Shown: positions 1-36,711 of the stretch, piece by piece | Position numbering within the stretch: position 1 is the stretch's first letter | Layout: the number at the start of each line of letters is the position of its first letter | Assembly (NCBI GenBank): GCA_001513105.1 | Contig: LFSH01000082.1 | Coordinates: forward strand, 101,832 to 138,542 | Reading direction: 5' to 3' | Source: Clostridiales bacterium DTU070 | GTDB lineage: Bacteria > Bacillota > Clostridia > DSM-8532 | Length of the DNA stretch: 36,711 nucleotides | The notes under the pieces: generated by a model | What the model was told of the DNA's origin: nothing | The model's database searches: none | Seen by the model: the letters and a program-made list of their open reading frames with translations, nothing else | Translations under genes and position numbers: made by a program

Positions 1-138
1 CTGGTTGTATATGCCATGGCTCATCAATTCTTTCCGTTTCATCTGTATACAAAGGCTTACTTAAACAGCTTTACGCTGTTCCTTTGGAACTGTGTCCGGC
101 CAATAGTAGTTGCCATCAACAGGCTTATAATACGACAA
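1..138 (-). pseudogene. C-terminal part of an unknown gene, broken by a frameshift; left window edge
   Basis: Downstream of the 138-codon gene the minus strand keeps a protein-like reading from a TTG at 138 (SYYKPVDGNYYWPDTVP...) to a TAA at 61-63. A second protein-like stretch (SKPLYTDETERIDEPWHIQP) then follows in another frame up to the window edge. Both halves are polar and rich in Tyr, Trp, Pro and acidic residues. A one-base change near positions 60-70 would join them. I do not recognise the family. It may be a decayed gene, a sequencing error, or two short overlapping ORFs. Confidence 0.3.
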
Positions 139-155
139 AATTTACAAATCCTATA

Positions 156-572
156 TTAATTCCTATAAACAGCCATACTTTTTGCAGGGCTATCTTCATT
201 ATCAATCGTTAATCTGACCAATATATCATCCTTTACAAATTCTATTCTATAGTAAACAATATCAGGTTCGGCATCCGGACTTCTTTTCACAATTTCAGCA
301 TCCGGCATTATTTCTTTAATTTCGTTAAAAGACATCCCAATTTTTATGCCAATAAAACTGACTATCTGACCGCATCTAATGAAGTCGACATAATCATTCA
401 TCATATAAGAAATTGATATATCATGTTTTTTATAAGTATATGCTATAAAACTTTCCTCTGCACCAGCTAATCGTATTTCTACACCATCACATGTTGCTTT
501 TATCCCGTTTTCATATTTTAACTTCAAACAAATTACCACTGCTTGCATACAGTTGTCATTTTGACCAGCCAT
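156..572 (-). CDS. hypothetical protein, 138 aa, translationally coupled to pcm
   Basis: The family is not recognised. The ATG at 572 lies inside the last codons of pcm (17-bp overlap) and is preceded by AAAGGA at a short spacing, so it is probably translated by coupling with the methyltransferase. There is no signal peptide or membrane segment. The N-terminal half reads as a mixed beta fold with two Cys (residues 8 and 28). The middle (about 70-95) contains GIKIGMSFNEIKEIMPDAEI, which resembles the short helix-turn seen in small lipoprotein-like or SmpA/BamE-like repeat domains, but this is only an impression. Its position suggests a role together with the protein-repair enzyme. The alternative start at Met9 has no better RBS. 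Confidence 0.6.
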   Translation of the reverse strand: MAGQNDNCMQAVVICLKLKYENGIKATCDGVEIRLAGAEESFIAYTYKKHDISISYMMNDYVDFIRCGQIVSFIGIKIGMSFNEIKEIMPDAEIVKRSPDAEPDIVYYRIEFVKDDILVRLTIDNEDSPAKSMAVYRN

Positions 573-1143
573 ACTGTCCTTTAAGTTCTACAAATCTGAC
601 CATTTCTACTGATTCGATGTGCAAATCGCCGTTTATTGTCTTAGTAATGAGCTGAAGTTCCTGCATATTCGGCGGTCCGACCGGAATTACCATTCTGCCG
701 CCGTTTGCCAGCTGGTTGATCAGCTCGTCCGGCAAAACACGTGCTGCTGCAGTTACCATAATCCTGTCATAGGGAGCATGCTCATGCCAGCCTTGGCTTC
801 CGTCCCCGACTTTATAATAAATATTCGAAAAGTTTAATGCCTCCAGTCTCCTTTTGGCCTTTTCCATCAACTCATCTATCCTTTCCACTGTATATACTTC
901 AGCAGACATTTTTGCAAGAATGGCCGTCTGGAAACCGGAACCTGTACCAATTTCCAGCACCCTGCTGTCCTTTTCCGGGGACAAAAGCCGGGTCATTTCC
1001 AGCACAAGACTGGGTTGCGAAATTGTTTGTCCGAAACCTATGGGCAAGGGTTCATCCAAATCGGCATATTTCTTCATGCAATTTTCGACGAAAAATGAAC
1101 GGTCCAGTGACCGAAAATATGCTTCAAGCTCCCGGTGATCCAT
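556..1143 (-). CDS. pcm: protein-L-isoaspartate O-methyltransferase
   Basis: This is a SAM-dependent enzyme that methylates L-isoaspartyl residues in age-damaged proteins, starting their repair to aspartate in the cytoplasm. The family fold is visible: PLPIGFGQTISQPSLV, the PCMT hallmark stretch before motif I; VLEIGTGSGFQTAIL, the SAM-binding motif I; and VYTVERI, post-I, with the acidic ribose ligand. PYDRIMVTAAA and a GGRMVIPVG strand follow. About 195 aa is a little short for the family (about 205-220). I chose the ATG at 1143, which has purine-rich GGGG and AAAGGA upstream. The in-frame GTG at 1167 has no ribosome binding site. The gene overlaps the next unknown gene. The family is well known in Proteobacteria and archaea and only patchy in Firmicutes. 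Confidence 0.88.
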   Translation of the reverse strand: MDHRELEAYFRSLDRSFFVENCMKKYADLDEPLPIGFGQTISQPSLVLEMTRLLSPEKDSRVLEIGTGSGFQTAILAKMSAEVYTVERIDELMEKAKRRLEALNFSNIYYKVGDGSQGWHEHAPYDRIMVTAAARVLPDELINQLANGGRMVIPVGPPNMQELQLITKTINGDLHIESVEMVRFVELKGQYGWSK

Positions 1144-1262
1144 TCCTTTACCCCATTCCTCAATCACAGGATATACTAAACTGCTGTATATATTTTACTA
1201 CAAATTATTTAAAAATAATACCAGTTGATACAGGATGAGGCAGATGAAAGTTTAAGATCATT

Positions 1263-2195
1263 CTAAGTTCCCTTGTGGTTAAGTCCCTGAAACATTCCGT
1301 TTTTTATCATATAATTATGGAGCTCATTCAGAACATGCCGTTTGTAAGCACTCCATTTCGGCGCAGCCAGGTTTTTGTGATTGCCATCCCCAGTCACTCT
1401 GTGAATGACAATATTCTGCGGCATCCTGGTTATCGCTTCTGCCACCCATTTTATATATGTTGATTCATCCAATAAGGGGAACGGTTTCTCCAGATATTCT
1501 TCATACAATGGACTGTCTTTCAGTATATGCAGCATCGATAATTTAATGCCGCTTATGGGCTGGGTTGCAATATAATCAACCGTGGCCATGAAATCATCAT
1601 ATGTCTCACCCATAAGCCCGACTATCAGATGAACAATTATCGGAACATTAACCTGGTTCAGGCGTGCAACAGCATCTTCATAAACCGGCAGATCGTATCT
1701 CCTGTGAAAGAGTTCTGCTGTTTTTTGATGGATTGTCTGCAGCCCAAGCTCAATCCATACATGCTTAAATTCAGATAACCGGCCAAGCTCCTTAACCATT
1801 TTATTTGAAAGACAGTCCGGCCTTGTACCGATTGAGAGTCCAACAACCCTTTCATCTGAGAGTATTTCTTCATATACAGGTACCAGCATCTTTACCGGGC
1901 CATAGGTGTTTGTGAAGGACTGTAAATATGCTATGTATTTGCCTGAACTGTTTTTACGGGCTACCATCTGAATGGCTGAGTCAATTTTTTCACGGATGCT
2001 CATTGGTCCTGCTATTGCAAAGTCACCGGAACCTCTTGCCGAACAAAAGGTACAGCCGCCTGCGCCTTTTGTGCCTTCCCTGGTTGGGCAGGTGCAGCCA
2101 ATATCCAGCGAAATCTTATAGACCTTATCTCCAAATATTTGGCGATAGTATTGATTTGCAGAATAATACGGTTTCTGATCAGGCCAGATTTTCAT
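1263..2195 (-). CDS. YhcC/TIGR01212-type radical SAM protein
   Basis: 310 aa, typical for this radical SAM family of the Elp3-like group; its precise reaction is not established for most members. The cluster-binding cysteines are C36, C48 and C51 (C-x11-C-x2-C, around CPTREGTKGAGGCTFC), the wide spacing typical of YhcC homologues. C34 is an additional Cys beside them. The usual N-terminal block (residues 9-33, YYSANQYYRQIFGDKVYKIS) and the later GTRPDCLS and LGLQTIH motifs are present. The start ATG has GGGAG upstream. It is transcribed away from GNAT on the same strand, 220 bp downstream of it, and is probably its own unit. The substrate cannot be told from sequence. Confidence 0.85.
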   Translation of the reverse strand: MKIWPDQKPYYSANQYYRQIFGDKVYKISLDIGCTCPTREGTKGAGGCTFCSARGSGDFAIAGPMSIREKIDSAIQMVARKNSSGKYIAYLQSFTNTYGPVKMLVPVYEEILSDERVVGLSIGTRPDCLSNKMVKELGRLSEFKHVWIELGLQTIHQKTAELFHRRYDLPVYEDAVARLNQVNVPIIVHLIVGLMGETYDDFMATVDYIATQPISGIKLSMLHILKDSPLYEEYLEKPFPLLDESTYIKWVAEAITRMPQNIVIHRVTGDGNHKNLAAPKWSAYKRHVLNELHNYMIKNGMFQGLNHKGT

Positions 2196-2340
2196 GCGGC
2201 ATCTCCCGAACCAACGAACCTAACGCTGTCAAACTAATTATGTTCATTATTTATGCGATAAGCAATTCTATTATAGCATACAGGCATAAATCCCATCCCG
2301 GGTAATTACCATGATTATGCATAAAATGAAAAGGTTTGAT

Positions 2341-2402
2341 TCAGGGAATGGAATTTAGCTGAGCAAACGACATGTATGTCTGCTAAATACTTCACTCCCT
2401 GA
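2341..2402 (-). terminator. long imperfect hairpin between GNAT and radical SAM genes, possible terminator
   Basis: TCAGGGA at 2341-2347 pairs with TCCCTGA at 2396-2402, and ATTTAGC at 2353-2359 pairs with GCTAAAT at 2382-2388, with a small internal loop between the two stems. A short ACAT/ATGT hairpin sits in the apical loop. It lies just after the stop codon of the acetyltransferase. The T content that follows on the minus strand is modest, so it may be a structural RNA element or 3'-end processing hairpin and not a classic terminator. Confidence 0.45.
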
Positions 2403-2417
2403 AAAAGAGTTTTACCC

Positions 2418-3290
2418 TCATTCGAATTTCAGCATGAGTGAATCACAAACAGCCTTATACCCTATTTTCTGATAAATGCTGTTCGATGTAGGGTTAAGCA
2501 AGTCTGTGTATAATACGCAGCTGGTATATCCCCTGTCCAGTGCCATTTGACTTATTTGAGCCACGCATGAGGTGGCATAGCCCCTTCCTCGAAAATAGGG
2601 CGGGGTATACACAAACGCTATACCTACAGCATTTTGCAATTCCCTTGTATAACCGGCCATGGAAACAGGTATTCCATCAACCTCCAAAACGTAGTGCTTT
2701 TTTGTCGATAACCGGCTGCGGTATACTTCTCCGTCCTGCGGGATAGACATTTCGGTTTTCCCATATGTACCTGCTGAATAGAACGCCTCAAGCCAGTACG
2801 GAAAGAAGTACATGTCTTTTTCGTCCAGCAAGCGGACCGATCCAATTTTCTTAATATCGGGGTTTACTGCTTTCAGCTCATATATACGCTGGTCCATTGT
2901 TACTTTAAAGGTTAATCCCTTGCGGGCCGTGTATTCCCTGGCAAAACACTCAGCTAAGGTCTTTTCGGTTATTACGCCCGGAATATCATGGTCAATCAGT
3001 CCATCTGTCAGGCAGTTCAATGCTTCGGGATTAATAATATTGTCTGTTGCATAAAGTGTTATATTATGCGGCGGCGTCATAAGTGCGGTAAGCCATATAC
3101 CGTTTTCATCGGAAACAGTTGCCATAAGCCAGTTATCCGGGTTGCGCCAGCCTGTTATGTCTTTTCCCTCATGCCCGTTTATGATATTGCCGAGGATAAT
3201 GTTATTCTGAGCCTCGTGACGCATTAACAAATCATACGTATCATAGTAAAACTCATGTACATTGTTATACAGCCTGAATTTCATTGTCAT
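2418..3290 (-). CDS. GNAT-family N-acetyltransferase
   Basis: 290 aa. The C-terminal 120 residues hold a GNAT core: the strand VLEVDGIPVSMAGYTRE, then VYTPPYFRGRGYATSCVAQI, which contains the acetyl-CoA pyrophosphate-binding R-G-R-G-Y-A turn at about residue 237. LNPTSNSIYQKIGYKAVCDS follows, the typical asparagine and IYxKIGY motif. The N-terminal half is a divergent GNAT-like domain, as in two-domain clostridial acetyltransferases of unknown substrate. The ATG at 3290 has AAGGGG upstream. Two sigma-A-like promoters lie 160-260 bp upstream. The acceptor substrate cannot be inferred. Confidence 0.85.
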   Translation of the reverse strand: MTMKFRLYNNVHEFYYDTYDLLMRHEAQNNIILGNIINGHEGKDITGWRNPDNWLMATVSDENGIWLTALMTPPHNITLYATDNIINPEALNCLTDGLIDHDIPGVITEKTLAECFAREYTARKGLTFKVTMDQRIYELKAVNPDIKKIGSVRLLDEKDMYFFPYWLEAFYSAGTYGKTEMSIPQDGEVYRSRLSTKKHYVLEVDGIPVSMAGYTRELQNAVGIAFVYTPPYFRGRGYATSCVAQISQMALDRGYTSCVLYTDLLNPTSNSIYQKIGYKAVCDSLMLKFE

Positions 3291-3446
3291 AACACCCCTT
3301 CAGCCAATGAAAATATAGCAGCTTTATATCCTTTTTCTATGCCTGGTCTTATCCTCAAACCGGCAGTCTGCCCGAACCCCAGGAACGCGCTCTTTTTGTT
3401 AATCGCTTGGTTTCGGATACGCGTTCAAATCAAAAATATTTGGAAT

Positions 3447-3475
3447 ATTTTATCACATCGGTCTCCTTCAATCAA
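3447..3475 (-). promoter_or_regulatory. sigma-A-like promoter for the GNAT gene (proximal)
   Basis: On the minus strand TTGATT (3470-3475), a 17-bp spacer and TAAAAT (3447-3452) form a good promoter pointing at the acetyltransferase gene. It would leave a leader of about 150 nt. Confidence 0.5.
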
Positions 3476-3521
3476 GCCTGCAGGGGAGTTGGGCGATGAG
3501 CGGTATTTGGTTTTGCATAAA

Positions 3522-3551
3522 ATATTATTGTGAAAATGCAGATGTTGTCAA
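3522..3551 (-). promoter_or_regulatory. sigma-A-like promoter for the GNAT gene (distal)
   Basis: TTGACA (3546-3551), an 18-bp spacer and TAATAT (3522-3527) lie on the minus strand, after the SDR terminator. The -35 is a perfect consensus. Transcripts would have a leader of about 230 nt; the 3291-3600 gap otherwise holds only the second promoter and a possible short hairpin. Confidence 0.5.
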
Positions 3552-3604
3552 TTTAAGGTATTTACATTTATGCACATTCTGCAGGATTATATGCCTTTAA
3601 ATAA

Positions 3605-3656
3605 CATAAAAAAGTGCAGCCATGAAACCGCTGTCTTGCGGTTTATGGATGCACTT
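3605..3656 (-). terminator. intrinsic terminator of the SDR gene
   Basis: The arms AAGTGCA...CCAT...AAACCGC (3612-3631) and GCGGTTTATGG...GCACTT (3638-3656) form a long imperfect stem with a TGTCTT loop. A run of six T follows on the minus strand at 3608-3613 read backwards. It lies about 50 bp beyond the SDR stop. Confidence 0.8.
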
Positions 3657-3708
3657 ATTCATACCTGTCAACCAATCCTGTGTACTGTTATAAACAGCTT
3701 ATGTCCGG

Positions 3709-4494
3709 TTATGGCTGTTTACCTATATAAGCCAGAATTCCTCCGTCTACATATAAAATATGCCCGTTTACAAAGTTCGAAGCATCTGATGCCAGGAACA
3801 GGGCAGGCCCAATCAGGTCCTCAGGTGTGCCCCAGCGTGCTGCCGGTGTTTTTGAAATAATAAAGTTATTGAACGGATGCCCGTCTTCACGCAGCGGTGC
3901 AGTCTGAGGAGTTGCGATATAACCGGGGCCAAGTCCGTTGCACTGGATGTTGAATCCGCCATACTCGGAAGCAATGTTCCTGGTGAGCATTTTAAGTCCG
4001 CCTTTCGCAGCAGCATATGCCGATACTGTTTCACGGCCAAGCTCACTCATCATTGAACAGATATTGATTATTTTTCCGTGCCCTTTTTTGATCATGCTTG
4101 GAATAACAGCCTTTGACACAATAAAAGGCCCGTTCAGGTCAACATCTATAACCTGTCTGAATTCCTCGGCAGTCATTTCACACATGGGTATACGTTTAAT
4201 AATTCCGGCATTGTTTACCAGGATATCAATAATGCCAATTTCCTTTTCTATTGTTGCAACCATTTCTTTTACCTGGTTTTCATCGGTAACATCACAGACA
4301 AACCCCCGTGCATTTATCCCCAGCTCTTTATATGCTGCAAGACCTTTGTCCACCAGTTCAGGTTTTATGTCATTGAAAACTATTGTTGCACCTGCATTGG
4401 CTAAACCACTGGCAATAGCAAAGCCAATGCCGTAACTTGCACCTGTTACCAGTGCTATTTTCCCTTCCAGTGAAAACATCTTTCTGTAGTCCAT
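3709..4494 (-). CDS. short-chain dehydrogenase, gluconate 5-dehydrogenase-like
   Basis: 261-aa classical SDR acting in the cytoplasm with NAD(P)H. The glycine-rich cofactor motif TGASYGIG is at residues 17-24, NNAG at 94-97, and the catalytic Ser147, Tyr160 and Lys164 (YAAAK) are intact. The N-terminus MFSLEGKIALVTGAS and the IKRIPM and LGPGYIATPQTAPLREDG segments are those of the gluconate 5-dehydrogenase / 2-deoxy-D-gluconate 3-dehydrogenase subgroup, which interconverts keto-aldonates and aldonates. The ATG is preceded by AAAGGAGA. The gene stands 180 bp after the histidine kinase on the same strand and ends in a clear terminator. The exact substrate (5-keto-gluconate or a related uronate product) is inferred only from subgroup likeness. 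Confidence 0.85.
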   Translation of the reverse strand: MDYRKMFSLEGKIALVTGASYGIGFAIASGLANAGATIVFNDIKPELVDKGLAAYKELGINARGFVCDVTDENQVKEMVATIEKEIGIIDILVNNAGIIKRIPMCEMTAEEFRQVIDVDLNGPFIVSKAVIPSMIKKGHGKIINICSMMSELGRETVSAYAAAKGGLKMLTRNIASEYGGFNIQCNGLGPGYIATPQTAPLREDGHPFNNFIISKTPAARWGTPEDLIGPALFLASDASNFVNGHILYVDGGILAYIGKQP

Positions 4495-4674
4495 AGCAAT
4501 TCTCCTTTACATTTTATGGTTTTTTATTAATGAGAGATGTACTTCCTGAGTATTATGATGCCGCCGCACAGCCGCCAGGTAATTAATTAAACCTTAAAGC
4601 CGGATGGCATGTTCTCCGTAAGCATCATCCCTGTTATTAACTTCACTGACAAAACATCCTGTCCGCTGCTCTTT

Positions 4675-6177
4675 TCATTCTCCGGTTGGTATTGTGATTA
4701 TCATATCCGTTCCTACACCTGGTATGCTCTTTACATGAACACGACCTTTATGAGCTTTTATTATTTTGACAACATAGTTAAGACCCATACCCCAGCTTTG
4801 TGATGATTTCTTTGTGCTGAAAAAAGGCTCGAATACTTTCTTCAGGTCTTCTTTTTTTATTCCTATGCCATTATCGGATATAATTATTTTGACAATATGA
4901 TAATACTTGTGTACCGTAACTTTTATTTTCCCGTCGGGTTTGCCTGCACAGGCTTCAGCACTGTTTTGCAGGATGTTTTCAAAAGCGTGGTAAATGTAAT
5001 CCGGATCAACCATTGCCCAAATTTCATGATGCGGGCATATTAGCTCAATATTTATATTGGCCAGGTCATTTATTGATTTAATGGATTCTTTCAGCGGTAT
5101 CAGAACATTACAGCGCAAAATACTTAAATAGATATCCTTTGAATTGCTGTATAAGTTATCAATAATCTTTGAAATATCATTTGTGATGGAAACTATATAC
5201 GGGTATACTTCATCAAAATTATCCTTATTCAGTAAATTCTCAAATTGGGTTAGTGATACCAGCTGGTTTTTTATTGTATGCAGAAAAGGATTCAGATTAC
5301 TGGCATCGCTTATGTGAATTTTCTTATTTATGGAGATCCTGCCGATTATCTCATGATTTCTGTGCTTTAGAATATTAATTGAAGAATAAAGCAGAATTCC
5401 GAACGGTACTGTAATTATAATAACTGATGCTATGCAGAACAGTAGAACCATATTATTCCTGAATGAACTCACCAACAGATCATTTACTATATTTATCATA
5501 ATGGAAGAAGCATATATATTCGCTAAAGATGCAGGTGTCAAATCGAATAAAAACAAAAATTCAATCCAAATCATGCTAAGCCCTGTCATAAGGAGGTATG
5601 CATTCTTTCTGCCCAATGTATTTCTGTGTTTCCTGCTGTACCTGTCCAGTACTATCAGCAATTCCAACAGAAGCAGCAATGTATAGGTTCTGGCTATGTA
5701 ATCAAACAGATCAATTGATTTAGCATACGGCAAAGGCAGTCTTTTTAAAAAAGATACAAATGAAGGATAGAAGTATGTACTGTTAATCATAGAGAAAAAC
5801 AGAAGTATAATTATTAGTATTATGTTTCTGATACTGAAATGTTTTTCAACTATAGACTTTATGAAAAAATACATGCCGAAAATAAACATAAACTGGCCAA
5901 AGTTCAGCAAATTGCTTACTTTAAGTATGCTGACGTCAAATATGAGAAAAAAATCCAATAAATCTTTGCTGAAAAAAACATATTTAAACAATAAATAATA
6001 GCTCGAACCATAATTGGCATAATAAATGTTAATACATATGCAAGTAATATTAAACCCAAGGATGGCCAGAATTAAATAAAGACTTTCCAATCTGTTTTTT
6101 ATGTATGATTTCTTTATGAATACTATTATAGTAATTATTGAAATTAAAAATACTATTCCTGAAGAAATAATAAGCAT
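4675..6177 (-). CDS. multi-pass membrane sensor histidine kinase
   Basis: 500 aa. About seven or eight hydrophobic segments fill residues 1-268 (7TM-like sensor without a large outer domain). A short linker leads to a divergent H-box, PFLHTIKNQL, with His300 as the probable phosphoacceptor. The HATPase domain has the N-box ENILQNSAEA (400-409), G1 box DNGIGI (435-440), F-box FEPFFSTK (449-456) and G2 box GMGL (463-466), so ATP binding looks intact. The H-box and C-terminal domain resemble the HPK families paired with LuxR-type or Spo0F-type regulators. It begins 15 bp after the LuxR-type gene in the same direction, with AGAGG as RBS. The region is clearly AT-richer than its surroundings. The signal is unknown. 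Confidence 0.88.
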   Translation of the reverse strand: MLIISSGIVFLISIITIIVFIKKSYIKNRLESLYLILAILGFNITCICINIYYANYGSSYYLLFKYVFFSKDLLDFFLIFDVSILKVSNLLNFGQFMFIFGMYFFIKSIVEKHFSIRNIILIIILLFFSMINSTYFYPSFVSFLKRLPLPYAKSIDLFDYIARTYTLLLLLELLIVLDRYSRKHRNTLGRKNAYLLMTGLSMIWIEFLFLFDLTPASLANIYASSIMINIVNDLLVSSFRNNMVLLFCIASVIIITVPFGILLYSSINILKHRNHEIIGRISINKKIHISDASNLNPFLHTIKNQLVSLTQFENLLNKDNFDEVYPYIVSITNDISKIIDNLYSNSKDIYLSILRCNVLIPLKESIKSINDLANINIELICPHHEIWAMVDPDYIYHAFENILQNSAEACAGKPDGKIKVTVHKYYHIVKIIISDNGIGIKKEDLKKVFEPFFSTKKSSQSWGMGLNYVVKIIKAHKGRVHVKSIPGVGTDMIITIPTGE

Positions 6178-6192
6178 AACAGGTAAACCTCT

Positions 6193-6528
6193 TTATTGGC
6201 CGATTTCACTTACATATGTGAAAAAGTCTATTGATTCAAGCCCTTTTATTGCGTCTTTCATATTGCTATATTCCAGTTTTTTAAGGATATTTGTTATATG
6301 AGTCTTTACAGTCCCTAATGATACAACTTTTTCATCAGATATTTCGCGCCGTGAATATCCTTCCCTTATCATTAAAAGAATTTCAATCTCAGTCCTTGTT
6401 AACATGCTTAACACCTTCATTGCCTCAACATATTTCTTCTCTTTTGTCCTGGTAATTTCATCACTTCGGGTAATAAACATCTTAAGTTTTTTGGCAACAA
6501 CAGGTGAAAGCCAAACACTCCCTTTCAT
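6193..6528 (-). CDS. LuxR-type HTH regulator, receiver-less remnant of a NarL-like response regulator
   Basis: 111 aa. The C-terminal 65 residues are a LuxR/GerE helix-turn-helix: LTRTEIEILLMIREGYSRREISDE, then VSLGTVKTHITNILKKLEYSN, the recognition helix. The first residues, GSVWLSPVVAKKL, match the linker that follows the receiver domain in NarL-family response regulators. The frame stays open upstream of the ATG as RGGSSILEVIYGT, the expected end of a receiver, and then meets a stop at 6579. The receiver itself is absent, because the space beyond 6770 holds another gene. The ATG at 6528 has no RBS. A strong GAGGGGGA (about 6559-6566) stands six bases before an ATT codon at 6552. The gene may be a decayed response regulator, or a DNA-binding protein that no longer takes a phosphate from the adjacent kinase. 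Confidence 0.7.
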   Translation of the reverse strand: MKGSVWLSPVVAKKLKMFITRSDEITRTKEKKYVEAMKVLSMLTRTEIEILLMIREGYSRREISDEKVVSLGTVKTHITNILKKLEYSNMKDAIKGLESIDFFTYVSEIGQ

Positions 6529-6783
6529 TGTGCCATAGATTACTTCAAGAATACTGCTTCCCCCTCGATGAAAATATCAGAGCTAATACATCTTTATCTT
6601 CAGATTTATTCTAAAGTTGTATGGGGTTTTCAACAAGGCAGATTTTTTATCTACCTTTTATTAAAATCCTTGTCATTATATAATTTATACATTATGGGAA
6701 CTAAAAGTTTGTTCATTCTCATGCAAAATGACGAGATAACCAATTTATCAAAGTATCGAAATTTATGAATGGGGTGTGGATTT

Positions 6784-7887
6784 ATGTTAGATTCTCAAAA
6801 ATACTATTTTTGTGTAGGAACTTATACGTCAATGTCCTGGTGTCTTGGTAATAAAGGTGAAGGCATATATCTTGCGGAATTTGACCCCAGACATGGCTCT
6901 ATGTCGTGCCTCTCCGTTGTAAGTAATGTCGAAAATCCTTCTTTCATGGCCTTTGATTCTTCTTTTTCCTATCTGTATGTTATTAATGAGATTGAACCGG
7001 TTTCTGATGACGCAATAGGCAAGGTAAGTACATTTAAAGTCGATCGTCAAACCGGATCGCTTACGCTGGCAGGTACTGCCTCCTCATCAGGCTTAAGTCC
7101 CTGTTATATAATTGTTGATAAGAACGATAAATACGCTTATATAACAAACTATTCAAGCGGCAGTTTGGTATCCTTTCCTATTGAAGACGACCATACAATA
7201 GGTGATCATGTTCAAATTATTAAGCATAGTGGTCACGGTATCAATAAAGAGCGACAGGAATCGGCCCATACACATTCGGTAATTCTGGATAAAAATCAGA
7301 AACATGTTCTTGTGGCTGATTTAGGGATTGACAAAATAATGGTCTATAAACTTATTAACGATAAGTCACAACAACAGATGTCTTTTGCAGCAAGTGCTAA
7401 CGTAAATCCCGGGGATGGACCAAGGCATATGACTTTCGATGCTTCAGGAAAATATCTTTATGTTATATGCGAGTTGGGGTCCAAGATCCATGTATTTGAT
7501 TATGACGGTGATACGGGATCACTGGAAAAAATACAGGAAGTATCAACACTTTCCCCGGGAACGGACATTGTAAACCACTGCGCGGATATACATATCTCTG
7601 AAGATGGAAACTACCTGTTTGGATCGAACAGGGGTCATAACAGCATTGCCGTGTTTAGAAGAAATCCGCAAACCGGCCTGCTTACATTTATTTATGCACA
7701 GCCTACCTACGGCAGAACCCCAAGAAACTTTTCGCTGGATCCAAGCGGCCGGTTCATTATTGTTGCAAATCAGGACTCAAACAACCTTGTTTCATTTTCT
7801 ATTGACAATGAATCGGGCAGGCTTAATAAAATGTCGGAACTGGAAATACCTTCACCGGTCTTTATAAAGTTTCTTGAAAAAATATAA
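6784..7887 (+). CDS. beta-propeller lactonase family protein (6-phosphogluconolactonase-like)
   Basis: About 367 aa, the usual size of the seven-bladed propeller lactonases (PF10282) that include YkgB/Pgl. The repeating blade motif is clear: YVINEI...VSTFKVDRQTGSLTLAG, AYITNYSSGSLVSFPI, HVLVADLGIDKIMVYKL, and YLYVICELGSKIHVFDYD. NYLFGSNRGHNSIAVFRRN and FIIVANQDSNNLVSFSID complete the series. The family motif GDGPRHMTFDASGKYLYV, with GxGPRH, is present and H-C-A-D-I-H resembles a family core. The ATG at 6784 (MLDSQKYYFCVGTYT) fits the family N-terminus and has a G-rich RBS; an earlier ATG at 6769 has none. There is no signal peptide, so it is cytoplasmic. Members hydrolyse 6-phosphogluconolactone in some bacteria, but many are uncharacterised. 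The nearby SDR could act on related aldonates. Confidence 0.83.
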   Translation: MLDSQKYYFCVGTYTSMSWCLGNKGEGIYLAEFDPRHGSMSCLSVVSNVENPSFMAFDSSFSYLYVINEIEPVSDDAIGKVSTFKVDRQTGSLTLAGTASSSGLSPCYIIVDKNDKYAYITNYSSGSLVSFPIEDDHTIGDHVQIIKHSGHGINKERQESAHTHSVILDKNQKHVLVADLGIDKIMVYKLINDKSQQQMSFAASANVNPGDGPRHMTFDASGKYLYVICELGSKIHVFDYDGDTGSLEKIQEVSTLSPGTDIVNHCADIHISEDGNYLFGSNRGHNSIAVFRRNPQTGLLTFIYAQPTYGRTPRNFSLDPSGRFIIVANQDSNNLVSFSIDNESGRLNKMSELEIPSPVFIKFLEKI

Positions 7888-7921
7888 GCATTAAGATCAC
7901 AGTAAAACCGAATTGAATCAA

Positions 7922-7967
7922 TATACCCTCGTTATATTCCATTAAATATCGAGGGTATAATTTATTT
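7922..7967 (+). terminator. terminator-like hairpin after the lactonase gene
   Basis: TATACCCTCG (7922-7931) is the exact inverted copy of CGAGGGTATA (7950-7959), with an 18-nt loop and a following ATTTATTTT tract. It starts about 35 bp after the stop codon. Confidence 0.6.
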
Positions 7968-7976
7968 TACGGCTTT

Positions 7977-8240
7977 TTACACTGCCAGCCGATACTGCAT
8001 ATTTCCACACTTTAACAATCTTTTTAATGCATCTGAAAGCACAGTCAAATTCTCGGCAGGAACACCCGGAACTATATTATGGACGTTCAAATAGCCGGTA
8101 TTCCCATTTCGCTTTTAACTTGTCCTTCTTCATTCCATTGATTTGCTGCCTCTATTTTACTCATTAATTAACTGGATGTAATCCATTTCTGAACAGTTTT
8201 TGAAATTACCAGCCAGCCTCCGTATTTACACATGGTACAG
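7977..8240 (-). pseudogene. gene debris; C-terminal end looks like a MarR-type regulator
   Basis: The gap between lactonase and lipoprotein has no intact gene, but the minus strand reads protein-like in shifting frames. The last stretch before a TAA at 7977-7979 reads NIVPGVPAENLTVLSDALKR and continues LLKCGNMQY, which resembles the end of MarR regulators (...LTEEELxxLxxLLxKL...). Further upstream, on 8100-8240, short readings such as SKIEAANQWNEEGQVKSEMG are interrupted by stops. This is best read as a decayed gene. The rest of the gap up to 8320 shows nothing definite. Confidence 0.3.
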
Positions 8241-8322
8241 TAACATATTTTTTTATTAAGAATGTCGTCATTACTTCCTTACCTGCTATTTTCCGCCATT
8301 ATGTTCCCGTTATGCATCAGGA

Positions 8323-8351
8323 TTTACAAAAGCAGCATTGTTTGGTATAAT
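8323..8351 (+). promoter_or_regulatory. sigma-A-like promoter of the lipoprotein gene
   Basis: TTTACA (8323-8328), a 17-bp spacer and a perfect TATAAT (8346-8351) lie about 100 bp before the lipoprotein start codon. Confidence 0.6.
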
Positions 8352-8453
8352 TATCCACAAGCATTTATTTTTTGCATCTGTTCCAAAGGTGAACGGAATT
8401 TTATTGCTGCATATTCTGAAACCAGGAGAATATGATATTGCGGAGGTACCGGT

Positions 8454-8954
8454 ATGAAGAAAATTGTAATAATTATGCTTATCGTAGCTGCTACGTTGAT
8501 GATGATTTCTTGTACCCGCACAGGGCAAGCTAATGATGAAACTGTAAATACCCAGGACAGCCAGAGCAATAACGTATCAGCAGAAACAGACAACAACGAT
8601 GCTGCCTCATTCCCCGATTTGGAAGCTGATGATGAAGATGAATCCTCAGATGTCTGGAACCTTCCGGAAGAGCTTTACCTTTACAGGAATTATGATTCAG
8701 CCAACAAATCATTGCTTATGTCCCCTAAAATCTGCACCTTTGATGTGGAAGAGGAAACGACTCTCAAAATTAAGTCTGAAATCAATATTGGTTCGCTATC
8801 CTTAACTATTAAGGCTGATGGTTCAGATGAGGCAGTTTATGAAACAGAGGAACTTAAGAATAATGAAGACAGCGTTACGCTGCAGCCAGGTACATACAAG
8901 TTGACTTTAAAAGGCAAATTATCAAACGGATATTTGCATATTACCAAGGGATAA
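8454..8954 (+). CDS. small acidic lipoprotein of unknown function
   Basis: 166 aa. Residues 1-20 are a lipoprotein signal peptide (MKKIVIIMLIVAATLMMISC) with the lipid-attached Cys at 20. A low-complexity linker rich in Asp, Glu, Asn and Ser (about 21-66) follows. Then comes a small beta-rich domain (about 67-166) with alternating strands such as TFDVEEETTLKIKSEI and TYKLTLKGKLSNGYLHI, reminiscent of a small beta-sandwich. The RBS GGAGG is well placed. It stands alone between its own promoter and a terminator hairpin. It should sit on the outer face of the membrane. The family is not recognised. Confidence 0.8.
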   Translation: MKKIVIIMLIVAATLMMISCTRTGQANDETVNTQDSQSNNVSAETDNNDAASFPDLEADDEDESSDVWNLPEELYLYRNYDSANKSLLMSPKICTFDVEEETTLKIKSEINIGSLSLTIKADGSDEAVYETEELKNNEDSVTLQPGTYKLTLKGKLSNGYLHITKG

Positions 8955-8984
8955 CCGCAGGGATGGTACGCGCAGCCATCTCAT

Positions 8985-9017
8985 AAAAAAGCAGAGACCG
9001 TTTTTATACGGTCTCTG
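8985..9017. terminator. intrinsic terminator between convergent lipoprotein and thyX genes
   Basis: CAGAGACCGT (8992-9001) pairs with ACGGTCTCTG (9008-9017) around a short T-rich loop. On the minus strand the stem is followed by a run of six T, so it ends thyX transcripts well. On the plus strand the tail (TTGCTGTT) is weaker but may still serve the lipoprotein gene. Confidence 0.8.
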
Positions 9018-9086
9018 TTGCTGTTAAGTAACAGCTTCAGAAGTTCATCAATAATGACAGGTAGAGAATTATGCCAAATTGGTTTA

Positions 9087-9728
9087 TTATGACTCAATAC
9101 TTATATCATCAAAAATTATTGGTATTCTCCGTTTAAATTCATCCAACAATGGAATAGCGATCTCTCTGATTTGGGGGTGTGCATCATTGGCTGTCCGCAA
9201 TTTAAAAAAATGTCTCCATTCCCGCAGGTTCATAGTAACAACTATCTCCGTCTTCAGTGAATTGGGCAGGATACTGCGAGCTTCCTGAGGAGCAGCACCG
9301 CTTTCAATCAATTCCATATATTTATCCTCAATATATTTCATGACACTCTGCCATATTTCCATTCTTTTCCTCCCACTCTCTGTGGATATATCCCAGAAAC
9401 TCGGCTCAACAAAAGTCAGCTGGTTTGAGAATTTGTCTTTCGAATAATTGCAATAACGTGTACTTTCTTGCGCATATGATGCTATTCTATGCCTTACTAT
9501 TTCATGCGATACTCCTCTGTCACAAATGATTCTAACAGTAACAGAGTAATGTTCTATTATTGCCTCATGACCCTTCATTATAATATTTTTTATGAACTTT
9601 TCTGCAGATTCTTCATTTATGAGATTCTCGCTTTTATAACAAGTCCTGCCTATTTTTTCCAACTGCTTAAGTATTTCTGTTCCGTTTAGTTTTGTCTCAA
9701 TGCTAAAACTTGGTTTAACTGTAATCAT
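9087..9728 (-). CDS. thyX: flavin-dependent thymidylate synthase
   Basis: 213 aa, a normal size. ThyX methylates dUMP to dTMP using methylene-tetrahydrofolate, NADPH and FAD, replacing ThyA. The signature RHR-x7-S is intact: R79 H80 R81 and S89 in RHRIASYAQESTRY. The C-terminal NLREWRHFFKLRTANDAHPQIREIA, with the FAD/dUMP-binding arginines, is also present. The usual SxNExS is here SYAQES, a natural variant. The start ATG has GGGAGGT 11 bases upstream. It is a single gene convergent with the lipoprotein and closed by the hairpin at 8985-9017. Confidence 0.95.
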   Translation of the reverse strand: MITVKPSFSIETKLNGTEILKQLEKIGRTCYKSENLINEESAEKFIKNIIMKGHEAIIEHYSVTVRIICDRGVSHEIVRHRIASYAQESTRYCNYSKDKFSNQLTFVEPSFWDISTESGRKRMEIWQSVMKYIEDKYMELIESGAAPQEARSILPNSLKTEIVVTMNLREWRHFFKLRTANDAHPQIREIAIPLLDEFKRRIPIIFDDISIES

Positions 9729-10150
9729 AACCTACAATACCTCCCTGATAAATCTTCATTTTTCCTTAAATATCTTACTCATTCTTAGTTATGGCTTCAT
9801 ATACCTGAAATTTTTGACTAATATGGCTATGGTTTTTATGACCTTCCGGCCTGTCTTTCCCGGGTTATTGTCATCCAACTCCAAACTCCTTCTTTATTAC
9901 AATGAAAAAAATTTACTTGTCGAAGATTACGATCCTGAATTGTGGGAAGTATCATATTATGCAGCAATAGCATATTCAGGAAATGCACCATTAAATAAAG
10001 ATAATAACAATAATAACATTGAAAACGAAGAGAATTCTGGCCGTGGTATATTGATATTTCGACTCCAAAAGCATACTTATTATCCTAAAATATCCATTCA
10101 TAACACAGCAATACTGAATCGTCGACCGAAAATCTGCTGCAACAGGGCAC
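9729..10150. other. gap with a possible decayed coding fragment, no intact gene
   Basis: No ORF here has a credible start and RBS. On the plus strand, from about 9900 to 10030, the reading LLVEDYDPELWEVSYYAAIA then SGNAPLNKDNNNNN looks protein-like. It seems to shift near 10040 into RWYIDISTPKAYLLS ending at a TAA near 10086. This would be a frameshifted gene end without its 5' part. I do not recognise it; chance is possible given the AT-rich sequence. Confidence 0.2.
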
Positions 10151-10990
10151 TTATGTTTTCACACCAGCCAGTGTGGCCTGTTCTCTTACATAAGCCGCTG
10201 CCTGCCTGTAGCTTTCAAAATCGGGCAGGTGCTCAACAAACAGGGGTGTATCCGGCCCCAGCGACTCACACAGCCTGGCAACCTTCTGATAGTTGATGAT
10301 TCCCTTTCCCGGCATGGTTTCGCGGATCACCGTCGTAAAGGCATTTTCCATGATCACATCCTTGCCGTGAATGCTCTTGATGTACGGGCCGAGCTTCGTA
10401 AAGCATTCTTCAATGAACTCATCACAGAAAAGATATCTCCTGGGACAATTAATCATGTTCACAAAATCCAGATGCACGCCAAAGGCTTTCCTGTCCACAT
10501 CCCGGATCAGCTGGAGGTATTCGTCCGGCGAATCGGGGATCATCCAGGGCATCGGCTCGATCGTGTAAAAGGTTCGCTTTGGCTTTACCGCATCAATAAT
10601 TTCCCTGATGGAATCAACAATCAGCGCATAGGTATCCTTCGAATAGTTTTCCCGGTAGAAACCATCCCATGTTTCGCCCCTGCTCCCCGTGATGTTTACA
10701 CAGCAATTTGCGCCCAGTTCCTCCGCCAGTTCCAGTTGGTTCTTGCAATACTCCATTGCTGCTTTTCGTTCTGCATCATTTGGGGAAATAACATTTTTCC
10801 ATACGCCAACTTCCCCGATGACCAGGTCATGCTCTCGGGCGCATTGCAGGTAAGCCTGTTTCTCCTCCCTGGTTGCACGGTAGTCAATTGGAGCGAGGAC
10901 TGCCCTGTAACCCAGTTCGCTTATGAGTTCATACCATTCATCAGGATTACGATAAGGTTTTTCGATTCCTCCGCCGATTCTCAAAGCCAT
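10151..10990 (-). CDS. sugar phosphate isomerase/epimerase-like TIM-barrel protein
   Basis: 279 aa of the AP-endonuclease-2/xylose-isomerase-like barrel fold (PF01261). The expected metal ligands line up as Glu in YTIEPMPW, Asp in GVHLDFVNM, His in SIHGKDV and Glu in LFVEHLPDF. Such enzymes isomerise or epimerise sugars and inositol derivatives; the substrate is unknown. AAAGGAGA precedes the ATG. A promoter lies about 105 bp upstream. Its GC content (over 50 per cent by eye) is much higher than that of thyX and of the intergenic DNA on both sides, which suggests separate acquisition. No partner gene is adjacent. Confidence 0.82.
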   Translation of the reverse strand: MALRIGGGIEKPYRNPDEWYELISELGYRAVLAPIDYRATREEKQAYLQCAREHDLVIGEVGVWKNVISPNDAERKAAMEYCKNQLELAEELGANCCVNITGSRGETWDGFYRENYSKDTYALIVDSIREIIDAVKPKRTFYTIEPMPWMIPDSPDEYLQLIRDVDRKAFGVHLDFVNMINCPRRYLFCDEFIEECFTKLGPYIKSIHGKDVIMENAFTTVIRETMPGKGIINYQKVARLCESLGPDTPLFVEHLPDFESYRQAAAYVREQATLAGVKT

Positions 10991-11094
10991 CTCTCCTTTC
11001 CAATGCTGCGCTCCCTTTGAGATTGGATGAAGAAGACAGGCGCAAGCATTCCGTTAATCAAAAAAGTAAAAAGCCAGGGTAAACATATGGTTAC

Positions 11095-11123
11095 ATTATA
11101 TCATCTCATTGTCATCATGGCAA
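11095..11123 (-). promoter_or_regulatory. sigma-A-like promoter of the isomerase/epimerase-like gene
   Basis: On the minus strand TTGCCA (11118-11123), a 17-bp spacer and TATAAT (11095-11100) point at the gene starting at 10990. Confidence 0.6.
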
Positions 11124-11226
11124 AAACCGGGCAAAATTGATACTGGTTTTAAATCTGTCTTCAGCAAGCAATCGATACATATGCGGATGTGGATGCTTTG
11201 TAACTGCTGCCTGGCCTTCACGATAC

Positions 11227-11264
11227 AGAAAAGGTGCGGAAAACCGTTTCCCGGCATCCGCACC
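11227..11264 (-). terminator. terminator of the tiny secreted-peptide gene
   Basis: GGTGCGGA (11233-11240) and TCCGCACC (11257-11264) form the outer stem, with further GC pairing inside. On the minus strand the stem is followed by TTTTCTGT. It stands 23 bp after the stop of the peptide reading. Confidence 0.65.
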
Positions 11265-11286
11265 CCATTTTAGCTTCTATATTGGA

Positions 11287-11384
11287 TCATTCAACTGAAT
11301 TAATTCCGGCAATAGTAGCGCTGCATGGAACCATGATGCTCAGAAGCATGATGAGGACTACCAGTCCTGTTATGATTTTTTCAT
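11287..11384 (-). pseudogene. tiny secreted-peptide gene with a one-base deficit in an A run
   Basis: An excellent RBS (AAGGAGGAGG) precedes an ATG at 11384. As written, ATG is followed by six A and the frame closes after four codons (MKKS). With one more A, or a -1 slip on AAAAAA, the reading becomes MKKIITGLVVLIMLLSIMVP and then about a dozen small polar residues up to a TGA at 11287. That is a perfect signal-peptide-like leader with a short tail, about 32 codons in all. Promoter, RBS and terminator are all in place around it. It is either a recent frameshift mutant, a sequencing error, or a slippage-controlled peptide. Function is unknown; it could be a signalling peptide. Confidence 0.45.
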
Positions 11385-11404
11385 GTTAACCTCCTCCTTG
11401 ATTC

Positions 11405-11434
11405 AGTATTCGTTCAGTTTTTTCATCCCGTCAA
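11405..11434 (-). promoter_or_regulatory. promoter of the tiny peptide gene
   Basis: TTGACG (11429-11434), an 18-bp spacer and AATACT (11405-11410) on the minus strand place the transcript start near 11398, just before the AGGAGG site. The very short leader fits a dedicated small gene. Confidence 0.45.
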
Positions 11435-11559
11435 CCAATATCCGTTTCGGGGTTTAATAATAGTTCAAAACGAATAAACAAACACCATACATCAAATCGG
11501 CTTATACCAAATAAGCATGATAATTTTCATCCCATTCCAATCTGCAAGGAGATTATACA

Positions 11560-11748
11560 ATGGAACGCTTTGCCTTTGATATAAAAATATTGACATCAAA
11601 ATATCAAGATATTGCTGTGGATATTTACACACTTATCATGCCTGACGAAGAAAAAAAGGCTATTGAATTGCCGGAAAGCAACATTGAAAGTCTTGAAACA
11701 GCACCATCTGAGCATACCAACCCTCGTCTCAGAAAAGTAACCCAATAA
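11560..11748 (+). CDS. small hypothetical protein, 62 aa
   Basis: Not recognised. The ATG has AAGGAG eight bases upstream, which argues for real translation. The product starts amphipathic (MERFAFDIKILTSKYQDIAV) and ends polar and acidic then basic (RLRKVTQ). It has no signal peptide, no Cys and no membrane segment. It stands alone between the peptide gene and tRNA-Thr. It could be a small regulatory protein or the leftover end of a larger gene. Confidence 0.45.
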   Translation: MERFAFDIKILTSKYQDIAVDIYTLIMPDEEKKAIELPESNIESLETAPSEHTNPRLRKVTQ

Positions 11749-11814
11749 TAGCCCAATTTTAAACCAATCAGAATGAGTTTAGACGGTAAAAAGATGAAGC
11801 TATATGAGATAACG

Positions 11815-11846
11815 GAAGAAAATGAAACAGCCCTGAAACGCTGTTT
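11815..11846 (-). terminator. terminator of tRNA-Thr
   Basis: AAACAGC (11825-11831) and GCTGTTT (11840-11846) form a stem with an 8-nt loop. On the minus strand it is followed by CATTTTCTTCC. It lies 25 bp beyond the tRNA 3' end. Confidence 0.6.
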
Positions 11847-11870
11847 TCCAGCATTTCAAGGCTTTCGCAC

Positions 11871-11946
11871 TGGAGCCCCCAACCAGAATCGAACTGGTGA
11901 CCTCATCCTTACCATGGATGCGCTCTGCCTACTGAGCTATGGGGGC
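11871..11946 (-). tRNA. tRNA-Thr (anticodon GGU)
   Basis: A complete cloverleaf on the minus strand: acceptor GCCCCCA / TGGGGGC, D-arm AGCTCAGTAGGCAGAGC, and anticodon stem CATCC/GGATG around ATGGTAA giving anticodon GGU, which reads ACC and ACU. The T-arm is ACCAG-TTCGATT-CTGGT and the CCA end is encoded. 76 nt. Confidence 0.96.
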
Positions 11947-11993
11947 AAATATACGTTTATATTTTTCTGTGTGCTCTAACAGGCACGAAATTC

Positions 11994-12022
11994 ATTTTAG
12001 CATAAGTATCCCGTTTTGTAAA
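11994..12022 (-). promoter_or_regulatory. promoter of tRNA-Thr
   Basis: TTTACA (12017-12022), a 17-bp spacer and TAAAAT (11994-11999), preceded by a TATGC extended -10, lie about 50 bp upstream of the tRNA on the minus strand. Confidence 0.55.
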
Positions 12023-12213
12023 GTACCTTTAATTTCATGCAAAATACTGATATAATTAAAAATATGGTTTATGTTCATACTAACCTATAATACTCATCAG
12101 ACTGCTTTCCGGTTCAATGTATTCGAGGGGTGGGGGAATCTGTTGCGCGTTATTTCTGTATAGTAAATTTTATTATCGTTATAATTATTGATGTATCCAG
12201 GCGGCAGAAATAT

Positions 12214-12236
12214 TATTGTAAATCTATTATACAATA
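12214..12236. promoter_or_regulatory. inverted repeat upstream of the AraC regulator, possible operator
   Basis: TATTGTA (12214-12220) and TACAATA (12230-12236) are exact inverted copies separated by 9 bp, in the AT-rich leader about 75 bp before the regulator start. Such a spacing could hold a dimeric regulator. The rest of the 12023-12306 gap shows nothing definite. Confidence 0.25.
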
Positions 12237-12306
12237 TATATTTGGCAGGCATATTTGCAATCTTATATATATAAGCAGTTAAACATGATTATGGGGGACT
12301 GGAGTT

Positions 12307-14661
12307 TTGAAGATATTCAGAGGCAGAAGGTTACCAATTTTTGTTGAGCTTTATATTTTCATTATCATAACTTTTCTTATTCCGCTTGCAGTTGTTACTG
12401 TTGACAATAATAATAAACTCCTGCAATACTCTGAAGCTGAAATAATCAGGTCTGCCGAGAACAATATAAGTTCCACAGGAAAACTGGTAAGTCTCATATG
12501 CGGCAATGTAATCTCCACCACCATAAATCTTTCCAAGGATCCGCTTATCAGTGACATCAGCAACCTGCTCAGCTATGACCAGTTCCGGAATAATGCAAAC
12601 AGTATGCAGCTTATAAGGAAAGTGGCCAGCAAGCTGAAGGTTATGGAATACAGCGATACGTTGTATCACTCCATATACTTTTACTTAAAAAACTCAGACT
12701 ACCTGATAACAACCAAAAACGACACAATAAAGCTGGACAGTTTCTATGATCTTGACTGGATGGATAATACCGATACAGGCCTTAAAACATCATTGTCAAG
12801 CAGGGACTCTGCATCGGTCAATACCTGGTTATACAGAAAAATACCCTTTGACATGACATCAAGGATTTCCGGTGAGGAAGGGTATACCAACATTGTTACC
12901 TTCCTTTACCAGACCACGAACTTCACCACCAGTGCAAAGGGATATTTCATAGTTAACATGTATGAAAAAGAACTATGCAATATCATGAACAATAACGATT
13001 TCGACGAGAACAGCTCTGTTTTTGTAATTAACAAAAAAGGCAGGGTAATATCCCACCTGGATAAGAATATGCTTGATGCTGATTTGTCGGAACTTCCATA
13101 TATAAAGTATATCCTGGAGACAGCAGGCAGAACCCCCGGATACACCATTGACAATTCCAACGGGCAGAGAACCCTGTACTGCTTTATAGAATCCGACTTC
13201 AATGACTGGATTTTTGTCAGCATGCATTCCCTTGACCTGCTCCTGAACCGCTCGATTGAACTCAGAAACCAGGCCATTTTCCTGGCCCTTGGTATATCGA
13301 TAATCCTGTTCCTTGTTGCATACCTTTATTCGCGGTATATGACCACACCTATCAGGGATCTTATAAAATATATCAGCTCGCGCAAAGGCTACCAGACCGA
13401 AAAAAAAGCAAATGAAATAAGTTTCCTTATGCAGGCCTTTGAAAAGATTACGAGGCAGGAAGAGTACCTGAACAGCCTTGTCAAGAAAAGCGAACTGAGC
13501 ATGAAGGAAGTATTCCTGCAGAACCTGCTTAAAGGAATTGTTCAGAATGATAAGGAAATCCAGAAGGACGATATCTTCCCTTATCCGCACTTCATGGTAG
13601 CCATGATTGCCCCCGACAACCTGCAGGGTTTTTATAACAGGTACACTCCCGATCAGAGATTCTTTGTGCGCAGAATCATACAGGAAAAATGTAACGAGCT
13701 TGAATCAGACGGTATCATATTCGAAAGTATTCTTTATGATGAAGACAGGATATCAATAATTATTAACCTGAAAACCTTCGACTGCATTGAAACCCCGAAC
13801 AGGCTCAGGGATATCTTCACAAGCCTGCAGGATGAACTGCAGAAGGTTATAGGCAGCACGGTATCAATCGGAATAAGCGGATGCCACAACAGCTTAACAG
13901 GCATATCCGATTCTGTTACCGAATCAATGGATGCGCTCCGTAGAAAGCTGCTTTTGGGACATGGCAGCATAATATTCTGGGACGGCGAAAGTTTCGGAAA
14001 AAGCAGGTATTATTATCCGTTTGCCCGTGAAAAGCATATTCTTAACTATCTGAATACCGGGCAAATAGACAAGGTTGAAACTGAAATCCGCAGGCTGGTC
14101 CAGGAAATACGTGAAACTCCGGATATCTCCTGCGAGAATATAATCCAGGTATTTAACCAGCTGATAAATGCCACGATCAAGTATTTTGTCGAAAACAATA
14201 TTGCCATAGGAAGAATCTTTCCGGATGTATACAACCTGTACCTTGAAGTTGCGGGAAAGGAAACGCTTGAAGACATTGAAAACTACATGATAAGTTTTTA
14301 CAGGAAGGTTCATTCTGCCGTACAACCTACCGAAAGCAGCGATAAGAGCATAGAGGAGAAAATTTTCTCTTATCTGAACGGCAACTACATGAAAGAACTT
14401 GACTTTGATAAAATGGCAGCCGACCTGCAGATAAGTTATTCCTATATCCGTAAAATTGTAAAATCGGTCACCGGCAAAAGCGTACTGGACTATATCAACA
14501 GCTTGAGAATCAGTGAAGGAAAACGGCTTTTGCTGCAAACTGACATGACTATTGCAGAAATTGCCACAAACCTCGGATATAACAATGTCCAGAGTTTCAA
14601 CAGGTTTTTCAAGAAGTATGAAGGAATAACACCGGGTGAATTCCGTTCAAAGGCTAAATAA
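12307..14661 (+). CDS. membrane-spanning AraC-family transcriptional regulator (YesN-like)
   Basis: 784 aa. Transmembrane helix 1 lies at about residues 13-31. An extracellular sensor domain of about 285 residues, dCache-like in look, follows. TM2 is at about 321-342 (AIFLALGISIILFLVAYLYS), leading into a short linker, a middle cytoplasmic region of about 300 residues, and an AraC double helix-turn-helix at about 685-784. That last part contains LDFDKMAADLQISYSYIRKIVK and IAEIATNLGYNNVQSFNRFFKK. This architecture controls neighbouring LplA/B-type sugar ABC operons in clostridia and paenibacilli. The start is TTG at 12307, with GGGGGACTGGAG upstream; no ATG fits better. The permease gene begins 330 bp downstream on the same strand, so activation of that operon by an outer sugar signal is the natural guess. 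Confidence 0.9.
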   Translation: MKIFRGRRLPIFVELYIFIIITFLIPLAVVTVDNNNKLLQYSEAEIIRSAENNISSTGKLVSLICGNVISTTINLSKDPLISDISNLLSYDQFRNNANSMQLIRKVASKLKVMEYSDTLYHSIYFYLKNSDYLITTKNDTIKLDSFYDLDWMDNTDTGLKTSLSSRDSASVNTWLYRKIPFDMTSRISGEEGYTNIVTFLYQTTNFTTSAKGYFIVNMYEKELCNIMNNNDFDENSSVFVINKKGRVISHLDKNMLDADLSELPYIKYILETAGRTPGYTIDNSNGQRTLYCFIESDFNDWIFVSMHSLDLLLNRSIELRNQAIFLALGISIILFLVAYLYSRYMTTPIRDLIKYISSRKGYQTEKKANEISFLMQAFEKITRQEEYLNSLVKKSELSMKEVFLQNLLKGIVQNDKEIQKDDIFPYPHFMVAMIAPDNLQGFYNRYTPDQRFFVRRIIQEKCNELESDGIIFESILYDEDRISIIINLKTFDCIETPNRLRDIFTSLQDELQKVIGSTVSIGISGCHNSLTGISDSVTESMDALRRKLLLGHGSIIFWDGESFGKSRYYYPFAREKHILNYLNTGQIDKVETEIRRLVQEIRETPDISCENIIQVFNQLINATIKYFVENNIAIGRIFPDVYNLYLEVAGKETLEDIENYMISFYRKVHSAVQPTESSDKSIEEKIFSYLNGNYMKELDFDKMAADLQISYSYIRKIVKSVTGKSVLDYINSLRISEGKRLLLQTDMTIAEIATNLGYNNVQSFNRFFKKYEGITPGEFRSKAK

Positions 14662-14898
14662 ACATAATTTTAATGAAAATTTTTGATTTATGTATCATTT
14701 TTGATAATTTACGCATGTTTTAACGGGTGGTTTATACCATATTCAGGAAGTCCGGCGGCCTTTCATGCAGGATTCGGCCGGGATCAAATCACGGAAATCA
14801 ACCGATTTTCAGCCCTAAACCCGCATTGTCATATTTAAAACATCGTATCAATTATGATTGTTTACGTCAAAACGCACTAAATGATATACTTTTTTCAG

Positions 14899-14944
14899 AA
14901 ACAATTGTGCATTTTTTACTAAACAATTTCCGACTTTTTATAAC
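14899..14944 (+). promoter_or_regulatory. candidate promoter with AraC-type direct repeats for the ABC operon
   Basis: AAACAATT occurs twice in the same orientation (14899-14906 and 14921-14928), 22 bp apart, about two helical turns, as AraC-family activators prefer. A TATAAC -10 (14939-14944) with a poor -35 follows directly, as expected for an activator-dependent promoter. Another possible -10 (TATACT, 14885-14890) lies upstream. The remainder of the 14662-14991 gap shows no gene. Confidence 0.35.
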
Positions 14945-14991
14945 AGGATTTTTATTTTAATTCATGTCACAGCGAGGAAGGGGTACCGCTA

Positions 14992-15939
14992 ATGGAATTA
15001 AAACCAACGGCGCATAAAACCGTAAAATCCATGAAGAAAGGTTTTATGTATTATGTGAAAAGGGACTGGCAGTTATATCTTTTGCTGATTATCCCAATAG
15101 CCATGGTTATAGTTTTTAAATATTTCCCAATGGCAGGGCTGGTAATTGCGTTTAAAGACTATAAAATTCTGAAAGGCTTTATGGGAAGCGAATGGGTGGG
15201 CTTTAAGAATTTCGTGGAAATCTTTTCGAACAAGGATTTCTACAGGGCTCTCAGGAACACATTGACCCTGAACGGACTGGATCTTCTGCTCGGTTTTCCG
15301 ATGCCTATTATTCTTGCCCTTATGCTTAATGAGATCAGATCGCTTTGGTTTAAGAAAATTAATCAGACATTATTATACCTACCCCATTTTCTTTCATGGG
15401 TTATAATTGCAGGAGTGGCTTACCAGCTGCTTCAGCCCGGTACAGGACTGGTAAACGTTCTTTTGCGCAACATGGGACTTAAGGAAGTACCTTTCCTGAC
15501 TGAAAATACACACTGGGTCTTCACCTACGTATTTATAGGCATATGGCAGTCAATGGGCTGGGGTACTATTATTTATCTTGCATCTATTACAAGTATCAAT
15601 CCGGAGTTGTATGACAGCGCGACAATAGACGGTGCAGGGCGCTGGGGAAAAATACGCTATATAACCCTCCCTGGCATCAGAAGTACTATAACAATGCTTT
15701 TGATCATCAACCTCGGTAGAATCATGGGCAGCTCCTTTGAACGTGCTCACAGCCTTGGCAACCCAATTGTCAAGGAGGTTTCAAGCGTTATCGCCACCTA
15801 CGTATACAGTGCAGGTATCCAGGCGCAAAAATACAGCCTCACCACTGCCGTAGGATTGTTCCAGTCGGTGGTCGGCCTTATACTGGTACTTGTTTCCGAC
15901 TGGATATCCAAGAAAATCGGTGACGAGGGCCTGTTATAG
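14992..15939 (+). CDS. sugar ABC transporter permease, LplB type (CUT1)
   Basis: 315 aa inner-membrane permease with six predicted transmembrane helices. It starts with the usual LplB-like N-terminus (KRDWQLYLLLIIPIAMVIVFKYFPMAGLVIAFKDYK). The cytoplasmic EAA loop that contacts the ATPase is DSATIDGAGRWGKIRYITLPGI. The RBS GAAGGGG is eight bases upstream. It is the first gene of a three-gene operon (permease, permease, binding lipoprotein) with 20 and 55 bp gaps. No ATPase gene is present, as is normal for this subgroup, which borrows a shared MsmX-type ATPase. Confidence 0.93.
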   Translation: MELKPTAHKTVKSMKKGFMYYVKRDWQLYLLLIIPIAMVIVFKYFPMAGLVIAFKDYKILKGFMGSEWVGFKNFVEIFSNKDFYRALRNTLTLNGLDLLLGFPMPIILALMLNEIRSLWFKKINQTLLYLPHFLSWVIIAGVAYQLLQPGTGLVNVLLRNMGLKEVPFLTENTHWVFTYVFIGIWQSMGWGTIIYLASITSINPELYDSATIDGAGRWGKIRYITLPGIRSTITMLLIINLGRIMGSSFERAHSLGNPIVKEVSSVIATYVYSAGIQAQKYSLTTAVGLFQSVVGLILVLVSDWISKKIGDEGLL

Positions 15940-15959
15940 AAACAAGAAAGGGGTTCATT

Positions 15960-16868
15960 ATGGCTAACAAGAGTGATTTTAAATATGCCAATTATACAAA
16001 AAGCAAAGCCATAGATCTGGCTGCCGATATTTTCATATACATTACCGTAGCATTGCTGTCCATTTTATGCGTGCTGCCTTTTATACATGTAATTGCGAAA
16101 TCCTTAAGCTCCGATGCAAAGGTTACCAGTCAGCTTGTTTACCTTATACCGAAGGATTTCAACCTTAAGGCATACAAAAGCGTATTCGGCGACCCGTCAA
16201 TGATCAGGTCATTGTGGCAAACCATCAAGGTTACCGTATTATTTACCGCGCTTGGAATGTTTTTAACGATATGTGCCGCATATCCGCTGACAAGAAAGCG
16301 TCTTAAAGGGCGGAACATCATTTCGATATTCTTTATAATTACACTTTATTTCAGCGGCGGTATTATTCCTGATTATTTGCTGATGCACAGGCTGGGTCTG
16401 TTGAACAATTCGGCATCCCTGATACTTCCTCTTGCCTTCAGTGCTTATAATATGATAATAATGAGGACCTCGATACAGTCAACAGTACCGGACAGCCTTG
16501 AGGAGTCCGCGTTCCTGGACGGTGCAGGCGACATAAGGATTCTTGTACAGATTGTGCTTCCGCTGTGTAAGCCGATTATCGCAACATTGTGCCTGTTCTA
16601 CGCGGTTGGACGCTGGAACGCATACCAGGATTCGGTTTTCTATATTACAAGACAACCCTTGTACCTGCTCCAGCATAAACTGAACCTGTTGATTCAGACA
16701 ACTAACACCACCCTCACCTCGTCCGAGGCACAACCAGATACCGTAACCAATCCTGAGGTAATTAAATCAGCATGTATTATATTTGCTACATTGCCAATCA
16801 TTATAACATACCCCTTTGTTCAGAAGTATTTTGTGAAGGGTGTAATGATTGGTGCCGTTAAAGGTTGA
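15960..16868 (+). CDS. sugar ABC transporter permease, LplC/YtcP type (CUT1)
   Basis: 302 aa. Six hydrophobic segments; N-terminal DIFIYITVALLSILCVLPFIHVIAKSLSS is typical of the YtcP/LplC subgroup. The EAA motif reads EESAFLDGAGDIRILVQIVLPLCKP, and the C-terminus FVQKYFVKGVMIGAVKG is the family hallmark. GAAAGGGG precedes the ATG. It forms the membrane channel with the LplB-type subunit encoded just upstream. The substrate is set by the binding protein, so it cannot be read here. Confidence 0.93.
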   Translation: MANKSDFKYANYTKSKAIDLAADIFIYITVALLSILCVLPFIHVIAKSLSSDAKVTSQLVYLIPKDFNLKAYKSVFGDPSMIRSLWQTIKVTVLFTALGMFLTICAAYPLTRKRLKGRNIISIFFIITLYFSGGIIPDYLLMHRLGLLNNSASLILPLAFSAYNMIIMRTSIQSTVPDSLEESAFLDGAGDIRILVQIVLPLCKPIIATLCLFYAVGRWNAYQDSVFYITRQPLYLLQHKLNLLIQTTNTTLTSSEAQPDTVTNPEVIKSACIIFATLPIIITYPFVQKYFVKGVMIGAVKG

Positions 16869-16923
16869 TAGCAATAAACCTGAACAAGGTTTAATTGACT
16901 ATAAAAAGTTAGGAGGATTAATC

Positions 16924-18555
16924 ATGAGGAGAAAATCGACAAGAACAGTATTTGTTATTCTGTCTTTACTGCTTGTTGCGGTATTGCTTGCCGCCTGTGG
17001 TACAGATACTCCGAAAACTACCCCGGGTAATGAAACTACACCGACTGGTGCAGCCCTGGAAGACGACAAAGTATTCAAAAATCGGGTTACCATTCAAATC
17101 CCGGTTTACGACCGCGGTGTAGAAGGACTTCCGCCGGTTGACGACAACTATTGGACCCGTTGGATCCAGAAGGAATTCGGAGACAAGAACAATATTACTG
17201 TTGAGTATGTCGCAATTCCAAGAAGCGACGAAGTAAACAAGTTCAATATGCTTCTTGCAGCAGGTGACGCTCCGGACATCATTTTCCACTACGACTTCCC
17301 GGCAGCCGTTGCTTACTATGATGCAGGTGCAATTCAGAAAATTGACATTGACATGCTGAAACAATATGCTCCTACTTATTATCAGAAAAACGTTGACCTT
17401 GACATGCTCAAATACGGTGTCCTGGATGGTGAGCAATACTTTATCTTTGCAAGCCGCCCGACCGCATACAACTGGCTTACAATGATCCGTCAGGACTGGC
17501 TTGACAAGGTTAATATGTCAATGCCGACGAATCTTGATGAGTACATCAATGTATTAAGGGCATTCCGTGACAACAAGCTCGGCGGACCGAACACAATTCC
17601 TGCAGCTCACAGGCTTCCTTATCCGAACGGATATTTCGCAAATGCATACCGTCCTTATCCGATACCCGAGGAAGAACTGGCACTGTATTCCGACCTCTCA
17701 GTTGTGGCTTTGACATGGGAACCTGTAAAACAGAATATCAAAACCGACAACCTGTTATGGAATGAAGGATTGATCAGCCAGAACTTCGCTCTTGACTCAG
17801 ACGGAACAAAAGCCAAGGCCGATTTTGTGAACGGTGTTGCGGGAGTTTACGGTGACTACCTGACAAAGGAAGGAATCATCGATGTTCTCCTTTCCAACGT
17901 TCCTGATGCAAAACTTTCATTGCTGCCTGCCACAGCAGGAGTTCCAAAGGGCGGAGTACCTGCTGAACGTGCATACTGGCCGTTTGGAATGATTATCGGC
18001 TTCAACTCGGCATCAAGCGAAGATGAAGTAAAAGCTACTATGATGCTTCTTGAGTGGATGATCCAGCCCGATGTACTGTTCACTCTCCAGAACGGTATTG
18101 AAGGCAAAACTTATACAATGGGTGAGGACGGACTGCCCGTTGCCATTGGAGATTACAAAGGCGAAGAACGCATGAACTACAACTCCAACAAGGATATGTG
18201 GTGTCTTGTAATCGAAGGTAAGGACTATGGCAGCGAAGAAGCTAACCTGAAGGTCCAGATGACCACCTTTGCACCCGACGGATTCGAATACCTGATCAAG
18301 GACAGGTATGAAGAATGTATTGCAAACCAGAAGTACTGGTACACAGACTTCCTGTTCGACGTAGGTATTCCCGCTGTTTCCGAGTATAAATCCATACTGC
18401 AGGAAAAATTCCAGGAATACTACACAGCATTGGTAATGTGCGATCCTTCAGAATTTGACGCTCTTTATGAGAAATACTGCAAGGAATACCTTGATGCAGG
18501 ATTCCAGAAGATTATAGACCAGAAGAAAGAAGCCTACGAAAGAATGAAGAAGTAA
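16924..18555 (+). CDS. extracellular sugar-binding lipoprotein of the ABC transporter (LplA type)
   Basis: 543 aa from the ATG at 16924, which has AGGAGG upstream; an in-frame GTG at 16849 lies inside the preceding permease gene and is not the start. The lipoprotein signal is MRRKSTRTVFVILSLLLVAV followed by LLAAC, with the lipidated Cys at 25. A Thr/Pro-rich linker and a type-2 solute-binding fold follow. That fold includes LLAAGDAPDIIFHYD and, near the C-terminus, SSEDEVKATMMLLEWM, both frequent in the family. Several Trp and Tyr (WTRW, NWLTMIRQDWL, KYWYTDF) could stack on sugar rings. With cellobiose phosphorylase next door, cello-oligosaccharides or other beta-glucosides are the guess; this is inference from context. 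Confidence 0.92.
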   Translation: MRRKSTRTVFVILSLLLVAVLLAACGTDTPKTTPGNETTPTGAALEDDKVFKNRVTIQIPVYDRGVEGLPPVDDNYWTRWIQKEFGDKNNITVEYVAIPRSDEVNKFNMLLAAGDAPDIIFHYDFPAAVAYYDAGAIQKIDIDMLKQYAPTYYQKNVDLDMLKYGVLDGEQYFIFASRPTAYNWLTMIRQDWLDKVNMSMPTNLDEYINVLRAFRDNKLGGPNTIPAAHRLPYPNGYFANAYRPYPIPEEELALYSDLSVVALTWEPVKQNIKTDNLLWNEGLISQNFALDSDGTKAKADFVNGVAGVYGDYLTKEGIIDVLLSNVPDAKLSLLPATAGVPKGGVPAERAYWPFGMIIGFNSASSEDEVKATMMLLEWMIQPDVLFTLQNGIEGKTYTMGEDGLPVAIGDYKGEERMNYNSNKDMWCLVIEGKDYGSEEANLKVQMTTFAPDGFEYLIKDRYEECIANQKYWYTDFLFDVGIPAVSEYKSILQEKFQEYYTALVMCDPSEFDALYEKYCKEYLDAGFQKIIDQKKEAYERMKK

Positions 18556-18564
18556 AAAATATTA

Positions 18565-18598
18565 AAAAAAGAGCCGGTTTTTCAAACCGGCTTTTTTA
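18565..18598. terminator. strong bidirectional terminator between the ABC operon and cellobiose phosphorylase
   Basis: AGCCGGTTT (18572-18580) and AAACCGGCT (18584-18592) form a nine-pair stem. It is flanked by seven A on the left and six T on the right, so it works on both strands for the convergent genes. Confidence 0.92.
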
Positions 18599-18607
18599 AT
18601 GTAAAGA

Positions 18608-18680
18608 TTACATTCCTGAATAGGGAGCCATTATGGAATGTAACACGATTGTGAGGAGGATATATGCAAAACAAAACAAA
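18608..18680 (+). other. hairpin, strong RBS and six-codon mini-ORF, probably the stub of a lost gene
   Basis: TTACATTCC (18608-18616) is the inverted copy of GGAATGTAA (18635-18643). It is followed by GTGAGGAGGATAT and an ATG at 18663 that reads MQNKTK and stops at TAG. Right after it the phosphorylase gene ends on the opposite strand. A perfect start region without a gene body suggests that a former fourth plus-strand gene of the transport operon was replaced or deleted. A regulatory mini-ORF is the alternative. Confidence 0.35.
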
Positions 18681-18684
18681 GTAG

Positions 18685-21120
18685 CTAACCCATAACAACA
18701 ATCACATTATGTTCACTGCCTTTTTCGGATACCGGCAGAATATTTCCGTCAATCTCCCTGCCGTCCATGATTACTTTCTTAACACCTTTGCATATATGAT
18801 CAGGATTCTGAACCTCGATATTATACCTTGCCTCCCTGAATTCTCTTGTAACCTTGAATCCATCCCATGATGCGGGTATGCACGGATCTACCATAAGTCC
18901 GTCATACGCCGGCCTGATGCCGAGAATATACTGGGTTATCGCAACATAGTTCCAGGCTGCCGTACCGGTCAGCCAGGAGTTCTTTGCCTCGCCGAAGCGG
19001 ACCGCATCCCTTCCGGCTATCATCTGCGAGTATACATACGGCTCTGTCCTGTGAATATCACTGATGTCTTCAATATATGCGGGCGCTATTTTTGCATATA
19101 CTTCGAAGGCCCTGTCGCCGCGGCCTATTACTGTCTCAGCGATGGCAATCCAGGGATTGTTGTGGCAGAAAATCCCCGCATTCTCTTTATAACCGGGCGG
19201 ATATGACGAAATCTCGCCCAGGTTCAGGTAGTATTCACTGTATGCCGGTGTCTGGAGTATTATTCCGTACTTTGTATCAAGCCTTTCCTTTACCGAATCA
19301 AGGGCTTTTTGGGCAAGACCTTCTTTAACGCCTATTCCGGCCATGACACAGAACCCCTGCGGCTCGATAAAGATTTGCCCTTCTTTGCATTCCCTGCTGC
19401 CTACTTTATTCCCGTAATGGTCGTAGGCCCTGAGGAACCATTCTCCGTCATAGCCATACTCAAGCACCGTCTCAGCCATTTTATCAATGTGCTTCTGTGC
19501 CTCCTGCGCCTCTTCGTTATATCCAAGCCTTCTGCAAAGCTCAACATACTCAGGTCCTATTGCCACAAACATGCCGGCTATGAACACCGATTCGGCAACC
19601 CTGCCGTCAATGAGCCCGCAGGTCTGGAAGGATTCATCGGGCTCGGTGGAGAAACAGTTCAGGTTAAGGCAGTCGTTCCAGTCTGCCCTTCCGATAAGCG
19701 GCAGGCCATGAGGCCCAAGGTTATTTATAACATGATAAAATGAACGCTTCAGGTGCTCAAAAAGCGTGTCCTTCTTATTCTCGTCACAGTCAAACGGAAC
19801 CATTTCATTCAGAATATCAATATCCCCTGTTTCCTTGATATATTGGGCGGTTGCCAGGATAAGCCACAGCGGATCATCATTGAAACCGCTTCCTATATCG
19901 GAATTCCCTTTCTTTGTAAGTGGCTGGTACTGATGATATGCACTTCCGTCCTCAAGCTGCGTTGATGCTATATCTATAATTCTCTGCCTTGCCCTTTCTG
20001 GTACCTGGTGAACGAAACCGAGCAGGTCCTGGTTGGAATCCCTGAAACCCATTCCCCTGCCGATTCCTGACTCAAAATACGAAGCGCTCCTCGACATGTT
20101 GAACGTAACCATGCACTGGTACGGATTCCAGATATTCACCATGCGGTTCAGCCTTTCATCGTGGCTCTGCACCGTGTATTTTGAGCAAAGCCCTGTCCAG
20201 TAATCCCTGAGTTCGTTAAAAGCCTTTTCAACGCAGGAATCATCAATAAAGCGCTTCTGCATCTCTATTGCTCTTTTCTTGTTTATTACGCCTTTTCTCT
20301 CCCATTTCTCTTCATTCGGGTTTTCAACATAGCCTAATACGAAAATAAAGCTCTTCTGTTCCCCGGGTTTCAGGTTCATTTTTATGAAATGGGATGCTAT
20401 CGGGGACCAGCCGCTGGCTATTGAATTTGAGGCCTTGCCTGCCGCAACATTCTGCGGGGAATCAAAGCCGTTGTAAAGGCCCAGAAAGGTCTCCCTGTCG
20501 GAGTCAAAACCGTCAATCGGGGAATTAACCCAGTAAAATGCGTAGTGGTTTCTTCTTTCCCTGTACTCTGTTTTATGGTAAATTGCCGTTCCTTCAACTT
20601 CAACCTCGCCGGTACTGAAGTTTCTCTGGAAGTTGGTCATATCATCCATTGCATTCCACAGGCAGAATTCAACGAATGAGAACAGTGATATTTCCTTCTC
20701 CTCATCGGTCTTATTCCTGATTACAACCTGGTTTACCTCCCCGTTGTAATCGAGGGGAACAAAGGACAGCTGGCTTGCTTCAATACCGTTGCGTTCGCCT
20801 GTGATGCGGGTATACCCGAGGCCATGCCTGCATTCATACCTGTCAAGTTTTCTCTTAACGGGCATCCACCCGGGTGTCCAGTAATCCCCGTTGTCGTATA
20901 TGTAGAAATATCTTCCGCCGTTATCGACCGGCACATTGTTGTAGCGGTATCTTGTAACGCGCCTTAACCTTGCATCGCGGTAGAAACAGTAACCACCTGA
21001 AGTATTTGAGATAAGCGAAAAGAAATCCTGGCAGCCAAGGTAGTTAATCCACGGGTAAGGAGTTGTTGGAGTTGTAATTACATACTCCCTGTTTAGGTCA
21101 TCAAAATAACCGAACTTCAC
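18685..21120 (-). CDS. cbp: cellobiose phosphorylase, glycoside hydrolase family 94
   Basis: 811 aa, the length of clostridial cellobiose phosphorylases and well short of cellodextrin phosphorylases (about 980). The cytoplasmic enzyme splits cellobiose with phosphate into glucose-1-phosphate and glucose, saving ATP. The N-terminus [20 protein letters not shown] and PYPWINYLG are the family hallmark, and the [11 protein letters not shown] block (from about residue 477) carries the catalytic aspartate. [20 protein letters not shown] and GLMVDPCIP near the C-terminus are also typical. The start is GTG at 21120 with AGGGGGA seven bases before. A LacI-type operator lies 22 bp upstream, identical to one at the lacI promoter. 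It shares a bidirectional terminator with the ABC operon, which probably imports its substrate. Confidence 0.94.
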
Positions 21121-21140
21121 AATAAATCCCCCTTTGTTCT

Positions 21141-21155
21141 GTGAACGCGCGTTTA
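21141..21155. promoter_or_regulatory. LacI-type operator before cellobiose phosphorylase
   Basis: GTGAACGCGCGTTTA carries the perfect palindrome AACGCGCGTT and is identical over 15 bp to the site at 22322-22336. It lies 21-35 bp upstream of the GTG start, where bound repressor would block transcription. I see no clear -10/-35 pair for this gene; it may be read partly from the lacI promoter. Confidence 0.75.
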
Positions 21156-21262
21156 TTTGTTTTTATCAACAACCTGAGCGGTAATGCATCATTTCCGGCA
21201 GCAATTTTATTCCGGAACCCGGCCTTTTCCCATCCGGAACCCTGATGCATGGCGGCAGGCGC

Positions 21263-22309
21263 TTAATGCGGCCCTGCACAGCTGTCTCTTACGACCAGCT
21301 CAGTTTCAAGGTTAAATATATTTATATTGCCTGATGTAGCTCCTATCATTCTCAGAACCTCGTCCACAGCTTTCTGCGCCATTGAATAAAGCGGCACACG
21401 GACTGTTGTGAGTGCGGGTTTTACCAGCGAAGCAGGCATAATATCATCAAAACCTGTAATTGAAATATCTTCCGGTATGTTGAGCCTGCTGTTCTGCAAT
21501 ACTTCTATCGCCGACAAAGCCATGTCGTCATTGCAGCAAACCAGGGCTGTAGGGAGCTTTCCATGATTAACCAGTTTTAAAACTTCCTGCGCCGCCGTCT
21601 TCTTTATGAATTCTCCCTTCAGTACCCATTCTTCCATCGGGCTGAACCCGTATTCATCCAGTACTTCCCGGTAGGCTTCATACCGCACTCTTCCCGAGTA
21701 TGTGTTCATTCTTCCGCTGAGTATTCCAATATCTCTGTGTCCAAGGCTTATCAGGTACTCAATTACTTTCCGTATACCTTCGTCATCTGTGCAGTTTATT
21801 ACGGCCACCCTGCCTTTTTTTATCCTCTGTAAAATCTTCTCCGATGAATAGTCAATAACCGAAAAGGGATAACCCATGGCCGCAACATCTGCTATTACAT
21901 CAATTTCCTTCTCGGTTCCTACAATAATTCCCGCATCGATTCTTCTTTCAACAAAAGCCTGCTTTATCTTTTCATAGTCCTTCACCGTGTATATGGAGTT
22001 AACCAAAACATATATACCGTTGGCGTTAGCCCTGTCAATAACCGCGTCAACAAACGGAGAAAAGTAATTGTTCCTGTATATGTGATTCTCATTTGTTCTT
22101 TCAGCTATACTTACGATAAAAAGACCTATTGTGTCTGTTTTTTTGCCTGCAAGAACCCTGGCCGAGTTATTGGGGTGGAAATGGTACCGCTCAATAACCT
22201 CCATAACTTTTTTACGGGTTTCTTCAGGTACATTCTTGTAATTATTGATAACTCTTGACACGGTGCTCCTGGAAACACCGGCAAGCCTTGCAATATCTTC
22301 ACTTTTCAT
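21263..22309 (-). CDS. LacI-family transcriptional repressor
   Basis: 348 aa, a normal size. The N-terminal helix-turn-helix and hinge (residues 1-58) read MKSEDIARLAGVSRSTVSRV, then INNYKNVPEETRKKVMEVIE and NNSARVLAGKKTDTIGLF. A periplasmic-binding-protein-like effector domain follows, with typical TALVCCNDDMALSAIEVLQ and IPEDISITGFDD motifs. The gene lies 140 bp upstream of cellobiose phosphorylase on the same strand. Its own promoter overlaps a copy of the operator, so autorepression plus control of the phosphorylase is likely. The inducer is presumably a cello-oligosaccharide or a sugar phosphate. The RBS before the ATG is weak, in keeping with low expression. Confidence 0.92.
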   Translation of the reverse strand: MKSEDIARLAGVSRSTVSRVINNYKNVPEETRKKVMEVIERYHFHPNNSARVLAGKKTDTIGLFIVSIAERTNENHIYRNNYFSPFVDAVIDRANANGIYVLVNSIYTVKDYEKIKQAFVERRIDAGIIVGTEKEIDVIADVAAMGYPFSVIDYSSEKILQRIKKGRVAVINCTDDEGIRKVIEYLISLGHRDIGILSGRMNTYSGRVRYEAYREVLDEYGFSPMEEWVLKGEFIKKTAAQEVLKLVNHGKLPTALVCCNDDMALSAIEVLQNSRLNIPEDISITGFDDIMPASLVKPALTTVRVPLYSMAQKAVDEVLRMIGATSGNINIFNLETELVVRDSCAGPH

Positions 22310-22321
22310 AAGAAAATCACC

Positions 22322-22336
22322 GTGAACGCGCGTTTA
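22322..22336. promoter_or_regulatory. LacI-type operator at the lacI promoter
   Basis: GTGAACGCGCGTTTA, identical to the site at 21141-21155. On the minus strand it starts seven bases after the -10 box, covering the likely transcription start, the classic place for autorepression. Confidence 0.78.
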
Positions 22337-22343
22337 CAATTCT

Positions 22344-22372
22344 ATTATACATTTATTTCCCCGTAAAATCAA
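22344..22372 (-). promoter_or_regulatory. sigma-A promoter of lacI
   Basis: TTGATT (22367-22372), a 17-bp spacer and a perfect TATAAT (22344-22349) lie on the minus strand 35 bp before the start codon. Confidence 0.75.
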
Positions 22373-22565
22373 TAATAAAATTGCAAGCGCATCTATCTTT
22401 CCCGGGCACTTGCATGATATCTTTCTCCTGCAATAACATATAAATGCTGAAGATATCGTGCAATGCGGAGGACTTTACAGCGGGACGCATTTTCAAAATC
22501 TTACGCAGGAAAATGGTACAAGCATGCCGGCAGAAGGCCTGCCCGAACGGAGTATTGATTCGGGC

Positions 22566-22595
22566 AATAAAAAAAGTGCTTCTGGCGGGAAGCAC
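22566..22595 (-). terminator. terminator of tRNA-Gly
   Basis: GTGCTTC (22576-22582) pairs with GAAGCAC (22589-22595), and a run of seven T follows on the minus strand. It begins just 8 bp after the tRNA. The stretch from here to the lacI promoter holds no gene. Confidence 0.85.
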
Positions 22596-22603
22596 AATAA
22601 ATA

Positions 22604-22677
22604 TGGAGCGGGTGATGGGAATCGAACCCACACAGTCAGCTTGGGAAGCTGATATTCTACCACTAAATTACACCCGC
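22604..22677 (-). tRNA. tRNA-Gly (anticodon CCC)
   Basis: Minus strand: acceptor GCGGGTG / CACCCGC, a D-arm with TTTAGTGGTAGAA, and anticodon stem TCAGC/GCTGA around TTCCCAA giving anticodon CCC, which reads GGG. The T-arm is built on GGTTCGATTCC and the CCA end is encoded. 74 nt. Confidence 0.95.
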
Positions 22678-22763
22678 ACTAAGATAAGTTTAGAATAATT
22701 TTATCACATTATTCAGGCATTGAGAAGTATAATCCGAAAAATTTTATCCTGTTAAACAGCAGT

Positions 22764-24473
22764 TTAATCAATATTTTTATCTATCGCAAAGCGGAGAATT
22801 TTCCTCGAAGTATTCTTCGGGAATTCCTCGTTCCTGATCTTAACCATCTTTACGGCCTTGTATGAAACCATTCTGCTGTTTATTTTCCTGATCTCTTCGT
22901 TGAAATAAGCCTGTGCATCTTCTATTCCCTTAAGGCTCAGGGCATCGTAGTCGGGAAAGATTTCTGCAACAATAACCTCCTTGCTTTTCTGGGCTTTGCT
23001 TTCACCCGCATAAACAACAACTTCGGATACACCGTAAATCCTTGATATTTCGCTCTCGATCTCCTCGGGATATACATTCTTGCCGTTGCTGAGGACTATT
23101 ATGTTTTTGATTCTGCCGGTGATATAAAGCCAGCCATCTTCGTCAAGTTTGCCATAATCCCCTGTCATGAAATAGCCTTCCTCGTCGAAGACGGCAGCGG
23201 TTGCCTCGGGATTCTTGTAATACCCGAGCATCACGTTGGGGCCCTTTACACAGATTTCGCCCTCGCCGTTTTCGTCCGGGTCCTTGATTTTTACCTGTTC
23301 ACCGATAATGGGTATTCCGACGCTTCCTTTTTTCTGGTATTCATTGCGGTTGCATGAAACCAGCGGAGCACATTCGGTTATTCCGTAACCGTTCAGAATG
23401 GTTATTCCAAATGCGGTAAAATCGTCGATTATATCCTGGTTCAGGCTGGCACCGCCGCAGATAATGAATTGAAGCTTGCCGCCGAAGAAATTGTGAATGC
23501 TTCTAAAAAACGTCCTGCGCAAATCAATGCCTATTTTCAGCAAGGCATTGCTGATCTTTATCAAAAACCTGAGCATTTTCGCCTTGCCGCTTTTTTCGGC
23601 CGTCTGCCATATTTTCTTGTGCATTGTTTCAACAAACAGCGGTACCAGGACCAGGTGCGAAGGCTTTTGCTCCTGGATTTCCTCAAGAATATACCTGAGG
23701 CCGCTGGATATATAAATGGTTGACCCCTGGGCATAATGCCCCACGAAATTCACCGTTGAACCATAAGTATGATGGGGCGGCAGCACATTCATTGTTTTCG
23801 GGGTTATTGCAAACAAGTACATACCCTGGGTCATATCAGTAACAATATTCTTCTGTGAAAGCATTACCCCTTTTCCCCTGCCCGTTGTGCCAGAGGTGAA
23901 AACTATCGTGGCAAGGCGCTCGGCATCAATTTCATAGTCGTAATAGGAATTGTCGCCGTTTTTAAACCTCTCACTCCCCCTCCGGACAATGTCGGGGAGG
24001 TTCAGTGCGCCTTCCATACCGGCCTCACGCATGCAGATGTATGTTTTTACCTTAGGTATCTTATCCCGTATCGACTCGATTTTATCTTCTACCAGGGTAC
24101 TGTAAAATACTGCTTCACAATCTGCGAAATCCATTATACCCGCCATTTCATCAGCAGGGAGATCCTTGTCGATGGGAACGGTAACCGCACCAATGGACAT
24201 AAGGCTGAAATATGAGCATATCCATTCGTATGAGCTTTCGCCGATCAACGCAACATGTTTGTCCCTAAGGCCCATACTGATAAGTTCGGTGCCCATATCC
24301 CTGATATAATCCCTTGCCTCCGCATACGTCACATCAACGGTTTCCTTGTCGCGCGGATTTTTCTTGTATGAAATTGCAATCCTGTCCGGATATTTTTTGG
24401 CCACGTTTTCGGTCATAACCCTGAAATTCTCGAAAACGGTGGTTTCATACAGCGGATAATTCTTTTTTCTCAT
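22764..24473 (-). CDS. AMP-forming acyl-CoA synthetase/ligase (long-chain type)
   Basis: 569 aa member of the ANL superfamily, which activates a carboxylic acid with ATP to an acyl-adenylate and then usually to acyl-CoA. The P-loop-like motif TSGTTGRGKG starts at residue 193, the A5 motif is GYGITECAPLVS, and TGDYGKLDEDGWLYITGR is followed by KNIIVLSNGKNVYPEEIE. The catalytic lysine near the C-terminus (NTSRKILR) is present. The N-terminus FENFRVMTENVAKKYPDRIA matches long-chain fatty-acid CoA ligases. There is no membrane segment. AAGGAG precedes the ATG. A 14-bp palindrome lies about 165 bp upstream. The acid substrate is not readable. Confidence 0.9.
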   Translation of the reverse strand: MRKKNYPLYETTVFENFRVMTENVAKKYPDRIAISYKKNPRDKETVDVTYAEARDYIRDMGTELISMGLRDKHVALIGESSYEWICSYFSLMSIGAVTVPIDKDLPADEMAGIMDFADCEAVFYSTLVEDKIESIRDKIPKVKTYICMREAGMEGALNLPDIVRRGSERFKNGDNSYYDYEIDAERLATIVFTSGTTGRGKGVMLSQKNIVTDMTQGMYLFAITPKTMNVLPPHHTYGSTVNFVGHYAQGSTIYISSGLRYILEEIQEQKPSHLVLVPLFVETMHKKIWQTAEKSGKAKMLRFLIKISNALLKIGIDLRRTFFRSIHNFFGGKLQFIICGGASLNQDIIDDFTAFGITILNGYGITECAPLVSCNRNEYQKKGSVGIPIIGEQVKIKDPDENGEGEICVKGPNVMLGYYKNPEATAAVFDEEGYFMTGDYGKLDEDGWLYITGRIKNIIVLSNGKNVYPEEIESEISRIYGVSEVVVYAGESKAQKSKEVIVAEIFPDYDALSLKGIEDAQAYFNEEIRKINSRMVSYKAVKMVKIRNEEFPKNTSRKILRFAIDKNID

Positions 24474-24637
24474 ATGTTACTCGCTCCTTGCATAATGAAA
24501 CAGCAAAACCCGCTTATTATCTTTTTCCCGCAACCTGTATCCCCCTGGACAAAAACGTTTCCTGCTGAAGCGTGAATTGCATAAAAAAATAACAAGCTGA
24601 ATCTGTACCAATTATATTTTATTGCTGTTATATTTTA

Positions 24638-24651
24638 TTGACTTCTGTCAA
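24638..24651. promoter_or_regulatory. palindrome upstream of the acyl-CoA synthetase, possible operator
   Basis: TTGACTTCTGTCAA: two inverted TTGAC arms with a 4-bp centre, in an AT-rich gap. TTGACA on the minus strand could also be a -35 element. The rest of the 24474-24765 gap shows no gene. Confidence 0.3.
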
Positions 24652-24765
24652 ATATATCAGGGAAATTGCAGTAACAATTTCCAGGAAATCTTCATCAAAG
24701 CAGTAAATATAAAAATATTATCTATTCTATTTTAATTCTTCCCGGGGAAAATATCAATAACCCAA

Positions 24766-24963
24766 TTAACTCGGGCTTTCCGTAACAACTTTCTTCATGT
24801 TTTTTTCAAATTTGCTGCGCGGTATCATAACCTGGTGACCGCATTTCTGGCATTCCATTCGGATATCCGCTCCTGTACGCACCACTTTCCATATTTTGCT
24901 CCCGCAGGGATGAGGTTTCTTCATTTCTACCAGATCACCCAGTTTAAACTCCTTACCGGCCAT
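24766..24963 (-). CDS. DUF951 family protein
   Basis: 65 aa, the size of the family (PF06107). The signature GDLVEMKKPHPCGSKIWKVV, then RTGADIRMECQKCGHQVMIP and RSKFEKNMKKV, is complete. The Cys in PHPCG and the CxxC pair (QKCGH region) could bind a metal. The family is widespread in Firmicutes, often near chromosome-partition or GTPase genes, and its function is unknown. AGGAGG precedes the ATG. It follows the STAS gene by 22 bp, so the two form one operon. Confidence 0.9.
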   Translation of the reverse strand: MAGKEFKLGDLVEMKKPHPCGSKIWKVVRTGADIRMECQKCGHQVMIPRSKFEKNMKKVVTESPS

Positions 24964-24985
24964 GCAAAACCTCCTCTGAAAGTGT

Positions 24986-25330
24986 TTACTTAGCCTGTAT
25001 GCTCTTTATCGCCGATTCTTCATCGGGATAAATCTCAATCAGCTCTGTAAGCCTGATTATTTCAAACAGTTTTGCCACTTCGGGTGTCAGGGAACAGAGA
25101 ACCAGCCTGCCGCCGTTTTCCCTGAACTTCCTGAAGCTTTTTACAATCATGCCCACTCCTGCATTATTAACATAACCAACACCCGACATATTAATTATAA
25201 CAGATGTGCGGCTTTTTTCCTCCGACAGTTTTTCGAAATACTTCCTGCATTCTTCTTCGGTGCACAGCAATATCTGCCCTTTTATTGAACATATAAGAAC
25301 ATTACCTATTTCCTTTTCGATTACTTCCAT
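24986..25330 (-). CDS. STAS-domain protein (anti-sigma-factor antagonist-like) lacking the usual phospho-serine
   Basis: 114 aa single STAS domain like SpoIIAA/RsbV, which normally binds an anti-sigma kinase when unphosphorylated. The beta-strand and helix pattern is complete (VLICSIKGQILLCTEE, SVIINMSGVGYVNNAGVGMI, GGRLVLCSLTPEVAKLFEII). At the site where SpoIIAA has D-S-S-G, with the phosphorylated serine first after Asp, this protein reads N-N-A-G. It therefore should not be switchable by a SpoIIAB-type kinase in the normal way. GGGAGG precedes the ATG. It lies between a DUF815 ATPase and DUF951 on the same strand. No anti-sigma kinase gene is nearby. Confidence 0.87.
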   Translation of the reverse strand: MEVIEKEIGNVLICSIKGQILLCTEEECRKYFEKLSEEKSRTSVIINMSGVGYVNNAGVGMIVKSFRKFRENGGRLVLCSLTPEVAKLFEIIRLTELIEIYPDEESAIKSIQAK

Positions 25331-25428
25331 TTTCCGTTCCTCCCAAAGAAGCCCTAACTTCTTGATACCACCAGTTTATGCGGGGTTAACAATAAATTAT
25401 ATTACTTCCCGGGAGGCAGGATGAAATC

Positions 25429-26712
25429 TTACCGGGAACCCAGGGCAAGCTCGCCCTCCAGCCAGTCGATAAACTGTCTTGCCGTTCTCGGTGACATCCC
25501 GTTGTATGCCATTTCCCACTGCATTGCTTTTTGCTCAAGCAGTTCAGGATCTATCGTTATATTCCTTTCTTCCGCCATTTTATGGACAATCTGAAGGTAT
25601 TCCTTCTTAACCGGGGATGAAAACACAATTGTGATTCCAAACCTGTCGGACAGCGACAGTTTTTCCTGCATTGCATCCCTTGCCCTTATTTCATCGTCAG
25701 GGTTGTCGGAATACAGGCCGTCCCTTTCCGAAAACCTTTCCTTAACGATATGCCGCCTGTTCGTAGTTGCATAAAGCAGGATATTCTGAGGCCTGTGCTC
25801 GATCCCTCCTTCAAGCACTGCCTTAAGCGCCGTGTATTCCTCTTCGTTATTGCCAAAGGCAAGATCATCAATAAACAGGATAAACCTGAGACCACGCCCT
25901 GCCAGCATCGAAGTAAGCCCGGGTATCCGGTCCAGGTACCTCTTTGGCACTTCTACAAGTCTCAGACCCTTGTCACCGAACTCGTTAGCCAGTGCCTTTA
26001 CCATTGAAGACTTGCCTGTTCCCCTGTCGCCATAGAACAGGATATTGTTCGCGGTTTTGCCCGAAAGAAAGATTTTCGTGTTCTTAACCGCCGTTTCCTT
26101 TTGCCTGTCCACAAGGTAAAGCTTGTCAAGAGTTATTGGATCGGGATTTTTAACAGGTACCAGCGCATTCGCGGCACCGTCATAGATAAAGAAAACATGC
26201 CTGCAGAAAAGACCCGCCCCGTTCCTGCGATGCCACGATATCCTGCTTTCGGGATCGATATTCCATCCTGTGCCCGGTTTCTTTTCGCAAAAAATGTTCC
26301 AGTCCGGAAGGCTGTCAATAACCCGGGTTACCGTTTCGCTGCATGAAAACATCTCTTTCATCCTGTTCCTGATTTCAGCACAGCTGATACCTGCAAGTTT
26401 CTTAAGTATTCCAAGTTCCACCATGGCCTGCTTAGCCAACGGATCATCGGCATCAATCGTCCCCTTTTCGCAGGATAGAGTAAAGATATTCTCGTCCCGG
26501 AGCGTTATATCCTCAATATGACGGTATAAACTCCTGCAGTTTTCTGAAAGCAGCGCAGCATGAACCTCACTGTAGGCTCTGATCGCTTCTTCAGCGCTGT
26601 CCGCCCCGTCACGCAGCAGCTTCAAAAGCTTAATAATCTTTTTAACCGCAGTATCTTCTGTTATGTTAATGTAAATACTCAGGCTTGCCAATTCAGTCAA
26701 TAAAGCGTTCAT
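25429..26712 (-). CDS. DUF815 family AAA-type ATPase
   Basis: 427 aa. The C-terminal two thirds are a DUF815 (PF05673) P-loop ATPase: Walker A GDRGTGKS at residues 228-235, Walker B FILFIDDLAF with D282 and D283, and sensor LLYATTNRRHIVKE. The helical lid SDRFGITIVFSSPVKKEYL follows. The N-terminal 190 residues are helical and specific to clostridial members. The family's role is unknown; some members sit with stress or cell-wall genes. AAAGGTGG precedes the ATG. It is the first gene of the run with the STAS and DUF951 genes (98-bp gap). Confidence 0.9.
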   Translation of the reverse strand: MNALLTELASLSIYINITEDTAVKKIIKLLKLLRDGADSAEEAIRAYSEVHAALLSENCRSLYRHIEDITLRDENIFTLSCEKGTIDADDPLAKQAMVELGILKKLAGISCAEIRNRMKEMFSCSETVTRVIDSLPDWNIFCEKKPGTGWNIDPESRISWHRRNGAGLFCRHVFFIYDGAANALVPVKNPDPITLDKLYLVDRQKETAVKNTKIFLSGKTANNILFYGDRGTGKSSMVKALANEFGDKGLRLVEVPKRYLDRIPGLTSMLAGRGLRFILFIDDLAFGNNEEEYTALKAVLEGGIEHRPQNILLYATTNRRHIVKERFSERDGLYSDNPDDEIRARDAMQEKLSLSDRFGITIVFSSPVKKEYLQIVHKMAEERNITIDPELLEQKAMQWEMAYNGMSPRTARQFIDWLEGELALGSR

Positions 26713-26857
26713 CTAATGATTCCACCTTTTATTCTCCCTGGCTTGTTTATTCATCATTTGATTGAATCTATTATAGCATTTGGCGGCCTGAAAATCACCA
26801 GGACATACCAGTATATTTTTCCCGGAAGATATATGAAATGCAAGAGGCTTCAGCTGA

Positions 26858-27192
26858 GCACGTCAATAAAATGCGTGCCCTGCAGCAAGAGCAGGCTTAC
26901 AGCAAAATAAACTGTATGAAAAAGGACCTGCCAGGCACAAATAATGTACAAGGCATATGAATAAAAATATATTAGTCGGGGCACGATCCCAATCAGATGA
27001 TAAATTTCCAAATATAAAGCAAAGGGGTTGATTCTGCCGGAAAAGAGTAACACTTTTCTCAAAGAACTGCTATGATTGCACCTTGGGAGGACACAACAGG
27101 ATGCACTGCTTTATAAAATTCTGCCGGCCGAAACGGCAGGTCAGGCGGTCCGGTTAAGCATTTGTTCACCGGTCCGCCTGTTATTTTTTTTC
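26858..27192 (+). ncRNA. unexplained structured stretch ending in a strong terminator, candidate small RNA
   Basis: The 663-bp gap between two divergent genes has no credible ORF but several hairpins on the plus strand. GCACG/CGTGC lie at 26858-26878, CCTGC/GCAGG at 26879-26895, and CTGCCG/CGGCAG at 27121-27139. A thirteen-pair stem with one mismatch, CAGGCGGTCCGGT (27142-27154) with ACCGGTCCGCCTG (27168-27180), is followed by TTATTTTTTTT. This is an excellent plus-strand terminator with no gene in front of it. I do not recognise a known RNA family (no SRP, 6S, RNase P, tmRNA or common riboswitch core). The 5' end is unknown. Confidence 0.35.
27142..27192 (+). terminator. strong orphan intrinsic terminator
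   Basis: A stem of 12 GC-rich pairs plus one T-T mismatch, a 13-nt loop, then TTATTTTTTTT. No coding gene on the plus strand lies upstream within the gap; the nearest upstream gene is on the other strand. Confidence 0.85.
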
Positions 27193-27280
27193 ATTCCACC
27201 TGGCCAAACTGGTTGTCGGTGACAGGAAATACCCAATGACCAAAGGGTTTATAATATTTTTAAGAACCATCATGTTGATC

Positions 27281-27309
27281 TTGAAAAGGAAATTTTTATC
27301 GGTTATAAT
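27281..27309 (+). promoter_or_regulatory. sigma-A promoter of the YfbR-like gene
   Basis: TTGAAA (27281-27286), a 17-bp spacer and a perfect TATAAT (27304-27309), about 65 bp before the start codon. Confidence 0.75.
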
Positions 27310-27374
27310 AGAACATAAGTTCTTTTATGAAGTTATTCGGCACGTGCCTGTCGGGTTAACAAGGAGGAGTTCCT

Positions 27375-27959
27375 TTGGAAAAGACCTTTAATTTTTTTGC
27401 GTTCCTTTCCAGGATGAAACATATAACACGCTGGGGGCTTATGAGGAATACAAATACAGAAAACATCCAGGAGCACAGCCTCCAGGTAGCAATGATTGCT
27501 CACGGTCTTGCCGTTATCAGCAACACCTGTTTCGGAAACAACATCAATGCCGAACGTGTCGCGCTTTTAGCGATATACCACGATTCCAACGAGGCAGTTA
27601 TAGGTGATATGCCGACACCCATTAAATACTTCAGCCCGTCCATCCGGAATGCCTATAAGGATTTGGAGGATGTTTCAAAGATGAAACTCCTGTCAATGCT
27701 TCCTGATGAATTGATGGCGGTATACAAGGATATCCTTTTTTATGACGAGTCGTCCTACGAGGGGAAAATTGTAAAGGCGGCCGACAGAATAAGCGCGTAT
27801 ATCAAATGTATTGAGGAGGAAAAGGCAGGAAACAGCGAGTTTAAAAAAGCTGCTGAAGCAACCCTGAAAAAAATCCAGGACATGAAAATGCCCGAGGTGG
27901 AATATTTTTTCAGGCATTTCATGCCGGGCTTCAGGCTTACCCTTGATGAGCTGAACTGA
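27375..27959 (+). CDS. yfbR: YfbR-like HD-domain 5'-deoxynucleotidase
   Basis: 194 aa, the length of E. coli YfbR, which hydrolyses deoxyribonucleoside 5'-monophosphates in a metal-dependent reaction and supplies deoxyuridine in dUMP metabolism. The characteristic residues are all present and shifted by one from E. coli: R19-W20, H34, H69-D70, E73, and the later Asp in KAADRISAYIKC. The block FLSRMKHITRWGLMRN, then TENIQEHSLQVAMIAHGLA, is nearly identical in pattern to YfbR. The start is TTG with AAGGAGG seven bases before. It is convergent with murA. Together with ThyX in the same window it touches dUMP/dTMP balance. Confidence 0.93.
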   Translation: MEKTFNFFAFLSRMKHITRWGLMRNTNTENIQEHSLQVAMIAHGLAVISNTCFGNNINAERVALLAIYHDSNEAVIGDMPTPIKYFSPSIRNAYKDLEDVSKMKLLSMLPDELMAVYKDILFYDESSYEGKIVKAADRISAYIKCIEEEKAGNSEFKKAAEATLKKIQDMKMPEVEYFFRHFMPGFRLTLDELN

Positions 27960-27989
27960 AAACAGGATTGTCACACCCTGACAATCCTG
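27959..27989 (-). terminator. terminator of murA overlapping its stop codon
   Basis: CAGGATTGTCA (27963-27973) and TGACAATCCTG (27979-27989) form an eleven-pair perfect stem with a 5-nt loop, followed by TTTT on the minus strand. The last codons and the stop of murA are inside the stem. It also lies right after the stop of the convergent YfbR-like gene. Confidence 0.75.
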
Positions 27990-29227
27990 GCTCCCAAGGT
28001 CTGAAGTTTTTTTTCCATTGATTCATAGCCTCGATCGATATGGTAAATATCGCTTATTTCGGTCCTGTCCTTTGCACACAGCCCTGCAAGAATCAGCGCA
28101 GCGCCGGCTCTCAGGTCTGTAGCCCTGACCTGGGCCCCGAGGAACCTGACCCCGCCTTCGATTATTGCCGTTCTGCCGTCTATTTTTATCCTGGCTCCCA
28201 TCCTCTTTAACTCGCTTATATGCATGAAACGGTTTTCAAAAATGGTTTCAACAACCATACTTGTCCCTTCGGCCTGGCTTAAATATGCCGTCATCTGGGC
28301 CTGCATGTCGGTGGGGAAACCCGGGTACGGATGGGTCTTTACATCAACCGCCTTCGTACGTTCGGGCGCTTTTACATATATGCAGTTAAGCTCCTCGGCT
28401 ATTTCCACGCCCGACTCCCGCAGTTTTGCAATAACGGGTTTAAGGTGATCGGACATGGCATTTTCAATGGTTATTTCACCGCCCGTCATCGCAGCGGCAA
28501 GCATAAAGGTTCCGGCTTCAATCCTGTCGGGTATGACTATATGTTCGGCCGGTGTAAGTTTGTCGGTGCCGATAACCCGTATGGTATCGGTTCCCGCGCC
28601 GGTTACATTTGCTCCCATCGATACCAGCATTGTGGCAAGATCCACAATCTCCGGCTCGGTGGCGGCGTTTTCGATCACCGTCTGGCCTTTCGCAAGAACA
28701 GATGCCATTAATATGTTTTCAGTTGCCCCAACACTTGGGAAATCAAGATATACCCTTGCTCCGGTCAATCTGCCCTTTACATGGGCTTCAACATAACCGT
28801 GGCCGGTATTGATGGTTGCTCCCAGGGCTGAAAAACCTTTCAGGTGCAGATCCACGGGCCTGCTGCCAATGGCGCATCCTCCGGGAAGCGGTACCCTTGC
28901 CCGGCCTTTTCTTGCCAAAAGCGGCCCCATAACAAGAAATGAACCCCGTATTGAATTAACAAGTTCATATGGTGCGGTATACTCGGTAACAGAATTTGTA
29001 TCTATTGAAATTTCCCTTTTTTCAACATTAAAATCAACTTTTGCCCCTAAAGATGCAAGCAGGTCACACATGGTATGTACATCCTCAAGGTCCGGTACAT
29101 CTCTCAATACACTTTTCCCTTCTGTCAGCAGGCATGCAGCCAGTGCCGGAAGAATGGCATTTTTCGCTCCGCTTATTCGAACCGTACCTTTGAGGGGAAT
29201 ACCACCGTCAATAATAAATACGCCCAT
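27971..29227 (-). CDS. murA: UDP-N-acetylglucosamine 1-carboxyvinyltransferase
   Basis: 418 aa from the ATG at 29227, which has AAGGAGAGG upstream; a longer reading from 29296 adds residues without family likeness. MurA transfers enolpyruvate from PEP to UDP-GlcNAc, the first committed step of peptidoglycan synthesis in the cytoplasm. Lys22-Asn23 (SGAKNAILP) bind the substrates, and Cys118 in PLPGGCAIGSRPVDLHL is the catalytic, fosfomycin-sensitive cysteine. The C-terminus (RGYESMEKKLQTLGARI) is typical. It is the monocistronic last gene before the YfbR-like gene. Many Firmicutes have a second murA, so this could be either paralogue. Confidence 0.95.
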   Translation of the reverse strand: MGVFIIDGGIPLKGTVRISGAKNAILPALAACLLTEGKSVLRDVPDLEDVHTMCDLLASLGAKVDFNVEKREISIDTNSVTEYTAPYELVNSIRGSFLVMGPLLARKGRARVPLPGGCAIGSRPVDLHLKGFSALGATINTGHGYVEAHVKGRLTGARVYLDFPSVGATENILMASVLAKGQTVIENAATEPEIVDLATMLVSMGANVTGAGTDTIRVIGTDKLTPAEHIVIPDRIEAGTFMLAAAMTGGEITIENAMSDHLKPVIAKLRESGVEIAEELNCIYVKAPERTKAVDVKTHPYPGFPTDMQAQMTAYLSQAEGTSMVVETIFENRFMHISELKRMGARIKIDGRTAIIEGGVRFLGAQVRATDLRAGAALILAGLCAKDRTEISDIYHIDRGYESMEKKLQTLGARIVRV

Positions 29228-29569
29228 TATTGCCTCTCCTTCTCTCGTCTTATGTACATAATTCCCCTGATGCGGTGGTGAAAAAATTATGTTCACAATT
29301 ATTATGTTCAGTTTTAAATTGCTTTATTAAGGCGGTTTCTACCGGAATATCCTTTTAAATAATTGACAATTCAATCAGTTTTTAAACCTGAATTGCCAAA
29401 AAAAGAAACCCTGGCAGACCTTATTTTTTGATAAAGTTTGCCAAACCCGCAATTAAACAAAATCATTTATTATTATACTATAAATAATAATAATTGCATC
29501 ATAAATTTTCCTGTATTTCGTTTCCAAATTCAACCGGTTTTCGGCCTGCTTTATTGCTCCAGGGCGATT
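29228..29569. other. AT-rich gap between the fibronectin III operon and murA, no gene
   Basis: No ORF is credible. The inverted repeat CAATTCA (29367-29373) and TGAATTG (29389-29395), plus a T-rich run on the minus strand near 29400, may contribute to a weak terminator for the large surface-protein genes. The murA promoter should lie here, but I cannot fix it. Confidence 0.4.
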
Positions 29570-32500
29570 TTACAGTTCTCCTGCGTACATCAGTATTTTT
29601 TCAATTATTTCCAACAGTTCATAAAGTGTTATTGTGCTGCCGGGATTCATCCCGTCAATATAATCACTGAGAATCCCGTTCGCAACGGCGAATGAGACGG
29701 CGTCCCTGAACGGTTCGCCTGTTTCGCTTATGAAATTCGCGTATTCGGGTGATACGGGAACATTTGATATGTTGATCCCGGTTTTCCTGCGCAAAACCAT
29801 AACGGCTGCATAAACTGCCTGATCTGTCCTTAACGGTTCATTACCCGAATTAATATACTGCGGATGCAAAAGGCCTGACCGTACCGCCTTTTCGGTTATA
29901 TTTGCATTCCCGTATTCATAGGGAATAATGTCAAACAGGTATTTCATACCTTCATTGACGGTAAGTTCCTTTGCGTAATCAGTGTTTTTCCCTGAAAGGG
30001 AAGGCATTTCATATATTGAAGTAATATTTCCGATTATGGCATTCAGTTTATGATCGGCGGTATAGTTATTATACGCAAGGTCGGGCTCAATCACCGCAAC
30101 CGCGCCGCTTTTTACCGGGTACACCGCAATTCTCCGTTCTTCAGGGAAGTATAAATTATCAACATCGTACCATTTTCCGTCATCGAAATCATAGAACCGT
30201 GTGCCGGCTTTGTCCATTTTTTCGGGTGCAACCGCAAACAACAGTTTAACCGGGCGTATAAAACCGCCAATCGGGAAGAAGCTCCCGTCGCTGCCCGCGG
30301 TCACTTTAAGCTCGCTTACCGGTATTACATACTTTTTACTTTTCTCGGGCCGTAATTCATATACCGGCGTTCTTATGTCAATTCTCACCGTTAAATCCTT
30401 AAATGTCTGTTTCAGCCTGAAATATGTATCCTGCAGGAAACTTCCCGGGATAATCGTCAGTTCCGCGTCAGGCGTTTTAATAATAAGATTTTGCATTACG
30501 CCCGACAACGTTTCAATAATCCCGCTGTCCAGTTCAACGCGTATAACCTCGGTATACGGCGGCGGGTTTGAAAGATCTATCGAAAACGTATGGTTTGTCA
30601 TCATCCTTATTTTTTCCGAAAGGATGTGGGCGTTAATGCCCGAAACCCTCGCGCTCCAAATTCCGTCAACGGCAACCCCGTCTATCTCAACTATCTCACC
30701 AACGGGCACATCCTCTACCGGGATACCGGCATCGTATTCGGATCTGCCCTTGCGTGTTACTATCATAATTACTGCCGTAGGCTCAGACCTTAACCCCGTT
30801 TCAGCGCTGAAGGAATACAGCCTTGCATAATACAGGAAGTTTGCTCTCAGGCCGGTTACCCTGTATTCCGACCCGTCCACATTGTATTCTGTGGATTCTG
30901 AAAAATCGGCATTCTCTGATATTTCAAGGATAAATGTTACCCTTTCATCCGGGATCCATTCATAGAATATGCTGTTCTCGGTTACTGCGTCGGGGGTGTC
31001 CTTTATTCCGAATCCCCTCGGTCTTGGAGGAGGGCTGTACGGTTCGGTTTTAACCACAAGGGTTTTGCTCCATTCCGATGCCTTCCCTCCCAGGCTTGCG
31101 GGCGACACGGCCTGTATCCAGAAATAATAAACTGTATTTGCGGTAAGCTGTTCCACCCTCAGATAAGGCTGGCTGCGGAGCTGTTCGTAAGTTACTGTTA
31201 TCGTGTTGGGCGCATTGCCGACGTTATCTTCTGTTCCGTACTTGATATTGTAACTGTAGCCTTCGCGCCAGGTCCAGAAAAGATCCACATATGTATCGGC
31301 GGCAATACCCTTAAGGTCGGTGGGTACGGTAGGATATTCGACCACAGGCGGATATTCAGGCAATGTTGTAACAATTATCGGATCTGACGGCTCAGACTCG
31401 ATATTTCCTTCGGTATTATAAACGGTAATCCATACCAGGTAGGTCCTGTTGGGCTCAAGCCCGGTTGCGTCAAATTGGAACACGGTGTTTTCATCCGTGC
31501 CGAAATCTGGTGTCAAGACCGGTGAAAGGGGCTTTTGCAGGTCAAGCACATAGTTTTTTCCAAGGTCACTGTATGAAATATAATCCCTTCCGGTGATGTT
31601 TTTGACATTGCTTAAGGCCTTGTCATACTCCACGCAGTGGATCCTGATCTCCCAGCCCGTCTTATAGCTTACCTCCCGTTCGGGCTTTTTGTTCGGATCA
31701 CCGTCGGGCAGGTTCCTGTTTTGAATATATTCATCGTAGGTAAAGGAGTTGCCGGAATTATAGAATCCGCCTGATACTTTGCCTTCGGGATCGTCCCTGC
31801 GGATTACGTACAGCCATTTCCCGAGCTCTTTGCTGTACATTTCCTTCCATGCCTTTTCCATCTGCATTGAAATCCGGTCTTTTCCGACCGAATCGCCCGG
31901 CTTCAGCCTGAACGGCGGAGAAGGCGGAGCCAGGGGCTTGTCGGCTTCCTTGTCAGGCCGCGTGATAATAACCTTCACGCTTGGTTTTGACAAATACGGC
32001 ACCGATATCATGTATTCTCCGTCTTCACTTTCGATGAGATAATTCTTTTTTGCTACCATTACCACATAGTAAACGGTATTCGGCCTGAGATTGGTAATTT
32101 CGTATCGATATCCAATGATTCTTCCGGTGTTCAGTTCCTTTACCTGGTTCTGCGAACCCATTCTGACATTCGATACTATTTTCTTTGTCAGCGGCGGCAG
32201 GTTATCCAGGTTAATGTCGTTTATATTGTCACACAGGTACAAATCGTAATAAACATCGGTGTCTATCTCGCCTTCGCCCGTTATCGGCGGAAGCCAGAGC
32301 AATGTAACGCTTTTGTCGGTTAAAAGCTCGTCATATACTACCGGACCCGGATCTGCGTTCTGAAACCTGTCCACAAACTCAGGGCTTTGAGGATATTCAG
32401 GTATCTGTGTTTTCAATGAAATCTGCGTGGTGGAATAGAACGGCACATATGTGCCGTCAGGCCTGTAGGCATCGGCTTCTATCTTGTACTTGTATTTTTC

Positions 32501-33520
32501 AACCTCTTCTGGCTTCAGTTTCACCTCAATACGGTCATTATCCTCTATTACCGCGAAGAATGTTTCATTTCCTCTTTCATCGTAACGGTATAATTTATAC
32601 TGCACCCTTGTAAATATGGCGCTTCCGATCGGTCCTTTAACAATAGGATCCCAGAACAGCATCCATCTGAGCCATTTGACCCCATCACTGTCAATGGACT
32701 CGCCTATATACTTTGCACGAAGAAGGATCTCTGTCTTGACCCGTACAACGGGCAATTCTTCATGGGGTGTTACAGATACATCGGAATTAACCAGGGGTAT
32801 TACTTTTATTGAATACTCCCTGCCCGGAAGGGCGTTTGTATAGATATATTCAAGCCTTCCTCCCACAACCGAAACCCTGCTGTTTTCGGTTCCGATATCC
32901 GCCCCGATTATATCGGGTATTGATGGGGGCTGTGTAAAGCCCGTTGTATCAGAGATTAATATTCTGTAATCTATTCTTCCATCGGTATCCCAAACATCAT
33001 CCCAGACTATCCTTATGTCGTTGGTTCCGGGAATCAGTTCAGCGTTGAATTCGAGGCCGGTAAGAAACTTAATGCGGTTTGATTTTCCCGACACAAAGGT
33101 ATACTCGCCATACTGGCCGTACGTGTACCTGGACCTGCCGTAAAACTCGTATATCGTTCCGTGCTCAAGCTCGATTCCGTATCTTGTCGGGTTAAAGCTC
33201 CTGGCGGTTTCGTTCAGCGTAAACTGGATTACATCATCTATAACCCTTCCTGTACCGCGCTCCACCTTGTTAAAATAAAAAACCTGGGATCTTTCCACTG
33301 TTGTTATATCACTGGGGTATGTCGGGGCATCCCATTCAAACTCCACATACCAGTTCTGCCTTCCGGTATATTCATAGCCTATATCCGATACCCTTACATT
33401 CTGGGGCGGCGTGGACGGCATTGCCTGCTGGGCGAAAACTATATCTATTACAAAGGCCGCAACCATGGATATCACGATAAGCCACACTATTATTCTTGCA
33501 ACAATAACTCTCTTCCTCAT
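29570..33520 (-). CDS. large secreted protein with fibronectin type III-like domains and SLH-like C-terminus
   Basis: 1316 aa from the ATG at 33520 (GGAGGGAAGG upstream); an in-frame GTG at 33547 overlaps the preceding gene. A signal peptide (MRKRVIVARIIVWLIVISMV...) ends near VFA at about residue 30. About seven fibronectin type III-like modules follow, each with the pattern TxVxLxW and LxPNTxYYxxV, for example LRPNTVYYVVMVAKKN and LTANTVYYFWIQAVSP. A beta-rich domain at about 940-1120 with LIIKTPDAELTIIPGSF resembles domains seen in S-layer-anchored proteins. The last 170 residues hold degenerate SLH-like units ending LYELLEIIEKILMYAGEL. It probably stays at the cell surface. It is the second gene of a pair. 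Confidence 0.82.
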   Translation of the reverse strand: MRKRVIVARIIVWLIVISMVAAFVIDIVFAQQAMPSTPPQNVRVSDIGYEYTGRQNWYVEFEWDAPTYPSDITTVERSQVFYFNKVERGTGRVIDDVIQFTLNETARSFNPTRYGIELEHGTIYEFYGRSRYTYGQYGEYTFVSGKSNRIKFLTGLEFNAELIPGTNDIRIVWDDVWDTDGRIDYRILISDTTGFTQPPSIPDIIGADIGTENSRVSVVGGRLEYIYTNALPGREYSIKVIPLVNSDVSVTPHEELPVVRVKTEILLRAKYIGESIDSDGVKWLRWMLFWDPIVKGPIGSAIFTRVQYKLYRYDERGNETFFAVIEDNDRIEVKLKPEEVEKYKYKIEADAYRPDGTYVPFYSTTQISLKTQIPEYPQSPEFVDRFQNADPGPVVYDELLTDKSVTLLWLPPITGEGEIDTDVYYDLYLCDNINDINLDNLPPLTKKIVSNVRMGSQNQVKELNTGRIIGYRYEITNLRPNTVYYVVMVAKKNYLIESEDGEYMISVPYLSKPSVKVIITRPDKEADKPLAPPSPPFRLKPGDSVGKDRISMQMEKAWKEMYSKELGKWLYVIRRDDPEGKVSGGFYNSGNSFTYDEYIQNRNLPDGDPNKKPEREVSYKTGWEIRIHCVEYDKALSNVKNITGRDYISYSDLGKNYVLDLQKPLSPVLTPDFGTDENTVFQFDATGLEPNRTYLVWITVYNTEGNIESEPSDPIIVTTLPEYPPVVEYPTVPTDLKGIAADTYVDLFWTWREGYSYNIKYGTEDNVGNAPNTITVTYEQLRSQPYLRVEQLTANTVYYFWIQAVSPASLGGKASEWSKTLVVKTEPYSPPPRPRGFGIKDTPDAVTENSIFYEWIPDERVTFILEISENADFSESTEYNVDGSEYRVTGLRANFLYYARLYSFSAETGLRSEPTAVIMIVTRKGRSEYDAGIPVEDVPVGEIVEIDGVAVDGIWSARVSGINAHILSEKIRMMTNHTFSIDLSNPPPYTEVIRVELDSGIIETLSGVMQNLIIKTPDAELTIIPGSFLQDTYFRLKQTFKDLTVRIDIRTPVYELRPEKSKKYVIPVSELKVTAGSDGSFFPIGGFIRPVKLLFAVAPEKMDKAGTRFYDFDDGKWYDVDNLYFPEERRIAVYPVKSGAVAVIEPDLAYNNYTADHKLNAIIGNITSIYEMPSLSGKNTDYAKELTVNEGMKYLFDIIPYEYGNANITEKAVRSGLLHPQYINSGNEPLRTDQAVYAAVMVLRRKTGINISNVPVSPEYANFISETGEPFRDAVSFAVANGILSDYIDGMNPGSTITLYELLEIIEKILMYAGEL

Positions 33521-33536
33521 CAAACCTTCCCTCCGA

Positions 33537-36500
33537 TTACCATTCACCCAAAAGCTCCAGTACTGTAATCACTGCCTTTAGCAGCTCCTCCACCGTTGCT
33601 TTTTCGGAAGCGTGATAGGAATAATTCCCGTCAAGCTCCGCAATACCCAGGTCCAGGGCTATTACAACCCTGTTGTATAAGGCGTCGGGTATTTCCTTTG
33701 AATTTGAAATATGCATATATGTTGAAGGCTGCATCATTGCGGACGGTATACCGGTTTTGTAAGCATAAATCTCCACAACGAGGGAATCGGCCTGTCCCCT
33801 GTTGATATCCCTGTTTACCGAGGAAACAGGGATTATGTCTCCAATGCCGTAGAAATTAATCTTCGCTGCTGTTGACAGGTCCTTTACCTGTCCTGTTGTT
33901 CCGGTTACAATTTCAAACAGGGTAACAGCATTTTCCCCGGATACAAAATCGGCCGGGTAAAGGGTTCTGCCGAAAACCTTGCGCAGGTCATATTTTTGAG
34001 ACAGTTTTAGCAAATCCGGATCGGTAAAACCGTCTGTTTCGGGCACCGTAATCTGGTGAATGCTGAAAACGGTATATTCTCCCGGAACTTTTGCGGTTAT
34101 AAGCACATACGGGAACATCCAGCCTTTTACGCCCGACGGTTCCACCCACGTGGTTTTCCCGCGGGGCAGCATATACGGTACAGTAAGGTTCTGGCTGCTG
34201 TTGTAAAGCAATTTCAGCTTGATGCCGCCCGAAAGCTCAGTTAACTCCGATCTGTTGACTACCGAGGCTGAAAGCCCTCTTCCTCCGTCTATAATGTCCT
34301 TGATATATAATGACAGTTCTTCTTCTATTCTTTCTATGACAAGCTCTATCAGTTTCTCCAGGTCGGCATAGCTCTGATAGGTCATTGTGCTTTCCTTTTC
34401 AAGGAGTTTTTCCAGCTCCCTGTCCAGGATACCGTATTTGAACGGCCCTGAAGCATCAGGTTTTTTCAGTATGTTATATATTATCTCGTTAATTTCGGCG
34501 TATGTCCTTCTCATGTTCAGCGAAGCAAAGCCGATGTCAAATACCCCGGAGTCGTATGAATAGCCAAGGACGGGCAGGACAGATCCCTTTGCCTTCCGCC
34601 CGACAGTCAGTTCCAGCATTGTTTCCTTAACGCCGGTAACACCCGGATGCTTTTTCAGAACCTCGGGATTTACGGTATCGGCTGTAAATATCAGTTCCCC
34701 GCCTGCTATTTTAATGGTCAGGCGGCTGTTGGTCTTCTGAAGGGTTTCAATTATTTCCATAGGGATTATTATTACATCCTTGTCCGCATCGGGTTTCTCT
34801 TTCGATATATCAACGGTGACACCTGTATAACCTGCTGCCTTCATGAAGTTTGAAATCATCGCGCCCTTGAGAAGAACCCTGTTTACAGATTTATTCGGTT
34901 CATCAACGGTAAAATACAGTTTTTTCGTAAGTTTATCGGCCCTTGATTCAAAGATGTCCCTTATTTCATCACGCCTGTGATCGTCGTCATAGTCCTTCTG
35001 GCTGAAGTCGGTACGTATCGTAACAGGCCCGATATGGTTTGAATCATCCACATTTCTCGCCCATATCTTGACATAATACCGCGTATTCGACAAAAGCGGT
35101 TTCCTTACGTATGTTCCGTCGCTTTTTTTCTGCCTTGCCTGGTAAATCCTTGCATAGTACATGTATTTGTCGCTTTCGGTGTCTTCCACGTAAGCATTTG
35201 TTTTTTCACGGTAGAACTCTATCCTTGTTCCGTCCTTCAGGGTATACCCGTAATCGCTGTCTTCCTCATCCCTGTCATACTGCAGGGTTATATAATCATC
35301 ATAATCGTCGGTTCTCAGTTCTATGAAGTAATCATAGACCGGTTCTCCCTCAAAGCGTATTTCTATCTCATTCAGCGTGTTCCTTGTTTTCATCTGTATC
35401 GGCGCGCGGTATCGGCTGCGCCAGATTTCGTCATCGCTGTCATACCACATAGTGTCGTCGCCGTCGTTATAATAGGGCAGTATGTCGTACCATGTATCGG
35501 GTTCAAGATCATATAGCCTGAAATAATACCTTGTACCGTCCTTTACAACGGAATACCTGCTGCGGGGAAGCTCGGTATATGAATAGTCGGGCTGGCCTGC
35601 CTTTTTAATCATGACCTTAAGGTCCTCGGCCCGGACTCCCCTTGTCAGGCTTATGTTGAAACCTAACTGAACGTCGGCAACAGCTTCCAGGAACTTCGGT
35701 GCAGGAACCATTTTCGTTGTCACCGGGATGCTTACCCAGCTGCTGTATACGGCATCATCCGTCCCCCTGTTGCGCACCGCTCTTATACTGAAATAATAAA
35801 GGCGGTTGGGTTTTAAGAACGGCAGGTTAACCGGGAAACGCACCATACGGTTATTGCTTTCGTTGTACGAAAAGCCCAGCTCATACAGCTTTGTAGTATA
35901 TACGTCGATACTCAGCTCGGTATCGTTACTGTTTGTACTGTAATTCCTATATACATCCATAAAGCCGGGATTGTATGCATTTCCGATATGGTACTCGTCA
36001 TTGATATAATCCTCTTTCTTTGCATCGGGGCTTAACTTCTTTGTTGTACACACTATTTCATACGTAACGTCAGGTTCCGCATGCAGCCATGTAAGCGTTA
36101 CCTTTGCATCGGTAAGCTCCGGCTCGCCTCTTTCATTGGTTGCGATCGAAAACTCAACCGGTGTCCTGGGGAGTCTTGCAAGATCATCCGTGCTTCCCGA
36201 ATCGGTTTTCGGAGTTGTAATGAATTTTACGGGTGTTTCCTCGCCTGTAAGGAAATTATCCTCATCATCAACATACAAAACGGCCTGCATTTTGAAATAG
36301 TATGGGGTATTGGGCTTAAGAGGCTCGCCGTTTTCGGGAGGGAACCCGGTTATCAGCGTGGACAGAATCTCATCAGGATTATCATCGGGATACGTCGTAA
36401 CGATCGTATCCACGAGCCTGAAACTGCCTTCTTCATTCGTGTCGCTCATATACAGCCTGTACTCAATCCTGCGCCCGTTCATAACATCGGTGTATTTTTT

Positions 36501-36711
36501 CCAGTCTTCGTTTGTCAGTATCTTTGAAAAACTTACGCTTATTCCTTCAAACACTGGCTTTCCTGTTTCCGGATCCAGCTCATCCTCGGGCTCCACTCCA
36601 AGGCTAAAGCCGGGTATGGGTATCGGCATATCCTTTGCGGGATAGGTTGTGAAACTTACCACCGGAGATATATACGAAATTATTTCACTGAGCTTTTCCA
36701 TATCACCGTCA
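33537..36711 (-). CDS. large fibronectin type III-like surface protein, N-terminus beyond the window
   Basis: At least 1057 codons; the frame stays open to the window edge, so the true start and any signal peptide are outside. The visible part has about four fibronectin type III-like modules (about residues 1-570), with typical LKPNTPYYFKMQAVLYVDD, LKPNRLYYFSIRAVRNRG and LLSNTRYYVKIWARNVDDSN. A VIIIPMEIIETLQ...LTIKIAGGELIFTAD domain matches in pattern the beta-rich domain of the downstream protein. The stretch MLPRGKTTWVEPSG, then ITAKVPGEYTVFSIHQI, follows, and the C-terminus has degenerate SLH-like units ending TVLELLGEW. The stop lies 16 bp before the next start, so both are co-transcribed and are clear relatives. 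Confidence 0.82.
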   Translation of the reverse strand, partial: DGDMEKLSEIISYISPVVSFTTYPAKDMPIPIPGFSLGVEPEDELDPETGKPVFEGISVSFSKILTNEDWKKYTDVMNGRRIEYRLYMSDTNEEGSFRLVDTIVTTYPDDNPDEILSTLITGFPPENGEPLKPNTPYYFKMQAVLYVDDEDNFLTGEETPVKFITTPKTDSGSTDDLARLPRTPVEFSIATNERGEPELTDAKVTLTWLHAEPDVTYEIVCTTKKLSPDAKKEDYINDEYHIGNAYNPGFMDVYRNYSTNSNDTELSIDVYTTKLYELGFSYNESNNRMVRFPVNLPFLKPNRLYYFSIRAVRNRGTDDAVYSSWVSIPVTTKMVPAPKFLEAVADVQLGFNISLTRGVRAEDLKVMIKKAGQPDYSYTELPRSRYSVVKDGTRYYFRLYDLEPDTWYDILPYYNDGDDTMWYDSDDEIWRSRYRAPIQMKTRNTLNEIEIRFEGEPVYDYFIELRTDDYDDYITLQYDRDEEDSDYGYTLKDGTRIEFYREKTNAYVEDTESDKYMYYARIYQARQKKSDGTYVRKPLLSNTRYYVKIWARNVDDSNHIGPVTIRTDFSQKDYDDDHRRDEIRDIFESRADKLTKKLYFTVDEPNKSVNRVLLKGAMISNFMKAAGYTGVTVDISKEKPDADKDVIIIPMEIIETLQKTNSRLTIKIAGGELIFTADTVNPEVLKKHPGVTGVKETMLELTVGRKAKGSVLPVLGYSYDSGVFDIGFASLNMRRTYAEINEIIYNILKKPDASGPFKYGILDRELEKLLEKESTMTYQSYADLEKLIELVIERIEEELSLYIKDIIDGGRGLSASVVNRSELTELSGGIKLKLLYNSSQNLTVPYMLPRGKTTWVEPSGVKGWMFPYVLITAKVPGEYTVFSIHQITVPETDGFTDPDLLKLSQKYDLRKVFGRTLYPADFVSGENAVTLFEIVTGTTGQVKDLSTAAKINFYGIGDIIPVSSVNRDINRGQADSLVVEIYAYKTGIPSAMMQPSTYMHISNSKEIPDALYNRVVIALDLGIAELDGNYSYHASEKATVEELLKAVITVLELLGEW

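Follow-up and report, generated by a model that had tools for sequence, protein, structure and literature searches.

Two adjacent genes of Clostridiales bacterium DTU070, here called A and B, encode probable SLH-type fn3 surface proteins, a known kind, and, judged from their sequences, form a locus that is old and conserved across many Clostridia, with murA usually next downstream. The explanation that we prefer, and to which we would give an even chance, is that the two proteins together make up a structural complex of two subunits, carried on the cell wall. This is suggested by the predicted SLH fold of both ends, the signal-peptide-like starts, a gene order kept in all but one of the loci that could be judged, near-identical A and B trees, the presence of SLH machinery and CsaB in the genome and the lack of any catalytic, cohesin or dockerin family in either protein. 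Against it stand the ligand motif, in register in just one of the six repeats of the window proteins, the possibility that the agreement of the trees could come merely from side-by-side vertical inheritance, and two exceptions: locus L148 has B without an adjoining A, and genome G002 lacks both.

From their N-termini we infer that A and B are exported, and further that they are located on the wall, paired with each other and structural in role, as two subunits of a complex on the outer face of the cell wall. The C-terminal SLH-type trimer, if it folds as predicted, would hold each protein on the wall; the predicted ZU5/GAIN-like beta domain would adjoin the trimer, and the fn3-like array (recognised by Pfam in B and by profile homology in A) would project outward. 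A most likely pairs with B, since the two are homologous yet distinct, adjacent and kept one to one. Outside the window's family the gene run often continues with a third protein, C, which is small and basic. That A and B form a fibre or sheath, as the initial annotation proposed, is a guess.

Both genes lie on the minus strand of the window, the whole stretch of 36,711 nucleotides that was analysed, with A upstream of B (Table 1). A, the upstream partner whose full sequence the initial annotation asked for, continues beyond the window edge: the whole ORF is L002:12402-7369 (-), with 1677 amino acids, and its stop codon ends at window position 33537. The adjacency originally described holds, but not the extent of 7 kb, the whole pair being 9 kb long. 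The 16 bp said to lie between the A stop and the B start are confirmed if B begins at the ATG; an alternative start, GTG at 33547, would yield 1325 amino acids and an 11-base overlap with A. Two N bases occur inside gene A at L002:10544-10545, just past window position 36711, where the frame is open in relatives. Inspected by eye, the N-termini of both proteins consist of a charged stretch, then a hydrophobic stretch, then an alanine-containing end, a signal-peptide-like arrangement that speaks against a cytoplasmic location. Ten further loci, inspected by eye, have similar starts in both proteins, that of A in L113 being doubtful. Within the genome of the window, a search with the in-window part of A gave one match, and one with B gave B itself plus one weak match (E 0.17). 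Promoter-like sites number 36 (19.5 in shuffles) and terminator-like sites 16 (10.5), and none marks the ends of the A-B unit convincingly.

Table 1. Coordinates of the A-B pair, its predicted domains and its downstream neighbour, in window positions.
Feature	Position	Strand	Extent or basis
murA, downstream neighbour (context only)	27971..29296	(-)	TIGR01072 579.8 bits, cut-off 392.7
Gene B	33520..29570	(-)	1316 aa from ATG at 33520
SLH-type trimer of B (predicted)	29576..30073	(-)	model residues 221-386
ZU5/GAIN-like beta domain of B (predicted)	30083..30667	(-)	model residues 23-217; 4dlo Z 9.6, 3kbu Z 8.9
fn3-type array of B (approximate limits)	30737..33430	(-)	Pfam fn3 and PDB profile match; rest inferred
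Signal-peptide-like start of B	33431..33520	(-)	~30 residues, by eye
Gene A, 3' part inside window	33537..36711	(-)	1057 of 1677 aa; 5' end outside window
SLH-type trimer of A (predicted)	33543..34037	(-)	model residues 303-467
ZU5/GAIN-like beta domain of A (predicted)	34053..34892	(-)	model residues 18-297; 3kbu Z 9.3, 4dlo Z 8.9
Helical insert in beta domain of A	~34287-34502	(-)	helices at model residues 148-219
fn3-like beta array of A, in-window part	34944..36711	(-)	sub-cut-off Pfam fn3, fn3 of relatives, homology to B

Among the 99 genomes around the window (window included), A was found in 37 and B in 35, one or other being present in 38 genomes belonging to 7 of 48 families; G002, 98% complete, is among those that have neither. 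A search with a full-length B alignment yielded 88 relatives, from which 78 loci were kept, a collection that overlaps with the 99-genome set. When genome contigs were scanned with nothing but the in-window part of A, no relative turned up. Carriers include Thermoclostridium caenicola, Acetivibrio mesophilus, A. straminisolvens, A. alkalicellulosi, Herbivorax, Pseudobacteroides cellulosolvens, Anaerobacterium chartisolvens and Ruminiclostridium papyrosolvens, cellobioparum, sufflavum and hungatei, together with Vallitalea and Epulopiscium records and many MAGs. Chance is excluded, since the pair is conserved in tens of genomes. Of the 68 loci with at least 500 bases to judge, 67 have A immediately upstream of B and on the same strand, with gaps of -47 to 323 bases. 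In the remaining one, L148 (upstream of 9875), B has no A beside it. Two loci depart from the usual form in other ways, L172 having a second A-like ORF (L172:21591-23762) and L176 having A and B each in two ORFs, perhaps through draft-assembly errors.

The two proteins are, as far as profile comparison can tell, old relatives of each other. Their C-termini match at E 4.9e-29 and the whole proteins at E 4.5e-42, in keeping with the original description of relatives sharing one order of modules, while plain BLAST of A against B gave nothing significant (best E 0.082). A recent tandem duplication was rejected: A-B identity in the profile alignment is 14-17% and ORFs, when sorted by best match, fall into A and B types. 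Across 48 loci with A, B and murA, the distance correlation is 0.986 between A and B (permuted maximum 0.325) against 0.829 between A or B and murA (permuted maxima 0.150 and 0.155). Similarly, 33 of 45 splits are common to the A and B trees, with 28 and 26 in common with murA. This agreement fits a pair inherited as a unit, probably mostly vertically.

The fn3 content is clearest in B, where Pfam fn3 (PF00041) scores 65.5 bits against a cut-off of 25, with its best stretch at residues 401-492, four stretches at E <= 1 and two at E <= 0.01; the B profile also matches fn3 chains in the PDB at residues ~656-905. The window part of A reaches 16.7 bits, under the same cut-off, the whole A of the window has no Pfam family at E <= 0.01, and the full A profile matched no PDB chain. 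In relatives, fn3 was detected at E <= 0.01 in 9 of the 25 A proteins scanned (best 1e-10) and in 26 of 26 B proteins. The several fn3-like units originally read in both proteins are thus well founded for B and less so for A. Pfam scans of these 25 A and 26 B proteins bore out the further remark that no catalytic or carbohydrate-binding module was visible: there was no catalytic, carbohydrate-binding, cohesin or dockerin family at E <= 0.01, and enzyme-named matches were to N-terminal Ig/fn3-like parts. A cellulosome scaffoldin was rejected for want of cohesin in these scans.

An adhesion or substrate-contact system, held on the wall by the SLH ends while the fn3 arrays bind plant polymers, matrix or other cells, is an unlikely reading but one that merits serious weight. 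Many carriers are cellulose degraders by name and, according to the part of PMC5256962 available, a Ruminiclostridium cellulolyticum fn3 protein, Ccel_0648, which may or may not be A or B, changes with the cellulose offered. An adhesin of that kind sits less easily with the lack of carbohydrate-binding families in the 25 A and 26 B proteins and with the Vallitalea and Epulopiscium records among the carriers; moreover, a simple adhesin needs no strict two-partner gene order.

The surroundings of the pair were compared inside and outside the window's family, defined in the motif and neighbour counts as the window together with L113-L135, a choice made by rank and identity; in each of the A, B and murA trees (48 genomes) the family forms a single split. 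Neighbours were counted from BLAST matches at E <= 1e-6 to few references, so that the counts are lower bounds, and the identities of the window's neighbours (murA, dnaD, DnaC-like ATPase), of atpC and of C were confirmed by family search. Same-strand murA lies within 5 kb of B in 44 of the 54 loci with room, namely 17 of 17 in the window's family and 27 of 37 outside it. The layout often met outside the family is A-B, the small SLH protein C, ywmB and murA, in some loci directly after atpD-atpC. There ywmB (DUF1779) is downstream of B in 27 of 37 loci, next to murA in most of these relatives, against 0 of 17 loci in the window's family; nor was it found in any of 25 genomes of that family searched (G000-G024). 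For C the corresponding counts are 20 of 37 and 0 of 17.

Protein C is exemplified by L104:4601-5467 (-), ~288 amino acids and directly after B, and occurs in 24 further loci. The four C proteins scanned score 95.7, 83.9, 97.5 and 66.2 bits with Pfam SLH, the two for which pI was computed are basic (9.5 and 8.9), and a strict TRAE-like pattern is present in 21 of 25, once in each. The N-terminal third of C has no Pfam match. A search by this N-terminal part found C in 0 of 32 genomes of the window's family (G000-G031) and in G032 and G056, and missed a C-like gene of G052, so that genomes of the family may still have C elsewhere.

Upstream of A, atpD-atpC are found in A. mesophilus, A. straminisolvens, Vallitalea, an Epulonipiscium MAG and others. 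Outside the window's family 34 loci contain full-length A and extend far enough, and 8 of them have atpC; most loci reach only ~5 kb upstream of A, and atpC is therefore often out of reach. This position is taken by divergent dnaD or dnaC-like genes in 15 of the 17 loci of the window's family. The simplest reading is one old locus from which the window's family would have lost C and ywmB while its upstream border changed. In Ruminiclostridium-type loci another giant gene lies upstream of A (L104:14870-19999 and L105:14416-19998), that of L104 encoding SbsC C-terminal S-layer domains and weak fn3. Divergent from A and directly upstream of it, L002:12611-14146 (+) encodes two LysM, one SH3 and one GH18 domain, and a LysM-SH3-GH18 gene is also found upstream in L093, L094, L113 and L114.

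The constancy of murA, complete in the window's family, would suit a wall-maintenance or morphogenesis factor tied to murA and working near the peptidoglycan instead of in a surface layer, as would the LysM-SH3-GH18 gene divergently upstream in the window's genus. We regard this as unlikely, if of some weight: murA, a housekeeping gene, may be a stable neighbour and nothing more, and a LysM-GH18 gene lies upstream of A, besides the window, in just three plus two loci of two overlapping sets that contain partly the same genomes.

Returning to the preferred structural complex, both C-termini are predicted to fold as SLH trimers, the matched part being the last ~165 residues in each. For the models, 31 sequences were aligned for B and 34 for A; mean pLDDT is 85.4 and pTM 0.56 for B, at which the placing of the B domains is uncertain, and 89.4 and 0.75 for A. 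Against solved Sap SLH trimers, the B trimer aligns with 3pyw at Z 14.8 (rmsd 3.3, 155 aligned) and the A trimer with 6bt4 at Z 13.8 (rmsd 3.0, 149 aligned), figures to be read with the caveat that a common arrangement of helices is enough to bring helical models to Z 13; the 13 best rows of both Z-ranked structure lists are SLH structures. Foldseek placed 6bt4 second for B (E 2.2e-4) and 3pyw first for A (E 8.0e-5). Its top row for B, an axonemal protein just before the Sap SLH (E 2.0e-4, TM-score 0.21), was set aside, as were Foldseek and structure rows to GH98, dextranases and others, which had low TM-scores or common beta folds.

At the level of sequence, the B profile matches Sap (E 1.1e-5), while the A C-terminal profile gave no match to SLH chains; its match to chain-length determinant proteins, over the helical insert, was taken as chance (E 0.03). 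Pfam SLH (PF00395) matches neither window protein. Among relatives, with a limit of E <= 1, it matches the C-terminus of 11 of 34 A proteins (best 2.1e-6) and of 23 of 31 B proteins (best 1.6e-11). The initial annotation had called these ends degenerate and SLH-like and had proposed comparing their predicted structures with SLH trimers; the comparison returned the SLH fold, and the Pfam matches of relatives agree with it.

The neighbouring beta domain, originally picked out by its V-x-I-P type pattern, was found in both proteins with a predicted ZU5/GAIN-like fold, although the best scores (Z 9.6 and 9.3) are only moderately above the level common for such comparisons. The autocleavage motif of the ZU5/GAIN class is H-x-S/T. 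None of 34 A or 31 B sequences has it at the last strands of the domain, and an autoproteolytic ZU5/GAIN protein was rejected on this ground.

The pyruvate-sugar pockets of Paenibacillus SpaA are formed by a glycine, a tryptophan and the TRAE motif's arginine (available part of PMC6081394). The corresponding six places read VSGEN, INRGQ and ATVEE in A of the window and LTVNE, LRTDQ and ITLYE in B; counting the arginine position only, the SLH arginine is in register in one of these six repeats. For repeats 1, 2 and 3 respectively, it is present in 1, 6 and 0 of 22 A proteins and 0, 14 and 6 of 24 B proteins of the window's family (27 of 138 in total), as against 6, 27 and 29 of 43 A proteins and 0, 39 and 38 of 55 B proteins outside it (139 of 294), repeat 1 being without arginine nearly everywhere. 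These counts put the window proteins at the eroded end, some members of their family keeping more.

As a control, the motif is kept in 23 of 30 SLH repeats elsewhere in the same genome, which carries 39 SLH matches; the 30 are the best of these 39 by E-value and so lean towards the canonical, the 30 include L024, which was read on the wrong strand, and the matches L024 and L030 end before the motif. The genome also encodes CsaB (266 bits, cut-off 213); canonical SLH repeats and CsaB are thus retained there while A and B drift. Of the 38 genomes that carry A or B, 37 have CsaB above the cut-off, compared with 34 of the 61 that carry neither (p 1.7e-6); outside the window's family the figures are 8 of 8 and 32 of 59 (p 0.012). 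These p-values are not independent evidence because the genomes are related. The one exceptional carrier is G030, whose match lies near a contig end. CsaB is a condition for binding pyruvylated wall polymer, not proof of it.

With C gone from the locus and the arginines mostly out of register, anchoring in the window's family may be weaker or may employ other contacts. Because of these same two features, it is conceivable, if improbable, that the SLH trimers of this family have given up sugar binding and instead fasten A to B, or to other SLH proteins, so that protein contacts hold together an obligate surface layer of two proteins. A decaying SLH function, with A and B of this family now released as soluble extracellular proteins, would account for the single arginine in register, the lack of a Pfam SLH match in the window proteins and the motif kept in 23 of 30 repeats (best 30 of 39) elsewhere in the genome, but is very doubtful given a trimer fold predicted with good confidence (mean pLDDT 85 and 89), a repeat 2 arginine kept in 14 of 24 B proteins of the family and a SpaA that, in the accessible part of PMC6081394, works with TVEE as one of its three motifs.

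As a structural complex held by SLH ends, A and B would be comparable with the SLH-anchored S-layer proteins Sap of Bacillus anthracis and SpaA of Paenibacillus alvei, with which they share three SLH repeats forming a trimer (predicted for A and B) and a large, extracellular-type protein of acidic pI (4.8). They differ in having C-terminal SLH, two homologous tandem partners, an fn3-type array and ligand motifs mostly out of register. SlhA of P. alvei, needed for swarming and biofilm, is likewise a non-enzymatic SLH surface protein with variant SLH motifs (PMC3776848 and PMC6081394); it is a single gene as described there, and is likened to A and B by description, not by sequence. Anchoring scaffoldins of cellulosomes in Acetivibrio and Pseudobacteroides, as partly accessible sources describe them, are also giant SLH surface proteins, in some cases of the same species; unlike them, A and B have no cohesin or dockerin family by Pfam.

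NCBIfam has no family for A or B, and no description of the pair was found in the open-access literature searched, including the available parts of PMC5590126, PMC4582956, PMC6106730, PMC3413522 and PMC6780208; to this extent the pair is, as first supposed, one not described before. The locus has been kept from Thermoclostridium to Vallitalea, usually by murA, with no stated function in that literature. For biomass conversion, the surface proteins of cellulose-degrading clostridia are of importance, and a two-partner SLH system with drifting ligand sites would test how far an SLH trimer can depart from its ligand while fold and partnership stay.

The same contig encodes a 1588-amino-acid SLH protein (G000:C69:58445-59368) in which a stretch matching the beta domain of the B profile (E 1.1e-8) is followed by three SLH repeats; unlike in A and B, [TS]R.E is kept in all three (L009, L010 and L018). 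Elsewhere in the window, positions 14992-22309 carry a GH94-type phosphorylase and a LacI-type regulator on the minus strand beside parts of an ABC sugar transporter on the plus strand.
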